Shown: positions 1-64,000 of the stretch, piece after piece
How positions within the stretch are numbered: the stretch's first letter is position 1
How the letters are laid out: each line of letters starts with the position of its first letter
From: Algoriphagus sanaruensis
Lineage (GTDB): Bacteria > Bacteroidota > Bacteroidia > Cytophagales > Cyclobacteriaceae
Direction of reading: 5' to 3'
Length of the DNA: 64,000 nucleotides
Assembly (NCBI RefSeq): GCF_001593605.1
Contig: NZ_CP012836.1
Coordinates: 2,856,501 to 2,920,500, forward strand
Program-made: the position numbers and the translations under genes
Notes under the pieces: model-generated
Told to the model about the DNA's origin: nothing
Database searches by the model: none
What the model saw: only the letters and a program-made list of their open reading frames with translations

Positions 1-245
1 GAAGGACTGTGGTCTATCCAAACCCCGCCAGAGAATTCGTCAACATAGCATTTAATCTTCCTACGCGTGAAAATGTGACCATTCGAATTATTTCTGCTAC
101 GGGAGCGGTAGTTCAGGAATTGAATTATCCAGGCACTCTGAACCAAACCTATACTTTCAGTACGGCTTTATTTAGAAGCGGGCTTTATGTAATTCAAATC
201 ACTGGTCCAACCCAAAGTGAGATCAAGCGCGTGTTTATTAATTGA
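1..245 (+). CDS. C-terminal end of a T9SS-secreted protein (5' truncated)
   Basis: This is the 3' end of a gene that begins before the window; the frame is open from base 3. What remains is a type IX secretion sorting tail of about 80 residues. It starts with VVYPNPAREF, has a middle beta-strand pattern, and ends with GLYVIQI followed by IKRVFIN. In Bacteroidota this tail sends a protein through the T9SS to the cell surface or medium and is then removed. The function of the missing upstream part cannot be inferred. A strong hairpin terminator follows the stop. Confidence 0.85.
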   Translation, partial: RTVVYPNPAREFVNIAFNLPTRENVTIRIISATGAVVQELNYPGTLNQTYTFSTALFRSGLYVIQITGPTQSEIKRVFIN

Positions 246-250
246 TCTTA

Positions 251-285
251 AAATCAGCCGAAATCGGGATTTCGGCTGATTTTTT
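251..285 (+). terminator. Intrinsic terminator of the T9SS cargo gene
   Basis: A perfect 14-bp inverted repeat (251-264 with 269-282, loop CGGG) begins six bases after the stop codon and runs into a T tract. It closes the upstream transcription unit. Confidence 0.85.
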
Positions 286-370
286 GTATTTAAAGGAAAT
301 AAGATTAAGCCATTTTTAGGATGAGTTCCTCAAAAAAGGGCCTTATATTTAATCAGCTTTATTTCTATCC

Positions 371-1126
371 ATGAGTTCATTTACCTACAGCTTAAGAAAA
401 ATAGTCATTAACCTGCTGATCGTTTTCGGCTTATCGATAATACTCGGTTTTTTATTTTTAAAAGTTTACCTCCCCACCTACACCAATCACGGAGAGACTG
501 TTTCTGTACCTGACTTATCTGGATACACATTTGAAGAAGCTACCGATTTGTTAGACAACTCAGGATTACAATTTGCGATCTCACCTGATTCGGGCTATAG
601 TACGGAGCATCCTGCTTTAGCGATTTTAAAACAAATTCCTGAATCTGGTGCATTAGTGAAAAGTGGCCGTAGAATTTACCTTACCCTAAATGCTCGTAAT
701 GCCCCAATCATCAAAATGCCTAACCTGGTTAATATCCAACTGAAAAATGTTCAGGAGATGCTGGCAAATTTGGGGCTTGAAAGAGGTGATATTATTTATG
801 TTCCTGATATTGGAATCAACGTGGTACTTGAGCAACGATATCGAGGTGTAGCTATTCCTGAGGGTTTTGAAATACCAAAAGGGGCTAGAATCGATCTTGT
901 AGTTGGGGATGGAATGGGAAATCAAATCTTGAAAGTTCCCAATCTAATTGGACTACCTGAAGAAGAAGCTGAGTTTTTGATTTTGGGTTCTGGATTACGG
1001 ATAGGTGCAAAAAATTATGCGTCAGTAGACTCTGTAGCAGTGGGACAAGTTATACTTCAGGTTCCAGAATCTGGATCAGATGTTCGTACCGGAGATATGA
1101 TTGATATTTGGATTTCTAAAAATTAA
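371..1126 (+). CDS. PASTA domain membrane protein
   Basis: A 251-residue protein with a short cytoplasmic N-terminus, one transmembrane helix at about residues 11-33, and three PASTA repeats (about 43-106, 113-178 and 190-250). Each repeat has the pattern VPDLxGxTxEEA or VPNLIGLPEEEA followed by GxVxxQxPxSG. PASTA domains bind uncrosslinked peptidoglycan or muropeptides. There is no kinase or penicillin-binding domain, so this is the stand-alone form common in Bacteroidota, probably periplasmic and linked to cell-wall synthesis. The next gene starts 3 bases after the stop, so the two are likely cotranscribed. Confidence 0.85.
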   Translation: MSSFTYSLRKIVINLLIVFGLSIILGFLFLKVYLPTYTNHGETVSVPDLSGYTFEEATDLLDNSGLQFAISPDSGYSTEHPALAILKQIPESGALVKSGRRIYLTLNARNAPIIKMPNLVNIQLKNVQEMLANLGLERGDIIYVPDIGINVVLEQRYRGVAIPEGFEIPKGARIDLVVGDGMGNQILKVPNLIGLPEEEAEFLILGSGLRIGAKNYASVDSVAVGQVILQVPESGSDVRTGDMIDIWISKN

Positions 1127-1129
1127 TCC

Positions 1130-2962
1130 GTGAATCGCTTAGTTACAATTGGCCTGCTATTTACTTTTTTAGGCTTCTTTTATGCTGAAGAAGTAGCAGG
1201 TCAGTTTGTAGAGTTTCAACCCTTGCCGGTCAACAAATTTAAAAAGCAAGTAGAAGCACCTAATCAAAGACTTCAATCAAAGCTGTTGCTACCTATTTGG
1301 GATGACTTTAGCCAAGGAATGGATTCCACATTATGGGATTTTGAAGGAGTAACATTCTCCGAAACAATCGGAATCAATCCACCATCTCTTGGAGTTTTGG
1401 TCTTAAATGGAGTAGATCAAAATGGCAAACCCTATTCTCTCCAACCGAAAGACCAAGGAGAAAGTGATTATTTAACCAGCAAATCAATTGACCTAACTAG
1501 TCTTTCCTCCAATCAGAAAAATTCATTGTTTTTAAGCTTTTTCTGGCAATCTGGAGGAAAATCAGAAGGACCTGATACTTCAGACAAGCTCACCCTTCAG
1601 TATTTAGATGAAAACGGGGTTTGGAATACCATTTGGACAAAAAACGGAGGCCCGGACCTGAACCGAGAGATCTTTTTTCAAGAACTAATTCAAATCCAGC
1701 CCGAGTGGCAGCATGCGGATTTTAAGTTTAGATTTTATTCCTCTGGAAGACAAAGTGGACCATTTGATAGTTGGCTGATCGATTATGTCTATTTAAATAC
1801 AAATCGAACTGGAGAGGATCGCTTTTTTAGAGATCGAGCACTTACTCAACCAAACTACATTTCTTTAGGTGCCTATGCTGCATACCCTTGGTTTTTATTA
1901 GATGAATTTCAAGAAGGCAATTGGTCTAGAGTATCCAATGAGTTCAATAATTTAGAAAATAGATTTAGGGCTATGGAGTTTTCCATTTCTGCCCAAGATG
2001 AAGTCGGAGGAAACAAGCTTTCTATCAACTTAAACACTCCTTTTGATCCTGTTCCAAACTCTCTCGAACGCAGAACATTCGAAGGGCGAAGTTTTGATAA
2101 GATTCCATCTCCTCAGGAGGAAACAGATTATTTTTTTGAAACTTATTTAACCACCGGTGACTTACGGCTATTTGAATTGGTAAATGGAGATACCCTTTGG
2201 TATGACCAAGTAGATTTTGCCCAAAATGATACTGTAAGGACTGATTTCCCTCTTCGAGATTATTTTGCCTACGATGGTGGGACTCCAGATTATGCTGCTG
2301 GAATTAATCAGCGATCTGGGCAATTGGCAGTAAAGTATTCCAGTCCAAAAGAGGTGTTTTTAAAAGGAATTTCCATTCAGTTTACAAACCCAAATCAAGC
2401 CAATCAAGCTTTAGATTTAGTCGTCTGGAAATCGTTAGATCAACGTCCTGTAGTAACTCAACAAATCGTAATTCCCCCTTTCGAATCAGGTTCTGAGTTC
2501 ATGTATTTTCCACTCGATACTAATCTTAGGATCTCAGTTGAATTTTATATTGGATTCACCCAGTTCACAAATGACTTTATCCATGTTGGACTAGACAAAA
2601 CTAGGGATCAGGCGGATAAAATTTTTTACAATGTAGGCGCAGGCTGGGTCGCCAATGAAGAAGTTAAAGGCTCCTTGCTCATTCGTCCTCATGTCTCCTC
2701 CACTCCACCTTTTGAGGAAAGTTCATTGCCAGAATCATCCTTTAGAATCTATCCAAATCCCGTCATTAATGAACTTCATATCGAAGGTAAGCATGACACG
2801 GTGCACGTGTTTGATTCCTTTGGAAGAGAGATTTTATTGGAAAGAAGAAAAACTGAAAAAGGAGAAATCCTTAATTTTGAAGGACAATTATCCGGTGTCT
2901 ATGTGGTTCATTTGATTTCCAATCAAAGCACCCAATCTGTTCGAATCCTTGTTAGAAACTAA
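1130..2962 (+). CDS. Secreted T9SS type A sorting-domain protein
   Basis: A 610-residue protein starting with GTG 3 bases after the PASTA gene. It has an N-terminal signal peptide (about residues 1-24, ending AGQ). A jelly-roll-like region follows (WDDFSQGMDSTLWDF, later DSWLIDYVYLN), of the kind seen in MAM/lectin-type domains of Bacteroidota surface proteins. The C-terminus is a T9SS tail, FRIYPNPVINELHIEG to GVYVVHLI. It should be exported by the Sec system and then by the T9SS. No catalytic motif was recognised, so the role (adhesion, glycan binding or structural) is open. Confidence 0.8.
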   Translation: MNRLVTIGLLFTFLGFFYAEEVAGQFVEFQPLPVNKFKKQVEAPNQRLQSKLLLPIWDDFSQGMDSTLWDFEGVTFSETIGINPPSLGVLVLNGVDQNGKPYSLQPKDQGESDYLTSKSIDLTSLSSNQKNSLFLSFFWQSGGKSEGPDTSDKLTLQYLDENGVWNTIWTKNGGPDLNREIFFQELIQIQPEWQHADFKFRFYSSGRQSGPFDSWLIDYVYLNTNRTGEDRFFRDRALTQPNYISLGAYAAYPWFLLDEFQEGNWSRVSNEFNNLENRFRAMEFSISAQDEVGGNKLSINLNTPFDPVPNSLERRTFEGRSFDKIPSPQEETDYFFETYLTTGDLRLFELVNGDTLWYDQVDFAQNDTVRTDFPLRDYFAYDGGTPDYAAGINQRSGQLAVKYSSPKEVFLKGISIQFTNPNQANQALDLVVWKSLDQRPVVTQQIVIPPFESGSEFMYFPLDTNLRISVEFYIGFTQFTNDFIHVGLDKTRDQADKIFYNVGAGWVANEEVKGSLLIRPHVSSTPPFEESSLPESSFRIYPNPVINELHIEGKHDTVHVFDSFGREILLERRKTEKGEILNFEGQLSGVYVVHLISNQSTQSVRILVRN

Positions 2963-2969
2963 ATTTATT

Positions 2970-3266
2970 ATGGAAGATATTACTGTAAGCGAATTAAAAG
3001 AGCGAATTGAAAAAGGAGAAAAATTCGTATTTGTGGACGTACGTGAAGAATGGGAATATGAAGAGGATAACCTAGGTGCGGAAAATATTCCACTTGGAGA
3101 ACTCCCAGATCGATTAGGCGAATTGGAAGCCCATAAAAACGAGGAAATTATCGTGCACTGCCGAAGTGGGGCTAGAAGCGGAAATGCCAAAAAGTTTATG
3201 GAAGGCAAAGGATTTACTAAAGTCCGAAACGTACTTGGAGGAATTATGGCCTACCGCCAGCTTTAA
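2970..3266 (+). CDS. Rhodanese-like domain protein
   Basis: A 98-residue single-domain rhodanese with no signal peptide, so probably cytoplasmic. It has the DVREEWEYEEDNLGAENIPL pattern typical of the fold and the active-site loop HCRSGARS with catalytic Cys at about residue 64. Stand-alone rhodaneses of this size carry persulfide sulfur or act as GlpE-like sulfurtransferases. I chose the ATG at 2970; an in-frame TTG at 2949 lies inside the preceding gene. It is 7 bases downstream of the T9SS gene and is followed by a terminator. Confidence 0.88.
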   Translation: MEDITVSELKERIEKGEKFVFVDVREEWEYEEDNLGAENIPLGELPDRLGELEAHKNEEIIVHCRSGARSGNAKKFMEGKGFTKVRNVLGGIMAYRQL

Positions 3267-3273
3267 AAAACTT

Positions 3274-3302
3274 AAGCCCTGAATTATTTCAGGGCTTTTT
3301 TT
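3274..3302 (+). terminator. Intrinsic terminator after rhodanese gene
   Basis: A 10-bp stem (3274-3283 with 3288-3297, loop TTAT) with a T tract through 3302 lies 7 bases after the rhodanese stop. It also separates the plus-strand unit from the convergent glycan operon. Confidence 0.85.
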
Positions 3303-3336
3303 GTGTGTAATGGTTACTAGCGTATTTATTCTTAAT

Positions 3337-4530
3337 TCAATTGATTGCTTTGATAAAAAAGAATAAAAGAATTAAAGAGGCAATTCCAATCCAGCTCAAC
3401 TTTGTAAGCCTAGCTTTGAATTTATTCATTTTTGCCTTAGTCCATAACTCATGAACTTGCTTTGAAATCTCAATAGCCTTAGCTGGAGACAATCCGGGGT
3501 AAGTCAAATTTTCCGCATCAGACTGAATATTTAATTCGGTAAAATAAAATTCAGTGGCCCTTTTACTCCAATCAGATAAAGTTAAATTTTCATCTCTTAG
3601 GTGTTCTATCAAGCCTTTTCTTTCATTCCCACTTAGCCATTCTGACCCATTCAGGCCTATTTTTTGGGAATTTAAAGCCGCCTGAAGAATCAATTCCTGT
3701 GGAAATGAATTCTTTGAATTTCCTTGGACCTTCTGGATTCGGATAAATTCAATATAATCCCTTGGAGGCGTGGCATTGACCGATTCAATATCTTTTTTAG
3801 GTTCTTGCCATCCTTTGGGAATGGGCATTTGCAATACGGATTCGAAAAAATCAGGGACTATTCCACCCGATAAGGTTTCCTTTTCATAAGGTCTAAATTG
3901 AACCCTTTCCTGTCCAAATTGATCCATCCAAAATCGAAGAATGGACGATGATTTCAGTCTTGGAAAAAATTGGGAGGTGTAAGTTTCAAAATCTAGTTCA
4001 GGAAAGGCTGCTCCCTTAATGTATTGATTATAGTGTGCAATAAGTAAGTCATCCTGCCTACGAAGGTAAACCACCACCTTCGGGACAAACCCCACTTGAT
4101 CACAGCACAGATAAATTTTTGAAACAGCACTTCTGATATATTCAGAATTAAATCCAATTTCCTGAGCAGAATGCATGTCAAACAAATCCTCAGCGGACAA
4201 AATCACGGTTGAATACTTTTTCTTTCTTACCTCAGCACTTAAAGATCGAAAGAGTGTTTCTAGGTTTCTATCTTGACCCATCACAGACTGATGAGCACTT
4301 AAATAGTCATCAGCTAAATCTGAATCAAGCTCATTCATGACTTCATGCCGGAGGATTGCAAAAAGCTTAAAATGGCTTATTTCATAGGCTTTTACCTGAT
4401 TTTTAGGATTCAAAACAGGATAAAAAACACCCTTTTCAGCTAATAATTTCCGATTGGAGAAAAAGGCAGACTGGAGCGCTTTTGAACCAGTTTTGTGTTG
4501 TCCGATATGAAGAATTAATTGGGTATCCAT
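3337..4530 (-). CDS. Sulfotransferase-family protein with C-terminal membrane anchor
   Basis: A 397-residue protein. The start LILHIGQHKTGSKALQ matches the 5'-phosphosulfate-binding loop of PAPS-dependent sulfotransferases (usual form GxxKTGTTxLQ). VVVYLRRQDDLLIAHYNQYI fits the 3'-phosphate-binding arginine region. One hydrophobic helix sits at the very C-terminus, so the enzyme is probably tethered to the inner membrane. The likely role is sulfating a surface or extracellular glycan, since the gene ends an operon with a methyltransferase and a double glycosyltransferase. I chose the ATG at 4530 over an in-frame TTG at 4551. Substrate unknown. Confidence 0.75.
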   Translation of the reverse strand: MDTQLILHIGQHKTGSKALQSAFFSNRKLLAEKGVFYPVLNPKNQVKAYEISHFKLFAILRHEVMNELDSDLADDYLSAHQSVMGQDRNLETLFRSLSAEVRKKKYSTVILSAEDLFDMHSAQEIGFNSEYIRSAVSKIYLCCDQVGFVPKVVVYLRRQDDLLIAHYNQYIKGAAFPELDFETYTSQFFPRLKSSSILRFWMDQFGQERVQFRPYEKETLSGGIVPDFFESVLQMPIPKGWQEPKKDIESVNATPPRDYIEFIRIQKVQGNSKNSFPQELILQAALNSQKIGLNGSEWLSGNERKGLIEHLRDENLTLSDWSKRATEFYFTELNIQSDAENLTYPGLSPAKAIEISKQVHELWTKAKMNKFKARLTKLSWIGIASLILLFFFIKAIN

Positions 4531-4534
4531 TGAT

Positions 4535-5140
4535 TTAAGGTTTGACACCAACTCCTATGAACCTCGGCGGATTCATTACCCGAATTACTTTACATTGGGT
4601 TAATCCTTCCAAAAAAACCTCTCGAATTGCCTGCTCGCTAAATCGATAATAATCTCCTGGATAGTTGTGAATCCCCAGTGTAACTGATCCCGCTGCCAAT
4701 ACAGTTGAATTTGAAAGTTTGGACCAAAGTCGCAGAACCCTCTTCACAATTTTATTTCCTCCTGCAAATGTGTTCAATCCCATTTCGGCATATCCAGGGA
4801 CTCCGATCACAATCAATCCTCCCGGTGCCGTAACCCGATGGATTTCCTTGATTGTTTTCCAAAAATAGATGTCATGCTCAAGGGTTGAATTGCAAACAAC
4901 CGCATTGAAATAGCCTGTTTCAAACCGACTCATGTCATTTCCATTACATTGAATCAACGTTCGATCCGCTGAGGTGATTTCCTCATCCAGATTAATTCCA
5001 ATTTTCGGGTTTGCATTTTTTAATCCCCTCAAAGCGAGAAGACTTTCTGGTCCACTCACTGCCCCCACTTCCAATACCGGCCCACTGATGTCAAAATCTT
5101 CAAAAATTCGTTCAAATGCTTGATAAACAGTTGGGCTCAT
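4535..5140 (-). CDS. Class I SAM-dependent methyltransferase
   Basis: A 201-residue protein with the Rossmann methyltransferase pattern: motif I VLEVGAVSGPES, the post-II/IV motif YFNAVVCNSTLEH, and APGGLIVIGVPG as motif V. It is closest in style to type-11 methyltransferases found in cell-surface polysaccharide clusters. It sits between a glycosyltransferase and a sulfotransferase on the same strand, with 4 bases to the latter. It probably methylates a glycan or glycolipid intermediate. Substrate not determinable. Confidence 0.75.
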   Translation of the reverse strand: MSPTVYQAFERIFEDFDISGPVLEVGAVSGPESLLALRGLKNANPKIGINLDEEITSADRTLIQCNGNDMSRFETGYFNAVVCNSTLEHDIYFWKTIKEIHRVTAPGGLIVIGVPGYAEMGLNTFAGGNKIVKRVLRLWSKLSNSTVLAAGSVTLGIHNYPGDYYRFSEQAIREVFLEGLTQCKVIRVMNPPRFIGVGVKP

Positions 5141-5204
5141 AGGTTTTTGGAAAGGGTATAGATTTTAAAATATTAAGTAGCTAAAGTTCGTATTGGAAAG
5201 TAAT

Positions 5205-7343
5205 TTACTTTTTAACTCTAATCCCGGCTTTCTTTAATCCGATTTCAAGCGAATACTTCGCAGACTTTTTGAAATACCAAGCTAAGCTGGATAAAATCTT
5301 CCTACGAAAGATCAGCTTGGGATTGATTTGAACCGCAATTTGAATCATCCGAACCAAAGCGGATGGATGAATCGGTTTTTGCGAAAGTGTTACAAAAAAC
5401 AAACTTGCCAATGTATTTGCTTCATACTTCGTTAAGGCTGGCTCAAACGTTTTGATATCGGTGGCATACTGAAGACTTGCCTGAAGAGCTATCGTTCTAA
5501 AAAGCCTGACATTGGCTAAAACCTCCGAAAAATCAAGCTTTGAACTCGCATTATTGCCATGTTGAACCCAATTCCCAGCGATTTGATTCATCACTAAAAC
5601 GGAACCTTCCAATGCCAATCGCAAGAGTCCATCCATATCTGAAGAACTGATATCCGAGGTATAACAACCTATTTTTACGGCCTCATCCCGTTTAAAAATG
5701 GTCCCTAAATGAGAAAAGAAAGCAGAATCATAAACAAAATTCAAATAGTCGCCACCTGAAAATAATCGGGACTGTTCTTTAAAATCTGGAAGGACATCCA
5801 CGGGGTTTTGTTGGGTGTTTTCAAATACAACCTGATGACCAGCCTGAATCATCATAGTAAATTCATTTCCCTCCTTAGCATGTAAATCCATGGCCTTTGA
5901 AATAAATTGAGAGTCGGTCAAATAATCATCTCCATCTAACATCAAAACCCATTCAGATTGAGCATAATCAGTTATCGCCCTTCGATAATTTTTTACTCTT
6001 CCAAGATTCTCCTCATTTCGATGGTATATAAACCTGGGGTCTTTAGCCCAAGCCAAAGCATGTGCTTCTGTTTGATCGCTTGAGGCATCATCAACCACAA
6101 CAACACTTAAATTGGGATAATCCTGCATCAAAGCGCTGGAAATAGCCTTAGCGATATAATTCTCTTGATTATAGGTGATAATAACAATAGAAACATGGGG
6201 CCTCGATTCATTCATTTTCTGAGGCCTTTTAACTTCAAGTTTAAACTCTTCCACATTTTTCGAATACAAAGATTCTCTAGGATTCTTTTTCAAGTTTGAG
6301 GTGAATTTGATTCGGAGATTTTCATCAGAAACTATCCGTGCCAATCCTTCTGCGATTGCTTCTTTCTGATTTGGGACAATTAATCCAGTTTTTTCATTTT
6401 CGATCAATTCATTTACCCCATTGACATCCGTGGCAATCACCGGCCGGTTCATCACCAATGCCTCCATTACGACCGTAGGACATCCTTCACTGGCTGAAAG
6501 TAGGGTGAAAACAGTACACTTGTTCATCCAAGAAAAGACCCTCCTGTTTTCCAACTTTCCTAAGAGGATGAAGTAATCCTGCATTCCCAAGCGTTTTATT
6601 TCGGCTTTTATGAGTTCCTCTTGAGGGCCTGTCCCGATGATATACCATCGAAAGAACACACGGCCTGCATGAAGTTGATGGTGAATTTGAAGAGATTCAA
6701 GGATTTGCTTTTCAGGTGAAATTCTCGCCACAGTCAATACACTGGGCAAATCATTAGGTACGTCAGGTTCATATTCCAAGTCCTTGTCTACTTCTACAAT
6801 AGGCTGAGATACACGGATTGGCTTGCCTGCCAATCCCTTAGCATACCGGTTCATTTTCAACCACAATTTGGTAGATACAGGGAGGAATACATCCGTATTT
6901 CTGATGCACAAATCAACACAGGATCGCTGCACGGGATTAAATCCACTATAATGAATCAAGCTTTCATCCACCAAAAAGGTATATTTCTTCAAAGCCCTAA
7001 CCAATGAAAAAGAAAGGCAGGCTTCCCAGCTTGGAAAAAGGGAACTACCAATCACTGCGTCATAAGTTTTTTGAAAGGGTGGCAAATTTCGATAAGGATT
7101 GATTTGACTGAAAGCATCCAAAGAATCGAGTGGGAACGATTGATCGGTAAGTTCCAGCTGAAAAACTTGAACCGAGGAAGAAAGCACTGAAAGCACTTGA
7201 TCACTAGTCGGACCGGTCACCAAAAGATCAATCTCAAAATCAGGAATCATTCGATTAATGTATCGAACTGTCAAAAAAGCGGCGCCACCAAGGGTAAGTT
7301 CTCTGGAAATAAAGAGAATCTTATTCGACGAAAGAGTCTGCAT
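5205..7343 (-). CDS. Bifunctional glycosyltransferase, GT4-GT2 fusion
   Basis: A 712-residue cytoplasmic protein with two glycosyltransferase domains. Residues about 5-370 form a GT4 (GT-B fold) unit with the N-terminal glycine loop RELTLGGAAF and the acceptor motif ASEGCPTVVMEALVMNRPVI. Residues about 383-610 form a GT2 (GT-A fold) unit with SIVIITYNQENYIAKAI, VVVVDDASSDQT and the metal-binding LMLDGDDYL. About 100 residues without clear domain follow. Such fusions add two successive sugars to a polysaccharide repeat. It leads the minus-strand operon with a methyltransferase and a sulfotransferase, consistent with making a sulfated surface glycan. Confidence 0.85.
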   Translation of the reverse strand: MQTLSSNKILFISRELTLGGAAFLTVRYINRMIPDFEIDLLVTGPTSDQVLSVLSSSVQVFQLELTDQSFPLDSLDAFSQINPYRNLPPFQKTYDAVIGSSLFPSWEACLSFSLVRALKKYTFLVDESLIHYSGFNPVQRSCVDLCIRNTDVFLPVSTKLWLKMNRYAKGLAGKPIRVSQPIVEVDKDLEYEPDVPNDLPSVLTVARISPEKQILESLQIHHQLHAGRVFFRWYIIGTGPQEELIKAEIKRLGMQDYFILLGKLENRRVFSWMNKCTVFTLLSASEGCPTVVMEALVMNRPVIATDVNGVNELIENEKTGLIVPNQKEAIAEGLARIVSDENLRIKFTSNLKKNPRESLYSKNVEEFKLEVKRPQKMNESRPHVSIVIITYNQENYIAKAISSALMQDYPNLSVVVVDDASSDQTEAHALAWAKDPRFIYHRNEENLGRVKNYRRAITDYAQSEWVLMLDGDDYLTDSQFISKAMDLHAKEGNEFTMMIQAGHQVVFENTQQNPVDVLPDFKEQSRLFSGGDYLNFVYDSAFFSHLGTIFKRDEAVKIGCYTSDISSSDMDGLLRLALEGSVLVMNQIAGNWVQHGNNASSKLDFSEVLANVRLFRTIALQASLQYATDIKTFEPALTKYEANTLASLFFVTLSQKPIHPSALVRMIQIAVQINPKLIFRRKILSSLAWYFKKSAKYSLEIGLKKAGIRVKK

Positions 7344-7372
7344 TACTTTCGAATCAGAAAGGGATTAAAATA

Positions 7373-7396
7373 GAATTGAAATTCACCATTCAATTC
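7373..7396. repeat. Short inverted repeat upstream of the glycan operon
   Basis: An 8-bp inverted repeat GAATTGAA-N8-TTCAATTC lies 30 bases upstream of the GT4-GT2 start. It could be an operator or an mRNA hairpin. No regulator gene is adjacent, so this is only a structural note. Confidence 0.35.
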
Positions 7397-7503
7397 CAAT
7401 ATAGGAGATAAAAATTCAAAAGGAATCAGATTTTGCACTTCAGTTGTTTGAATAAAATACAACTAAATCAGGTTAAAAAATTTCGTACGAATTCAACCCG
7501 CCC

Positions 7504-7541
7504 AAAAACAAAAGCCCTCAGAACTCAATCTGAAGGCTTTT
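7504..7541 (-). terminator. Intrinsic terminator of the CAU tRNA
   Basis: On the minus strand, a 12-bp stem with one G:U pair (7530-7541 with 7510-7521) is followed by TTTTGTTTTT. It lies 6 bases downstream of the tRNA 3' end. Confidence 0.75.
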
Positions 7542-7547
7542 TGAATG

Positions 7548-7621
7548 TGGGCCCACCTGGGCTCGAACCAGGGACCCCCTGATTATGAGTCAGATGCTCT
7601 AACCGGCTGAGCTATAGGCCC
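7548..7621 (-). tRNA. tRNA with CAU anticodon (Met or lysidine-modified Ile2)
   Basis: A 74-nt cloverleaf. The acceptor stem is GGGCCTA paired with TGGGCCC, with discriminator A. The D arm reads AGCTCAGCCGGTTAGAGC, the anticodon loop is CTCATAA (anticodon CAT), and the T arm is CCTGG-TTCGAGC-CCAGG. CCA is not encoded. A CAU anticodon fits elongator Met or the TilS-modified Ile2 tRNA; sequence alone does not settle which. An initiator tRNA is less likely because bases 1 and 72 are paired G:C. Confidence 0.93.
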
Positions 7622-7721
7622 GGGGGATCCTCACCAAAATCCACCTTAATTGGTGTTTTGACCTTGGTTTTGGGTCTGCAATGTTACATATTTGAGTTCA
7701 TTTACACAACTCCAAATACTT

Positions 7722-8351
7722 ATGCTTGCTGGCGAAAATGTGGATTTTTTCATCTTCGATTTGGGAAATGTGATCATCGATATTGACTACCTCCATACTC
7801 TCCAATTGCTTAAATCACAGCTACCCGAAGCACTTTATGGCCGGGTTGATGGGTTTTATCAAACTGATTTTCATAAAGCTTACGAAAAAGGCGAGATCGA
7901 TTCACCAACTTTTAGAAATCAGGTACGGGCCTATTTCGATCAGCCATGGAGTGATCAAAAAATTGATGAAATCTGGAACAGTCTTTTGGGAAAAATTCCT
8001 TCCTACCGAATCGATTTGATACGAAAATTAAAAGAAACCCATCAAGTCGGAGTCTTAAGTAATACCAATGAGATCCATATCGACGCAGTTAACCAAATTC
8101 TGAAATCAGAATTTGGACTGAATCAATTTCATGATCTTTTTGATCAAGTTTATTACAGCCATGAAATGGGATTAGCCAAACCAAGTGAGGAAATTTACTT
8201 GGAACTCGTCCAAAGACTCAAGGTCCCAGCCCATCGCGTGGTCTTTTTTGATGATTTGGAAGCGAATGTTGCAGGAGCAAAAAAAGTAGGCATTAATGCC
8301 ATACAGGTTACGGGACCACATGTCCTTTTAGAATATTTTAATTATGTATAA
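7722..8351 (+). CDS. HAD family hydrolase (YihX-like, HAD-IA)
   Basis: A 209-residue haloacid dehalogenase-like phosphatase. Motif I is FDLGNVIIDID, where the first Asp is the nucleophile. VGVLSNTNEIH is motif II, the lysine in GLAKPSEEIYLELVQRL is motif III, and VVFFDDLEANVAGAKKVGI is motif IV. The small helical cap after motif I and the xDLGNV signature fit the YihX-type sugar-phosphate phosphatase subgroup. I chose the ATG at 7722; an upstream in-frame TTG at 7692 adds ten unconvincing residues. It overlaps the next gene by 8 bases, so the two are translationally coupled. Confidence 0.85.
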   Translation: MLAGENVDFFIFDLGNVIIDIDYLHTLQLLKSQLPEALYGRVDGFYQTDFHKAYEKGEIDSPTFRNQVRAYFDQPWSDQKIDEIWNSLLGKIPSYRIDLIRKLKETHQVGVLSNTNEIHIDAVNQILKSEFGLNQFHDLFDQVYYSHEMGLAKPSEEIYLELVQRLKVPAHRVVFFDDLEANVAGAKKVGINAIQVTGPHVLLEYFNYV

Positions 8352-9453
8352 ATCGAAGGATTACCTCATTCATATCGGGCTTTTTCTGTTAACCCTGATA
8401 ACTACTACTCTTGCTGGTGGAGAATGGGTATATGGAAAATCCATTTTGGCTTCCGAAGAAGGATTTTTGACTTGGGAGTATTTTGTAAAATCCATGGCAT
8501 TTTCCATTCCCTTTATTGGGATTTTACTTGTACACGAACTCGGACACTTTTTCACCTCGATGTATCACAAAGTCAAGTGTACCCTACCCTATTTTATTCC
8601 CGCTTGGTTGGGATTTTTGGGAGCGCCTTCGATTGGTACTTTTGGGGCGATTATTCGAATGAAAAGTCATGTCAACAGTCGTAGAAAATTCTTTGATATT
8701 GGCGTGGCGGGTCCTTTGGCGGGTTTTGTAGTAGCGCTTGGAATATTGATTTATGGTTTTGTCACCTTGCCACCAGCAGATTTTATTTATTCCGTTCATC
8801 CGGAATACGCTGACCCAAATTTTCAAGGATATGGAGAAGATGTTTTGGAATTTGAACTGGGAGGCAACCTCCTTTTTTGGATTTTGGAGCATACCCTTGC
8901 TGATCCGGACCGTATGCCCAATATGGGTGAAGTCATCCACTATCCCTTCTTATTTGCAGGCTATTTAGCTTTGTTTTTCACGGCTTTAAATCTATTGCCA
9001 ATCGGCCAGCTCGATGGAGGGCATGTGATGTTTGGTCTATTTCCTAAATCCCATAAAAAAATCTCCTTCGTCATTTATACTGGATTTTTGACTTATGCTG
9101 GATTGGGAGCAATTTCACCAGCCATGCCGGCATCGGAACTGATTGTTTGGATTCCCCTATACCTTGGATTCTTATTTCTTTCTTATGCTAAATCAGGTCT
9201 GAATACCCTGAATAAAGCATCCTTGATTTTCAGTATTGCGGCTGCGCAATATGCTATCGCATTCCTTAAACCAGAATGGCAAGGCTATCAAGGATGGCTG
9301 TTTTTTGCGTTTTTATTGGGAAGGGTGATGGGAATTTATCATCCTGAGGTAACAGGAAATGTCCCATTAAACACAAGCCGAAAATGGATCGGCTGGTTAG
9401 CCGTTATCATTTTTATCCTTTGCTTCTCCCCTCGTCCTTTCAACTTCAGTTAA
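8344..9453 (+). CDS. M50 family site-2-protease-like membrane metalloprotease
   Basis: A 369-residue polytopic membrane protein. The zinc site is HELGH (residues about 64-68) within a hydrophobic helix, and the third ligand motif NLLPIGQLDGGHV is at about residue 223. Both are diagnostic of M50 intramembrane proteases. No PDZ domain is visible, unlike RseP, so it belongs to the short, PDZ-less group related to plant EGY and cyanobacterial homologues. The substrate is unknown; membrane-anchored anti-sigma factors are typical for the family. Overlaps the HAD gene and ends at a terminator. Confidence 0.85.
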   Translation: MYKSKDYLIHIGLFLLTLITTTLAGGEWVYGKSILASEEGFLTWEYFVKSMAFSIPFIGILLVHELGHFFTSMYHKVKCTLPYFIPAWLGFLGAPSIGTFGAIIRMKSHVNSRRKFFDIGVAGPLAGFVVALGILIYGFVTLPPADFIYSVHPEYADPNFQGYGEDVLEFELGGNLLFWILEHTLADPDRMPNMGEVIHYPFLFAGYLALFFTALNLLPIGQLDGGHVMFGLFPKSHKKISFVIYTGFLTYAGLGAISPAMPASELIVWIPLYLGFLFLSYAKSGLNTLNKASLIFSIAAAQYAIAFLKPEWQGYQGWLFFAFLLGRVMGIYHPEVTGNVPLNTSRKWIGWLAVIIFILCFSPRPFNFS

Positions 9454-9456
9454 AAA

Positions 9457-9484
9457 AAAGATCTGCCTCAAAGGGCAGATCTTT
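9457..9484. terminator. Bidirectional terminator between M50 protease and YceI gene
   Basis: An 11-bp stem (9457-9467 with 9474-9484) is flanked by an A tract on the left and T residues on the right, so it can stop transcription from both convergent genes. It overlaps the YceI stop codon at 9468. Confidence 0.75.
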
Positions 9485-10025
9485 CAATGAGATTTAATTT
9501 TCCGGAGACTTCTATGTCTTCCGCTATTTTGGTAATCACCAAGGACGGAATTTCGACCTTATATTCTTCCGGCTTGACCATAAATCGGAATTCAAGTTCA
9601 ATCGTATTTTTTCCTAAAGTGGCTTTTCCTTCAATCGAAGCCGGACGAGAAACACCGTGAATAGTCATGGTACCCGATGCTTTGAGTGTCACCGTTCCCG
9701 ATTGAGCCGGATCTATTTTTTGGGTGATTTTCCCTTTAAAATTCGCCATCGGGTATTTTTCACTCTCCATATAATTCTCATTAAAATGCTCTTGCATGAG
9801 TTTATTTGGAAAGTTAAAGTCCGTGATTTTCATTTGAACGGCCAAATCACCCGACTCCAAATTGATCAAAGCTCCTACTTTTTGATTCAAGGCTTCGATA
9901 GTTTCCAAAGGAGTATCCGAGTAAATTTTTACCTGCCCGGTACTGGTCCCATACAGAGATTGTGCACCAGCTAAAGGCATCCAGAGATAAGATGCTAAGA
10001 GCAATAAAATCAGTTTCGCTTTCAT
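9468..10025 (-). CDS. YceI family periplasmic lipid-binding-like protein
   Basis: A 185-residue secreted protein with a signal peptide (residues 1-21, ending AGAQ). The YceI lipocalin-like beta-barrel includes the LxG(K/T)ATLGKNTIELEF and MTIHGVSRPASIEG patterns. YceI-fold proteins bind long isoprenoid or amide lipids in a central cavity, and some accompany cytochrome b561-type electron carriers. It is the last gene of a Rieske/DUF5777/YceI operon, with an ATGA overlap with the DUF5777 gene. That coupling suggests a shared periplasmic role, possibly quinone or isoprenoid handling (inference). Confidence 0.85.
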   Translation of the reverse strand: MKAKLILLLLASYLWMPLAGAQSLYGTSTGQVKIYSDTPLETIEALNQKVGALINLESGDLAVQMKITDFNFPNKLMQEHFNENYMESEKYPMANFKGKITQKIDPAQSGTVTLKASGTMTIHGVSRPASIEGKATLGKNTIELEFRFMVKPEEYKVEIPSLVITKIAEDIEVSGKLNLIERSAL

Positions 10026-10981
10026 TTGTCTTTATTTTTTGCGCCTTTGTCAAAGCTGAATGTTCTGGAAATATTGAATCCGTAGAAAATATCTCCTTTT
10101 TCCCATGCTCCAGAGGTCTGGGTAATAAACTGACGCTCAATCATAGCCCTTGAATTGGTGAAATGAAGCTGGAAAACATGGCCTCCAGTTTCAATATCCA
10201 CCCCAACTGAGAGTGCATTGTGATAAGGATAGGACTTACCTGTACCTACCAGATAGGCATTCGGATCAGTCAAAGCATAATAATATTCACCTGAAAGAGT
10301 GAACCGTTTGGTCAGCTTAAATCTTCCACCAAAACCAAGTGCCAATTGATCATTGGAAATGACTGATTTTTCAGTTTTGTTGATATGAACCCAAGTTGGG
10401 ACTACCTGAAGTGAAAGTCGATCATTGAACTTTCGACCAATCAAAATTTGACTCCAATAGGAATACCGCTGGAGGTTAGAAGTGAAGCTCATTTCATTTC
10501 CGGAATCCATCACATAGGTATCAGGCATAGTAACAATTCCCCAACCACCCAATGCTGTCACTGTAACTGGAAATGCAGTGGACTGTCTCAGCACTTTGTA
10601 TTTGGTGTAGAGGTCATAGGTCTTCTCCAAACTGCTTCTTCCAGCACCTACAAGCCATCGATCCGTAATTCCATATTCTAATCCAAGTCTGATTTTTGCT
10701 TCATCCAATCCAAAGAAGTTTTGAATAAATCCGCTATTTACCGCACCAAAACGATGAGAAATCCAAAAATTCAAATGATTCTTGGAAATGGTTTCGATCG
10801 TTTGTCCATTGATCAAACGAGTAGCTTTAAAACTCGCTTGGGTGAAAACGGGATCTTTGGATTGTTCCTGATTTAACATATCCAAAAGATCATCCTGCGC
10901 ATGGACTTCCGAAGAAATCCCTACGCTTCCACACCAAGCGAGTAAGGCTACCATCAACCTTATTTTTTGCTTTAAACTCAT
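10022..10981 (-). CDS. DUF5777 family beta-barrel protein
   Basis: A 319-residue protein with a signal peptide (about residues 1-28, ending HAQ) and alternating amphipathic strands, typical of a small outer-membrane barrel. ISHRFGAVNSGFIQNFFGLDEAKIRLGLEYGITDR is split here only for description: the ISHRFG and GLEYGITDRW patterns are the ones I associate with DUF5777. The biochemical role is undescribed. ATGA overlaps on both sides join it to a Rieske lipoprotein and a YceI protein, so the three are probably translated together. Confidence 0.75.
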   Translation of the reverse strand: MSLKQKIRLMVALLAWCGSVGISSEVHAQDDLLDMLNQEQSKDPVFTQASFKATRLINGQTIETISKNHLNFWISHRFGAVNSGFIQNFFGLDEAKIRLGLEYGITDRWLVGAGRSSLEKTYDLYTKYKVLRQSTAFPVTVTALGGWGIVTMPDTYVMDSGNEMSFTSNLQRYSYWSQILIGRKFNDRLSLQVVPTWVHINKTEKSVISNDQLALGFGGRFKLTKRFTLSGEYYYALTDPNAYLVGTGKSYPYHNALSVGVDIETGGHVFQLHFTNSRAMIERQFITQTSGAWEKGDIFYGFNISRTFSFDKGAKNKDK

Positions 10982-11436
10982 GAATAAAAGACGGTTAAAA
11001 TGGATCCATTCAATTCCGTCGCATAGGTCCTTAATCCTCTAGAACCATTTCCATTCAGCCCTTTCCCAGAAGTATCAAACCTTGCCCCATGCTCCGGGCA
11101 ATAAAATTCACCACTTCGGTAGTACACTTTTACTTTTCCCTCGTGGGAGCATACTTGGGTAACTGCCGCGAAAGCAGTGTCTGAGATTCGAGCTATTACA
11201 ATCCGATTTGCAACAACATACTTTCCAACAGTATTTAAAGCCGAATAGGCAGCCGTACTCAAATCGAGCGTGAAAGAAGAAGTAGATCCCGATCCACCTG
11301 TATTTGAAGTAGCCGGATCCATACTTTCATTTAAACAACTTTGAAGCGCTCCAGCTGCACAAAACACAGCCATTAAGGAAGCTCCTTTGAAGCCAAGAGA
11401 TTTTAGAAACTCAAGGCGGTTCATTTTTTCATCCAT
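10978..11436 (-). CDS. Rieske 2Fe-2S protein, membrane or lipid anchored
   Basis: A 152-residue protein with a complete Rieske site: box 1 QVCSHEG (Cys96, His98) and box 2 YCPEHGARFD (Cys113, His116), with ligand spacing normal for the family. The N-terminus (MNRLEFLKSLGFKGASLMAVF then LQSC) is hydrophobic and ends in a lipobox-like LQSC, so it may be a lipoprotein or a QcrA-like anchored protein. No cytochrome b or c1 gene is adjacent, so it is not part of a standard bc1 operon here. It heads the Rieske/DUF5777/YceI operon and may pass electrons in the periplasm (inference). An alternative ATG at 11424 is equally plausible. Confidence 0.85.
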   Translation of the reverse strand: MDEKMNRLEFLKSLGFKGASLMAVFCAAGALQSCLNESMDPATSNTGGSGSTSSFTLDLSTAAYSALNTVGKYVVANRIVIARISDTAFAAVTQVCSHEGKVKVYYRSGEFYCPEHGARFDTSGKGLNGNGSRGLRTYATELNGSILTVFYS

Positions 11437-11586
11437 TATTTTTTTGTTTGAGGGTGATTCAAATCTATTTCCAAGCTTCTTAATTCTTCCTTAACCAAAT
11501 CTTTGGATTCGGTTAATCTCCGACTGAAAGATTATCCTTTCGATCAGATTGACTTTGTCGAAAACCTTGGAAACTAGAATTTGGGA

Positions 11587-12930
11587 TTAAAATGAAAATT
11601 GGTACTGCATGACAAGCATTCCTTTTCTAGGACTTTGATTGTCTTTCACTAACTTTTCTTGTGATCCTTCCACCAAAATGGGACGACTTTGGTAGTCGAG
11701 AGATAATTTGCTTCGATGACCTGCCTGAAGCCAATTGACTCCGATATCATATACTGTAAATGGATTGGCCACCCGGTCATAATCTGAAACGATTAGCTGG
11801 AAATACGGCTGAAGAGTGCCTGATTTTCCCAGAAGGTCATTTCGCATCAAGTACCCGACTTGGGAATAGGAAACAGTTCCAGTCCCGATTAGGGGGAAAT
11901 TATTGCCAGGTCCATTAAATGATCCCAAGGCATTCACCCCATTTGCAGTATTCACAGCTCCACCATTTCGAAGGTAATTTGGTCCAAAGTCATACTTGAT
12001 GTAGGAGGTATAGGCGGTGAGTGCTGTTCCTTTTTCTTTAGAAATCGGAGCGTCATAAAACACGTCAACTCCAAGTTGCTTAGCTGCCGTTGCAAGAACA
12101 GGTCCGTTGGATTGGGCCCGATATTCCATGGCATTTTTCTGAGAAGAAAAACCTAAACCCACATTGAAAACACTCTTTTTACCTAAGTAGGTACCCGTCA
12201 TGTAAGGGATTTGGTTGGTTTCTTTATCCTTAAATTGCCAGTAGGCATATCCTTGGTAAATCAACTCCGGAGCTGATTTGGAATAATAAGCCACGTTCAC
12301 TTGATTGTCTGGAAGGGATGCTACCGGACTCAGAGCAGTTTGAACTGGAAAAGGGTTGGAAACTGAGAATCGGTAGTCAAATCTTCCCAACTGACCATTG
12401 GCATATACGCCCAGCCTACGAACAAATTGGTCAGAGATATCATTGGTTGACTCCTCTATAAATGGAAGGTCTAACCCTAAAATCGATCCTACCGATGAAG
12501 AAGAATATCGAACGGTTCCATTCCATCCGTGCAAACCTGCACCCAAGTGAAGCTTTCTGCCGGAAACCGCATATTCAGCGGTTACGTCATGAAGGAAAAG
12601 GCCTGGTTTTCTTCCCGATAAAGGCCCAAAACTGTTGATTCCAAATTGGGTATATACGAATACCTTATCTGTAACTTGGCCCATCACTTGGTATCTCACT
12701 CTTCGCAATGAGACGTCAAAACTGTTCGATTTGGGCGTTCCAAATATGGTTGACCCAGGGTTAAGATCAGTATATCTTACCCAAATCTGACCTAGTCCTG
12801 TTCCCTTCACCCAATGGGTTTTTTCATCATTCAGGAACAGTTTTACTTCTTTATCCTGTGCCAAAGCTTTCAGGCCTAAGCCTGAAAGAAGAGCAATTCC
12901 AAAGATTATTTTTTGAATAGTAATTTTCAT
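11587..12930 (-). CDS. Outer-membrane porin (phosphate-selective porin O/P-like)
   Basis: A 447-residue protein with a signal peptide (residues 1-24, ending ALAQ). The body has a porin-like strand pattern: GLGQIWVRYTDLNPGS, SLRRVRYQVMGQVTDKVFVYTQFGIN, a GLHGWNG turn, and a terminal aromatic MLVMQYQFSF that fits outer-membrane insertion. The RRxRxxxxGxxxxxxxxxxQ pattern is shared with OprO/OprP-type porins. I chose the ATG at 12930, which gives the signal peptide; an upstream frame adds 25 unlikely residues. It follows the SulP/DabBA genes on the same strand and may admit anions such as bicarbonate or sulfate (inference). Confidence 0.75.
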   Translation of the reverse strand: MKITIQKIIFGIALLSGLGLKALAQDKEVKLFLNDEKTHWVKGTGLGQIWVRYTDLNPGSTIFGTPKSNSFDVSLRRVRYQVMGQVTDKVFVYTQFGINSFGPLSGRKPGLFLHDVTAEYAVSGRKLHLGAGLHGWNGTVRYSSSSVGSILGLDLPFIEESTNDISDQFVRRLGVYANGQLGRFDYRFSVSNPFPVQTALSPVASLPDNQVNVAYYSKSAPELIYQGYAYWQFKDKETNQIPYMTGTYLGKKSVFNVGLGFSSQKNAMEYRAQSNGPVLATAAKQLGVDVFYDAPISKEKGTALTAYTSYIKYDFGPNYLRNGGAVNTANGVNALGSFNGPGNNFPLIGTGTVSYSQVGYLMRNDLLGKSGTLQPYFQLIVSDYDRVANPFTVYDIGVNWLQAGHRSKLSLDYQSRPILVEGSQEKLVKDNQSPRKGMLVMQYQFSF

Positions 12931-12949
12931 GGTAGACAATATCCTCCCA

Positions 12950-12969
12950 GGACGCTTGAAAAAGCGTCC
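12950..12969 (-). other. RNA hairpin just upstream of the porin gene
   Basis: A perfect 8-bp stem GGACGCTT/AAGCGTCC with a 4-base loop lies 19 bases upstream of the porin ATG, in the 104-base gap between SulP and porin. No T tract follows, so it is not a canonical terminator. It could set porin expression relative to the transporter genes or stabilise a processed mRNA end. Confidence 0.5.
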
Positions 12970-13034
12970 AAGGAAGGATAGGTTTATGTTTTGTGAAGAA
13001 CTCAAGTCAGTCTCATCTGACCTGAAATTGGAAA

Positions 13035-14630
13035 TTAGGCTTTGGACAGTTTTCTGGCTGCCAAATGGTGATCCGAAACCGGACGGTGCTTATCTAGACC
13101 AATGATACTTACATGGCCGCCATTATCTTCATATTCATGCTTGAAATGCTCCAAATTTTCCATCACTGAGTGGTCTACTAGTTTGGTGTTTTTCAAGTCA
13201 ATGGTCACATTGAATCCAGAAGGAATCTCCTCCAACTTACGCTTGATCCCTAAGAAATTGGAGAAAACAGCAGCTTTGTCAATTTCAACCAAGTAGTTAT
13301 TTCCTTCAAAAGAAACCAATGTCGGTGCCTTGACAAATGAGCTAAGCGGAGTACCATTGATTAGGTGAATGACCATTTTCAATACAATCCCTGCTGCAAT
13401 ACCAACCAAAAGGTCTTCAAACAAGGTAAATGCGATGGTTACTAAGAAAATTGCCAATTGCTCTTTACCAATTTTGAAGGTATGGACAAACTCTTTAGGG
13501 TGAGCTAATTTGATCCCTACAGTAATCAACATCGCTGCCAAGGCTGCATTTGGAATCATCTCAATTACTGGTGTGGCCACCAAAACGAATACGAGAATAA
13601 AGAATCCATGGAAGAAGTTGGCCCAACGAGTTTTAGCACCGTTGTTCACATTGGCCGAACTACGAGCCACCTCTGAAATCATAGGAAGACCTCCCAAAAG
13701 AGCACTAAAGGTATTTCCGATACCAACTGCAATCAGGTCTTTGTCATTGTTTGATCTTCTTTTGAATGGATCGGTCAAATCAATTGCTTTTACTGTAAGA
13801 AGGGATTCTAGGGTACCGACCAAAGCAAACATGATCACATACTTAATGAAAATACCTGCTTGAGAAATTCCGCTGAAATCTGCGTTAAACTTCACATTAT
13901 CAACCAAATTACCGATATGCAACAAGGCATAAGCTGGCTCAGTATGTTCAAAATCCATGGCCAACTCCGCAGGAATAGCAATCAACAAAACCATCAGGGG
14001 AGCTGGTACTTTACCCAACTTGTAATTTTTCAAGTAAGGCCAGCCCATCATGATCGCCAAACTGATCACACCAACCAAGGTAGCTTTTGGATCCAAATTC
14101 ATAAAGAAAGTAGGAATTGAAGTCATCATACTGATGATTCCCAAACCTTTATACAATCCTGGATCAACATTTAAAAGCACAGGAATCTGCTTGAAAATGA
14201 TAATCAATCCAATCGCTGCCAACATGCCGTGAATTGCGGAAAGCGGGAAGATATCTGCTAGTTTACCTAGCTTCAATAACCCAAAGCCAACTTGAACCAA
14301 ACCAGCTACCACCATAGCACCAAGGGCTAGTTTCCAGCCCAATTCACCGCCACCAAAGTCTGCAACTGCTCCAGCTACAACGACAATAAGACCTGCAGCT
14401 GGTCCTTTGATGGTGAGTCGTGAACCTGCAAAGAAACTAACGACAATACCACCGATAATTGCGGTAACCAATCCCATTATTGGAGGAAAGTCTGAAGCCT
14501 TAGCAATCCCCAAGCTGAGTGGCATTGCCAATAGAAATACGACAAATCCTGCGATAGCATCAGAGGAGAAATTTTCCTTAAGACCCGCTAGACCGTCTTT
14601 TGGAATTTGTAGTTTTGATGTTGTTTTCAT
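13035..14630 (-). CDS. SulP family inorganic anion transporter
   Basis: A 531-residue SLC26/SulP protein. The N-terminal membrane part has about 12-14 helices, with FVVFLLAMPLSLGIAKASDFPP and the anion-site region KGPAAGLIVVVAGA. A short STAS domain follows at about residues 440-525 (NVTIDLKNTKLVDHSVMENLEHF). Family members carry bicarbonate (BicA), sulfate or chloride. The gene lies 30 bases downstream of dabB on the same strand. Pairing of SulP with a DAB pump strongly suggests bicarbonate or coupled anion exchange; this is inferred from context, since substrate residues cannot be read directly. Confidence 0.85.
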   Translation of the reverse strand: MKTTSKLQIPKDGLAGLKENFSSDAIAGFVVFLLAMPLSLGIAKASDFPPIMGLVTAIIGGIVVSFFAGSRLTIKGPAAGLIVVVAGAVADFGGGELGWKLALGAMVVAGLVQVGFGLLKLGKLADIFPLSAIHGMLAAIGLIIIFKQIPVLLNVDPGLYKGLGIISMMTSIPTFFMNLDPKATLVGVISLAIMMGWPYLKNYKLGKVPAPLMVLLIAIPAELAMDFEHTEPAYALLHIGNLVDNVKFNADFSGISQAGIFIKYVIMFALVGTLESLLTVKAIDLTDPFKRRSNNDKDLIAVGIGNTFSALLGGLPMISEVARSSANVNNGAKTRWANFFHGFFILVFVLVATPVIEMIPNAALAAMLITVGIKLAHPKEFVHTFKIGKEQLAIFLVTIAFTLFEDLLVGIAAGIVLKMVIHLINGTPLSSFVKAPTLVSFEGNNYLVEIDKAAVFSNFLGIKRKLEEIPSGFNVTIDLKNTKLVDHSVMENLEHFKHEYEDNGGHVSIIGLDKHRPVSDHHLAARKLSKA

Positions 14631-14660
14631 ACGAATAGTGGTATGTTTTACCCTTTTTTA

Positions 14661-16595
14661 TCAAAGTTGAGAGGAGGAAATAGAGGATTTTTGAGAAGTT
14701 TTTCCCAATAATTTAGATCGTAAAGTCTTCATGAGCTTAGGACTTTCTGAAGACGATATTTTGGTTCCCATGAATAATCTTGCGAAGATTCTCACCGCAG
14801 AAATCCCCTCCATAACGAAGGCTAATGCTGCGAAAAAGGCCAATAAATACTGATCTTCATGAATATGGCTGAAGAGCAAATCTTCACCGATAAAGGTTGG
14901 AGAAATTGGGAAGCCCATCAGCCCCAGGACACTCAATAGAAATAAGAATGCTACAAATGGGTAGCTTCTTACATATCCTTGGTATTGATATAATCCTGAT
15001 TGACCCAATTTGCGCTTCATCCAAGAAATCACCAAAAGCCCAGAAACACCGAATAAAACGACTCCACTGAGGTAGACTGAAATTTCTTCCAAGGAGAAGT
15101 TTTCATTTTCGGCGATCGCCAAGACCATCCAGAAGTGGTTCATCACCAGCATCGTCCAGCTTAATCGTGCTGACTTTCGCTCAGTAAATGATTTAAGGAC
15201 CATCAACAAGGCGATAAATGCAAATACCAAAGGAAGAAGTCCATGCACCTGATCCGGCAGATGATAGCCCTGAATCAGGAGATAAAGCCCGATCAAATAG
15301 CTGGGAATGAAGTAGAATAAAACCGAACGATAGCTCAAGAAATCAAGCTTATGTCCCAATCGCTTCATGGGATTAAACACCACGCGATTGATAAATCGAT
15401 CCAGGTTCCATTCTTTCAAACTCCACACATAGAAAGAAACTCGCATTCTGTGCATCCATGAGCTTTCAGTCTGGAATTTTTTAGGCTCGAATCCATAGAA
15501 CTGCTCTCGAATCAAGTAGCTGACAACTGATGGAGAAACGAGCAATTGATACGTTCTTAGGAAAGCATTACCGGTAAAGTGAATCAATGCTAAAGCCTCA
15601 AGTCCCAAAGCCACTTCGATAAACATGATCCCTATTTGAGTTAGGGAGGAATACCCAATTTGGGTTTTTACTGAAGTTTGAACCCGGGCAACCATTGTAG
15701 AAACAATTGCCGTTGCCAAACCCATCATTCCAATCAATACTCGGACAATAATTTGATTTTCCCAGAACGGGAAAGTCCGAAGGAGAAGAAATACTCCCAA
15801 ATGAACCGAGAGAGAACCATAGAAAATGGCGGAAGAAGGAGTCGGGCCTTCCATCGCTCTTGGAAGCCAGCTCGAAAACGGAAACTGAGCAGATTTAGCT
15901 GCCGCCGCAAGCAATAGCATCAATGCGATGAAGACCCCAATTCCAGTATGACCCTGAAGGTGCTGGGATACCAATTCGGCATTATTGAGTTTCATGAAGG
16001 TGATATTTTCATGCCACAAGTGGTGACTTGCCCACATGGCCAATATCAAGCCCACATCACCGATTCGATAGATGGAGAATACCTTGATGGAGTTTCTTGT
16101 TGGAAGGAGGTTTTCTCGGTAGAAAGCAACCAACAAAAACGATGAAAGTCCGAGGATTTCCCAACCCACAAATAGCGTTTCGAAGTTTCCTGCCAATACA
16201 GTGATATTAAATCCTAAATAAAAGAATAATACTGTATTGAAAAATCGCTTGTAACCCCTTTCACGATGAAGGTAATAACGGCTGTAGAACGTAATTAAGA
16301 ACGTCAAAACCGCACCGATAACCACATACACGGCCCCTACTCGATCAAAAAAGAAGTCCACCAAAAACTCAAAATGAGCATTTTGATACAGGACCACTTC
16401 TTTGAGGTTGAGAGTAGGAAATCCTTGAATCGCCCAAAACGTGAGAAAGACAAGCATGCTAAACAGGTTAAGCCCTGCCGTATAAAAGGCTACTCGTGAC
16501 AAGAGTGTTTCCTTGGATTCAGGAACCATCAAACTAATCAAAAACCCAAGCATCGGTATCCCGATCATGAGTTGAATCCAAAATGAGAGTTCCAT
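14661..16595 (-). CDS. dabB: DabB, NuoL/MrpA-like membrane subunit of the DAB inorganic-carbon pump
   Basis: A 644-residue polytopic protein related to complex I subunit NuoL and Mrp antiporters. It has YVVIGAVLTFLITFYSRYYLHRE, ETLFVGWEILGLSSFLLVAFYRE (the key Glu/Trp segment of the family), and AAAAKSAQFPFSSWLPRAMEGPTPSSA with the conserved lysine and PTPSSA loop. Its start overlaps the DabA stop in a TAATG, so the two are translationally coupled. In the DAB system, DabB is thought to supply cation-driven energy to the cytoplasmic DabA, which hydrates CO2 to bicarbonate vectorially. A stand-alone NuoL is excluded by the DabA partner. Confidence 0.9.
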   Translation of the reverse strand: MELSFWIQLMIGIPMLGFLISLMVPESKETLLSRVAFYTAGLNLFSMLVFLTFWAIQGFPTLNLKEVVLYQNAHFEFLVDFFFDRVGAVYVVIGAVLTFLITFYSRYYLHRERGYKRFFNTVLFFYLGFNITVLAGNFETLFVGWEILGLSSFLLVAFYRENLLPTRNSIKVFSIYRIGDVGLILAMWASHHLWHENITFMKLNNAELVSQHLQGHTGIGVFIALMLLLAAAAKSAQFPFSSWLPRAMEGPTPSSAIFYGSLSVHLGVFLLLRTFPFWENQIIVRVLIGMMGLATAIVSTMVARVQTSVKTQIGYSSLTQIGIMFIEVALGLEALALIHFTGNAFLRTYQLLVSPSVVSYLIREQFYGFEPKKFQTESSWMHRMRVSFYVWSLKEWNLDRFINRVVFNPMKRLGHKLDFLSYRSVLFYFIPSYLIGLYLLIQGYHLPDQVHGLLPLVFAFIALLMVLKSFTERKSARLSWTMLVMNHFWMVLAIAENENFSLEEISVYLSGVVLFGVSGLLVISWMKRKLGQSGLYQYQGYVRSYPFVAFLFLLSVLGLMGFPISPTFIGEDLLFSHIHEDQYLLAFFAALAFVMEGISAVRIFARLFMGTKISSSESPKLMKTLRSKLLGKTSQKSSISSSQL

Positions 16596-19090
16596 TACAA
16601 TGAATCGATTAAGTAAACAGGAAGATTTTCTTTAGAACCGAGCAGTTTGTCCTGCAAGTGATCGATGTGATCAATCGAAGAAATCGGGTGATAAGGAACC
16701 CAAGTCTCATCTTTAAACTTGTAGAATTCCCCAGTAGCAGGATCAATTACCACCAAATGAACCCAGGTATTTTTAAACCACTCATAGGTATTTGGATTGG
16801 TTCGGATTACATGAAGTAAGAGTTCTGGATCCTGCTCCACAATCATCAATAGACGAATAGGATCGTGAATTTCCACCATTTGATAAGGTAATCCAGTTCG
16901 CAAATCACCATCTGCTCCATTGGCTACACCAATTAGGCCCATCACATTGTGAGGTAATTTGGTGCCAGCACCAAGTTTGTCTGGATCCATTCTGGAGAAA
17001 TAGTATTCCAGGTTAATCCCTCCGCAAACCGGAGCTGCTGCTCCAAGAATTTTGGTAAGCGCAAGACCTTCAGTATCCTTTCGGAAATCATAAGAATTTA
17101 GGAAGGCTCTACGATCAAAAAACAATCCTTTGATAGTAGATTTTCGCGATACAATACAAAGTGCATTTGTTGCATGATTGTATTCAGGCCGAGGTTCAAA
17201 AAGAGAAAATGCTCTTTTCTTCACTGCCTCATGCAATTTAGATTCAGCCTTGTTTTTAGTTAAGGTATCAAACCTTCTTGATCGCTCCAATGCATTGATT
17301 TCAAGTGTTTTGGAAAACTTCAGTTTATTTTCCTCATGAAGTAATCTATTTTCACTAGTCAACACCTCTTCGTCATAATAGGCGATTTCGTCTTTGGTGG
17401 TGTCATGTAGACCTCCTATAAACTGGGTGGACTCAGGAATAAGGATGCCACGATCGGCTAGCACTTTTCTGACTTCCAATTTATTGGCCATGTAAGCAGC
17501 CACTCGGGCATTTACAGATCCAGGTCTTCCACAGCAAGCTCCACAGTCATATCCAGCATAATGCGTATTGTTAATACTGGAAGCTCCATGTCCGATCAGA
17601 TAAACCAAAGGACTGAATTTATCCAAAAGCCCAATGCTTTTGAGTAATCCTTCTACTCGATCTGCCATTTCATCCACTTTAAATCCAATCTGAAGTCCAC
17701 TAGCATCTACTCCTTCATAGTCAATCGAAAGAGAGCCCTTAGGATCCATATGTTTGAAAGAAGATACTTCTAAAGCAGAGCTGGAGGGACTAAGTACGTT
17801 TCCGACCAATTTCAAAGCAGACCAAAAACCTAAAGTCTGTGCACTCACCCAACCTCGCACAAGCGAATGGCTGTTTTGATGGAAGTGAACATCTTTAGCC
17901 AGTTTTTTATGGTTGGCCTTTTCCTTAATCAAATACTTAGGAGTAACCGGCGCTGGGCAGGATTTGGTATGGAATTTTCCAAATTCAGGTTGAAAGTAGA
18001 ATTCAACATTGAAAAACCCAGGTGTACCATAAGTTGCGCAAGTAGGATCGACAAATTCAAGATGTCGTCGAGTGGAGCATTCCCGATCATCAATGCAGAA
18101 TAAAGCCTGGAAGCTTGGCGCATTTTTAGGCTTTCTAGCTTCCTCAACAGATCGAATTCCAGCTAAAACTTCGTCGTAATAGCTCCATTCATAGGCTTCC
18201 TGCCAGGATTGAAGTACTAGATCAAACTCTTCAAATGGAGAATTTTCGAAGATTTCTTGGGTATCATATGGAAATCGAACTCCGATTGGAGCCCAGTTTT
18301 CACCGAATTTTCGATCTAAAGCATCGATTTCCAAAAGACATTCGAAAATCACCAAATCTTGAAGCGTAATCGGTCTGCGATCCAATAGTGATTCAGGTTG
18401 AGACTCCAAGACGGAGACCATTCCTGACCATCCTGGATGAGCAAACTGCTGATCAAACAAGTACCAACCATAAGAAGCTGGATTTCCTACCAAAACCGAA
18501 AGAACCATCTCCAAATCCAAATCTGGATTTTGAAATAATTCTAAAGCTCTAGCAGACTTCAATAAAGAAGAAATGCTGTCCTTTTGGATTTTTCGAAGCG
18601 CATCTAGAAATCCGGTTGCTTCCACTGGAAAGGACCAAATGGAAATTCCTTGATCCAAATACGCAGACAATAATCTGAATAAGAAAGGATGGGTGACTTT
18701 ATCTAGATTGAAATGGTAATCATTTTTCCAGTGCGCTCTAAGCTTTCCAACTTTTGGGGATATTCCTTCTTCATAGGATTGTTCCAAAAGTTTACTTGCC
18801 CAATGCCCCGCTTGATCTCCAAAATTTTCGCTTAATATTCTTGATAATACCTCTTCTTTGATTTTCCCTTCCTGATAAAGCTGTCGATAAGAAGTCAAAG
18901 GAAGGTAACCTTGATAGCCAAGCTGTGTTTTAGCTTGCTTTAACCCCTGGTGAAACGGCAAATGCTGAAACGCATGCAGGGTATTATGATGGACAAAGTC
19001 CTTTAGAGGAGCTTGAGCAGGTAGAAAATGTTTTAACTCATGTAAAACATCCTCCATGCTCATCAAGTCCCCTAGGGTTTGATGATTCAT
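16595..19090 (-). CDS. dabA: DabA (DUF2309), carbonic-anhydrase-like subunit of the DAB inorganic-carbon pump
   Basis: An 831-residue protein of the DUF2309 family. Two patches hold the zinc and active-site residues known from Halothiobacillus DabA: FCIDDREC (Cys332, Asp334) and LIGHGASS...YAGYDCGACCGRPG (His501, Cys516). The spacing matches the characterised C351/D353/H524/C539 set (numbers from memory). The protein should be a peripheral beta-carbonic-anhydrase-like enzyme that hydrates CO2 only when coupled to DabB. The window shows no RuBisCO or other fixation gene, so the product bicarbonate probably feeds carboxylases of a heterotroph. Starts at ATG 19090. Confidence 0.92.
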   Translation of the reverse strand: MNHQTLGDLMSMEDVLHELKHFLPAQAPLKDFVHHNTLHAFQHLPFHQGLKQAKTQLGYQGYLPLTSYRQLYQEGKIKEEVLSRILSENFGDQAGHWASKLLEQSYEEGISPKVGKLRAHWKNDYHFNLDKVTHPFLFRLLSAYLDQGISIWSFPVEATGFLDALRKIQKDSISSLLKSARALELFQNPDLDLEMVLSVLVGNPASYGWYLFDQQFAHPGWSGMVSVLESQPESLLDRRPITLQDLVIFECLLEIDALDRKFGENWAPIGVRFPYDTQEIFENSPFEEFDLVLQSWQEAYEWSYYDEVLAGIRSVEEARKPKNAPSFQALFCIDDRECSTRRHLEFVDPTCATYGTPGFFNVEFYFQPEFGKFHTKSCPAPVTPKYLIKEKANHKKLAKDVHFHQNSHSLVRGWVSAQTLGFWSALKLVGNVLSPSSSALEVSSFKHMDPKGSLSIDYEGVDASGLQIGFKVDEMADRVEGLLKSIGLLDKFSPLVYLIGHGASSINNTHYAGYDCGACCGRPGSVNARVAAYMANKLEVRKVLADRGILIPESTQFIGGLHDTTKDEIAYYDEEVLTSENRLLHEENKLKFSKTLEINALERSRRFDTLTKNKAESKLHEAVKKRAFSLFEPRPEYNHATNALCIVSRKSTIKGLFFDRRAFLNSYDFRKDTEGLALTKILGAAAPVCGGINLEYYFSRMDPDKLGAGTKLPHNVMGLIGVANGADGDLRTGLPYQMVEIHDPIRLLMIVEQDPELLLHVIRTNPNTYEWFKNTWVHLVVIDPATGEFYKFKDETWVPYHPISSIDHIDHLQDKLLGSKENLPVYLIDSL

Positions 19091-19141
19091 AGTAAAACTA
19101 AACTGATTGTGTGATGATGGTATGTTGCCTTAAGTACTTGA

Positions 19142-19162
19142 TCTGTAGCTATAATCTACAGA
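19142..19162. promoter_or_regulatory. Palindrome upstream of dabA
   Basis: An inverted repeat TCTGTAG-N7-CTACAGA lies 52-72 bases upstream of the dabA start. It contains the T-N11-A pattern used by LysR-type regulators, some of which (CbbR/CmpR) control carbon-uptake genes. No LysR gene is adjacent, so regulator identity is unknown. It could also be an mRNA hairpin in the leader. Confidence 0.4.
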
Positions 19163-19168
19163 AAAAAA

Positions 19169-19537
19169 TCACACCAGCTGAGACTTCCAGCAATGGAAAA
19201 AATCATAAAGCGGAGGTAGGCTACCTCGCTTGGGTTTGTTTGAAAACTCTCCGGAATCCCAATAAGAAATCAGGCTTATTGAGTAGAGATCAGTATTAAA
19301 ATGGGGAAGATCTGCTTCAAACTCATTCTCAAAACGCTCTTCCTCGCTTTTCTCTGAATCTAAAATTCCCTCAGCAGAAGCACTTTGTTGAGTGAAGTCG
19401 ACTAAATAGGTTCCGTGGTCTTTGGAAGCCTCAAGACATATTCTTCCCTCTTCCGCTTGAAAAAAGTATTGCGCTTCCGCATGAAAGCCCAAAACTAAGC
19501 GTAGAACTAACGAAAATATGCCTAAGACAGAAATCAT
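19169..19537 (-). CDS. Small hypothetical protein with N-terminal hydrophobic segment
   Basis: A 122-residue protein with a hydrophobic N-terminus (MISVLGIFSLVLRLVLGFHAEAQ) that reads as a signal peptide or anchor. An acidic middle (ILDSEKSEEERFENEFEAD) follows, then a C-terminus LPPLYDFFHCWKSQLV. The PLYxxFHxWKS ending recurs, to my recollection, in small uncharacterised Bacteroidota proteins, which supports it being real. It lies 78 bases upstream of dabA on the same strand and might be cotranscribed. Function unknown. Confidence 0.55.
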   Translation of the reverse strand: MISVLGIFSLVLRLVLGFHAEAQYFFQAEEGRICLEASKDHGTYLVDFTQQSASAEGILDSEKSEEERFENEFEADLPHFNTDLYSISLISYWDSGEFSNKPKRGSLPPLYDFFHCWKSQLV

Positions 19538-19642
19538 ATATTCAAATATCTTCCGAAACTAAAATGGAAATACAATAATTCAAATTTTATTAAGAATTTT
19601 TATGAAAACCATAAATTTTTTCTAATTCAACTGAAGAAAATG

Positions 19643-19669
19643 AAAAAGCCCGAACGATTTTCGGGCTTT
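19643..19669 (-). terminator. Terminator-like hairpin facing the minus strand
   Basis: A 10-bp stem (AAAGCCCGAA at 19645-19654 with 19660-19669), followed on the minus strand by five T residues. No annotated minus-strand gene ends just before it, since the thioesterase unit already ends at a terminator near 20366. This points to an unannotated minus-strand transcript in 19670-20040. Confidence 0.6.
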
Positions 19670-19872
19670 AAGGGGGTGATTATTAGCAACTTTCCTTTTT
19701 CTTTTGGAAAACCTTCCACGGGATAATTTTTTAAGGAGTTCGACTCCTCAATGATTTAACTCTCGAAAGTTTGCAGATAATTATTTGACATCCTAATTGT
19801 TCAGGTCAAACAGCACTTAATTGTAAACAACTAGTACTAAATGCTTTAATTCTTTTTTTAAAGCCAATTAGA

Positions 19873-19913
19873 CAGAATGATAAGTGAAAAACTATTCTTG
19901 ATCACTTATTCTG
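19873..19913. repeat. Imperfect inverted repeat
   Basis: CAGAAT(G)ATAAGTGA and TCACTTATTCTG form a 12-bp stem with one bulged base around a 14-base loop, inside the non-coding stretch. No T tract follows on either side. Confidence 0.5.
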
Positions 19914-20046
19914 GTAAGAATTCTCTAACTCCTTAAATTTCCAATTTTGGAACCTTTATTTCAAAGAATAAATAACCTTCTATTCTCAGGATATCGATTT
20001 TGGCTAAATTCATGAATCCAATAAATTCTTTAAATAACTGCCTAAA

Positions 20047-20367
20047 ATGATCGCAAAAACACCTCCTCCCCCTTATTATGCCGTTATTTTTTCAAATATC
20101 AGAACTGAGGTAGAAGAAGGATATGAAAAGACTGCCTGGGATATGGTTGACTTAGCCACCCAACAGCCGGGATATTTGGGTCATGAAAGTGTGAGAGATG
20201 GTCTGGGAATAACCATTAGCTACTGGGCAAGCCTAGAGGCGATTCAAGCTTGGAAAAAACAAACGGACCATTTGGTAGCTCAGCGAATGGGAAGAGAAAA
20301 ATGGTATAAGGCCTATACGACCCGTATCGCGATTGTGGAACGAGATTATAGTTTCGAACAAAAATAA
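20047..20367 (+). CDS. Antibiotic biosynthesis monooxygenase (ABM) domain protein
   Basis: A 106-residue single ABM-fold (dimeric alpha+beta barrel) protein. Typical features are YYAVIFSNIRTEVEEGYEKTA at the start (quoted in part), QQPGYLGHESVRD, ITISYWASLEAIQAWKKQTDH, and the terminal YTTRIAIVERDY. The family includes quinone-forming monooxygenases and heme-degrading HmoA/IsdG enzymes. The NWH heme triad of IsdG is not apparent, so the substrate is open. A single gene with a convergent terminator. Confidence 0.8.
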   Translation: MIAKTPPPPYYAVIFSNIRTEVEEGYEKTAWDMVDLATQQPGYLGHESVRDGLGITISYWASLEAIQAWKKQTDHLVAQRMGREKWYKAYTTRIAIVERDYSFEQK

Positions 20368-20388
20368 AAGGGGATCAACTCCCCTTTT
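20366..20388. terminator. Bidirectional terminator between ABM and thioesterase genes
   Basis: AAAAGGGGA-TCAAC-TCCCCTTTT forms a perfect 9-bp stem spanning both convergent stop regions, with A and T tracts on each side. Confidence 0.75.
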
Positions 20389-20893
20389 CGACTTCTGTCT
20401 TTAATTGTTTCACTCGAGATTTAATATCCAAATCTTCAAGTTCCATATGATGACTTGTGGCCTTCAAAAAATCAAGCACAGCACCAGAGTGATCAGTAGA
20501 TTTTCCTTCAGCAAGGGTAACGTATCGCATGGTTGACCATAAAACCGTTTTCAGCTGATTTTTGGAGTCGTCGGTCATGTAGTATTCCACCAAAATCGTA
20601 TTGTGGTTATGCCACAATATCCGGCTCATGATTCGAACCCACTCACCCACCATGGCCGGTTTGACATAGCTGATGTTATGATTGTAAACTACCCATGCCG
20701 CTTTGTAAGTCCGAATCAGATCAATGACTTCCAAGCCATATAGCTTTGGTACCTGGTCTTCCCTAGCATTGAAAAAGTAGTCAAAATACTTGGCGTTATT
20801 CAAGTGCCGAAGCGGGTCACAATCTTGAAATCGGATTACAACTCTACTTTCGGTTTCTTTTGGATAATGCTTCTCAGGATCAAATTGGAACAT
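20375..20893 (-). CDS. Acyl-CoA thioesterase, 4HBT hotdog fold
   Basis: A 172-residue hotdog-fold protein. VIRFQDCDPLRHLNNAKYFDYF matches the YbgC/4-hydroxybenzoyl-CoA thioesterase signature (Asp in the DxDPxxHxNNxxY pattern), followed by the core strand HNISYVKPAMVGEWVRIMS. It hydrolyses acyl-CoA or acyl-ACP; chain length cannot be read. One base separates it from the upstream pncA stop, so it is in the pncB-pncA operon by position though not by pathway. Confidence 0.82.
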   Translation of the reverse strand: MFQFDPEKHYPKETESRVVIRFQDCDPLRHLNNAKYFDYFFNAREDQVPKLYGLEVIDLIRTYKAAWVVYNHNISYVKPAMVGEWVRIMSRILWHNHNTILVEYYMTDDSKNQLKTVLWSTMRYVTLAEGKSTDHSGAVLDFLKATSHHMELEDLDIKSRVKQLKTEVEKGS

Positions 20894-20894
20894 G

Positions 20895-21518
20895 TTAAAT
20901 TGATTTACTTGAAATAATATGGATGCCCTTTTGTTTCATCTCTTGGATGGCTAGTTCCCCATCGGTTGGAGATAAATTGACCGCCCTAGTCGCATCCTCG
21001 ATTAGATAGGTATCAAATCCTAAACTTTTGGCATCCAGAGCTGTGAACTTGACGCAATAATCCAGTGCTAATCCACAGATAAAGACTGAATCAATTTGGT
21101 TTTCTTGAAGATATGCAGCTAAGCCGGTATCACCTCTTCGGGCATTATCAAAAAAACCAGAATACGAATCAACCTTTGGATTTTTCCCTTTTTGAAAAAT
21201 CATCTCCCAAGATTTCGTCTCAAGTTCAGGATGAAAATCTGCCCCTTGACTTCCTTGGACACAATGTACCTGCCACAAAACTTGAGGTAATCCGGCCAAT
21301 TCAATCATTTCACCGGGATTTTTACCAGGATGTTGAATTGCAAAACTTCCATGGTCAGAAGGGTGAAAATCTTGGGTTGCGATTACATGCTGAAATTTTT
21401 CTTGAAGCTGATTGATAATCGGAACTATCAAATCTCCTTCGGATACCGCCAATGCTCCACCAGGTATAAAGTCATTTTGGACATCGACGATCAGCAATGC
21501 TTCATTAGCTTTCCTCAT
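20895..21518 (-). CDS. pncA: Nicotinamidase PncA
   Basis: A 207-residue isochorismatase-fold amidase that converts nicotinamide to nicotinate in NAD salvage. ALLIVDVQNDFIPGGALAV holds the catalytic Asp, ATQDFHPSDHGSF gives the metal-binding Asp/His pair, and VFICGLALDYCVKFTALDA contains the nucleophilic Cys. I chose the ATG at 21518, preceded by GAAGGTG, over an ATG at 21542. It overlaps pncB by 14 bases, which fits coupled synthesis of the two consecutive salvage enzymes. Confidence 0.93.
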   Translation of the reverse strand: MRKANEALLIVDVQNDFIPGGALAVSEGDLIVPIINQLQEKFQHVIATQDFHPSDHGSFAIQHPGKNPGEMIELAGLPQVLWQVHCVQGSQGADFHPELETKSWEMIFQKGKNPKVDSYSGFFDNARRGDTGLAAYLQENQIDSVFICGLALDYCVKFTALDAKSLGFDTYLIEDATRAVNLSPTDGELAIQEMKQKGIHIISSKSI

Positions 21519-22998
21519 GTTCACCTTCAAATTTTTTAGCATTTAAAACAAGATTCATCCGGAGATGATGGAGATTTTCTTCCAAGCCAACCGGGTATAA
21601 ATGTGGATTTACCAAGCGTTTATGGGTTTTATCTAAAGCTTCCAATTGCTTAGAAGCCCGATCTCTAATCTGCGTTAAAGACGGCCGATCATAGACTTTT
21701 TCTCCTTGCTTGAATATTGGCTTAAGCAAAATTTCTTCCTTATAAAAAGCAGGCATTAAACGCTTTCTTCTCGTGGGATCAATGGGATCAATAATCACGA
21801 CTCCTCGAGGATCAATTTCCTGATCTTCTAGATAAATCATATCCGCTACAGCTTTATCCTGACTGTAATATCGCTTGACATTATGGAGGCCAGGAATGTT
21901 GATTTTGAGAGACTGTTGGGAGACTTTGACTTTGGGTTCCCAATCACCATTTTCATTTTTTACAGCTGAGAGTTTGTATACCGCACCTAAGGCAGGTTGA
22001 TCAAAGGCTGTCACCAGTTTGGTCCCAACCCCCCACACATTGATGGCCGCATCTTGGGTTTTCAAGGACGAAATAATCTGTTCGTCCAGATCATTGGAAG
22101 CCACAATTTTTGCATCGGGAAACCCAGCTTCGTCAAGCATTTGCCTTGCTTGGGAGGAGAAATAAGCCAAATCCCCTGAGTCAATGCGAATTCCAATCAT
22201 CTCTTTTCCTTTGCTTCTCAGCATTTCTCCAACTTTAATGGCATTCTTTACGCCATGCAGTGTATCGTAGGTATCCACCAAAAACACACATTGGTCTGGA
22301 AATGCCTCTGCATAAGCCTTAAATGCCTCTAGTTCAGTATCGAACGACATGATCCAACTATGGGCATGCGTACCCGAAACAGGAATTCCAAACAGTTTGC
22401 CTGCCATGACATTGCTGGTAGAAGCGCATCCTCCAATATAGGCGGCTCGACTTGCTGCCAATGCACCGTCGATTCCTTGTGCTCTTCTCAAGCCAAATTC
22501 TAAGACAGGATCGCCCTGAGCAGCTAAATTAATTCGAGCTGCTTTGGTTGCAATCAAGGTTTGAAAGTTGAGAATATTCAGCAAGGGCGTCTCCAACAAT
22601 TGACATTGGATCAAGGGACCTTTGACACGAATTAATGGCGCATTGGGAAATACAACCGTCCCTTCCTCTACGGCATCAATATCGCAACTGAATTGAAGTT
22701 GACTCAAATAGGCTAGAAATGCCGGCTCAAATAACGGACTTCCGTCCTGACTTTTCATTTCTGCGAGATATTCCAAATCCGCAGATTCAAACTTGAAATT
22801 CCGACAAAAATCAATCACATAATCTAACCCCGCAGCAATAGTAAATCCACCCTCAAAAGGATGCTTTCGGAAAAAAAGATTGAAAACAGCTTCTTGTTCA
22901 CCCTTTCCTGACTTCCAGTAGGCATAAGCCATAGTCAATTGATAAAAATCAGTCAGCAATACAAGACTACTTTGATACAGGTCTTTGGTGATTTTCAT
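21505..22998 (-). CDS. pncB: Nicotinate phosphoribosyltransferase PncB
   Basis: A 497-residue enzyme that makes nicotinate mononucleotide from nicotinate and PRPP with ATP. Recognisable segments are LTDFYQLTMAYAYW near the N-terminus, EFGLRRAQGIDGALAASRAAYIGG, GTHAHSWIMSF with the phosphorylated His, and GIRIDSGDLAYFS. I chose the ATG at 22998; earlier in-frame codons add 22 implausible residues. It precedes pncA on the same strand, so the operon covers nicotinamide to NaMN. Confidence 0.94.
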   Translation of the reverse strand: MKITKDLYQSSLVLLTDFYQLTMAYAYWKSGKGEQEAVFNLFFRKHPFEGGFTIAAGLDYVIDFCRNFKFESADLEYLAEMKSQDGSPLFEPAFLAYLSQLQFSCDIDAVEEGTVVFPNAPLIRVKGPLIQCQLLETPLLNILNFQTLIATKAARINLAAQGDPVLEFGLRRAQGIDGALAASRAAYIGGCASTSNVMAGKLFGIPVSGTHAHSWIMSFDTELEAFKAYAEAFPDQCVFLVDTYDTLHGVKNAIKVGEMLRSKGKEMIGIRIDSGDLAYFSSQARQMLDEAGFPDAKIVASNDLDEQIISSLKTQDAAINVWGVGTKLVTAFDQPALGAVYKLSAVKNENGDWEPKVKVSQQSLKINIPGLHNVKRYYSQDKAVADMIYLEDQEIDPRGVVIIDPIDPTRRKRLMPAFYKEEILLKPIFKQGEKVYDRPSLTQIRDRASKQLEALDKTHKRLVNPHLYPVGLEENLHHLRMNLVLNAKKFEGEHEES

Positions 22999-23095
22999 AG
23001 GGTCGAATCTAATCAGTTTTAAAGGTAAGGCGATCTTATTGTTTAGCCAAAGGATCACAATCACTATACGGACTTAAAAAAAAATCACATCTTGA

Positions 23096-23125
23096 GATTA
23101 CATTTTACCTATCCGTTAAGACAAA
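23096..23125 (+). promoter_or_regulatory. Predicted ECF-sigma promoter upstream of the sigma gene
   Basis: GATTACATT-N15-GACAAA ends 14 bases before the sigma-factor ATG. It matches three other promoters in this region (24545, 25559, and 32231 on the minus strand) in both boxes and in the exact 15-base spacing. This suggests that the sigma factor drives its own gene. Confidence 0.65.
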
Positions 23126-23139
23126 GAATTGACTAGCCG

Positions 23140-23748
23140 ATGAAGCTAAGCCGGAAACTGACTGATTTAGAGGTTTTGGAAGAAATCCAATCAAAATCCA
23201 ACCCTCATATGGCGCTTAACCATTTGTATTCGCAGTATTATCAACCACTCGAATACTATATCCTTCAAAACTCCGGAAGTGAAGATGACGCGGCTGATAT
23301 TATTCAAGAAGTCATGTTGGTGTTTGTAAAAATGGTAAGAGAACAAAAATTTAGAGGAGAATCGTCCATCAAATCCTTCCTATATAGCATTTGCAGAAAT
23401 CTCTGGATAACGGAATTGCGAAAACGAAAAAGTACCGCAGCTCGAAACGAACGATACGAGGAAGACAAGGATCAATTAAGCTTGGATGTCAGTGAACAAA
23501 TCCAGCGGAATGAAAATCTGAAGTTTGTCATGGACCTATTTGAGCAACTCGGAGAGCGATGCAAACAAATTTTGACTCTCTTTTATTTCGAGGAATTACC
23601 CATGAAAGAAATCTGCGAACGATTGGAGTTTAGCTCGGAGCAGGTGCTTCGAAATAAAAAATACAAGTGCCTCTCGACACTAACCGAACAAGTCAAATCC
23701 TCTCCTTCATTAATCCAAAATCTCAAAAACGCCCTTCGCCATGAATAA
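23140..23748 (+). CDS. ECF-type RNA polymerase sigma factor
   Basis: A 202-residue sigma-70 family protein. Region 2 is at about residues 24-92, with DDAADIIQEVMLVFVKM and SFLYSICRNLWITELRKRK. Region 4 is at about 130-185, with LGERCKQILTLFYFEELPM and a helix-turn-helix through FSSEQVLRNKKYKCL. There is no region 3, as expected for ECF factors. The next gene overlaps it by 8 bases and encodes a membrane protein with an anti-sigma-like N-terminus. A shared promoter motif upstream suggests autoregulation. Confidence 0.9.
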   Translation: MKLSRKLTDLEVLEEIQSKSNPHMALNHLYSQYYQPLEYYILQNSGSEDDAADIIQEVMLVFVKMVREQKFRGESSIKSFLYSICRNLWITELRKRKSTAARNERYEEDKDQLSLDVSEQIQRNENLKFVMDLFEQLGERCKQILTLFYFEELPMKEICERLEFSSEQVLRNKKYKCLSTLTEQVKSSPSLIQNLKNALRHE

Positions 23749-24499
23749 GAATTACACCATAGAGGAGCTTGAGGCTTATTTGAACAAAGAATTAGACTCT
23801 GCAAAACAAGAACAATTGGAGGCAGAGCTATTGAGCAATCCTGAATTGCAAGAAGAACTTTTGGCATTGAAAGCAAGTCTAGAAGCGATCGATCTTGCAA
23901 ACCTGAAAAAGGTAATTTCTCAAGTACATAAAGAGCACTTGGATTCGAGAGAGGAAACTCCTCAAATCCAAATCAGCACACCACCTAGCTCTCTTATACC
24001 TTGGATATCTCGAATTGCCGCTTCATTGGTCTTTGTCCTGGTAGGTACTGCCTTAGTTTTAGTCATAAGTGCTAATCCTGACCGACTTATTTCTCAACAA
24101 ATAGATTATGTGATTCCCGTTCTTCGTTCTGCAGAATCCCAACAATCCGCCATTCAAAAAGCCTATTCATCCGGAGATTTTGAACAAGTCATCACACTAG
24201 CAGACTCTTTTCAAAACCAAGTTCCTGAGATTTCATTCTTAAAAGGGCTTTCGTACCTGCAAACCAATCAAGCACAACAAGCAGTTGATACCTTTTCTGG
24301 ACTTGTCTCGACAGACTTTGGCTCACCAGCTCAGTATTATTTAGTGGAGGCCTACCTTCAGTTGGGTAATTTTGAATCTGCCTACAAGGAAATGAAGACT
24401 ATCAGAAATGATGCAAATAATCCTTACCGTAAGAATTTCACCCAGAAAGATCTTTTGGATGTCAAAATCCTTTCCTGGAAAAAAGCAATGGGATTATGA
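23741..24499 (+). CDS. Putative anti-sigma factor with C-terminal TPR-like domain
   Basis: A 252-residue single-pass membrane protein. The N-terminal 60 residues (TIEELEAYLNKELDSAKQ, LLSNPELQEELLALKAS) look like the helical anti-sigma domain without zinc ligands. One transmembrane helix lies at about residues 88-108 (IAASLVFVLVGTALVLVIS). Beyond it, about 130-250 holds TPR-like helix pairs, predicted periplasmic. The layout, and its 8-base overlap with the ECF sigma gene, fits a sensor that holds the sigma factor until a periplasmic signal releases it. The sensing function is inferred. Confidence 0.7.
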   Translation: MNKNYTIEELEAYLNKELDSAKQEQLEAELLSNPELQEELLALKASLEAIDLANLKKVISQVHKEHLDSREETPQIQISTPPSSLIPWISRIAASLVFVLVGTALVLVISANPDRLISQQIDYVIPVLRSAESQQSAIQKAYSSGDFEQVITLADSFQNQVPEISFLKGLSYLQTNQAQQAVDTFSGLVSTDFGSPAQYYLVEAYLQLGNFESAYKEMKTIRNDANNPYRKNFTQKDLLDVKILSWKKAMGL

Positions 24500-24544
24500 T
24501 TTAGGATTGAATTTGGAAAAAGTTGAAAAAAAAATTCAATTCTA

Positions 24545-24574
24545 GGTTACAATTAAACCTTTGACTTGGACTAA
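24545..24574 (+). promoter_or_regulatory. Predicted ECF-sigma promoter upstream of the lipoprotein gene
   Basis: GGTTACAAT-N15-GACTAA ends 23 bases before the lipoprotein ATG. Both boxes and the spacing are identical to the element at 25559-25588. Confidence 0.7.
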
Positions 24575-24597
24575 TAGAAAACAAAACCAAATAAATC

Positions 24598-25341
24598 ATG
24601 AAAACCACACACAAAATTCTTTCAGCCACCTTTTTAATCGCCTCCTTGGGATTTTCATCTTGTACTGAGGATAACAATTTGGATGTGATTGGAAGTGGAG
24701 ATGTAAAAATCGGAATGGGCGTAAAACTTCGTAATTCAGGAAATATCGGAGCACGCACCTTAAACACCGGAGTGGATATCACTAGCGGATTTATCCAAAT
24801 CAAAAAACTAGAATTAGAAACCGCAGGAATAGATGAAAATGGAAATGAATTTGAGCGAGAATTGGAGCTTAAGTTCAAGGAAATCAAAAAGATCACTTTT
24901 GACGAGTTTGATGCTGGGGTCGACTTTTTTATCAATATACCAGCAGGAAATTACGAGGAAATTGAATTTGAGATCGACCTGATTGATAACCGTCAGCAAC
25001 CGAGTATTCAGCTTGATGGAACCTTCACCTACTCAGACGGAAGGTCCGTCCCATTGAAGCTCGAAGTTTACGGAAACGATGAGGATGATTACGATTTTGA
25101 AGTCGAATTGGAGTCCAGAAATGACGATGATCTATTCTTCTTGGATGGAGTCAACAATCCGCTAGCCTTGTTCCAAATTGATGCTGTGGCTTGGTTCTCA
25201 ACTATTTCAAGCACAGAATGGGAAAATGCCCAACTAACCGATGGAGTCCTACTTATCAACAAAAACACCAATAAATCCATTTACAATAAAGTCGAATACC
25301 GAATCAAATCTTCAAGTGATATCGAACTGAAGATGAATTAA
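24598..25341 (+). CDS. Hypothetical lipoprotein, possibly DUF4382-like
   Basis: A 247-residue protein with a lipoprotein signal (residues 1-20, lipobox GFSSC with Cys at 20 or so). The body is beta-rich and acidic: ITSGFIQIKKLELETAG, then FFINIPAGNYEEIEFEIDL. The 'IPAGxYxxIxxEIDL' pattern resembles DUF4382 lipoproteins, but I would not assign that family firmly. It has its own promoter with the shared ECF motif and its own terminator. It is probably periplasmic or outer-membrane anchored. Function unknown. Confidence 0.7.
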   Translation: MKTTHKILSATFLIASLGFSSCTEDNNLDVIGSGDVKIGMGVKLRNSGNIGARTLNTGVDITSGFIQIKKLELETAGIDENGNEFERELELKFKEIKKITFDEFDAGVDFFINIPAGNYEEIEFEIDLIDNRQQPSIQLDGTFTYSDGRSVPLKLEVYGNDEDDYDFEVELESRNDDDLFFLDGVNNPLALFQIDAVAWFSTISSTEWENAQLTDGVLLINKNTNKSIYNKVEYRIKSSSDIELKMN

Positions 25342-25362
25342 GTAAAGTTGATCACCCAACCG

Positions 25363-25392
25363 AGCCGATGTCTAGTAGACATCGGCTTTTTT
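25363..25392 (+). terminator. Intrinsic terminator after the lipoprotein gene
   Basis: A perfect 11-bp stem (25363-25373 with 25377-25387, loop AGT) is followed by six T residues, 21 bases after the stop codon. Confidence 0.88.
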
Positions 25393-25558
25393 GTTTCCAA
25401 TAAACTGGTTTCATCATGGAAAAGGCCTTGAAGAAAGCAGCTAAGAGGTAAAATCTTGGATTAGAATGAATAATAACAACTCTCTCGCCCTTCAATCGAA
25501 ACACAAACCTTAAAACCCAAATTTTTTCTATTATTTCTATAAATTTTTTTAAAGACCA

Positions 25559-25588
25559 GGTTACAATCTTTCAAGCTCTTTCGACTAA
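25559..25588 (+). promoter_or_regulatory. Predicted ECF-sigma promoter upstream of the DUF2490 operon
   Basis: GGTTACAAT-N15-GACTAA ends 24 bases before the DUF2490 gene ATG. Identical in both boxes and spacing to the element upstream of the lipoprotein. Confidence 0.7.
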
Positions 25589-25612
25589 ATGTCAGAACTC
25601 AATTTCTGACCC

Positions 25613-26422
25613 ATGTTTAGAGGCAAATCTTTCATCAGCTTTTCCATTGGAATAGCCCTGTTTTTTAGCCCGCCAGCTTTGGCTCAATCCCAAGTTCGGG
25701 TCTGGAACAGCTTCGCCATAAATGCACCTTTATCTAAAAATCTTTCTGCCAAAGTCGGGTATATGAAGTCCCTTCGATGGGAAGAAAACATTCCTCAGAC
25801 CAATTTTAATTGGTATATCCTGAAGGTGAACTATGAGTTAAGCAAGTCTTGGGACATGTCAATAGGCTCAGCTTGGATGAATATCCCAAGTGCAGATCGA
25901 ACCACCTTCAGATTGATGGCTGAAGGAACTCATAGCCAAAAAATCTCCAGAAAACTCAATCTTAAAAACAGCCTTCAAGCGGAAAGACATAATAAGCAAG
26001 AATCCAGATTTGATTACCGTCTGATTTATAGCAGCAGATTAGGATTTCGAAAAAGGCTTGATTTCTTGGGAGTTGCACCTTCTTTGACCTATTCCCTATT
26101 CTTCAATTTTGGTGGCACGCCTTTGAAGTATTTCAACGCCAATCAAGAGCAAATCGCCCTGAAACCAGCCAATGGCCTCCATCGGGGTCGGGCTACCGCC
26201 AACTTCAATTTTAAGATTTCCAATCCATTACGACTCTCCATTTTCTACACCAACCAGCATGAATTTAACCTGGTGTTTTCGGAGACCAACAAAATCAATG
26301 TTACCAATCCTATTTCTGGAAAAATTCAAACCCCATTCTCTAATCAACACATCGTCGGATTTTTACTCAGCTACCAGCTTCAAAGCTTGATGGATGAGCC
26401 TATCCTTCCACAAATTTTCTAA
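25613..26422 (+). CDS. DUF2490 family outer-membrane beta-barrel protein
   Basis: A 269-residue protein with a signal peptide (about residues 1-24, ending ALAQ). It has the repeating strand pattern of DUF2490: VRVWNSFAINAPLSKNLSAKVGYM, RKLNLKNSLQAERH, and FDYRLIYSSRLGFRKRLDF (each shortened). It ends in a hydrophobic strand rather than a soluble tail. The family is predicted to form small outer-membrane barrels of unknown function. It leads the P-loop NTPase and ABC half-transporter genes under the shared ECF-type promoter. Confidence 0.75.
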   Translation: MFRGKSFISFSIGIALFFSPPALAQSQVRVWNSFAINAPLSKNLSAKVGYMKSLRWEENIPQTNFNWYILKVNYELSKSWDMSIGSAWMNIPSADRTTFRLMAEGTHSQKISRKLNLKNSLQAERHNKQESRFDYRLIYSSRLGFRKRLDFLGVAPSLTYSLFFNFGGTPLKYFNANQEQIALKPANGLHRGRATANFNFKISNPLRLSIFYTNQHEFNLVFSETNKINVTNPISGKIQTPFSNQHIVGFLLSYQLQSLMDEPILPQIF

Positions 26423-26450
26423 CAAACCCATCCAAACCCTTTTAAAAACC

Positions 26451-27518
26451 ATGGAAAATCGAATCAAAAAAGGAATGTGCTGTGCCCACATTCAACCTGC
26501 TCAAATCATCCATCCACAAGCACTTCCGCTAGACTTTCAGTTTACGGCTGGTGATGTTGGAATTTTTGAGGTACTCGAATTGGGAAAACATACCCAAATT
26601 CAAAGTGCTGGTAGGAATTTAACCTTGGCTCCAGGAGACAAAATCATGGGAGTCTTTGGAGCGCGCTATGCTACCAATCAGTTTGAGGGATATGTGCCCG
26701 ATTCAATTCAAGAAGAATACCATATTCTTGGAGGCGGCGGAGTAATTGGAACCTTGGTTTCATCCCATTCAAAATATGAATCTGAAGGTCCTACTCGCTT
26801 AAAAATGGTTGGAATGGCTGCTGATGAATCTGGTACTATCATCAATACGATTCAGCAAAATCTGCCTAGAATCAGACCATTTACTGGAAAAGCGGCTCAA
26901 AAAACGAAGGTGATCTTGTCCTTAGGATCTTCGATGGATAGCGGTAAAACAACAACTGCAGCCTACCTATGCAATGGATTGGCTCGTGAAGGCAAAAAAG
27001 TAGCTTACATCAAATTAACAGGGACTGCCTATCCAAAAGATAAAAATCTAGCCTATGACTTAGGTGCAATTACTGCGATTGACTTTTCTAAATATGGCTA
27101 CCCTTCTACCTACTTAAGAAGTGAATTGGAGCTGATGAATCTTTATGAATCCTTGCTGGAGGATGTCCTTTCTTACGAACCAGAATATGTAGTCGTAGAA
27201 ATAGCCGATGGACTTTATCAGCGAGAAACAAAAATGCTTTTGAGAAGCGCTGTCTTTCTAAATACGGTTTATCAAGTAATCTTCTCAGCTGGCGATAGTC
27301 TTTCTGCCGCTCAAGGAGTCCAAACTCTAAACAGATGGGGAATCATGCCATCTGCTCTTTCTGGCTTATTTACTGCCAGCCCCTTATTGATTCGGGAAGT
27401 CAAAGAGTACTTGTATGAAAATCAAGAGCTCTTGTTTTTACCCATTTTAACTTTGGAGGACCTCGCCTTGGGAAAGTGGAAGAGCTTGGTCGATGGATTT
27501 TCCCTCATGCAAGCCTAA
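26451..27518 (+). CDS. Orphan P-loop NTPase, SIMIBI type (DUF1611/MobB-like)
   Basis: A 355-residue protein. The N-terminal ~150 residues have no recognised domain. The C-terminal half begins with Walker A LGSSMDSGKTTTAAYL and continues with KKVAYIKLTGTAYPKD and YVVVEIADGLYQRE, a Walker B-like strand. This layout resembles SIMIBI ATPases such as MobB, BioD or DUF1611, not an ABC ATPase: no LSGGQ signature is present. I chose the ATG at 26451, just after the DUF2490 stop. It sits 32 bases before a lone ABC membrane domain. Function unknown; nucleotide binding is the only safe call. Confidence 0.65.
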   Translation: MENRIKKGMCCAHIQPAQIIHPQALPLDFQFTAGDVGIFEVLELGKHTQIQSAGRNLTLAPGDKIMGVFGARYATNQFEGYVPDSIQEEYHILGGGGVIGTLVSSHSKYESEGPTRLKMVGMAADESGTIINTIQQNLPRIRPFTGKAAQKTKVILSLGSSMDSGKTTTAAYLCNGLAREGKKVAYIKLTGTAYPKDKNLAYDLGAITAIDFSKYGYPSTYLRSELELMNLYESLLEDVLSYEPEYVVVEIADGLYQRETKMLLRSAVFLNTVYQVIFSAGDSLSAAQGVQTLNRWGIMPSALSGLFTASPLLIREVKEYLYENQELLFLPILTLEDLALGKWKSLVDGFSLMQA

Positions 27519-27550
27519 GTCTATTGTCCAAGCAAATTCCGAATTGAACG

Positions 27551-28612
27551 ATGAGAAAGTTTTGGAAAAGTAATTCACTCCGGAAATATTGGAAAAGCCA
27601 ACCTATTCGGCTTTTGGGATATTGGGGACTCGGCTGGATTTCCAGCTTGAGTACCTTCTTTTTGAGTCTCTTGGTTGGGGCATATTTTGATCTACAGTTT
27701 CACAGTGGAACAGGTAAAAGCCTGATTTTAGAGAAGTTTGGACTCCAATTTTCCAACTTGTATCAATTATTTCTGGTAATGGCAGTTCTTCTTATTGGAA
27801 AGATTACTTTTCAATACCTCGAAAGAATTGCCACTAATCACATTGCAGATCAATTTGTAGCCAACCTCCATTTCCGATTGTTCAAAAAACAAATGAATTG
27901 GACGCCAGATTTTTTTTCAGAAAGGCAATTCAGCCGGTATTTATTGAAATTCTCAGGGGATTTAAGCCCCATTCGAAATCTCTTTGTGAATGGGATTCAT
28001 CGTGGTGCTCGGGACTTACTTTTCATCAGTACTGGAATTTGCCTCTTGCTTTGGATCTCTCCTTATTGGACGATTTGGGTATTGGGTACAGTCGCACTGT
28101 TTATCCCAATTTTCTATTGGATTGACAGCCGACAAATCCGAATTATTCCTGAAAAAAGAAATTTGAAAAATAACCTGTTCCAATTTGTGACCAATTCATT
28201 TCTAAATCATCGGGAAATTCATTCTCAATTAAAAATTCAAAAAACTGTTCGAAGATTTACTCAAAAAAATAAGGCGCTTCTTGCACTCAACCTCACCTAT
28301 CATCGCTGGGAATCTCTAAGGCATGCATTGGGAAATGGGATTTCACCCCTTCTTATTTTCTTTATTTTAGTTCTTATTTCAATTCATTGGAATCAGGAAA
28401 GTTCGGGTACCCTTTTAGCCTATTTTCTGGTACTAAACTCTCTAGGTGCTCCGCTTCGAAATCTGCTTAAATCCCCTGAAATCATTGAAAAAGGAATGAT
28501 TTCACTTCGGAAAATAGAACAAACGCTTAAAACTAAACCTAACCCAACTTTGAGCGAATCCAAATCCAAGCGGCAAGAACCAACCCTGTCAATACAAGCA
28601 GGGCTGCAATAA
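27551..28612 (+). CDS. ABC exporter transmembrane domain without ATPase domain, probably 3'-truncated
   Basis: A 353-residue protein that aligns by pattern to the type-1 exporter transmembrane domain. It has about six helices (e.g. WGLGWISSLSTFFLSLLVGAYF, FLVMAVLLIGKITFQYLE), a coupling loop near FTQKNKALLALNLTYHRWESLRH, and the usual pre-ATPase helix SPEIIEKGMISLRKIEQTL. In full exporters the ATPase follows immediately. Here the frame instead runs about 24 more codons, which lie antisense to the end of the CHAT gene. No Walker A, LSGGQ or Walker B is present. It is either a decayed exporter or one that borrows an ATPase. Cotranscribed with the orphan P-loop gene. Confidence 0.7.
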   Translation: MRKFWKSNSLRKYWKSQPIRLLGYWGLGWISSLSTFFLSLLVGAYFDLQFHSGTGKSLILEKFGLQFSNLYQLFLVMAVLLIGKITFQYLERIATNHIADQFVANLHFRLFKKQMNWTPDFFSERQFSRYLLKFSGDLSPIRNLFVNGIHRGARDLLFISTGICLLLWISPYWTIWVLGTVALFIPIFYWIDSRQIRIIPEKRNLKNNLFQFVTNSFLNHREIHSQLKIQKTVRRFTQKNKALLALNLTYHRWESLRHALGNGISPLLIFFILVLISIHWNQESSGTLLAYFLVLNSLGAPLRNLLKSPEIIEKGMISLRKIEQTLKTKPNPTLSESKSKRQEPTLSIQAGLQ

Positions 28613-31283
28613 TTCCAAACACCTCTCTTACCGAAACCTCATGATGAATAGGCTGTCCAATCAACCGGAAATTGCTCCAATAAAAAGGATGGTGAAACTG
28701 CACCATTTGCGGATCATTCAATAAGTCCAGTTTCGCTTTTCGAAGGGAATTTGCTGGAGAATCTCCCTCATCCAAATATTGATAAAATCTTCCAGCTAAA
28801 TAGGCCGACACGCGATCTTCACTAACCCATTGTGTCAATACCATTTGCTCGGCTCCTGCTATGGCAAAGCTCCTCGCTAAGCTTACAAAACCTTCACTGA
28901 GGCTTTGTTTTCCAGCACCCGTTTCGCATGCGCTCAGATATACAAGTTTGACTTGATTCAAATCCATGGATGAAATCTCAGGTACAAAAACTCTAAACTC
29001 TTCTTCACTTGGATGGAAGGCTACAAACGACTGATTGGGATCCGATGGAGCAGCGACCGCATGTGTTGCCAGATGAAGAATATCAGCCTCCCCAGCATTC
29101 TGAAGAAATTGATCGCGTGTGGCACTTTCACCGAAAAATGTTTCTTGATCAAAAGACTCAAGTTCAAGTTTTGATTCTTTTAGCTCTAAAAACCCACGAG
29201 AATTATCCTCTAAAACCTCTAAAAATGGAGCAAATCCCATTTTGTTTTCAGGGGCTCTTTCCCATTCAATCGGATCAATAAATCGAGCTGAAAACTGGTA
29301 GATAACCGAGGTATTGTCTAAAAGAAGGTGTTGATCTTCCAAAGAAAAAACTTCAAAAGGAACATCATTAAAGATTCCATGAGGGATAATGACAAGCTGC
29401 GCAATAGCTGAAAGACGATCTCGAAATCCTTCAAAAATCAAATTTGCAAATGGTTCGGACTGCTGAATTAGCTTGGAATCCGCAAAGCCTGGAGTTCGGA
29501 TATCCTGAGTCCATTGTTGAAGTTCCAAGAGCGGAAAATTCTCCAATTCAATCCTTTTCCACCGAAATTCCTCACTTTCTATCCAAAAAACATACAAGTA
29601 AGAATCAGAGATAAAAAGTGATAACGCAGCAGTTTGGCCGGATAATTTTGCTCTAAAATGCTCGAAATCGAAACGCTGTGCTTCGGGAAGTTCCCATTTT
29701 GGAAATGAACGGAATTTCTCCCGAAGTCTAGAAAGTCGAACTTGAAGATCAACCCGTTCTTTTTCCAAAACATCCAAAGACTCAGTTTCATCCAACTGCT
29801 TTTGGTAGTTTCTCGAAATAGAAAACAATAAATTTTGCTCCTCCTGAATCAATTCTTCAGGAAGCCCTGCTTTTCTTTTTTGAGCTTGAAGCCTATTTCC
29901 ATTGATTAACCCTTCCGCCTTACTTTCTTCGATCCAAACAAAGGCCTTTTTTATCAATTCATCTGAACCTTTAGCAATTGCAAAAGTGGTTAGATCATTG
30001 ATGGCTTTTTGATAGGAGCGAAAAGCCTGATCTCCCAGAAATACCCGAGCTTCATCATTTTCATAATTGGCAGAAATAAACCGTACCAGCGCAAAAGCGC
30101 TATCCCAAGTTTCCATCCCCAATTTGAAAAACCGCTCTTCACCGGTATTTGAATAGGCTTTCCAAGCGATTTCTGCCTTCTGAGCTAGAATATCATATAA
30201 AGACAGAACCGAGACTCCCAGCACAAAATCGGTGGGATTAGCACGAATATCAAGTTGTTCAAACTCAGGATGCAAAAAGGTTAAGCCCTGTTGAACTGAT
30301 TCCAAAGCCTTTGTCCACTGTTTTTCAGCTGCCCAAAAGTCGGCCCAAAGACCAAAATGAATTCCTAATTGGAAATTTTGTTTGGGAAATGTTCCTTTTG
30401 AAATCATTTCAGAGCCAAGGCTTAACGTTTCATGAAATTCATCAAAACGCTTAAGTTGTAAAAAGGCCTTTGCTTGGAGATTATTAAAGGAAAGTGATTG
30501 GTTGGCAAACTCCTTATCTATTTCGAACAAAACCGCTAAGGCTTCACTAGCCTTTCCTTGTTCGATGAAGGTGTTCGCTAGATTCATTCGGACTTGATTA
30601 AGATTTATTCCCAAGTCAAGTAATTCCCGATACATGGACTGAGCACTATCGTACTTTTCGAGTTTGTATAAGGCAGAAGCCATGTTGCTTCTAAAGCTAT
30701 ATCTCGCATAGGTCAGTGCTCCCCCCTCCTGCCCATTCAAAAAACTTTCGGCCTTAGAAAAATAAACGTATGCCCGGTTAAAATTCCCGGTCTCATAAAA
30801 ATAGACCCCCAAGGCATTGTACAATCGGTCCTTTTCTTCTTCTATCCCAAAATGATTTTGAATCCGCTCTGCAGCTTCCAAAAAATATAAAGAGCTATCC
30901 AATCGGTTTAACCCAAAATAGGCCTCACCTAAATACAGATGATGAAGAAAAACCGAAGAATCAGATAGCGAAAACGCACGATTCAGGTCAATCCCTTTTC
31001 GATAACTCGCTTGTGCAGCCTGAATCATTCCAAATGATAATTGTAAATTCCCCAATCTTTCTGAAGCTTCCACAACCTGGGGTACAAGCCAAGAATCAGG
31101 AGTTTCATTTAAGACTTCCTGATACAGCTCCATAGCTTTCAGCTCTTGTTCCTCGGTGGGATTTGGAATTAGATATAACCTATTTGCCTCATCCAATGCA
31201 GATTTTCCATTCTGAGAAAAATTCATCAGAACTATCGCAAAAACAAATACGAGAAGAAAAATCGAGGCTATAGGTTTAAACAT
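28539..31283 (-). CDS. TPR-CHAT domain protein, predicted periplasmic caspase-like protease
   Basis: A 914-residue protein. It has an N-terminal membrane anchor or signal (about 1-22) and many tetratricopeptide helix pairs (about 30-450, e.g. DSAQSMYRELLDLGINL). A CHAT domain follows at about 610-890 with the catalytic dyad DILHLATHA (His741) and LVYLSACETGAG (Cys786). A final transmembrane helix lies at about 889-911. The two hydrophobic ends place the CHAT domain outside the cytoplasm. CHAT proteins are clan CD peptidases, including Hcp-associated and Craspase-type enzymes. It is in a divergent operon with a lipoprotein, under the same ECF motif as the sigma region. Confidence 0.85.
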   Translation of the reverse strand: MFKPIASIFLLVFVFAIVLMNFSQNGKSALDEANRLYLIPNPTEEQELKAMELYQEVLNETPDSWLVPQVVEASERLGNLQLSFGMIQAAQASYRKGIDLNRAFSLSDSSVFLHHLYLGEAYFGLNRLDSSLYFLEAAERIQNHFGIEEEKDRLYNALGVYFYETGNFNRAYVYFSKAESFLNGQEGGALTYARYSFRSNMASALYKLEKYDSAQSMYRELLDLGINLNQVRMNLANTFIEQGKASEALAVLFEIDKEFANQSLSFNNLQAKAFLQLKRFDEFHETLSLGSEMISKGTFPKQNFQLGIHFGLWADFWAAEKQWTKALESVQQGLTFLHPEFEQLDIRANPTDFVLGVSVLSLYDILAQKAEIAWKAYSNTGEERFFKLGMETWDSAFALVRFISANYENDEARVFLGDQAFRSYQKAINDLTTFAIAKGSDELIKKAFVWIEESKAEGLINGNRLQAQKRKAGLPEELIQEEQNLLFSISRNYQKQLDETESLDVLEKERVDLQVRLSRLREKFRSFPKWELPEAQRFDFEHFRAKLSGQTAALSLFISDSYLYVFWIESEEFRWKRIELENFPLLELQQWTQDIRTPGFADSKLIQQSEPFANLIFEGFRDRLSAIAQLVIIPHGIFNDVPFEVFSLEDQHLLLDNTSVIYQFSARFIDPIEWERAPENKMGFAPFLEVLEDNSRGFLELKESKLELESFDQETFFGESATRDQFLQNAGEADILHLATHAVAAPSDPNQSFVAFHPSEEEFRVFVPEISSMDLNQVKLVYLSACETGAGKQSLSEGFVSLARSFAIAGAEQMVLTQWVSEDRVSAYLAGRFYQYLDEGDSPANSLRKAKLDLLNDPQMVQFHHPFYWSNFRLIGQPIHHEVSVREVFGIIAALLVLTGLVLAAWIWIRSKLG

Positions 31284-31312
31284 AGGATCGGCTCAGACCG
31301 ATCCCGTTAACG

Positions 31313-32188
31313 TTATTGAAGACTTGCCACAATTACAATATAAGGCGGTCTGGGTTTACGAGGAGGCCTGACAGTATTAGATATCCTAAAATTAGAATTT
31401 TTGTCGTTTGTGCTCTCATTAATCAGATTCCTTTTTTCTTCGATATCATCCAAGACTTCTTTGGGCACATCAGAAAGCTTAGCATAATAGAAAAAACGAA
31501 GAGGAATTTTATTTAATGCAAGGGCACTTTCGTCGTTGATTTTGTAATACATCTCAACATCGAGAATCGTCCCATTCACAGGAATCGTCCCAAAAGTACC
31601 ATTATCGATCGTTTCCTCCAGATCAATAACTCCCTTACTATCAATTTCAAAACCTAAATCTTCCAATAATTCTCCGGTAGGATTTTCGGCATCAAAATCA
31701 CAACTATTATCATCACCAGATCCCGCACCGGTGCCATCATCATCTGGGCATGGAAGTAGTAAATCAGGATTTCCGTTATAAACAGGAGATACAAAAAGCT
31801 GATTTTGATTGATGATAAAAACTCCGTCTAGATAATTGACTCCGCCGATAGTGAGGAACGTTTCGCAAACTTGAGTACTTCCAGTGGGTGTAAATGAAAT
31901 TTTATACTTCAGACCGGTCTCACTAGCATTTACATCTATCACACCTGTGTCAGTATTTAAAGCAAGTCCGTCAGGAGTCGAAGAATATTTACCTGTAGCA
32001 GAATTGAGTGGAGCTATTGAATAATTCTGTCCAGGACGAATAAATACCAAGGTATCTCCGTAATCAAGGTCATCACAGTTGATTTCTCCGTTTCTTCCAT
32101 CCGGATCTACGTCACCAGAACATGACCAAAATCCAGTCAAAGAAACCACTAATCCTAAGATCAAAAATTTGAAAAAAGAATGCTTCAT
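31313..32188 (-). CDS. Hypothetical lipoprotein upstream of the CHAT gene
   Basis: A 291-residue protein with a lipoprotein signal (lipobox FWSC, Cys near residue 23). It contains a cadherin/immunoglobulin-like stretch (SIAPLNSATGKYSSTPDGL, then DTGVIDVNASETGLKYKISF), an acidic Gly/Asp-rich loop (DDDGTGAGSGDDNSCDFD), and a basic Pro-rich C-terminus (RPPRKPRPPY). It lies 29 bases upstream of the CHAT gene and is probably cotranscribed. The promoter upstream carries the shared ECF motif. No family recognised. Confidence 0.7.
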   Translation of the reverse strand: MKHSFFKFLILGLVVSLTGFWSCSGDVDPDGRNGEINCDDLDYGDTLVFIRPGQNYSIAPLNSATGKYSSTPDGLALNTDTGVIDVNASETGLKYKISFTPTGSTQVCETFLTIGGVNYLDGVFIINQNQLFVSPVYNGNPDLLLPCPDDDGTGAGSGDDNSCDFDAENPTGELLEDLGFEIDSKGVIDLEETIDNGTFGTIPVNGTILDVEMYYKINDESALALNKIPLRFFYYAKLSDVPKEVLDDIEEKRNLINESTNDKNSNFRISNTVRPPRKPRPPYIVIVASLQ

Positions 32189-32201
32189 GATGCTTTTTAA
32201 A

Positions 32202-32231
32202 TACGTCGATTCAGATTCCGAAGATGTAACC
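32202..32231 (-). promoter_or_regulatory. Predicted ECF-sigma promoter of the lipoprotein-CHAT operon
   Basis: On the minus strand, GGTTACATC-N15-GACGTA ends 13 bases before the lipoprotein ATG. The -35 box differs from the others only at the last two positions, and the 15-base spacing is the same. This ties the CHAT operon to the sigma factor 9 kb away. Confidence 0.65.
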
Positions 32232-32244
32232 TGAAAATATGAAA

Positions 32245-33072
32245 TTATTTCACTTTTAAATTCAACACGATCCCTAACAACACCAAAGCCATGCCGAAAA
32301 ATGACAGCATTTGAAAAGTTTCTCCGAAAATAAAAAACCCGAAAATCAAGGCGTAAATAATACCCAAATAGCTGAGACTAGATATCTTGGCTACGTTTGC
32401 ATTTTGATACGCCAGAGTCATAAAATATTGAGCTGATTGGGTACAAATCCCTATCCATAGTAATAGTATCCAATCCCAACCTTCTGGCTGAACCCAAGTA
32501 AAAAAACTGACCACCCCTGCCACAGGAAGAGTAACTAAAGGAAAGTAGAAAATGACCACCAACGGATGCTCTGAGGTTCTGAGTTTTCGGATGATGTTAT
32601 ACGCCAATCCTGAAAATAATCCAGAAGAAATTCCTATTAGTGCAAACACCCAATCTACCCTAGTATCAAAGCCTTGGAGAACCAATACTCCTCCAAATGA
32701 AATGGCGAAATACAAAAACTGGATGGGCTTGACGCGTTCCTTTACAATAAAAATTCCCAAAACAGAAGTGAAAATCGGAGATAAATATTGCATAGTGACT
32801 GCACTCGCCAAGGGAATATGCTGCAAGGTGTAAAAGAAGGTAATCAAACTAATCGACCCGACAATTCCCCTTAAAATGAGCATCGGTTTATTATTTCCGA
32901 AGACATTTACACCCTGCTTCTTCAACACTAGATAGCTGAATATCAGAGAGAAGATTGATCGGAAAAGAATGATTTCGATTGCTGGGATGTGAGGAATAAA
33001 TTTCACAGACACATTCATCAAGGCGAAAAATATCCCCGCAAGGAGCATGGATTGAACGCTTGTGATTTTCAA
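32245..33072 (-). CDS. EamA/DMT family transporter
   Basis: A 275-residue membrane protein with ten predicted helices in two EamA repeats. Typical segments are LAGIFFALMNVSVKFIPHIPAIEIILFRSIFSL and LSYLGIIYALIFGFFIFGE (shortened), the latter a hallmark of the second repeat. DMT exporters move metabolites such as amino acids or nucleosides; the substrate cannot be read. The frame starts with TTG at 33072; the ATG at 33048 is a good alternative that would remove 8 residues. Confidence 0.82.
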   Translation of the reverse strand: MKITSVQSMLLAGIFFALMNVSVKFIPHIPAIEIILFRSIFSLIFSYLVLKKQGVNVFGNNKPMLILRGIVGSISLITFFYTLQHIPLASAVTMQYLSPIFTSVLGIFIVKERVKPIQFLYFAISFGGVLVLQGFDTRVDWVFALIGISSGLFSGLAYNIIRKLRTSEHPLVVIFYFPLVTLPVAGVVSFFTWVQPEGWDWILLLWIGICTQSAQYFMTLAYQNANVAKISSLSYLGIIYALIFGFFIFGETFQMLSFFGMALVLLGIVLNLKVK

Positions 33073-33199
33073 ATTAAATCTGTGATTAGGTGATTTTCTG
33101 CTTCAGTAAACAAAGGTATTGGAATCTGAATACAGAAATTCAGTTTAAAAAAATCAAACTCTAGTATTTGATAGATGGTTAACTCAAAAACTATTCGCA

Positions 33200-33649
33200 A
33201 TGGCACTTAAAATCGGCGATACCGCCCCCTCTTTTAATCTCGAATCCACTTCAGGTAAAAAAGTTTCCTTTCCGGAAGACTTCAAAGGCAAATCTTTAAT
33301 TCTCTATTTCTACCCCAAAGATTTCACCCGGGTATGTACTGCAGAGGCGTGTGAGTTCAGAGATGAATTTTCTGCATTTAGAGATTTAGAGGCGGACATT
33401 TTGGGAATAAGCCGGGACGATATCCCTACGCATTTACGATTCAAAAAAGAATACCGCTTACCCTTCGAATTACTTTCCGATCCAACTGGGAAAATTTGTA
33501 AAGCCTATGACGCTTTGATTCCCTTGATCAAAATGCCTAAAAGAATTACCTACCTGATCGACCCTTCCGGAAAAATCGCTGGGATTTATGCTGACATGTT
33601 TGAATCCAAACAACATGTAGAGGCGATGCTCAGGAAGTTATCTAAATGA
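33200..33649 (+). CDS. Peroxiredoxin, Bcp/PrxQ type
   Basis: A 149-residue thioredoxin-fold peroxidase. The active-site region YPKDFTRVCTAEACEFRD contains the peroxidatic Cys, with the second Cys five residues on, as in the PrxQ/Bcp group. The usual residues after DFT are P-G/V; here Arg replaces Pro, a small departure. It reduces hydroperoxides and is recycled by thioredoxin. Single gene; its 3' end overlaps the convergent lolD-like gene by 8 bases. Confidence 0.9.
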   Translation: MALKIGDTAPSFNLESTSGKKVSFPEDFKGKSLILYFYPKDFTRVCTAEACEFRDEFSAFRDLEADILGISRDDIPTHLRFKKEYRLPFELLSDPTGKICKAYDALIPLIKMPKRITYLIDPSGKIAGIYADMFESKQHVEAMLRKLSK

Positions 33650-34292
33650 TAACTCCATCCTTCATGACTACTTTACGATCAGCCAGATTAGCCAAATCCT
33701 CGTTGTGGGTCACAATTACAAAAGTCTGCTTAAGCTCATCTTTGAGCTGAAAAAATAACCGGTGCAGACTTTTGGCGTTTTCGGTATCCAAGTTCCCTGA
33801 TGGCTCATCTGCAAATACTACTGAGGGTCGATTGATAAGGGCTCTAGCAACAGCAATCCGCTGCTGCTCCCCTCCTGAAAGCTCGGAGGGCTTATGATCC
33901 AAGCGAGAGCTCATCCCTAGAATTTCTGCTAATTCTCCTGCACGATGTTGGAGGGAGGTTTCGCTCTCTCCTCTTATAAGACCAGGAATCATAATGTTTT
34001 CTTTGGCAGTAAATTCAGGAAGAAGATTATGAAACTGGAAAACAAAACCGATTTTTTGATTTCTAAAATCTGCTAATTGATCACCTTTCATCGAAAGTAG
34101 ATTTTTTCCGTCCATTTCTAATTCACCAGAATCTGGGCGATCTAGGGTTCCAAGAATATGCAAAAGGGTACTTTTTCCAGCACCCGAAGAACCTACAATA
34201 GAAATAACCTCTGAAGTTGAAATTTCAAGTGAAACTCCTTTGAGGACAGAAAGACTTCCGTAGGATTTATGAATCCCTTTAGCAATGAGCAT
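33642..34292 (-). CDS. lolD: LolD-like ABC transporter ATP-binding protein
   Basis: A 216-residue ABC ATPase with Walker [10 protein letters not shown], the LolD/MacB-style Q-loop [16 protein letters not shown], signature LSGGEQQR, and Walker B VVFADEP followed by SGNLD. This set is typical of the LolD/FtsE/MacB group that works with FtsX-like permeases to release lipoproteins or drive envelope processes. A matching LolC/E-type permease is encoded at 61320-62537, far away but in the same window; pairing is inferred. Confidence 0.85.
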
Positions 34293-34381
34293 GTTACTAT
34301 TTTTTCAAAATCTAAAGGTAAAACAAATCCCTCAAATACAGGAATTAAAGGGAATTTGATCAGAATTTTGAAAAATTGAAG

Positions 34382-34413
34382 TTTGATTTATCGGTAACAT
34401 CGCCTTATCTTCG
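34382..34413 (+). promoter_or_regulatory. Predicted housekeeping promoter of sucC
   Basis: TTTG-N20-TATCTTCG, a near match to the Bacteroidota primary-sigma consensus TTTG-N19..21-TAnnTTTG, ends 18 bases before the sucC ATG. Confidence 0.5.
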
Positions 34414-34431
34414 GGCAAAAATTTTCAGAGG

Positions 34432-35646
34432 ATGAACATTCACGAATACCAGGCAAAAGAAGTACTCAAAGGATACGGAGTGAGAATTCAGGAAGGGATC
34501 GTTGCTGATTCTCCAGAAGCAGCACATGAGGCGGCCGTTAAACTTAATGCTCAAACAGGTACTTCCTGGTATGTCATTAAAGCTCAAATCCACGCTGGTG
34601 GTAGAGGAAAAGGTGAAATCAAAGAAACTGGCTCAAGAGGGGTAGTTTTGGCGAAGAAGTTGGAAGACGTCAAAGAAAAAGCAGGTGCAATTTTGGGAGG
34701 AACATTAGTAACTATCCAAACGGGTGCTGAAGGTAAAAAAGTAAATAAGGTGTTGGTAGCTGAGGATGTATACTATCCAGGAGCTTCCGAGCCAAAAGAA
34801 TATTACATGTCTATTCTTTTGGATAGAGCGACAGGATCTAATGTGATCATGGCTTCTACCGAAGGTGGTATGGACATCGAAGAGGTTGCAGAAAAGCATC
34901 CTGAAAAAATCATCAAGGAGTGGATCGATCCTAAAGTAGGATTACAAGGATTCCAAGCTAGAAAAGTAGCCTTCAAATTAGGCCTTTCTGGAACAGCTCA
35001 TAAAGAAATGGTGAAGTTTATCACAGCTCTTTACAATGCTTATGTTGGAACTGACTCTTCACAATTCGAGATCAATCCTGTATTGAAAACATCAGATGAT
35101 AAGATTTTGGCAGTTGATGCTAAAGTTAATCTTGATGACAATGCCCTTTATAGACAACCGAAGCTTGCTGAATTGAGAGACCTTGCAGAAGAAGATCCTT
35201 TGGAGGTTGAAGCCGGCAAATCAGGTCTAAACTATGTAAAGCTTGACGGAAATGTAGGCTGTATGGTTAATGGAGCCGGATTGGCAATGGCTACCATGGA
35301 CATGATCAAGCTTTCAGGTGGTGAGCCGGCTAACTTCCTTGATGTGGGAGGAGGAGCAAATGCAACTACAGTTGAGGCAGGTTTTAGAATTATACTTCAA
35401 GACCCAAATGTGAAAGCAATTTTGATCAACGTATTTGGTGGAATTGTTAGATGTGATCGTATCGCAAATGGCGTTGTAGAAGCTTATAAATCTATCGGAG
35501 ATATTCGAGTTCCAATCATCGTAAGACTTCAAGGCACTAATGCTGAAGAGGGTGCAAAAATCATCGACGAATCTGGATTAAAGGTGTTTTCAGCAATCAC
35601 ATTAAAAGAGGCGGCAGAACGAGTAAAAGCTGCTCTAGAAAAATAA
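34432..35646 (+). CDS. sucC: Succinyl-CoA synthetase beta subunit
   Basis: A 404-residue ADP-forming succinyl-CoA ligase subunit of the TCA cycle. MNIHEYQAKEVLKGYGV opens the ATP-grasp domain, KAQIHAGGRGKGEIKE contacts nucleotide, and VNVFGGIVRCDRIANGVVEA (shortened) and GANATTVEAG lie in the C-terminal flavodoxin-like CoA-side domain. No sucD follows; a tRNA-Arg does, so the alpha subunit must be elsewhere. Length is normal. Confidence 0.95.
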   Translation: MNIHEYQAKEVLKGYGVRIQEGIVADSPEAAHEAAVKLNAQTGTSWYVIKAQIHAGGRGKGEIKETGSRGVVLAKKLEDVKEKAGAILGGTLVTIQTGAEGKKVNKVLVAEDVYYPGASEPKEYYMSILLDRATGSNVIMASTEGGMDIEEVAEKHPEKIIKEWIDPKVGLQGFQARKVAFKLGLSGTAHKEMVKFITALYNAYVGTDSSQFEINPVLKTSDDKILAVDAKVNLDDNALYRQPKLAELRDLAEEDPLEVEAGKSGLNYVKLDGNVGCMVNGAGLAMATMDMIKLSGGEPANFLDVGGGANATTVEAGFRIILQDPNVKAILINVFGGIVRCDRIANGVVEAYKSIGDIRVPIIVRLQGTNAEEGAKIIDESGLKVFSAITLKEAAERVKAALEK

Positions 35647-35654
35647 ATAAGTAC

Positions 35655-35728
35655 GCAGGCGTAGTTCAACTGGATAGAATATCGGATTTCGGCTCCGAGG
35701 GTTGAGGGTTCGAATCCTTCCGCCTGTA
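35655..35728 (+). tRNA. tRNA-Arg (TCG anticodon)
   Basis: A 74-nt cloverleaf. The acceptor stem is GCAGGCG paired with CGCCTGT (one G:U at the end), with discriminator A. The D arm reads AGTTCAACTGGATAGAAT, the anticodon stem TCGGA/TCCGA has loop TTTCGGC (anticodon TCG), and the T arm is GAGGG-TTCGAAT-CCTTC with one non-Watson-Crick pair. CCA is not encoded. It starts 8 bases after sucC and probably shares its transcript. Confidence 0.95.
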
Positions 35729-35733
35729 CTTCG

Positions 35734-35763
35734 AAAGCTCAGACAATTGTCTGGGCTTTTTTT
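35734..35763 (+). terminator. Intrinsic terminator after sucC-tRNA-Arg
   Basis: An 11-bp stem with one G:U (35734-35744 with 35749-35759, loop AATT) and seven T residues follows the tRNA by five bases. Confidence 0.85.
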
Positions 35764-35960
35764 ATACCCCGAAAGGAGATAAATAAGCAGTACAACTTTT
35801 CGGAATTCTTCAATTTAAATTTCAAAATGAAAATTTTATCTAATTAGAATAATTAAATTATTTATTTAATTATTTATAAAAATTCTTTCTTTACTTAGTA
35901 AACATCAGAAGATATAAAAATTGGTAAGTTTTTAATTGGGCTAATAAAAAGGAACTATTT

Positions 35961-35990
35961 AAAATAAAAAAGCAGGAGAAAATCCCCTGC
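35961..35990 (-). terminator. Intrinsic terminator of the DUF3078 gene
   Basis: On the minus strand, GCAGGGGA-TTT-TCTCCTGC forms an 8-bp stem (one G:U) followed by a long T-rich tract. It is 105 bases downstream of the DUF3078 stop. The rest of 35764-36094 is AT-rich with no gene seen. Confidence 0.75.
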
Positions 35991-36094
35991 CCTTTATTTG
36001 AAAACTAAACCAACTATTATTTAACTACCACAATGATTCCAAAAATAATACAATTCTATTTAAATCAAAATCCCAAATAAAAATTTGCATTTTT

Positions 36095-36982
36095 TTATTT
36101 CTTATCGGGAAAATTTCCTCGCTTAAAAGCGATTCCCAAGGCTAGACCTTGGCTGAATTGAACTTTAGAATCCTGGTCTATATCGTAAATACTTAAGCTT
36201 GTCAAGCTCACATTGACCAAATTGGTAACTTTGGCAGTAAGGCCTATATCGAGCCGATGATCAATCGAATTAAAGGCCAAGGTCTCATAGTTTGCATACA
36301 TCTGATACCTTATTAAAATCGAAAGGTTTTCTGCCAACTTCTTATTCCAATCGGCCATTAAATTAAAGGCTAGCCATTCTTGCCTTACTTTTTTACCAAT
36401 TTCGACCCCATAATTGCTAGGTACATTTTGATACAAATTGGTATCTGTCACAAAAGTCCATCTTGGAGAAAAAGGAGAAAGCCGAAGTGCAAATGCAGCA
36501 TTTGGCTTATACTCTATCCCCAAACCAGTCGTGAGAAAACCTGGATTTAAAAATTTAGAAATCAATATTCGCTCAGGTCCGCCAAAGTCATAACCTGGAG
36601 CAAATTGGGTAAGAAAATTAACTGCGAAATAGTAATTCCACTTGTCATTTATTTTATAGCCCACCTTGGAATCTAAAAACAAACGATCATTGGATTTTCG
36701 AGCTTCTTCTCCTTGGTTTTTGACAATACCATAAATAAAGTCCATGGTATTGTCCCAAGTCCAATTTTCCTTGGAATAATTAGCTCTTCCCTGGAGGTAA
36801 AGCCCCAAGGCAACAGAATTAACGCCACCACCCTTCCAATTTCCAGAGAAAGAGGCTTGGTTGAAATTAATACCTCCACCCAATTCTTTCAACCAAAAGG
36901 TAGTGTCCTGTTTAGTTTCATTCTGTGCAAAAACAATGTTTAAACAGAATAAAAATGCGATTGATAAAAATACTTTCTTCAT
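36095..36982 (-). CDS. DUF3078 family beta-barrel protein
   Basis: A 295-residue protein with a signal peptide (about residues 1-19, ending VFAQ) and the DUF3078 pattern: WLKELGGGINFNQASFSGNW, GGGVNSVALGLYLQGRANY (shortened), and NDRLFLDSKVGYKINDKWNYYFAVN (shortened). The family is found almost only in Bacteroidota and is predicted to be an outer-membrane barrel of unknown function. I chose the ATG at 36982, which gives the signal peptide. Confidence 0.82.
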   Translation of the reverse strand: MKKVFLSIAFLFCLNIVFAQNETKQDTTFWLKELGGGINFNQASFSGNWKGGGVNSVALGLYLQGRANYSKENWTWDNTMDFIYGIVKNQGEEARKSNDRLFLDSKVGYKINDKWNYYFAVNFLTQFAPGYDFGGPERILISKFLNPGFLTTGLGIEYKPNAAFALRLSPFSPRWTFVTDTNLYQNVPSNYGVEIGKKVRQEWLAFNLMADWNKKLAENLSILIRYQMYANYETLAFNSIDHRLDIGLTAKVTNLVNVSLTSLSIYDIDQDSKVQFSQGLALGIAFKRGNFPDKK

Positions 36983-37071
36983 CGAACAATTAATTAAGAC
37001 ATAATAAGTAAAGAACCAGATCAAAAATCCAATCCTATTGGAATACTAAATCGATCAGTAATTAAAATGGA

Positions 37072-39195
37072 TTATTCTACCAACTTAACAGACTGAACAG
37101 TTTCTAAATCCAAATTGAAGAACTCTTGATGCACATTAAATACTGACTCACCCTCGGCTGGGGATTTGGCAAGGTAACTTCCATCCTCCTGCATGACATA
37201 GGCATTGAAGTTATCTTTCAAGTTAAACGCCAATATATTCATCAATTGCTTTTCCAAAAGTGGAGATTCGACCTTAAATAAAGACTCTAGTCGCTTATCA
37301 AAACTTCTTACCATCATATCGGCACTGCCTGAATAAGTCCGTGTATTTCCGTTGTTATGGAAATGGTAGATTCGACTATGCTCTAGAAAATCTCCAACAA
37401 TGGAAATGACTTCAATATTCTCACTCAGACCTTGTCTGCCTGGTCTTAAACAACAAATTCCTCTAACGATCAATTTGATTTTTACCCCAGACTGAGAGGC
37501 TCGATACAAGGCATAAATAATCTCTGAATCTTCTAAGGAATTAACCTTGATAAATATCCCGGAAGGAAGACCATTTCGAGCATTATCTGCCTCCTGCTCT
37601 ATAAACTCAATCAGTTGGTTGCGCATATCGCGAGGAGCAGTAATCAGATTTTGATAATCACTAGGCACTGAATGGCCTGTGATAACATTGAAGAATTCCG
37701 AAACGTCGTTAGCCAAAGTCTCATTGGTTGTCAACAAACCGATATCCGTATAAAGTCGGGCTGTATCCTCGTTGTAATTTCCTGAACCCAAATGCACATA
37801 TCGGGTGATTTCCTGATCATCCTTTTTAACAATGAGAAGAAGCTTGGTATGCGTTTTAAGGTTAGAAATTCCATAAATCACAAAGCAACCTGCTTTTTGA
37901 AGTCTTTTGGCTTCCCGAATATTATTTTCTTCATCGAATCGGGCTTTAACCTCAAATAACACAGATACGTGCTTTCCATTTTCAGCGGCTCTCAAAAGTG
38001 CACGGGTAATTCTACTATCCTTTGCCAAGCGATAGATGGTCATTTTGATCGCCATCACATCGGGATCTTCGGCGGCTTTCTCAATCAAATCCAAAATGGA
38101 ATCGATGTTATTGTAAGGATGGTGAAGTAATATGTCCTTCTCCTTAAGAATATCGAAGATTTCTGCTCTACCCTCTTCCGAATAAGATATTGGTTTAACT
38201 GGATCAGGCACCTGTGGCAATCGATCTCTAAATCGTTTGTTACCAACGATCTGCCATAACCCAGTAAAATCGATCATACTTGATCTTTTTACCAAAAAAA
38301 CAGAATCAGTTCTGAGGTTCCACCGTTCCAAAAGGGAATTGAGCATCCATTTGGAATATCCCTCTTCTATTTCAATTTTAACTACGCGACCTGTCTTCCT
38401 TTCCATCAGCTTTCGCTTCACTTCTTCTAGGAAGTTCGCGTCCATATCCTCACTTTCCTCAAGTGTAAAATCACCATTTCGAGTGATTCTAAATAGACTA
38501 ACAGATTCGATTTCTACATTTCTAAAAAGCGAAATAAGATTCTCTCGAATCACCTCTTCGATGGGAATGAGAGTCAATGAATTTTCCCGTTCGATTTCAA
38601 AAAAGCGTGGAATATTTGCAGGGATCTGAACAAAGCTCATTTTTCGCATGTCCTTTCTTTCGCCGGGACTTGTGGTGACCACACCAAAGACCAAAAGCTT
38701 GTTCATCAAAATAGGAAAGGTTCGATATCCATCATAGACCATTGGAGTCAACATGGGATAAATCGCCTTCATAAAATATTGCTTCACCTTCTCCTGCTCT
38801 TCCGCAGTCAGTTTCGAAACATTGACCAAGGAAATCCCTTCCTGATGCAATTCAGGCAGAATGACTTGGGTAAAATGATCATGCTGATCCAAATGAAATC
38901 GCTGACAATCCTTCATCAGCTTTTCTTTAAATGGCTCTTCACGTAATCCAGAATAGTCGACCCGCTCCTTATCGTAATCCAAATAATTGTACAACGAGCC
39001 CACCCGAATCATAAAAAACTCATCCAAATTGGAAGCTGTGATTGCCAAAAACTTAAGTTTCTCAAAAATGGTGCGATGGGCCTTTTTTGATTGATCTAAA
39101 ACCCGCTCGTTAAATTTTACCCAACTTAAATCTCTACTGACTAAATCACTCTTTTGGATGACTGATTCGTATTTATCTCCCACGGCCAGTTTCAT
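37072..39195 (-). CDS. ppk1: Polyphosphate kinase 1
   Basis: A 707-residue PPK1 that makes polyphosphate from ATP. The N domain begins VSRDLSWVKFNERVLDQSKKA. The catalytic C domain has TIYRLAKDSRITRALLRAAENGKHVSVLFEVKARFDEENN (in pieces) and GISNLKTHTKLLLIVKK with the autophosphorylated His, and YVHLGSGNYNEDTARLYTDIGL closes the active site. Length is near the usual ~690-720. I chose the ATG at 39195 over a TTG at 39204. Stand-alone; no ppx next to it. Confidence 0.95.
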   Translation of the reverse strand: MKLAVGDKYESVIQKSDLVSRDLSWVKFNERVLDQSKKAHRTIFEKLKFLAITASNLDEFFMIRVGSLYNYLDYDKERVDYSGLREEPFKEKLMKDCQRFHLDQHDHFTQVILPELHQEGISLVNVSKLTAEEQEKVKQYFMKAIYPMLTPMVYDGYRTFPILMNKLLVFGVVTTSPGERKDMRKMSFVQIPANIPRFFEIERENSLTLIPIEEVIRENLISLFRNVEIESVSLFRITRNGDFTLEESEDMDANFLEEVKRKLMERKTGRVVKIEIEEGYSKWMLNSLLERWNLRTDSVFLVKRSSMIDFTGLWQIVGNKRFRDRLPQVPDPVKPISYSEEGRAEIFDILKEKDILLHHPYNNIDSILDLIEKAAEDPDVMAIKMTIYRLAKDSRITRALLRAAENGKHVSVLFEVKARFDEENNIREAKRLQKAGCFVIYGISNLKTHTKLLLIVKKDDQEITRYVHLGSGNYNEDTARLYTDIGLLTTNETLANDVSEFFNVITGHSVPSDYQNLITAPRDMRNQLIEFIEQEADNARNGLPSGIFIKVNSLEDSEIIYALYRASQSGVKIKLIVRGICCLRPGRQGLSENIEVISIVGDFLEHSRIYHFHNNGNTRTYSGSADMMVRSFDKRLESLFKVESPLLEKQLMNILAFNLKDNFNAYVMQEDGSYLAKSPAEGESVFNVHQEFFNLDLETVQSVKLVE

Positions 39196-39242
39196 AAGCT
39201 TCAAAATTCAAAATCAAATTTATTCTGTGTTCAATGTAATCT

Positions 39243-39268
39243 AAAAAAAGGGGCCAAAAGCCCCTTTT
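39243..39268 (-). terminator. Intrinsic terminator of gyrB
   Basis: On the minus strand, a perfect 9-bp stem AAAAGGGGC/GCCCCTTTT is followed by seven T residues, three bases after the gyrB stop. It isolates gyrB from ppk1. Confidence 0.85.
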
Positions 39269-39270
39269 CA

Positions 39271-41527
<2,257 letters not shown>

Positions 41528-41558
41528 TTTGGTTAGACTTATTGCCATATTAAGTATT
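41528..41558 (+). promoter_or_regulatory. Candidate promoter of the rhodopsin gene
   Basis: TTTG-N19-TAAGTATT partly matches the Bacteroidota consensus (TTTG-N19..21-TAnnTTTG); the last four bases of the -7 box are weak. It would give a leader of about 20 bases. Confidence 0.35.
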
Positions 41559-41584
41559 ATCAATTAAACCTTAAATCAACCCTT

Positions 41585-42319
41585 ATGAATTTCACCCTAA
41601 CATCGGAGCTAGTAGGACTAGACCGAATCATCAACAGCGATCCCATCGCTATCACCTTCTTTATTGGCTACATGGCCATGTTTGCTTCTTCAGTCTTCTT
41701 TTTCATGGAAAGAGGTTCTGTAGATGGTAAGTGGAAATTATCCCTCTTGGTCTCTGGACTAATCACAGGGATTGCCGCAGTTCACTATTATTACATGAGA
41801 GACTTCTACCTTCAAACTGGGGCTAGTCCAACTGCATTTAGATATGTAGACTGGACCTTAACAGTACCTTTGATGTGTGTTGAATTCTACCTCCTGACTA
41901 AGCCTTTTGGAGCTAAAGGAGGAACCCTATTTAAGTTAATTGTTGCTTCATTAGTGATGTTGGTAACAGGGTACATTGGAGAAACTTCTGGAGTCGAAAG
42001 CAATATGATGTGGGGTATATTTTCAACCCTCGGCTACCTTTATATTGTTTATGAGGTGTTTGCCGGCGATGTTGCAAAACTTTCTAAAGATTCAAATAGT
42101 CCAGCATTGGGTCGAGCAATGTTCTTACTTAAAATCTTTATTACTCTAGGTTGGTCTATTTATCCAATAGGCTACATGGTATTGCCAGGTAACCTACTAT
42201 CAGGCGCTTTTGAAGTAAGTTCAATTGATCTGTTTTATAACCTTGCAGACGCAATTAACAAAATCGGATTTGGGCTAGTGATTTATTCAGTAGCTGTAGC
42301 TGAATCTTCAAAGAAATAA
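41585..42319 (+). CDS. Proteorhodopsin-type light-driven proton pump, green-tuned
   Basis: A 244-residue seven-helix microbial rhodopsin. Retinal Schiff-base Lys226 is in NLADAINKIGFG. Helix C RYVDWTLTVPLMCVEFYLL carries Asp89, Thr93 and Glu100, the DTE set of proton pumps (GPR D97/T101/E108); His67 pairs with the acceptor (GPR H75). Met97 at the spectral-tuning site (GPR 105) predicts green absorption. Gly144 aligns with GPR Phe152 and xanthorhodopsin Gly156, the opening where a carotenoid antenna can sit. It precedes crtY and blh, which make its retinal. Confidence 0.95.
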   Translation: MNFTLTSELVGLDRIINSDPIAITFFIGYMAMFASSVFFFMERGSVDGKWKLSLLVSGLITGIAAVHYYYMRDFYLQTGASPTAFRYVDWTLTVPLMCVEFYLLTKPFGAKGGTLFKLIVASLVMLVTGYIGETSGVESNMMWGIFSTLGYLYIVYEVFAGDVAKLSKDSNSPALGRAMFLLKIFITLGWSIYPIGYMVLPGNLLSGAFEVSSIDLFYNLADAINKIGFGLVIYSVAVAESSKK

Positions 42320-42331
42320 TTTAAAACTTCC

Positions 42332-42366
42332 AAAGAGTTGCCCAAAGTTTTTGGGCAACTCTTTTT
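42332..42366 (+). terminator. Strong terminator between rhodopsin and crtY
   Basis: A perfect 15-bp stem (42332-42346 with 42350-42364, loop GTT) and a T tract start 12 bases after the rhodopsin stop and end only 4 bases before the crtY ATG. It should stop most rhodopsin transcripts. It also occupies the space where a crtY ribosome-binding site would be, so crtY-blh expression must rely on readthrough or another start. Confidence 0.9.
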
Positions 42367-42370
42367 ATCT

Positions 42371-43495
42371 ATGGAAACCTACGATTTCGTTTTTGTTGGA
42401 GCAGGATGTGCTGGATTAAGCATGATTCATTATTTACTTAAGAGTAAAATGAAAAATGCAAAAATTCTAATCCTAGAACCTAACCCTGAAATCCCAAATA
42501 AAACTTGGTGTTATTGGAGTGAGGTTCCATTTGATATTCACCCCCCTGAAAATATTATTTCATGGGATTCATTTAATTTCATTTCAAAAGATAAGAAGCT
42601 TAAGAAATCATTAGGAAAGCTCAAATATTATTATCTTAAATCTTCAGATTTCTTTTCTTCAATTCTAAATGAAATATCTAAGGCAAAAAACATCACAAAA
42701 TTAGAGGAAAAAGTAAATCAAATTACATCAGAAGGACTCTATAATAAAGTCGAAACCTCTAGTGGAAATCAATTTTTAGCCAAAACTATATTTGATTCAC
42801 GTATTGAAGAACCATTATCCCCAACGATACTTAAACAGGTATTTCTAGGGTGGAAAATAAAGACCACAAACTCATGTTTTGATACAGATGGAGTAACACT
42901 TATGAACTTTATTGAATCAAAAAATAAGTTCGATTTTTTTTATATTTTACCATTTTCTGAAACAGAAGCCCTTGTCGAATACACCGCATATTCGAAAGAA
43001 TCTATCAATTACGATATCCTTGAAACCAAGCTTTTAGAATATCTTAAATCGAATTTCCAAATATCAAGTTATGAAATAAGTTACTCTGAATTTGGTTCAA
43101 TCCCAATGACCACGACCTTAAGTCAAAAACAAATTAATCCTTCAATAATTAAGATAGGTACTGGTGCAGGATGGATAAAAGCTTCAACTGGATATGGATT
43201 TTCGTCAATTCAAAAAAAATGTAAATCGATCATTGATCAATTGGAAAAGGGAAAAATGATCCAAATTTCCCGTTCAACTCGTTTTGATTTTTATGATAAT
43301 ATTCTTTTAAACATAGCTCATAAATGGCCTCAAAAACTCCAATCAATATTCATGAATCTTTTTGAAACATCTTCTGCGCAAGATGTCCTTCAATTTTTAA
43401 GTGAAGAAACTACTATCAAGGAGGAGATTCAGATCCTTCAAAAAGTAAAATTCAGACCCTTCATAAAGAGTTTATTGAATTATGAAAGACATTGA
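42371..43495 (+). CDS. crtY: Lycopene beta-cyclase CrtY
   Basis: A 374-residue FAD/NAD-fold lycopene cyclase that forms beta-carotene, the precursor of retinal. The dinucleotide-binding YDFVFVGAGCAGLSMI is at the N-terminus, NKTWCYWSE follows, and GTGAGWIKASTGYGFSSIQ in the C-terminal half is typical of CrtY. I chose the ATG at 42371; an upstream TTG lies inside the terminator hairpin. The sequence is visibly richer in A and T than its neighbours. Its 3' end overlaps blh by 14 bases. Confidence 0.92.
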   Translation: METYDFVFVGAGCAGLSMIHYLLKSKMKNAKILILEPNPEIPNKTWCYWSEVPFDIHPPENIISWDSFNFISKDKKLKKSLGKLKYYYLKSSDFFSSILNEISKAKNITKLEEKVNQITSEGLYNKVETSSGNQFLAKTIFDSRIEEPLSPTILKQVFLGWKIKTTNSCFDTDGVTLMNFIESKNKFDFFYILPFSETEALVEYTAYSKESINYDILETKLLEYLKSNFQISSYEISYSEFGSIPMTTTLSQKQINPSIIKIGTGAGWIKASTGYGFSSIQKKCKSIIDQLEKGKMIQISRSTRFDFYDNILLNIAHKWPQKLQSIFMNLFETSSAQDVLQFLSEETTIKEEIQILQKVKFRPFIKSLLNYERH

Positions 43496-44357
43496 GAACG
43501 TAGGTAAGTTGATAGGAATTTGTATTTGTTCTCTATTCATTTTAATTCCTGAAATCCATCAAGGTCTAGAATTTGGCATTTTTGGATTAATATTAATAAC
43601 GATCGGAATACCTCATGGAGCAATTGATCACTTAATTACAAATAACAAAAGCTCATCTAAAAAATTTCTACACTTTTTATTTAATTATTTGGGAATGATC
43701 ATCTTATATATCATATTTTGGATAATCACTCCAAAATTAGCTTTTATCATTTTTATAATTATGTCTTCCTATCACTTTGGACAAACTCATTTTTTTGAAG
43801 AAATAATAACATATCGATCATGGCTAAAATTTATCCTTTCAGGTGCTTATTTTTTAGCTTTGATTCTATTTGGAAATTTCCAAGAAACGAGAGAGATTAT
43901 CGCTCCTATTTTTGATCTTTCCATAAATAAGGAATCACAAATTTTTATCCTTACAATTTTAGCAGTAATTTATTTACTTTTTCAATTTTCAATGAGACCT
44001 ATATTCCCGACAAGAAAAATCATCGAATTTCTTTTACTCAGCTTTTGCCTATATAACAGCCCTCTTTTGATAAGTTTTATAGTCTATTTCGGATTTTGGC
44101 ATGCTTTACCCAGCATGAAAATAGAGTATGAATACCTTTCTAAAAGTTTGAATATCAAAAAAATCACCACATTTATAAAATTGTTAATTCCATTCTCAAT
44201 AATTAGTCTAGTAGGCATCGGTATGGTTTTAGTATTTGGAATGAAATATTTTGAAACTGAAAAATTAATTTTTATCTTTTTTATATTAGTTTCATTAATC
44301 TCATTTCCACATATAATATATATGGATAGGTTTTTAAGGAATACAAATCAAAATTGA
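43482..44357 (+). CDS. blh: Beta-carotene 15,15'-dioxygenase Blh (Brp-like)
   Basis: A 291-residue polytopic membrane enzyme that splits beta-carotene into two retinals. The family's iron-binding His motifs are visible: GIPHGAIDHLI, SSYHFGQTHFF and YFGFWHALPSM. It has about eight hydrophobic helices. It overlaps crtY by 14 bases, which fits coupled synthesis of substrate and cleavage enzyme for the rhodopsin upstream. It is AT-rich like crtY. Its end overlaps the convergent CoA-binding gene by 10 bases. Confidence 0.93.
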   Translation: MKDIENVGKLIGICICSLFILIPEIHQGLEFGIFGLILITIGIPHGAIDHLITNNKSSSKKFLHFLFNYLGMIILYIIFWIITPKLAFIIFIIMSSYHFGQTHFFEEIITYRSWLKFILSGAYFLALILFGNFQETREIIAPIFDLSINKESQIFILTILAVIYLLFQFSMRPIFPTRKIIEFLLLSFCLYNSPLLISFIVYFGFWHALPSMKIEYEYLSKSLNIKKITTFIKLLIPFSIISLVGIGMVLVFGMKYFETEKLIFIFFILVSLISFPHIIYMDRFLRNTNQN

Positions 44358-44734
44358 CCCGTACTCAACATAACTAAGTTACAGGCTGGTAATACCTCAA
44401 TTCCTGCTTCTTTTGCTTGAGCGTAAAACTGGGGATTTTCGGTTCCTGGATTAAAAATAATACGGGATGGATGCAAGCTGATGAGATAATCAATCCATTC
44501 CAGTTGATTTTCTGGGCCGATGTAAAGGGTGATGGTGTGAATATCCTTGAGGTTAGGTTTATCCCTCAGATTTAATATTTCTTTCCCAAAAACTTTCCCT
44601 TTTTTGATGCCGATAGGGACAAAATCAAAACCTCTTTCATGAAGCATCTGTGCGGCAAGAAAAGCATATCGGGATGGATTTTCAGTCGCTCCCACCAATA
44701 ACGTTTTTTTGGTGCCTGATTTAACGACTTCCAT
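44348..44734 (-). CDS. CoA-binding domain protein (YccU-like)
   Basis: A 128-residue Rossmann-like single-domain protein with TLLVGATENPSRYAF and the conserved VFGKEILNLRDKPNL, then RIIFNPGTENPQFYAQAKEAGIEVL and a late Cys (ACNLVML). Proteins of this family bind CoA; their role is not settled. I chose the ATG at 44734 over an upstream TTG. It overlaps the GlsB-like gene by 14 bases and is in its operon. Confidence 0.8.
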   Translation of the reverse strand: MEVVKSGTKKTLLVGATENPSRYAFLAAQMLHERGFDFVPIGIKKGKVFGKEILNLRDKPNLKDIHTITLYIGPENQLEWIDYLISLHPSRIIFNPGTENPQFYAQAKEAGIEVLPACNLVMLSTGQF

Positions 44735-45680
44735 AGACCCGATCTCGATCAAAGGTATCCATGTGACGATGTTTTTTGCTTTCGTAAATATCCGCCAAGG
44801 TGATCATAATCCCCGTTTCCTCCACTTCTCCAAACTCGTCATTCAAGGCAGTCCCAAAAGTCTTCATGGTTGGAGATAAATTCATATAGGTATTGATCAA
44901 AGGAGGAATATTTTCCCCCAAGGAACGGATTTTCCCATTCAGCAATTTATAGCCCTCTTTGTAATCCAAATTTTCAAATGGATTCGGCTTTGAAAGAATA
45001 TCCGTTTCATAGGTTAATGCTAATTCGGGTTTAGGTCTAACCAACTGCTCCTGATCTGGGAAATAATGATTCATAAAATAGAGCAAAAGATCCCGACCCT
45101 CTCGGTTGAAATGGGGATACATCGTTACTTTTCCGAACAAGTGTTTGACATCAGGATTAAGTAACACAACCGCTCCCAAACCGTCCCAAAGGTTATCGAG
45201 ACTGAAAATACCCTTCCGATTATCTAAGCTCGGCTGATATTGAGGCTGAACAAATGACCTCCCAAGTTCTAAGGTGTACGGGATATATTCTTGAATGAAT
45301 TTTTCTGAAAAATCAAACAAATGGGTGGTGGATAGATTCAACTCACCACTGTCCAAAACTGCATTTTTACATAAAATAACCCGATACCCAGCGACAATTT
45401 CTTCATCCTCTTGGTTCCAGGTAATTAATTGATCGTAACATCTTTCGCAAGTGTCATTTTCATCTAAATCAAGCTCCATTCCCGTTCCACCTCCTGCAGC
45501 GCGAAAAGTCAATTCACGAAGTCTTCCGATTTCACGAACTGTATTAGGAGCATTGTGATGATTGACCAAATAGACAAGGTTGTTTCCGTTATTGGTATAT
45601 CGGAGAAAACGCTCAGGTGTCAACTCTTTTTTGATCAGTTCACGAGATACAGGCGGAATGATGTCTACGACCTTATGCAT
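44721..45680 (-). CDS. glsB: GlsB/OlsB-like N-acyltransferase (GNAT-related)
   Basis: A 319-residue protein of the hemolysin/OlsB-type acyltransferase family. Typical features are VREIGRLRELTFRAAGGGTGMELDLDEND (in pieces), VAGYRVILCKNAVL, ELGRSFVQPQYQ and the region LDNLWDGLGAVVLLNP. In Bacteroides and relatives GlsB adds a 3-hydroxy fatty acid to glycine, the first step of glycine (or ornithine) lipid synthesis. The next gene downstream in transcription order is upstream here: the GlsA-like acyltransferase overlaps its start by 8 bases, reproducing the known pair. Glycine versus ornithine cannot be decided. Confidence 0.8.
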   Translation of the reverse strand: MHKVVDIIPPVSRELIKKELTPERFLRYTNNGNNLVYLVNHHNAPNTVREIGRLRELTFRAAGGGTGMELDLDENDTCERCYDQLITWNQEDEEIVAGYRVILCKNAVLDSGELNLSTTHLFDFSEKFIQEYIPYTLELGRSFVQPQYQPSLDNRKGIFSLDNLWDGLGAVVLLNPDVKHLFGKVTMYPHFNREGRDLLLYFMNHYFPDQEQLVRPKPELALTYETDILSKPNPFENLDYKEGYKLLNGKIRSLGENIPPLINTYMNLSPTMKTFGTALNDEFGEVEETGIMITLADIYESKKHRHMDTFDRDRVYGSR

Positions 45681-46494
45681 GCAAATTTCCTAAGTTATAT
45701 ACTTCTTCTTTGATGGACTCTGCCCAAGAAGCATCGAGTTTGGGTTGGTCAAATTGTCGATAGGATATGGGCTTTCCAATTCTGATTTCGATTTTTTTCT
45801 TTCGCTGTTGGTACATCTCATCCACTAGCCAAAACATTTCTAGATTTGCCTTAAGTCCTATCTTTTTTCTGAAGTTGGCAAGATTATAAAAAAACTCAGA
45901 ATTCCTACCACCAATATGGCAAGGGATAATATCGAGCTGGTATTTTCTGGCTTTGGTAACAAAGCTTTTTTTCCATTCCAAATCTTTAATAATTCCGCTT
46001 TGCTTTCTTGAAACTAGACCTGCTGGAAAAATCAAAACCGCATGCCCATTGGAATAAGCCTCTTCGATTTTAAGATTGGCTTCCTTCGAATTTCTTCCGT
46101 GCTTATTGACAGGAACGAAGATCGGCTCAAAATTATCAAAGGTCATGAGGAGGTCATTCACGAGAAATCGGATGTCTGGCCGGATTTTTCCAACTGCATG
46201 GATAAAAGCAATCCCGTCCATTCCTCCTAAAGGATGATTAGAGGCCAAAATAACTCCGCCTGTTTTTGGAATATTTTCGCCTCCAATGAGCTTTACTTCA
46301 ACTTCAAATTCATCAATAAGCGCATCGGCAAAAGACAATCCCTTTTTTTCCAAATGCTTTTCCAATACCTCATTAAGCCAAGCCTCATGAGTAACCCGCT
46401 TGATGTAATTCAATAAAAAACCTGGCATCCATTTCAAAAGCTTGGGATTCTTGCTGCCAATGGCTTTTTCGATATCGATAAATTTCTTTGACAT
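45673..46494 (-). CDS. glsA: GlsA/OlsA-like O-acyltransferase (PlsC family)
   Basis: A 273-residue 1-acyl-glycerol-3-phosphate-acyltransferase-like enzyme. The HX4D motif is ASNHPLGGMDG, and the second substrate motif region is AVLIFPAGLVSRK. In the glycine-lipid pathway GlsA adds the second acyl chain to the product of GlsB, which is encoded by the overlapping gene. I chose the ATG at 46494 (MSKKFIDIEKAIG); a longer frame from 46623 adds 43 unlikely residues. Confidence 0.8.
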   Translation of the reverse strand: MSKKFIDIEKAIGSKNPKLLKWMPGFLLNYIKRVTHEAWLNEVLEKHLEKKGLSFADALIDEFEVEVKLIGGENIPKTGGVILASNHPLGGMDGIAFIHAVGKIRPDIRFLVNDLLMTFDNFEPIFVPVNKHGRNSKEANLKIEEAYSNGHAVLIFPAGLVSRKQSGIIKDLEWKKSFVTKARKYQLDIIPCHIGGRNSEFFYNLANFRKKIGLKANLEMFWLVDEMYQQRKKKIEIRIGKPISYRQFDQPKLDASWAESIKEEVYNLGNLHA

Positions 46495-46663
46495 AGGGTC
46501 AAATCTGTTCAGGATTGGGTGAAAATCCTTGGGTTTATTTTGCCGTGATTCGATAAAAGTACAAAAAATTAACCCAAGGAACTTTTCAAGTTTATCAACC
46601 ATTTTTAGTGTCTTGATAACCAAGCAACTTGAATTTTTGTAGTAATAGAAAATTGCTCATCAA

Positions 46664-47491
46664 ATGAATATTGTACTTACCGGAAGTACCTCAGGAATAG
46701 GTTGGGAAACACTCAAAGCCCTCATGCCCTTGGCAGATCGGGTATTTCTTCCCGTCAGAAACATTTCAAAAGCTGAAAAATTGACCCAGCACCTTTTTCA
46801 AAAAGAAAAAATTGTGTTGATCCCCATGGATCTCAGTTTGATGTCGGAAGTGAAAAAGGGTGCAATGGAGATTTTGGAACAGTGTAAGGAAATCCATATA
46901 TTGATCAACAATGCCGGAGGAATTTTCCCTTCAGGAAAGAAGACTTCGGAAGGTTTAGATCTCACGTTTGCCACAAATCATCTTGGTCATTTTTTATTGA
47001 CCCGAGAACTCATGCCTGCCTTGATTCGTGGACAGGCAAAAATCATCCATGTCAGTTCTATGGCTCATCAAATTGCCACTGATCCAAGTCAGGACTTAGG
47101 CCTTTTGAAAAGCAGTAATACTGGTTCTGCATACGGAAAAGCTAAATTGTATAATATTCTGTTTTCCAATGAATTAAAAAATAGATTTGCAAGCAAAGGA
47201 ATAAGCTCTTATTCCTTACATCCGGGAGCTGTTCGAACTTCATTTGGATCCGAAACTTCCCTCTGGGCGAAGCTAATTATTGAGGTGAGCAAGGTGTTTT
47301 TTATCAGTCCAAAATCAGGTGCACAAACCAGCATTTTCCTTGCAACAACCCCAAAAAATCAATTGAAAAACGGGGGATATTACATTCGAAAAAAATCGAA
47401 GCCTACCAGTTCTTTGGCTAAAAATCAGAAACTCGCATCCGCACTTTGGGAATACAGCGAAGATGTGTTGAAAAATCTAGGGCTTATTTAA
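46664..47491 (+). CDS. Short-chain dehydrogenase/reductase
   Basis: A 275-residue SDR with the NAD(P) motif TGSTSGIGWETL, NNAGG, and catalytic Ser-Tyr-Lys (HVSSMA, then SAYGKAKLYN). The C-terminus resembles retinol-dehydrogenase/WW-oxidoreductase-like SDRs (FLATTPKNQLKNGGYYI), although that family label does not prove retinol as substrate. Distance to the retinal genes is about 2 kb with the lipid operon between, so a link is unlikely. Confidence 0.85.
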   Translation: MNIVLTGSTSGIGWETLKALMPLADRVFLPVRNISKAEKLTQHLFQKEKIVLIPMDLSLMSEVKKGAMEILEQCKEIHILINNAGGIFPSGKKTSEGLDLTFATNHLGHFLLTRELMPALIRGQAKIIHVSSMAHQIATDPSQDLGLLKSSNTGSAYGKAKLYNILFSNELKNRFASKGISSYSLHPGAVRTSFGSETSLWAKLIIEVSKVFFISPKSGAQTSIFLATTPKNQLKNGGYYIRKKSKPTSSLAKNQKLASALWEYSEDVLKNLGLI

Positions 47492-47553
47492 CACTGTGTT
47501 TGTAAGCTCTAATGCTGGTCGCTAAGCCGGGAGAATTACCTATTTTTGCAGCA

Positions 47554-48450
47554 ATGAATGAAACTATCCTATCTCTTTGTCCAGGACCATGGAGCGATTA
47601 TGAACTAATCGACACCGGAGGATTTGAAAAACTAGAGCGTTTTGGCAAGTTTATCCTGAGTCGTCCCGAGCCACAAGCTATTTGGGATAAAAGTCTTCCA
47701 GAGTCCGAATGGCGGAAATTAGCGCATGCTCATTTTGCTAAAGAGAAAAATAACCCTGAAAAAGGTCACTGGCAGCAACTTAAATCCATGCCTCACAACT
47801 GGCAAATCGGCTATGAAAACGCAGAAGGGCTAAGCATAAAATTGAATCTTGCTCAGACATCTTTCAAGCACATCGGTCTTTTTCCAGAGCAAGCTGTCAA
47901 TTGGGATTACCTCTATCGAAAATTGAAAGAATTCCCAGGTGCAAAACCAAAAGTGCTTAACCTTTTTGGGTATACAGGAGCTGCTAGTATTGCTGCAAGG
48001 GCAGCCGGAGCCGAGGTATCGCATCTCGATTCGGTCAAGCAAGTGGTGACTTGGACAAAACACAATATGGAATCGTCCAATTTGGATGGCATCCGCTGGA
48101 TTGTGGATGATGCAATGAAATTTATCAAAAGGGAAGCCCGGCGAGGAAATAGTTATCAAGCCATCATTTTAGATCCCCCAGCTTATGGGCGAGGTCCTGA
48201 AGGAGAAAAGTGGATTCTGGAAGAGCAGATCAATGACATGCTCAAAACTTGCAAGGAAATCCTTGACCCTAAAAATCACCTTTTGCTCTTGAATATGTAT
48301 TCGTTGAGCTTTTCCTCGATTATTGCTGCAAACTTGATCCAGTCCAATTTTGGACCGGTGAAAAATGCTGAGCATGGAGAATTGTATCTTCAGGAAAAAC
48401 AAGGAAAAAAGCTTCCACTTGGTATTTTCTTCCGATTCTCAAGTTTTTGA
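47554..48450 (+). CDS. Class I SAM-dependent RNA methyltransferase, RlmI-like
   Basis: A 298-residue methyltransferase. The SAM site is KVLNLFGYTGAASIAARAAGAEV; the catalytic-loop motif IILDPPAYGRG and the later YSLSFSS fit RlmI/RlmK-type m5C rRNA methyltransferases. The N-terminal PUA domain of RlmI is missing, so it is a shorter member. I chose the ATG at 47554. TATTTTTG at 47541-47548 looks like a Bacteroidota -7 box only 6 bases upstream, which would make the mRNA nearly leaderless. Confidence 0.8.
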   Translation: MNETILSLCPGPWSDYELIDTGGFEKLERFGKFILSRPEPQAIWDKSLPESEWRKLAHAHFAKEKNNPEKGHWQQLKSMPHNWQIGYENAEGLSIKLNLAQTSFKHIGLFPEQAVNWDYLYRKLKEFPGAKPKVLNLFGYTGAASIAARAAGAEVSHLDSVKQVVTWTKHNMESSNLDGIRWIVDDAMKFIKREARRGNSYQAIILDPPAYGRGPEGEKWILEEQINDMLKTCKEILDPKNHLLLLNMYSLSFSSIIAANLIQSNFGPVKNAEHGELYLQEKQGKKLPLGIFFRFSSF

Positions 48451-48463
48451 CCAAGAGTTAAAA

Positions 48464-49645
48464 ATGAATAATCGACAGCTTTTTTTAGCCCATTTGGCAC
48501 AAACCACTGATTTTCCACTGATGATTGAAGTGGAAAAGGCAGAGGGAATCCATCTGTTTGGACCAAATGGGGAAAAATACATCGATCTGATTTCCGGGAT
48601 CGGGGTCAGCAATGTAGGACACCGACATCCGAAGGTATTGAATGCTATTCAAAACCAATTGGATAAATACCTCCACCTGATGGTTTATGGTGAATATGTG
48701 CAAACACCTCAAACCCTTTTGGCAAAAGCGCTCACGGATACTCTTCCCTCCCACTTGGACAATGTCTATTTGGTCAATAGCGGTTCAGAAGCTGTGGAAG
48801 GTGCCCTAAAACTAGCTAAGCGATACACCAATCGTAGAGAAATTATTTCCTGTGTAAATGCCTATCATGGAAGTAGCCATGGTTCACTTAGTGTTGGTGG
48901 AAACGAGGTTTTCAAGCGCGCTTACCGTCCACTACTTCCAGGGATTTCCCACATTTTTTATGGAAGCTTCTCTGATTTGGAAAAAATCACCGAGCAAACC
49001 GCAGCCGTAATTATCGAGACTATTCAAGGGGAAGCAGGAATTCGCGTTGCTTGTAAGGAATACTTTCAAGCCTTAAGACAGAAGTGTACTCAAACCGGGA
49101 CACTTTTGATTTTGGATGAAATTCAAGCTGGATTTGGTCGTACTGGGAAAATGTGGGCTTTCGAGCATTTTGACATCATTCCTGATATTTTGGTTTGTGC
49201 AAAAGGAATGGGAGGAGGAATGCCAATTGGCGCATTTATAGCGAACAAAGAAGTGATGGGGGTATTCAAAAACAATCCCCTATTAGGACACATTACCACG
49301 TTTGGAGGCCACCCAGTTTCCGCATCCGCATCTTTGGCTACCGTTCAAATTCTGCATGAGGAAAATCTCATCGAACAAGTAGAACCAAAAGCAAACCTCT
49401 TTAAATCCCTATTGGTCCACCCCAAAATCAAAGCGATTCGAAATAAAGGCCTAATGATGGCTGTCGAATTTGAATCCTTCGAGGTCTTGAAAAAAATTAT
49501 TGACCGAGCTATCGAATTGGGAGTCATTACCGATTGGTTTCTTTTCTGCGATGATTCCATGCGAATTGCCCCGCCTTTGATTATTACCGAATCAGAGATT
49601 CGCCAAGCCTGTTCTACTATTCTCCAAGCGATCGAAGAATCATAA
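48464..49645 (+). CDS. Class III PLP-dependent aminotransferase
   Basis: A 393-residue aminotransferase of the ornithine/acetylornithine/4-aminobutyrate group. VNSGSEAVEGALKLAKRYT is the cofactor phosphate region, LILDEIQAGFGRTGKMWAFE contains the PLP-binding Asp, and VCAKGMGGGMPIGA the Schiff-base Lys. The amino donor cannot be told from sequence. I chose the ATG at 48464, 13 bases after the methyltransferase stop; the longer upstream frame overlaps that gene. Confidence 0.87.
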   Translation: MNNRQLFLAHLAQTTDFPLMIEVEKAEGIHLFGPNGEKYIDLISGIGVSNVGHRHPKVLNAIQNQLDKYLHLMVYGEYVQTPQTLLAKALTDTLPSHLDNVYLVNSGSEAVEGALKLAKRYTNRREIISCVNAYHGSSHGSLSVGGNEVFKRAYRPLLPGISHIFYGSFSDLEKITEQTAAVIIETIQGEAGIRVACKEYFQALRQKCTQTGTLLILDEIQAGFGRTGKMWAFEHFDIIPDILVCAKGMGGGMPIGAFIANKEVMGVFKNNPLLGHITTFGGHPVSASASLATVQILHEENLIEQVEPKANLFKSLLVHPKIKAIRNKGLMMAVEFESFEVLKKIIDRAIELGVITDWFLFCDDSMRIAPPLIITESEIRQACSTILQAIEES

Positions 49646-49656
49646 TCGGCAAATCC

Positions 49657-49941
49657 ATGGGCGAAAAATTATGTTCGACTTGCGGTCAATGGTCTACTTG
49701 GAATCAAAATCCTTCAGACAGATGTGTTCACTGCGGGGAGACACTGGGCCAAAAAGAATTAGATAAAGTAACCAAAAGAGAGAATCATATTCGGTCTACA
49801 GAAGAAAATTGGATGTTTTTCATTCGTGAATCTGATCCGGCCTGGAAAGTTCACCTCAAAAAAATCGGAAATTTTTTCTACACCATCTTTATGGCAATCA
49901 TCAGTTTCATTCTCTGGTTTATTGCTGCATTTCCAGGATGA
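49657..49941 (+). CDS. Small zinc-ribbon membrane protein
   Basis: A 94-residue protein. The N-terminal zinc ribbon has two Cys pairs (LCSTCGQW and RCVHCGE) and the C-terminal helix IFMAIISFILWFIAAFPG is a membrane anchor. It follows the aminotransferase by 11 bases. Small zinc-ribbon membrane proteins of this layout are common and uncharacterised in Bacteroidota; function unknown. Confidence 0.72.
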   Translation: MGEKLCSTCGQWSTWNQNPSDRCVHCGETLGQKELDKVTKRENHIRSTEENWMFFIRESDPAWKVHLKKIGNFFYTIFMAIISFILWFIAAFPG

Positions 49942-49961
49942 GCATCTTTAAAAAACGGAAT

Positions 49962-49989
49962 CCTCCAAGGGTTCTAAAACCCTTGGAGG
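49962..49989. repeat. Perfect 12-bp inverted repeat without T tract
   Basis: CCTCCAAGGGTT-N4-AACCCTTGGAGG lies in the 62-base gap between the zinc-ribbon gene and the next gene. There is no T run on either side, so it is not a standard terminator. It may stabilise the upstream mRNA end or slow readthrough. Confidence 0.6.
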
Positions 49990-50003
49990 GTTGATTTCCC
50001 TGC

Positions 50004-50363
50004 ATGAGCGTATTCAAAAACCCATATTTCTTCATCCCGGTACTCCTTTTTGCTGGGAATCAAGTGCTCGAAAAAGGCTTTGGAATCTTTGTTCCCATTG
50101 TTCATGCCTACTTAGATGACCTTCTCGCAATGCCGGTAATTCTTGGAATCACACTGCATATCTATCGATGGATTCATCCGCTCAAAAATCAATTCATTTT
50201 TAAAAATCAACACATCGTGGTCGCTACAACTTACGTGGCATTGATGTTTGAATTTGTGCTTCCCAAATTTTCCAGCACCTATACTGCCGACTATTGGGAT
50301 ATCCTATGTTATTGTTTGGGAGCAATCCTCTTTAAATTTCAAATTAACTATCCTAAAAAATAG
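50004..50363 (+). CDS. Small polytopic membrane protein
   Basis: A 119-residue hydrophobic protein with three or four helices (FFIPVLLFAGNQVLEKGFG, LAMPVILGITLHIYRWIHP, VVATTYVALMFEFVLPKF). No catalytic motif is visible. It resembles the VanZ-like or 'magnesium citrate secondary transporter' labels given to small Bacteroidota proteins, but I cannot support a transport function. Probably a single gene between the zinc-ribbon and penicillin-acylase genes. Confidence 0.65.
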   Translation: MSVFKNPYFFIPVLLFAGNQVLEKGFGIFVPIVHAYLDDLLAMPVILGITLHIYRWIHPLKNQFIFKNQHIVVATTYVALMFEFVLPKFSSTYTADYWDILCYCLGAILFKFQINYPKK

Positions 50364-50447
50364 ATTTTCAATAAGTTAATTAATCGGAAGGTTTTCAGCT
50401 TTTCCAACTCATAGGATTCATTTATCTTTTCCCAAAATTTCTTTCAA

Positions 50448-52844
50448 ATGAAAAAACTAGTCAGCTTAATCGGTGCGCTATTTCTAATATTGGTTCTTGG
50501 AATATTGGGATTTGTTTTTTGGCAATCCCCCAGCTACAAAGGAGAATTGAAGCTTTCCGGACTCAAGGAAGAGGTTGAAATCTACTTTGACAAGTTTGGA
50601 ATTCCACACATTTACGCAGAAAACGAATCGGATGCCTATCGAGCTTTAGGATATATCCATGCCAAAGAACGCTTGTTTCAACTAGAAATGATGCGCAGGG
50701 TTGGATCAGGAACATTGTCAGAATTTTTAGGACCTGACTTTATAGAAATCGATCAGTTTTTTCACACCCTCGGTATCCCCAAACATGCCAAGGAAAGTAA
50801 TGCTGCATTTATGGCTCAAGGAGAAACTCCTTGGAAAAAGGCTGCAGATGCCTATGTAAGTGGTGTGAATGAATTCATTCAAAATGGGAAACTTCCTGTT
50901 GAATATCTTCTTCTGGGGGAAAAGCCAAGGTTGTATTCCTTGGAAGATATGCATTCCATTTTGGGATATATGTCCTTCACTTTTGCCATGGGATTGAAAA
51001 CAGATCCTTTGGTCACTAAAATGTCACGGGAACTAGGACCAGACTACCTAGCCTCCATTTCCGTGCAAACTCTTCCTGAACACCACGTCATACCCAATCA
51101 TTATCCTGACTCTCTGAATACTGAAAACCTTTTGGTGACTTCCGAGCTTTCAGCCCTACTTGAAAAGCTTCCTGTCCCACTTCTTGAAGGCTCAAATTCT
51201 TGGGTGATTTCAGGTAGTCGTACGCAATCAGGTCAAGTGCTTTTCAATAACGATACACATATCGGATTTGCCTCTCCTTCTGTTTGGTTTGAAGCACATT
51301 TGGAGTATCCTGGATTTAGCTTTTATGGGAATCATTTGGCGGGGATCCCCTTTGGCCTAGTGGGACATAGTCGTCACCACAGCGTTGGACTAACCATGTT
51401 TGAAAACGACGACCAGGACTTTTTTGAAGAAAAACTCAATCCTTCCAATCCCAATGAAATTCTCATTGGTGAGCAACCTTTCCCAATTAAGTCAAGAAAA
51501 GAAACCCTCAAGGTAAAAGGTAAAGATCCCATCGAATTTGAAATCCGAGAGACTGTTCATGGACCAATTATGAATCCAGTGGTGAAAGAAATTGCAACCC
51601 TGACCTCAAATCCGATTTCTTCTTGGTGGGTATTTGTGTTAGAACCTTCTAGAGCCATGGAAGCACTCTATCAAATCAACCATGCTGAATCTATGCAACA
51701 AGTAGCTGACGCTGCTGCATTGATTCATGCTCCAGGGCTCAATATTATGTATGGAGATAAATGGGGAAATATTGCATGGTGGGCAGCGGCCAAACTTCCG
51801 ATCCGAGCTGAAAAAGTCCATTCTAAGATCTTTGCTGATGGCTCTGATCCTGAATCCCAGCCCAAAGGCTGGTATCCATTTACTGAAAATCCACAGAGCA
51901 TCAATCCACCTTCTGGATTCGTAGCATCTGCAAATAATCAACCTGACACTACCAGAAATGGGATTTTCTTCCCGGGCTATTATTACCCTGGTGAACGTTG
52001 GAACCGAATTGCCAAAACCATTACCTCCCGAGAGGATTGGGATCTTGAATCGATCAAGTCACTTCAATTGGAAACTGTCAATGAAGTTTCGGTTGAAAAT
52101 GCAAAGCTTATGTTATCTCAAATTGACCGTAGGCAATTTGACGAGCATTCCCAAATTCTCGATGAATTGGCGCTTTGGGAAGGAAATCACAAGCTGAATC
52201 TTTCCGCTCCCACGTTATATTACAAATGGCTATATCATATCCTGCGATTAGCAATGGAAGATGAATTGGGAAAAGATGGATTTGAGGCCTATCTCCAAAC
52301 CTTCATGATGATCCGCAGTACGCACCACTTCCTGAAACATGAAGAAAATAAATGGTGGGATAATCGATCTACTGACATTTTTGAATCTCGATCAGAGATA
52401 ATCAGTGAAGCTTTAGCCATCAGCCTGGAGGAATTAAGCACCCAGTTTGGAGAAAATTCCAGAGAATGGGATTGGGAAAAAGCGGTGACGATTGAACATC
52501 CTCATCCGCTTGGAGCAAAAAAGCCCTTAGATAAAATTTTCAACATCAAAACTGAAGCGGTAGAGGCTAATGAAGAGGCTGTTAACAAACTGGCTTTCAA
52601 GCTAAATAGCGAAGGAATCTACAAAGTAACTTCTGGCCCGGCCATGCGGATTATATTAGATTTTGCAGATGTGGAAGGCTCGGTTTCTGTGCTTCCTACT
52701 GGCAATAGTGGCAACCGATTCAGTAAACACTACGCAGACCAAAAGGAACTCTATGCTAAAGGAAAATATCGTCCTCAATTGATGAATGAAAAGACGATCA
52801 AGGAAAAATCTCTTTCTAAAATTTTGCTTCTTCCACATGAATAA
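50448..52844 (+). CDS. Penicillin acylase family N-terminal-nucleophile hydrolase
   Basis: A 798-residue exported hydrolase with an N-terminal hydrophobic signal or anchor (residues 4-25). It is made as a precursor: the cleavage and nucleophile site is LLEGSNSW with Ser250, followed by SGQVLFNNDTHIGFASPS, the first part of the beta subunit. ENDDQDFFEE and HAPGLNIMYGDKWGNIAWW further fit the family. Related enzymes cut penicillins, acyl-homoserine lactones or aculeacin; which one is not clear. The downstream DinB gene overlaps its end by 8 bases. Confidence 0.87.
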   Translation: MKKLVSLIGALFLILVLGILGFVFWQSPSYKGELKLSGLKEEVEIYFDKFGIPHIYAENESDAYRALGYIHAKERLFQLEMMRRVGSGTLSEFLGPDFIEIDQFFHTLGIPKHAKESNAAFMAQGETPWKKAADAYVSGVNEFIQNGKLPVEYLLLGEKPRLYSLEDMHSILGYMSFTFAMGLKTDPLVTKMSRELGPDYLASISVQTLPEHHVIPNHYPDSLNTENLLVTSELSALLEKLPVPLLEGSNSWVISGSRTQSGQVLFNNDTHIGFASPSVWFEAHLEYPGFSFYGNHLAGIPFGLVGHSRHHSVGLTMFENDDQDFFEEKLNPSNPNEILIGEQPFPIKSRKETLKVKGKDPIEFEIRETVHGPIMNPVVKEIATLTSNPISSWWVFVLEPSRAMEALYQINHAESMQQVADAAALIHAPGLNIMYGDKWGNIAWWAAAKLPIRAEKVHSKIFADGSDPESQPKGWYPFTENPQSINPPSGFVASANNQPDTTRNGIFFPGYYYPGERWNRIAKTITSREDWDLESIKSLQLETVNEVSVENAKLMLSQIDRRQFDEHSQILDELALWEGNHKLNLSAPTLYYKWLYHILRLAMEDELGKDGFEAYLQTFMMIRSTHHFLKHEENKWWDNRSTDIFESRSEIISEALAISLEELSTQFGENSREWDWEKAVTIEHPHPLGAKKPLDKIFNIKTEAVEANEEAVNKLAFKLNSEGIYKVTSGPAMRIILDFADVEGSVSVLPTGNSGNRFSKHYADQKELYAKGKYRPQLMNEKTIKEKSLSKILLLPHE

Positions 52845-53334
52845 TACGTTGTCGATATTTATTCAAAAAGAACTGTGGAAGCAATTTGGTGCTGGATTGG
52901 ATATGTTGTCTGATTCGATCAGTGCATGTCCGGATGCCATTTGGGAATCAGACATTAGGTTCTCCCAAATGGCTTACCATACCTTATTTTTCCTTGATTA
53001 TTACCTGACCAAAGAACCTGTTGGATTTTCACAGCCCACTCACTTCACCTACTCTGAATTTGAGGAAGACCCTGAAGTAATCATTTTTCCAAAAGCTGAC
53101 TTAGGCCTGTACCTAGAAGGTTGTCGATCCAAAGCAAGAGATTTCATTTTCTCCCTTAATGAAACCCAACTTGAAAAGAGATGGATCAATGAATCCAGAA
53201 CAATGGATTTTTCAATGCTTGAGATTTTACTTTATAATCTCAGGCATGTCCAACACCATGTAGGACAACTAAATCTTTTGCTTCGACAAACGATCCATCA
53301 GGCTCCCGAATGGATTTACAGAGCTAAAGTTTGA
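52837..53334 (+). CDS. DinB family four-helix protein
   Basis: A 165-residue DinB/YfiT-fold protein. The metal-binding His triad is suggested by MAYHTLFFLDYYL and LRHVQHHVGQLNLLLR. The family includes thiol-S-transferases and uncharacterised stress proteins. I chose the ATG at 52837, which overlaps the acylase stop by 8 bases; the longer frame starts inside the acylase gene. Confidence 0.82.
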   Translation: MNNTLSIFIQKELWKQFGAGLDMLSDSISACPDAIWESDIRFSQMAYHTLFFLDYYLTKEPVGFSQPTHFTYSEFEEDPEVIIFPKADLGLYLEGCRSKARDFIFSLNETQLEKRWINESRTMDFSMLEILLYNLRHVQHHVGQLNLLLRQTIHQAPEWIYRAKV

Positions 53335-53379
53335 AAACTCCTTTGCTCATTTCAGAGTTGAATTAAAAAATCCAAAGAG

Positions 53380-53802
53380 ATGAAAAGTAAACCTAAGAAA
53401 GAATATCCCATTCAAAAATCGAAAGAGGAATGGGAAGAAATTTTAGATCCCCACTCCTACCATGTACTTAGAGAAAAAGGAACTGAAAGACCATTTACTG
53501 GACAATATTACTTGAATAAAGAAACAGGAATCTACGAATGTCGCGCCTGTGGGAATGAAATTTTTCACTCTTCCAAAAAGTATGACAGCGGCTGTGGATG
53601 GCCAAGTTTCACAGAACCAATTCGACCTGAAGCCATTGACGTGCAAATGGACTACAGCCACTTCATGATCCGTGAAGAGATTCTCTGCGCTAACTGTGGG
53701 GGTCATCTTGGACACCGCTTTCCTGATGGACCGCAAGACCAAGGCGGCATCCGATATTGCATCAATTCTGTAAGTATGGATTTCAAAAAGGGGGATAAAT
53801 AG
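53380..53802 (+). CDS. msrB: Peptide methionine-R-sulfoxide reductase MsrB
   Basis: A 140-residue MsrB that reduces methionine-R-sulfoxide in proteins. It has the structural zinc site (ECRACGNEIF and CANCGGHLGH), GCGWPSFTEPI for substrate, and the catalytic Cys in IRYCINSVSM. It has no signal peptide, so it is cytoplasmic. Single gene with a 45-base gap from DinB. Confidence 0.94.
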   Translation: MKSKPKKEYPIQKSKEEWEEILDPHSYHVLREKGTERPFTGQYYLNKETGIYECRACGNEIFHSSKKYDSGCGWPSFTEPIRPEAIDVQMDYSHFMIREEILCANCGGHLGHRFPDGPQDQGGIRYCINSVSMDFKKGDK

Positions 53803-53857
53803 ATATTTTTTGATTATCCGCTATTGCATCAAAATCCAAAACTCCTTTGGTTTGGCG

Positions 53858-53890
53858 GTCGGAAGTCCGAAGACCGAAGACCGAAGCTGA
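53858..53890 (+). repeat. Heptamer array, copy A (msrB-hisG gap)
   Basis: Four tandem 7-mers in phase: GTCGGAA, GTCCGAA, GACCGAA, GACCGAA, then GCTGAC. The unit follows G(T/A)C-CGAA. The same 7-base periodicity, with CGTG in place of CGAA, occurs in the hisC-hisB gap. Confidence 0.6.
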
Positions 53891-54002
53891 CTAAAACTGA
53901 ACTTCGAGCGGAATTTCATCATAGTGTAGGGCCTACTGGTAAGATAGTGGATATACATAAAATATTTTATCCCATTTTTATTTCATTAAAAACAGTTCTC
54001 GA

Positions 54003-54033
54003 TTTGGATGTTGCTAATCCAGACCTATATTTG
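54003..54033 (+). promoter_or_regulatory. Consensus promoter of the his operon
   Basis: TTTG-N19-TATATTTG is an exact match to the Bacteroidota primary-sigma consensus. The expected start, about 5-7 bases after the -7 box, is at or next to the ATG of the His-rich leader ORF at 54043. Confidence 0.65.
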
Positions 54034-54042
54034 CTGACGATA

Positions 54043-54126
54043 ATGGAAAACACCAATAGAAATATTGAATTTTTAGCAACTGCACAGCATTCGCACATGC
54101 TGCATTATTTCCATCATTCCTCTTGA
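54043..54126 (+). CDS. Putative his-operon leader peptide
   Basis: A 27-codon ORF, MENTNRNIEFLATAQ followed by HSHMLHYFHHSS. Five of its last twelve residues are His, and the ORF ends about 100 bases before hisG. It begins within a few bases of the predicted transcription start. A 7-bp hairpin (54117-54132) overlaps its stop. This is the layout of a translation-attenuation leader that senses charged tRNA-His. A downstream terminator with a T tract was not found, so the exact switch is not resolved. Confidence 0.5.
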   Translation: MENTNRNIEFLATAQHSHMLHYFHHSS

Positions 54127-54229
54127 GAGGAAGCTATTTACACACCCACCCGGTGATGCTGATGACAGGGATTCGGCCATTCACCAAAATTTAATCCAAA
54201 CCAAAACTTTCCAAGCGTAACTTGTCCCC

Positions 54230-55090
54230 ATGGAACAGATTATCCGCATTGCCGTCCAAAAAAGCGGCCGACTATCCGATGACTCACTCAGCCTAATCAA
54301 GGAGTGTGGCATCAAATTTTACAATGGAACAGGCAAACTCAAGTCTACTTCTACCAATTTTCCTGTTGAATTCCTTTTTCTTCGTGATGACGATATCCCT
54401 GGATATGTAGCAGATGGTGTTGCAGATTTGGGAATTGTCGGACAAAATGAACTCGTTGAAAAAGACAAAGATGTCCTTACTCTCAAGAAGCTGGGATTTT
54501 CCAAATGCAGACTTTCACTTGCTATTCCAAAAGGTCAGGAATATCCCGGTGTAGAATATTTTCAGGGAAAAAGCATAGCCACTTCCTACCCCAAGATCCT
54601 TGGAGATTTCCTCGAGTCTAAAAATATTCAAGCAGAAATCCATGAGATCAGTGGCTCTGTGGAAATTGCGCCGAGCATAGGACTTGCTGAAGGTATCTTT
54701 GATATAGTAAGTTCAGGTTCAACTTTGATGATGAACGGCCTCAAAGAAGTAGAAGAAGTCTTCAAATCGGAAGCTGTTTTGATCGGAAACAAAAACTTGG
54801 CGGATTGGAAGAAAGCTATTTTGGAAAAACTCCTTTTCCGCATCAATGCCGTCCAGACAGGCAAAAGCAATAAATACGTATTGATGAATGTTCCTAATTC
54901 TTCCATTCCAAAAGTCATCGAATTGATCCCCGGAATGCGAAGTCCGACTATTTTGCCTCTGGCCCAAGAGGGATGGTCCTCTGTTCACTCGGTGTTAAAC
55001 GAAGATCAATTCTGGGAAAACATCGAGGAACTCCGTGCAGCTGGCGCTGAGGGAATCCTAGTGGTACCAATCGAAAAAATGGTGTTGTAA
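54230..55090 (+). CDS. hisG: ATP phosphoribosyltransferase, long form
   Basis: A 286-residue HisG, the first enzyme of histidine synthesis (ATP + PRPP to phosphoribosyl-ATP). RIAVQKSGRLSDDSLSLIKECG opens the type II PBP-like domain, VADGVADLGIVGQNELVE follows, and IFDIVSSGSTLMMNGLKEVE contains the PRPP loop. The C-terminal ~80 residues form the regulatory ACT-like domain of the long form, which is inhibited by histidine. It leads hisGDCB. Confidence 0.95.
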   Translation: MEQIIRIAVQKSGRLSDDSLSLIKECGIKFYNGTGKLKSTSTNFPVEFLFLRDDDIPGYVADGVADLGIVGQNELVEKDKDVLTLKKLGFSKCRLSLAIPKGQEYPGVEYFQGKSIATSYPKILGDFLESKNIQAEIHEISGSVEIAPSIGLAEGIFDIVSSGSTLMMNGLKEVEEVFKSEAVLIGNKNLADWKKAILEKLLFRINAVQTGKSNKYVLMNVPNSSIPKVIELIPGMRSPTILPLAQEGWSSVHSVLNEDQFWENIEELRAAGAEGILVVPIEKMVL

Positions 55091-55115
55091 ACGAACTCTT
55101 TTAACCAAAGAAATT

Positions 55116-56411
55116 ATGAAACTCCTGGTCAATCCTAATCCTGAAAAGTGGAAAAAACAACTGGCTCGTCCAGTTCAAAAAACCAAGGAAATCAATAAAA
55201 TCGTCAAACCGATCTTCGAAAAAGTTGAAAAAAACGGAGATAAAGCATTAAAGAAATTTGCCCAAGAATATGATCATGTGACTTTGGACAGCCTTTTGGT
55301 CACCGCTGAGGAAATCAAATCAGCAAAAGATCAAATCAGCAAAGAATTAAAGGAAGCGATCAAAACTGCGAAAGCAAATATTGAGAAGTTTCATGCGGCT
55401 CAGGCCACACCTGAACTGATCGAAGAGGTTATGCCAGGGGTGATTTGTATGCGAAAAAGCGTCCCGATCCAACGGGTCGGACTTTATATACCCGGAGGTA
55501 CGGCTCCACTTTTCAGCACCGTCCTTATGCTTGGAGTACCTGCCAAAATCGCGGGTTGTGCAGAAATTGTCCTTTGTACCCCACCAAATCGTGAAGGCAA
55601 AATCCATCCTGCTATTCTCTATACGGCAGATCTTGTAGGTATCACCAAAGTCTTGAAAGTGGGTGGTGCGCAAGCTGTGGCAGCAATGACTTTTGGGACG
55701 GAGAGTGTACCTCAGGTAGACAAGATTTTCGGTCCTGGAAACCAATATGTGACTGCAGCCAAGCAGTTCGCAAACAAATACGGAGTAGCGATTGATATGC
55801 CTGCCGGACCATCAGAAGTGTTGGTCTATGCAGATGATACGGCCGTTCCTGCGTTCGTTGCTTCAGATTTACTTTCTCAAGCGGAGCATGGAATTGATTC
55901 GCAAGTAGTTTTGGTAACCCCATCCGAAAAGTTTGCTAAGAAAGTGTTAAAGGAAATCGATCTTCAACTTGAAGATTTGCCACGAAAAGATATTGCCTTC
56001 AAAGCACTCCAAAACTCCACTGCTGTGGTTATGGAAAATCAAGGGGAGGCCTTGGAACTGATCAACGACTACGCTCCGGAGCACTTGATCATTGCGGTAG
56101 AAAATGAGGAAGAAGCTGTCGATGCAATCTTTAATGCCGGTTCGGTATTCATCGGAAACTTCACCCCTGAATCAGCCGGTGACTATGCTTCAGGAACTAA
56201 CCATACCCTGCCGACATACGGGTATGCCCGCAATTACAGTGGTGTGTCTTTGGATAGCTTTTTGAAAAAAATGACTTACCAAAAAATCACTCCTGAAGGT
56301 CTTAAAACCCTAGGACCTGTCGTGGAAGTCATGGCAGCCAATGAGCAATTGGATGCGCACAAAAACGCGGTCACCATTCGTCTCAACTACTTGAAAGAGA
56401 ACAAGAAATGA
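55116..56411 (+). CDS. hisD: Histidinol dehydrogenase
   Basis: A 431-residue NAD-dependent enzyme for the last two oxidation steps of histidine synthesis. VGLYIPGGTAPLFSTVLM, GGAQAVAAMTFGTESVPQVDKIFGPGN (in pieces), AGPSEVLVYAD, SQAEHGIDSQV and NDYAPEHL are all in order, with the zinc ligands in SQAEHG. Length normal. Follows hisG by 25 bases and overlaps hisC in an ATGA. Confidence 0.96.
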   Translation: MKLLVNPNPEKWKKQLARPVQKTKEINKIVKPIFEKVEKNGDKALKKFAQEYDHVTLDSLLVTAEEIKSAKDQISKELKEAIKTAKANIEKFHAAQATPELIEEVMPGVICMRKSVPIQRVGLYIPGGTAPLFSTVLMLGVPAKIAGCAEIVLCTPPNREGKIHPAILYTADLVGITKVLKVGGAQAVAAMTFGTESVPQVDKIFGPGNQYVTAAKQFANKYGVAIDMPAGPSEVLVYADDTAVPAFVASDLLSQAEHGIDSQVVLVTPSEKFAKKVLKEIDLQLEDLPRKDIAFKALQNSTAVVMENQGEALELINDYAPEHLIIAVENEEEAVDAIFNAGSVFIGNFTPESAGDYASGTNHTLPTYGYARNYSGVSLDSFLKKMTYQKITPEGLKTLGPVVEVMAANEQLDAHKNAVTIRLNYLKENKK

Positions 56412-57460
56412 GCTTTGACTTAAATTCGCTTTTGCGACCACATATCGCAAAACTTCAACCTTATACTTCAGCTAGAGACGAGTACACCGGTAAGGAAGGT
56501 GTCTTTTTGGATGCCAATGAAAACCCGTTTGGTTCGATTACCGATCAGGATTTCAACCGCTATCCTGATCCTTATCAAAGTGCTTTGAAGGAAGAAATTG
56601 CCAAGATCAAGGGAGTTAGACCCGGTCAGATTTTCTTGGGAAATGGTTCGGACGAAGCCATTGATTTGCTCTACAGAGCATTTTGCAATCCCGGTAAGGA
56701 CAACGTGATTCTCCTACCTCCCACCTATGGAATGTATGAGGTGAGTGCCAATATCAATGATGTCGAAATCCGAAAAGTTGCCTTAACACCAGATTTCCAG
56801 CTTCAGCCTGATAAAATCCTAGCCGCAGCAGATACAAATTCTAAAATCCTCTTTATCTGCTCCCCAAATAACCCTTCGGCCAACAAGGCCAAGAGGGAAG
56901 ACATTCTCTTCCTATTGGAAAATTTCAAAGGACTGGTTGTCGTAGATGAAGCCTATATCGATTTTAGCGACGAACCCAGCTTTACCACAGAATTAGATCG
57001 ATTTGCAAATCTGCTAGTCATGCAGACCTTTTCGAAGGCTTGGGGCTTAGCTTCCCTACGACTTGGGATGGCTTTTGCGAGTGAGGAACTAATCCGAATT
57101 TTGAACAAAATTAAGCCTCCTTACAATATTTCCGGCTTGACGCAAGAGACCGTTTTGGCAGCGATCAAGGACAAAGCCAAAGTAGATCGGATGATTCAGG
57201 ACATTTTAGCTGAACGGGAATTTCTGAAAGGTGAATTGGAAAAATTGCCATTCGTCCAAAAGATTCATACCTCCCACGCCAACTTCCTGTTGGTTCAAAT
57301 CCCCAATGCGAATCAAGTTTATGATGATTTGATCGAGGAAAAGGTAATTGTCAGAAACCGCGCAAAAGTGTTGCTTTGTGCAGATTGTCTAAGAATTACA
57401 GTGGGAACGAGGGAGGAAAATGTAGCGCTTTTGGAAGCCTTGAAGAAGGTTGTAAAATAG
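56408..57460 (+). CDS. hisC: Histidinol-phosphate aminotransferase
   Basis: A 350-residue fold-I aminotransferase converting imidazole-acetol phosphate to histidinol phosphate. FLDANENPFGSI, GNGSDEAIDLLYRAFC, CSPNNPSANKAKRED and VVVDEAYIDFS lead to the PLP-lysine motif TFSKAWGLASLRLGMAF. Starts 4 bases inside the hisD stop (ATGA). Confidence 0.95.
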   Translation: MSFDLNSLLRPHIAKLQPYTSARDEYTGKEGVFLDANENPFGSITDQDFNRYPDPYQSALKEEIAKIKGVRPGQIFLGNGSDEAIDLLYRAFCNPGKDNVILLPPTYGMYEVSANINDVEIRKVALTPDFQLQPDKILAAADTNSKILFICSPNNPSANKAKREDILFLLENFKGLVVVDEAYIDFSDEPSFTTELDRFANLLVMQTFSKAWGLASLRLGMAFASEELIRILNKIKPPYNISGLTQETVLAAIKDKAKVDRMIQDILAEREFLKGELEKLPFVQKIHTSHANFLLVQIPNANQVYDDLIEEKVIVRNRAKVLLCADCLRITVGTREENVALLEALKKVVK

Positions 57461-57555
57461 TCCACAGTCGACTGACCACGGTCGACCGTAGGAAATCAAA
57501 TTAGTATAAAAAATAAAACTGTCTGTGGACTTTGGTCCGTGGACCGTTGACCATT
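57460..57555 (+). repeat. Heptamer arrays, copy B (hisC-hisB gap), in two arms
   Basis: Arm 1 (57460-57492): GTCCACA, GTCGACT, GACCACG, GTCGACC. Arm 2 (57521-57555): GTCTGTG, GACTTTG, GTCCGTG, GACCGTT, GACCATT. Both keep a 7-base period starting G(T/A)C. Arm 2 reverse-complemented resembles arm 1 (shared GTCCAC and ACGGTC words), so the two could fold back across the AT-rich middle. Arm 2 ends 7 bases before the hisB ATG. Confidence 0.65.
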
Positions 57556-57562
57556 ATGAAAT

Positions 57563-58657
57563 ATGAAAAAAGTATTATTCATAGATCGAGACGGCACAAT
57601 TATCAAAGAGCCGCCGACAGATTTTCAGGTAGATAGTCTGGAAAAACTGGAATTTCTACCAAAAGCAATTTCCAATCTTCGGAAAATCGCAGAGGAGACG
57701 GATTACGAACTCGTGATGGTGACCAATCAGGACGGATTGGGAACAGATTCATTTCCCGAAAAAGACTTTTGGCCTGCGCAGTACAAAATGCTCAAAACCC
57801 TCGAGCAAGAGAATGTAATATTCTCCGCTATCCATGTGGACAAAACCTTTGAGCATGAAAATGCACCCACCCGTAAACCTAGAACTGGACTACTGATCCA
57901 GTATTTCTCAGAAGAATACGATTTGGCTAATTCCTATGTGATAGGAGATCGATTTACTGACGTTCAATTGGCGAAAAACCTAGGAGCCAAGGCTATTTTT
58001 ATTGGAGACCCCAACCCTGAGGCTACACTTTCTACTAAAGATTGGGACGAGATTTACAATTTCCTGAAAATGCCACCACGTCAGGCTGAAGTAAAACGAA
58101 CCACCTCCGAAACAGACATTTACATCAAATTGAACTTGGACGGAAGCGGAAAATGCGACATTTCCACCGGACTGCATTTCTTTGACCACATGCTCGAGCA
58201 ATTGGGCAAACATGGCAGTACTGACTTAGAAATTAAAGTTAAAGGCGACCTTCATATCGATGAGCATCACACGATCGAGGATACTGCTTTGGCTTTGGGA
58301 GAAGCCTACTTGAAGGCTTTGGGAGATAAAAAAGGAATTTATCGCTATGGATTTATGCTTCCAATGGATGATGCATTGGCTCAAGTAGCGATTGACTTTG
58401 GGGGAAGGCCTTGGATCGTTTGGGATGCCAAGTACACCCGAGAAAAAGTTGGAGACATGCCAACGGAACTCTTTTACCATTTCTTCAAGTCCTTCTCGGA
58501 CACCGCTAAGTGCAACCTCAACATCAAAGTCGAAGGGGACAATGAACATCATAAGATCGAAGCAACTTTCAAAGGACTTGCCCGAGCCATCAAAATGGCG
58601 GTGATGCGTGATCCAAGAAATATCAACCAGCTCCCAAGCACAAAGGGGGTTTTGTAA
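57563..58657 (+). CDS. hisB: Bifunctional histidinol-phosphatase / imidazoleglycerol-phosphate dehydratase
   Basis: A 364-residue two-domain HisB. Residues about 1-165 are a HAD phosphatase ([43 protein letters not shown]). Residues about 175-364 are IGP dehydratase ([18 protein letters not shown] and the metal-binding [16 protein letters not shown], plus [17 protein letters not shown]). The fused form is usual in gamma-proteobacteria and Bacteroidota. The heptamer repeat separates it from hisC by about 100 bases, and a terminator follows. Confidence 0.95.
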
Positions 58658-58728
58658 ACGAAAATAGCTTTTTCATTATCCTTGGTCTCAAGGAGCGTGA
58701 CTTTATAATCAGAGTTTTAAAATCCAAG

Positions 58729-58754
58729 AAGCTGTCTTTAAGGCAGCTTTTTTT
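58729..58754 (+). terminator. Intrinsic terminator of the his operon
   Basis: A 9-bp stem with one G:U (58729-58737 with 58741-58749, loop TTA) with a long T tract lies 72 bases after the hisB stop. It closes hisGDCB, so hisH, hisA, hisF and hisIE are not part of this unit. Confidence 0.85.
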
Positions 58755-58807
58755 ATTTTTTGTTTTGATCTTGTTCCGAATATGATTTGATTTTTGTTTA
58801 TTTCGTT

Positions 58808-59605
58808 ATGAAACGATTGAATCATATTTCTACGATATTACTATCGATTTTTCTCCTTTCCTGTTCGGCTGATCCGGCTGAAATTGAGTCATTATATTCC
58901 CAGAAAAAATACGACCAAGCAATTTCTGCTATAAACAGACGCCTCTTTTTCCATATTGGAGAAATCAAGATGCTCCACATTCGGGCAAGATGCTATGAAG
59001 AATTGGGACAAACCGATGAGGCTATTGAAGATTATGAGCGAATTCTTGATTTTGACCCCGATTATGCACAAGCTCATGCCGGCATTGGAAAAATTCTTTT
59101 TGACAAAGAATACTACCGACAAGCAGAGCTATCAATTTTAAAGGCAGCCAGCCTAGATCCCGAAGATTTTGAGATTATTTACTTGGCCGGAAGATCCCAG
59201 CTAATGGTGAAAAACTGGGAACGTGCCGAGACTTTTCTAAAGCAAGCACAAGAAATGAATAAGGAGTTTGCTCCAATTTATTACTATATGGGCATGGCAA
59301 GAGCCAGTCGTGGAGATGTTTATGGCGCAGCAGCATCCTTTAATACCTATCTACAAAAGGAGCCTGACAACATCACCGCTCGCTATAATCGAGGATTTGC
59401 AATGCTCAAAATCGGTTACCTTCCTTGGGCATTGGAAGATTTTGAATTTGTTTTAAAAAACAACCCCGAGCATGTTGAAGCATTGGCTCGAAAAGGTGTT
59501 TGCCTAGCTAGAATGGGAAATGCAGAAGGTTGTTCTCTCCTCAAAGAAGCTGCAGCTAAAGGAAGCGATTTCGCGTTGAGCAAGCTGGAGGAGGTTTGTC
59601 TCTAG
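58808..59605 (+). CDS. TPR-repeat lipoprotein
   Basis: A 265-residue lipoprotein with lipobox LLSC (Cys near residue 19) followed by about six tetratricopeptide repeats (e.g. CYEELGQTDEAIEDYERILDF, AGIGKILFDKEYYRQAELSIL, each shortened). TPR lipoproteins of Bacteroidota act as scaffolds in outer-membrane assembly or gliding/secretion. No partner is adjacent. I chose the ATG at 58808; the upstream frame adds 7 residues. Convergent with the ATP-grasp gene. Confidence 0.82.
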   Translation: MKRLNHISTILLSIFLLSCSADPAEIESLYSQKKYDQAISAINRRLFFHIGEIKMLHIRARCYEELGQTDEAIEDYERILDFDPDYAQAHAGIGKILFDKEYYRQAELSILKAASLDPEDFEIIYLAGRSQLMVKNWERAETFLKQAQEMNKEFAPIYYYMGMARASRGDVYGAAASFNTYLQKEPDNITARYNRGFAMLKIGYLPWALEDFEFVLKNNPEHVEALARKGVCLARMGNAEGCSLLKEAAAKGSDFALSKLEEVCL

Positions 59606-59607
59606 GA

Positions 59608-60489
59608 TTAGTCGATTAATCGCTTTTGAATTGCTCGGGAATAATTCGGAATGGCTTGATCCGTCAAGCCCAGAAACAAATACGGCTCGATCAATTCAAG
59701 TTCCATCAGATGGAATACACCATTTATAATCACTCCGTCTACCCTTCCATATAGAGTTCCTTTTCCAAAAGCATCAATCAGTTTTTGAGCTGCGTTTAAA
59801 AGATCGGCATCAGGTTGAATTACTTGTATAGTACCCCCAAAGTAATGTTGAACTCGAAAATCAGATTTGGCTGGAGTTTTTAATACCGCGTGTGAAAACT
59901 GTTCATTAAAGAAAATCAAGGAATACTCGCCCACTTCAGCGACTTCTTTGACAAATGGCTGGGCTAGAAATGCTTCTTCCTTGACAAGCTTATTGACCTG
60001 ATCAGCATACTTTTCCCATTCCGAAACTGGGATTTTCAGGGTGTTTTTTGCTCCACCACTAACGACAGGCTTGACCACAAGAACGTCTGATTTCACTTTT
60101 TCCTGAATTTTTTCCAAGGAAGGTTCTTGACCTTTTTCCAAAATCACCCCAGCGATCGTCGGAAAACCTTGGGCTTCAATTTGAAGCAAATACTCCTTGG
60201 AAGAATTCCAGCGGATCGTTTCCAAATCATTCAAGACAGGAATTCCTAATGCCTTTATCCGTTCAATCCAAGCATGAAATTCCGGATAATAATCAAAATA
60301 ATCCCAGGTGGATTTGATCAAAAGATGAGAGAATGACGACCAATCCACATTGGGGTCAGACCAGGCTTGAATTTCATGAGGTATCTCTAATTCCGTTAAG
60401 ATTCCGGACAAAATCTGATCTTCATCAATGGTATTGGTATCGTAGACACCGGTTGAAAAATAACTGACTATGGCAACTCGTGAATTCAT
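59608..60489 (-). CDS. ATP-grasp domain protein (glutathione-synthetase-like)
   Basis: A 293-residue ATP-grasp enzyme. LLIKSTWDYFDYYPEFHAWI lies in the N-terminal domain, VLVVKPVVSGGAKNTLKI and AFLAQPFVKEVAEVGEYSLIFF in the ATP-binding part, and GRVDGVIINGVFHLMELELIEPYLF holds the metal-binding Glu residues. The closest style is the group with cycloserine-ligase DcsG and RimK-like enzymes. It ligates a carboxylate to an amine or thiol; the substrate is unknown. I chose the ATG at 60489. A promoter-like element lies upstream. Confidence 0.82.
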   Translation of the reverse strand: MNSRVAIVSYFSTGVYDTNTIDEDQILSGILTELEIPHEIQAWSDPNVDWSSFSHLLIKSTWDYFDYYPEFHAWIERIKALGIPVLNDLETIRWNSSKEYLLQIEAQGFPTIAGVILEKGQEPSLEKIQEKVKSDVLVVKPVVSGGAKNTLKIPVSEWEKYADQVNKLVKEEAFLAQPFVKEVAEVGEYSLIFFNEQFSHAVLKTPAKSDFRVQHYFGGTIQVIQPDADLLNAAQKLIDAFGKGTLYGRVDGVIINGVFHLMELELIEPYLFLGLTDQAIPNYSRAIQKRLID

Positions 60490-60506
60490 GGGGGATAAAT
60501 TTTGCC

Positions 60507-60538
60507 CAAAAGTAAGGTTTAAGCTTTTTTCACCCAGA
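60507..60538 (-). promoter_or_regulatory. Predicted promoter of the ATP-grasp gene
   Basis: On the minus strand, TCTG-N20-TACTTTTG matches the Bacteroidota consensus with one mismatch in the -33 box, 18 bases upstream of the ATG. A second TACTTTTG box for the divergent plus-strand gene is at 60567-60574. Confidence 0.5.
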
Positions 60539-60589
60539 CCATTCTTCAAAAATCCGCCTTAACTCTTACTTTTGATAACCGAAAGCACT

Positions 60590-61336
60590 ATGGATCATCG
60601 TAAACTTGTCATCATTCCCACCTACAATGAGCTGGAAAATATCAGCGACATGGTAGTGACAGTGATGAATCTCCCTGGAAATTTTGACCTTTTAATTATT
60701 GATGACGGTTCACCGGACGGGACGGCTGAAATCGTAAAATCAGCGCAAAAAGAATTTTCCACAAGACTTCATCTGCTAGAAAGAAAGGGGAAGTTGGGAC
60801 TTGGAACAGCTTATATCACAGGATTCAAATGGGCTTTAGAAAAAGGGTACGATTACATTTTTGAAATGGATTGTGATTTTTCCCATGATCCTAAAGATTT
60901 GATCCGACTTTATAACGCAATTAAAGACCGATCATTTGACTTAGCAATTGGCTCACGCTATATCACAGGGGTGAATGTGGTCAATTGGCCAATCGGAAGA
61001 GTATTGATGTCTTATTTTGCGAGCGTTTACGTCAAGTATATCACCGGTCTGCCGATCAAAGATGCCACAGCTGGATTTAAATGCTACCACCGAAGTGTCT
61101 TGGAAGGAATCGCATTGGATAAAATCAAATTTATTGGATATGCCTTCCAAATCGAAATGAAGTTTACCGCATGGAAACTTGGATTTAAACTAATAGAGGT
61201 TCCAATCATCTTTACTGACCGTACCAGGGGTCAATCTAAAATGAGCCCCAAAATTTTCAAAGAGGCCGTATTGGGAGTAATCTGGATGAAGATTAAAAGT
61301 ATCTTTTCACCCTATCGCCTTAATCAAATCGGATAG
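60590..61336 (+). CDS. Polyprenol-phosphate mannosyltransferase-like GT2
   Basis: A 248-residue GT2 enzyme of the dolichol-phosphate mannosyltransferase group. VIIPTYNELENISDMV, LLIIDDGSPDGTAEIV, EMDCDFSHDPKDL (metal-binding DxD) and FTDRTRGQSKMSP are the family signatures. It moves a sugar from a nucleotide donor to polyprenyl phosphate on the cytoplasmic side of the membrane. It has no C-terminal membrane helices, so it is the short soluble form. I chose the ATG at 60590. Overlaps the convergent permease gene by 17 bases. Confidence 0.87.
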   Translation: MDHRKLVIIPTYNELENISDMVVTVMNLPGNFDLLIIDDGSPDGTAEIVKSAQKEFSTRLHLLERKGKLGLGTAYITGFKWALEKGYDYIFEMDCDFSHDPKDLIRLYNAIKDRSFDLAIGSRYITGVNVVNWPIGRVLMSYFASVYVKYITGLPIKDATAGFKCYHRSVLEGIALDKIKFIGYAFQIEMKFTAWKLGFKLIEVPIIFTDRTRGQSKMSPKIFKEAVLGVIWMKIKSIFSPYRLNQIG

Positions 61337-62537
61337 ATTTGATTGGATCTACTTTGGAAATCACCAATACGGGAATCCAGAGAACCAAAGCTGTTAAGCC
61401 TGAAATCCCCAAATTCAGAAAGATAAAAACTGGCCAGTTCCAATCTATAGGAACAAATTCCATGTAATAATTTGCCGGATCTAGAGGAACCAATTTAAAT
61501 CGATCTTGAAGGAATCCGATCCCCAGTCCAAGGAGATTTCCAATGAGTAGCCCCTTTCCCAAAATTTGAATTCCATTCCAGAAAAAAATCCTTCGAATCA
61601 GCGCATTTTTTGCTCCCAAGGCCTTGAATAACCCGATCATTTGGGTGCGCTCCATGATAAGAATGAATAATATCGCCCCCATGTTGAATATGGCAACAAA
61701 CCCAATCAAGGATATAAATACCACCACATTGGTATCCAAAAGTGACAGCCAATCGAAAATCTCTAAATAACGATCTCGGATATCAATAAGCTTGAGATCA
61801 AAGTCTAGCATTTGATCCAATTCTTCAAATCGAAGGTCAGCTTCACTTGGATCACTCAGATAAACCTCCAGGCCTCCAACTTGATCTTTTTTCCAGCCAT
61901 TCAAATTCCGGATGGTTTGAAGTTCGCCAAGAACAATTTGCTCATCAAAATTTTCCAAGTAGGTTTCAAAAATTCCTACTACCTCTACTCTGCGGAACCT
62001 AGGTGGATCTTGAACAAAATACAGAGTCACTCGGTCTCCCACTTCAAGAAGAAGTTTATCTGCTACCAGCTTGCTGAGCATGATCTCATTACTCACTCCA
62101 GAATCAGGTATATGGAGTAGCCTTCCCGAAACCAAGTATTTTTTAAAAGAAAGGGAGTCAAAATCTGCCCCTAATCCCTTCATCAAAATCCCTTCAACTT
62201 CTTCGTCGCCTTTCAACAAAGCCGTTTTGTGAGCAAAGGACTGAGTTTTTCCAATGTAGTTTTGTGATGCAAGACGTTCCTTCAACTCCTCACTAAGCGT
62301 AAAAGGCGCCTCCTCATAGGCATTGCTCATTTGAAATTTCTGAACTTGAAAATGTCCAGTAAATCCATAAACCCGGTCAGATACGGATTTTTGAAATCCT
62401 CCTAAAACCATAAACGAGAGGATAGCAACAGCGAGCCCAATGGCAAGACTACCTACAGCAATTTTATGGATTGTGCTCGAGAAGCCCCCGGATTGCTTAA
62501 AACTGATTCTTTTGGCAATGAAATAGGAAAGGTTCAA
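61320..62537 (-). CDS. LolC/E-type FtsX-fold ABC permease
   Basis: A 405-residue membrane protein with the lipoprotein-releasing permease layout. One N-terminal helix (HKIAVGSLAIGLAVAILSFMVLGGF, shortened) is followed by a large periplasmic MacB-like domain (about 45-265), then three C-terminal helices (VVVFISLIGFVAIFNMGAILFILIMERT and IFLNLGISGLTALVLWIPVLV, shortened). MNLSYFIAKRISFK at the start fits family members, though the codon is TTG at 62537. A LolD-like ATPase at 33642-34292 could be its partner. Confidence 0.85.
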   Translation of the reverse strand: MNLSYFIAKRISFKQSGGFSSTIHKIAVGSLAIGLAVAILSFMVLGGFQKSVSDRVYGFTGHFQVQKFQMSNAYEEAPFTLSEELKERLASQNYIGKTQSFAHKTALLKGDEEVEGILMKGLGADFDSLSFKKYLVSGRLLHIPDSGVSNEIMLSKLVADKLLLEVGDRVTLYFVQDPPRFRRVEVVGIFETYLENFDEQIVLGELQTIRNLNGWKKDQVGGLEVYLSDPSEADLRFEELDQMLDFDLKLIDIRDRYLEIFDWLSLLDTNVVVFISLIGFVAIFNMGAILFILIMERTQMIGLFKALGAKNALIRRIFFWNGIQILGKGLLIGNLLGLGIGFLQDRFKLVPLDPANYYMEFVPIDWNWPVFIFLNLGISGLTALVLWIPVLVISKVDPIKSIRFD

Positions 62538-62580
62538 GGGACTCGGTTAAATTTGTTGATCACTACTCCCGCAAAATAGC

Positions 62581-63759
62581 ATGAAGCAAGCGAAAAATTC
62601 ACTTCTCATTAGTTTTTTGGCCATTTTCATTTTGGCTCTTTGTCCTCTCACAGCTCTGTCCCAACTCCCCCGAGTAGGTGCTGAAAGGGCTGAGCTTTAC
62701 CTTCCGCTTCTTCAAGGAAAACGTATCGGACTCGTCGGAAATCAAACTTCCATCCTTCCTCAATCCAACAATAAACATGTCGTTGATTTTCTATTAGAAA
62801 ATGGGATTCAAGTCAAGAAAGTTTTTGTCCCAGAACATGGCTTCCGAGGAACGGCCGATGCAGGAGAAAAAGTAGACAATAGTATGGATACCAAAACAGG
62901 CCTTCCAATTGTCTCGCTTTATGGAAACAACAAAAAGCCCTCTGCCGAGCAAATCAAGGATTTAGATATCGTCATTTTTGACCTTCAGGATGTAGGAACT
63001 CGCTTTTTCACCTATATCAGCACCATGCACTACGTCATGGAAGCTTGTGCCGAACAAGGTAAAAAGGTGATCATCTTTGACCGACCTAATCCCAATGGAG
63101 GCTATATCGATGGCCCAATGCTTAAGCCTGGATTTGAATCTTTTGTGGGGATGCACAATATTCCCATCGTACATGGGCTGACCGTGGGAGAATTGGCTAA
63201 AATGATCAATGGTGAAAAATGGCTCAAAGGAGGACAAACTGTTGATTTAGAAGTGATCCCCGTTGAAAATTGGTCACATGACCAATCCTACAACCTTCCT
63301 ATTAAACCTTCGCCAAACCTCCCAAATGACCTCTCAATTAAGCTTTACCCTAGCACTTGTCTTTTCGAAGGAACAGTGATGTCTTTAGGAAGAGGCACCT
63401 ATTTTCCATTTCAGGTTTACGGATATCCTGATCCTAAATTTGGAGAATTCACCTTCACCCCAGTCAGCATTGATGGAATGTCCAAAACTCCACCACATCA
63501 AAATCAACTTTGCTTTGGACGTGATTTGAGAGGCGAATCCATGAATCATCAGTTTACGCTTAGCTATTTGCTCGAAGCTTACCATAAATCAGAAATGAAA
63601 GAAAAATTCTTCAATAACTACTTCAATACCTTAGTAGGAACAGATGAATTGAAAAAGCAGATTTTAGCTGGAGAAAGCGAAGCTAGCATCCGCGAAAGCT
63701 GGAAGGCGGGACATGAAGTATATAAAGAAAAAAGAGAGAAGTATTTGATTTATAAATGA
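62581..63759 (+). CDS. NamZ-type exo-beta-N-acetylmuramidase (DUF1343)
   Basis: A 392-residue secreted protein with a signal peptide (about 1-27, ending ALSQ) and the DUF1343 fold. KRIGLVGNQTSILPQSN, VFVPEHGFRGTADAGEKV, IVIFDLQDVGTRFFTYI and FDRPNPNGGYIDGP are in order. NamZ of Tannerella removes terminal MurNAc in peptidoglycan recycling, with the Glu in PEHGFRG and the Asp in FDLQDVGTRF likely important (inferred). Divergent from the LolC/E permease by 43 bases. Confidence 0.88.
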   Translation: MKQAKNSLLISFLAIFILALCPLTALSQLPRVGAERAELYLPLLQGKRIGLVGNQTSILPQSNNKHVVDFLLENGIQVKKVFVPEHGFRGTADAGEKVDNSMDTKTGLPIVSLYGNNKKPSAEQIKDLDIVIFDLQDVGTRFFTYISTMHYVMEACAEQGKKVIIFDRPNPNGGYIDGPMLKPGFESFVGMHNIPIVHGLTVGELAKMINGEKWLKGGQTVDLEVIPVENWSHDQSYNLPIKPSPNLPNDLSIKLYPSTCLFEGTVMSLGRGTYFPFQVYGYPDPKFGEFTFTPVSIDGMSKTPPHQNQLCFGRDLRGESMNHQFTLSYLLEAYHKSEMKEKFFNNYFNTLVGTDELKKQILAGESEASIRESWKAGHEVYKEKREKYLIYK

Positions 63760-63815
63760 TTGAATCCTCTAAATAAATTATAGAAAGTAAATCTGGGATT
63801 AATATCCATCCAAGA

Positions 63816-64000
63816 ATGTCGAATAAAGAAGTGAAGTCTAAAGAGGAATTACGAATCATCTATATGGGTACTCCGGAGTTTGCAGTACCCGCACTAGAAA
63901 AACTGGTTGAAGCGGGCTGGAATGTAGTCGGTGTCATCACCGCGCCGGATAAACCCCAAGGTCGGGGACAAAAATTGGTAGGTTCTCCAGTAAAAGAAGC
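63816..64000 (+). CDS. fmt: Methionyl-tRNA formyltransferase, 5' part
   Basis: The first 61 codons of Fmt, cut by the right edge. After a short start [13 protein letters not shown] come [17 protein letters not shown] and [21 protein letters not shown], which match the N-terminal folate-binding half that formylates initiator Met-tRNA. ATG at 63816. Confidence 0.95.

Follow-up and report, generated by a model that had tools for sequence, protein, structure and literature searches.

A predicted autoregulated ECF sigma regulon of Algoriphagus sanaruensis with a TPR-CHAT protein as candidate site-1 protease

In the window, i.e. the whole stretch of 64,000 nucleotides from Algoriphagus sanaruensis that was analysed, a cassette of genes around an ECF sigma factor and its anti-sigma shares one two-box promoter motif. 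Very probably the cassette forms a compact, autoregulated ECF regulon, as proposed in an earlier sequence-only reading of the same DNA, in which a single anti-sigma tethered to the membrane was taken to govern two lipoproteins, an outer-membrane barrel and a CHAT protease. This regulon is favoured because cassette and motif recur across many genera while operon-internal control starts are motif-free, and because the motif tracks the sigma gene and is kept by relocated members. The cassette as a whole is best explained as a putative self-contained cell-envelope signalling unit, and the reading of its mechanism that is best supported, one that goes beyond the sequence-only reading, would be a protease switch, with the CHAT protein acting as a site-1 protease that cuts the anti-sigma after Arg129. 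The whole account, regulon and protease switch together, is given a probability of about 0.55; the cleavage step taken by itself is held tentatively, at slightly short of even odds.

Gene content and distribution of the cassette

The cassette consists of the following genes (window coordinates, strand, description and basis).

23140..23748, + strand: ECF sigma factor, 202 aa, regions 2 and 4 (Pfam PF04542, PF08281)
23741..24499, + strand: anti-sigma with a cytoplasmic N-terminal part, a TM helix (residues 92-110) and a periplasmic TPR domain, the sides being predicted (Pfam, sequence)
24598..25341, + strand: lipoprotein 1 (LP1), 247 aa, lipobox SSC, no Pfam match (sequence)
25613..26422, + strand: DUF2490 protein with an apparent signal peptide, probably an outer-membrane barrel (PF10677)
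26451..27518, + strand: P-loop NTPase, weakly DUF1611-like (all Pfam matches below cut-off)
27551..28612, + strand: ABC transporter membrane domain, 353 aa, no ATPase domain (PF00664 only)
28539..31283, - strand: TPR-CHAT protein, 914 aa, predicted periplasmic with a C-terminal TM anchor (PF12770, 163 bits)
31313..32188, - strand: lipoprotein 2 (LP2) with lipobox, Ig-like domain and a conserved C-terminal strand PRPPYxVIV (sequence comparison)

The Pfam matches of the sigma factor cover residues 29-98 (PF04542) and 131-166 (PF08281) of the 202, and the region 3 family is absent among them. The ORF of the anti-sigma overlaps that of the sigma factor by 8 bases and the two genes are probably co-transcribed. 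Among 32 anti-sigma orthologues a TM helix was found in 30, the C-terminus being TPR, and from the domain order and this one helix the protein is predicted to tether the sigma factor at the inner membrane.

LP1 is left unnamed, a match to DUF4382 being weak (probability 60.7 over 28 columns) and therefore rejected. In several Chitinophagaceae the gene following the anti-sigma encodes a DUF4382 lipoprotein. Many relatives of LP2 contain an Asp-rich linker, and in several LP2 proteins acidic residues directly follow the lipobox Cys, resembling the surface-export signal of Bacteroidetes as given in PMC5080379; LP2 may be surface-located. The listed ORF of the NTPase opens at 26394; a start at 26451 is likelier and agrees with a 355-aa relative in locus L110. 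Some relatives of the ABC protein are 562-580 aa long, one of them with an ATPase domain.

A search of 196 genomes of the family gave some relative of the sigma factor in 168 (E 1e-15), and orthologues scoring at least 150 bits at 33 loci, including that of the window, in 29 genomes, with a clear score gap beneath them (next matches 127 bits or less). The 32 loci outside the window were examined together with the lower-scoring L096 and L097, excluded from the counts, and the overlapping stretches L098 and L099. The 33 loci contain an anti-sigma ORF in 32 cases, a CHAT protein of at least 600 aa in 30, LP2 in 30 and LP1 in 18, the cassette being interrupted by a contig end at some of them, and the DUF2490-NTPase-ABC operon is present, whole or in part, at some family loci. 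A point against the protease switch is locus L088 (genome G098), which has no linked CHAT gene; the best relative elsewhere in that genome has a lower score (270 bits) and adjoins another anti-sigma.

When named genomes were scanned the best 80 of 297 sigma relatives were used, and among these the sigma factor and a TPR anti-sigma were found at 80 of 80 loci, all in Bacteroidota, and CHAT at 70 (eight of the ten CHAT-less loci have at most 8 kb of sequence beyond the sigma gene). The taxa are Algoriphagus, Cyclobacterium, Fulvivirga, Spirosoma, Rudanella, Mucilaginibacter, many Chitinophagaceae and one Flavobacterium; L117 and L119 have the same sites and come from a single metagenome bin, on two contigs. 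As regards gain and loss of the cassette as a unit, genome G193, from the genus of Cognataquiflexum aquatile (G064), retains between the flanking NAPRT and EamA genes no more than the sigma promoter with the first 29 sigma codons. In G082 and G178 of the same genus, where the sigma gene is absent, the CHAT profile matches nothing at E 1e-5, this comparison of CHAT with sigma presence covering five genomes.

The promoter motif and its conservation

Four predicted promoters carry the motif.

23096..23125, + strand: predicted ECF promoter of the sigma/anti-sigma genes, GATTACATT-N15-GACAAA (genome pattern scan; comparison of sigma genes)
24545..24574, + strand: predicted ECF promoter of LP1 (pattern scan, site matrix, held-out-genus models)
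25559..25588, + strand: predicted ECF promoter of the DUF2490 operon (pattern scan; kept at the unlinked DUF2490 operon of Algoriphagus kandeliae)
32202..32231, - strand: predicted ECF promoter of the LP2-CHAT operon (pattern scan, held-out-genus models; kept at two unlinked LP2-CHAT operons)

All four had been pointed out in the sequence-only reading and were recovered at the same positions with the boxes 15 bases apart in every case; the distance to the start codons, put there at 13-24 bases, was measured as 14, 23, 24 and 13 bases (starts at 23140, 24598, 25613 and 32188). The motif is not as frequent in random sequence: 0.01 occurrences are expected by chance in the window, none of 100 shuffles held four matches, and the scan of the 3.88-Mb genome returned the four window sites and no others, with 0 for a reversed control pattern.

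The loose pattern from which these sites were proposed (GRTTACAWY-N15-GACNWA) is specific within its own genome but not across the family, where it matches 117 of 196 genomes and the reversed control occurs at similar rates. It was therefore dropped as cross-genome evidence, and a refined pattern and position-aware tests were used instead. The 117 genomes would speak for a merely accidental likeness of the four intergenic sequences, an explanation of negligible probability that is refuted by conservation, given the low expectation in the window, the restriction to four sites in the genome and the persistence of the motif when genera are held out.

Comparison refined the motif to GGTTACA-WW-N14-CGAC-N-W-W (matrix of 75 sites, two being duplicate records), the extra C being found in two of the four window sites. 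As regards further targets in the same genome, the refined pattern with two mismatches gave 40 matches versus 85 for the reversed control, i.e. background. Twenty of the 40 were scored with the matrix, and the four window sites, which were part of its training set, came out on top with 23.4-27.9 bits, followed by a match of 20.5. The latter is intergenic (G000:C1:3195520). With Algoriphagus sites excluded from training, the three window sites tested scored 19.8-25.7, the 99.9% point of the null lying at 11.7.

Because circularity was to be avoided, the matrix was retrained without the genus tested and fixed regions were scored at 89 loci (the 80 named, the window and eight from the family set), counts being taken at the 99.9% point of shuffled sequence (11.7). 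The motif is carried by 82 of 88 sigma starts, by 50 of 67 LP2 starts (17 without it) and by 55 of 87 regions following the anti-sigma (32 without it), but by none of the 89 anti-sigma or 72 CHAT starts, which are operon-internal. The top null score of 23.6 is an outlier well over the 99.9% point; scores above it were obtained for 26 sigma regions (of 88), 43 post-anti-sigma regions (of 87) and 23 LP2 regions (of 67). The motif is thus kept, not lost, at most orthologous sigma and LP2 genes, and autoregulation of the sigma gene is borne out at the level of sequence.

The refined pattern occurs in 21 of 29 sigma-positive genomes (43 matches) versus 24 of 167 sigma-negative ones (27 matches), with a Fisher p of 5.8e-10 in which the pattern derives from the same loci and the relatedness of the genomes is uncorrected. 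One of these 24 is G193, with its relic promoter. It is very improbable that a different regulator, controlling the same genes, binds the motif in place of this sigma factor; the link between sigma and promoter is drawn from sequence and a strict match is also present in the 24 sigma-negative genomes, but the motif has two boxes at the spacing usual for ECF promoters, lies close before the start codons, follows the sigma gene across genomes and is found at most sigma genes themselves.

Relocated members of the predicted regulon keep the motif. The DUF2490-NTPase-ABC operon of A. kandeliae lies on a separate contig from the sigma gene with the motif 26 bases before the operon start. G196 and G197, both distant genomes, have a sigma locus without CHAT and an LP2-CHAT operon on another contig, with the motif at LP2 itself in G197 (16.7 bits) and before a lipoprotein-like gene preceding LP2 in the same direction in G196 (23.3 bits). 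In the Chitinophagaceae loci L177 and L178 a set of cytochrome c, OB-fold (tRNA_anti-like), YceI and DUF5777 genes lies 3' of the anti-sigma (Pfam for L178 only), and a matching operon is unlinked in Cognataquiflexum (L101), yet has the motif. Further sites were found at a hybrid histidine kinase gene in four Cyclobacterium genomes (Pfam on one) and at an operon with a DCC thiol-disulfide oxidoreductase in Fulvivirga (L145, with Pfam) and in L146 and L147, Agaribacillus. At L100, L104, L113 and L114 several matches outside the cassette have no gene in reach.

The CHAT protein and the stalk of the anti-sigma

Three codons are central to the proposed switch.

29061..29063, - strand: codon of CHAT His741, catalytic dyad (invariant, 25/25)
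28926..28928, - strand: codon of CHAT Cys786, catalytic dyad (invariant, 25/25)
24125..24127, + strand: codon of anti-sigma Arg129, proposed cleavage residue (Arg in 91/91 rows; cleavage predicted)

A C-terminal TM helix was found in 29 of 30 CHAT proteins, and since the tail behind it is richer in K/R than the stretch preceding it (28 of 30) the body of the protein is predicted to be periplasmic; an N-terminal hydrophobic segment is above threshold in 15 of 30 only. The structure model (pLDDT 87.6) has Csx29 as its best fold match. Comparison of the CHAT-domain profile with solved sequences gave DdvA, a transmembrane anti-sigma, as the only relative. The full-length profile, with 188 matches (E 0.01), was set aside as uninformative, the best 60 of them being proteins with TPRs or other helical repeats.

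Following the Cys strand, Trp819 and Asp823 are invariant. According to PMC4357240, separase, clostripain, gingipain R and paracaspase cleave after Arg, and in RgpB a Trp of loop 5 covers the Arg pocket. Trp819 and Asp823 may correspond to this arrangement, an assignment that is our reading rather than a computed superposition. The preference for Arg is not universal among CHAT proteases: in Csx30 the cut made by Csx29 falls between residues 427 and 429 and no single essential residue was found, as described in PMC10028731.

Arg129 is the only residue of the window anti-sigma present in every one of the 91 rows, which include duplicates (L086 = L176, L078 = L150), followed in conservation by two alanines at the TM start (90/91) and then by positions near 90%. 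It is located 16-30 residues past the TM helix and the residue after it is G in 50 rows, S in 29, D in 7, N in 3 and A in 2. Related anti-sigmas of other CHAT cassettes (L149, L153, L236 and L237) also have a stalk with R-S or R-G, and when the database was searched with the anti-sigma alignment this was seen in 17 of 18 proteins over the stretches examined; in the remaining one, the weak match P0023, no such Arg was found in the stretch examined. The invariance offers circumstantial evidence that a protease may cut the inhibitor of the sigma factor.

Arg129 also stands at the beginning of the first TPR helix, where the residues following it are good helix caps, and it may be structural rather than scissile. 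This is how it would be explained if the sigma factor were freed by a conformational change, LP2 or the TPRs of CHAT binding those of the anti-sigma and no cleavage by CHAT taking place. CHAT and the anti-sigma both have TPR domains, which commonly bind partners, and Arg129 adjoins the TPR region, but an invariant catalytic dyad would be needless in a pure scaffold and we regard such a release as quite improbable.

It could further be argued that the regulon holds and that CHAT is one of its outputs, trimming or destroying damaged envelope proteins or attackers together with LP2 while another site-1 protease cuts the anti-sigma. CHAT does sit, like outputs, in an operon bearing the sigma motif, and the other motif-bearing genes encode envelope proteins (DUF2490, YceI, cytochrome c, DUF5777). 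However, CHAT is the most constant partner of the sigma/anti-sigma pair (70/73) whereas DUF2490, YceI and others differ by genus, and its solved relatives Csx29 and DdvA both work in sigma/anti-sigma control (PMC10028731, PMC4374960); a role as output is judged unlikely.

In the protease switch, which is preferred, the anti-sigma would keep the ECF sigma factor at the inner membrane until an envelope signal, probably relayed by LP2, switches on the membrane-anchored periplasmic TPR-CHAT protease. This would cleave the anti-sigma in its periplasmic stalk, directly behind the invariant Arg129, and RseP-type and cytoplasmic proteases would then complete its destruction, a step established in other ECF systems, and release the sigma factor. 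Judging by comparison, the free sigma would act on its own operon, the lipoproteins, CHAT and the envelope outputs from GGTTACA-N16-CGAC promoters, with positive feedback on CHAT as a consequence.

Comparison with known systems

A description of the cassette was not found in the open-licence literature searched (CHAT with ECF sigma, anti-sigma and Bacteroidetes; Algoriphagus with ECF), and PADLOC gave no match among the eight window proteins scanned. Many CHAT proteases have no known substrate; for one of them the cassette offers a probable substrate and a residue at which it may be cut, along with a promoter reporter and a delimited set of genes, and it does so in genera whose type strains are in culture, e.g. 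Algoriphagus and Spirosoma. If the account is true, an ECF envelope-signalling pathway would be common in Bacteroidota and would hint at the origin of the connection between Craspase and sigma factors.

The RpoE/RseA/DegS system of Escherichia coli resembles the proposed switch in having a periplasmic site-1 cut followed by RseP, a homologue of which is present here. DegS is a serine protease, whereas the proposed site-1 protease is a cysteine protease of clan CD whose gene belongs to the cassette and is autoregulated there. For ECF54, PMC8999054 mentions CHAT, subtilase and carboxypeptidase genes in the neighbourhood and proposes proteolytic control, and places the group among those without an anti-sigma; the cassette, in contrast, has a TPR anti-sigma at 89 of 89 loci. 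TRADD-N/EACC2 neighbourhoods, as outlined in PMC8195603, bring together caspase, ECF sigma and TPR genes as the cassette does, but there a caspase domain and a DUF1822 TPR protein belong to conflict systems, while here CHAT and an anti-sigma are associated with the envelope.

In the type III-E Craspase system (Csx29, Csx30, CASP-sigma) a TPR-CHAT protease is likewise linked to the step in which an ECF sigma is freed from its inhibitor, and sigma sites lie within the locus, according to PMC10028731. The His-Cys dyad of the TPR-CHAT is found in the cassette protein, which has Csx29 as closest fold. Csx29 is activated by RNA via Cas7-11 and cuts Csx30, whereas the cassette proteins are predicted to be membrane or periplasmic, and among the ten proteins at 21505-33072 Pfam gave no Cas gene, Cas7-11/gRAMP included.

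DdvS/DdvA of Myxococcus xanthus (PDB 8rot, 8rw5) shares the TPR-CHAT fold, which is common to DdvA and the separate CHAT protein of the cassette. DdvA is a single polypeptide that combines the anti-sigma domain with a TM and the TPR-CHAT part, whereas the cassette has separate genes (23741-24499 and 28539-31283). The active site of DdvA is reportedly incomplete and its anti-sigma domain is said to be a zinc-binding CHCC domain. In the cassette the dyad is complete, lipoproteins are added, the motif-bearing genes are envelope genes, and the window anti-sigma sequence has no Cys and thus no CHCC zinc-binding domain. The output of DdvS/DdvA, according to PMC12288465, is a defence island.

With the odds somewhat against it, a wider proposal can be made for Bacteroidota, namely that membrane-anchored periplasmic TPR-CHATs may be dedicated, autoregulated site-1 proteases of ECF anti-sigmas, cutting after one invariant stalk Arg, and that DdvA (fused) and Craspase/CASP-sigma (CRISPR-captured) may be derived forms of one widespread caspase-sigma logic. 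From these comparisons the cassette is seen as functioning like DdvA/DdvS and Craspase/CASP-sigma while being a member of neither.

Sigma motif at the sigma gene and elsewhere

In the window (23096-23140) and its orthologues, the distance from the end of the sigma motif, the predicted two-box ECF promoter, to the sigma start codon is 13-15 bases at 51 of the 82 sites counted. With the motif ending this close to the start codon, and given a transcription start 6-8 bases past the -10 box, the sigma transcripts would be almost leaderless. The motif was also identified at a gene set encoding cytochrome c, OB-fold, YceI and DUF5777 proteins (loci L101, L177 and L178), which lies near the sigma locus in two Chitinophagaceae but is separate from it in Cognataquiflexum, and in four Cyclobacterium genomes (L105-L108) it is carried by a hybrid histidine kinase gene that is situated on a separate contig from the sigma locus. 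In genome G193 (L109:12185-14866) the cassette is absent between NAPRT and EamA, and the remnant at this place consists only of the sigma promoter and 29 sigma codons.

The ABC membrane protein and lipoprotein LP2

The DUF2490 operon ends with the following gene, described from domain matches:

27551-28612, + strand, ABC membrane domain protein without ATPase domain

The protein is 345-368 aa long in Algoriphagus and some relatives and 562-580 aa in Fulvivirga, Agaribacillus, one Cytophagales bin and one Spirosomataceae bin; for one of these longer proteins, that of Fulvivirga locus L145, the presence of ABC_tran was shown. At its 3' end the gene shares 74 bases with the CHAT gene, which converges on it. 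The window's genome encodes a second CHAT domain at G000:C1:1896892-1897716; the open frame that holds it spans 1780 residues.

LP2 (31313-32188; L064-L094) contains an Asp-rich linker flanked by Cys, with at least 20 Asp in some relatives, and its C-terminal strand PRPPYLVIV is conserved in most. Together with a 411-aa Asp/Asn-rich lipoprotein-like gene located before LP2 in genome G196, these sequence features suggest a connection with divalent cations.

Related cassettes of another subfamily

Four further TPR anti-sigma/CHAT cassettes (L149, L153, L236 and L237) belong to a different subfamily; an ECF gene was recognised at three of them and the anti-sigma stalk contains R-S or R-G. Because of these cassettes, the TPR anti-sigma/CHAT architecture may represent a larger class.
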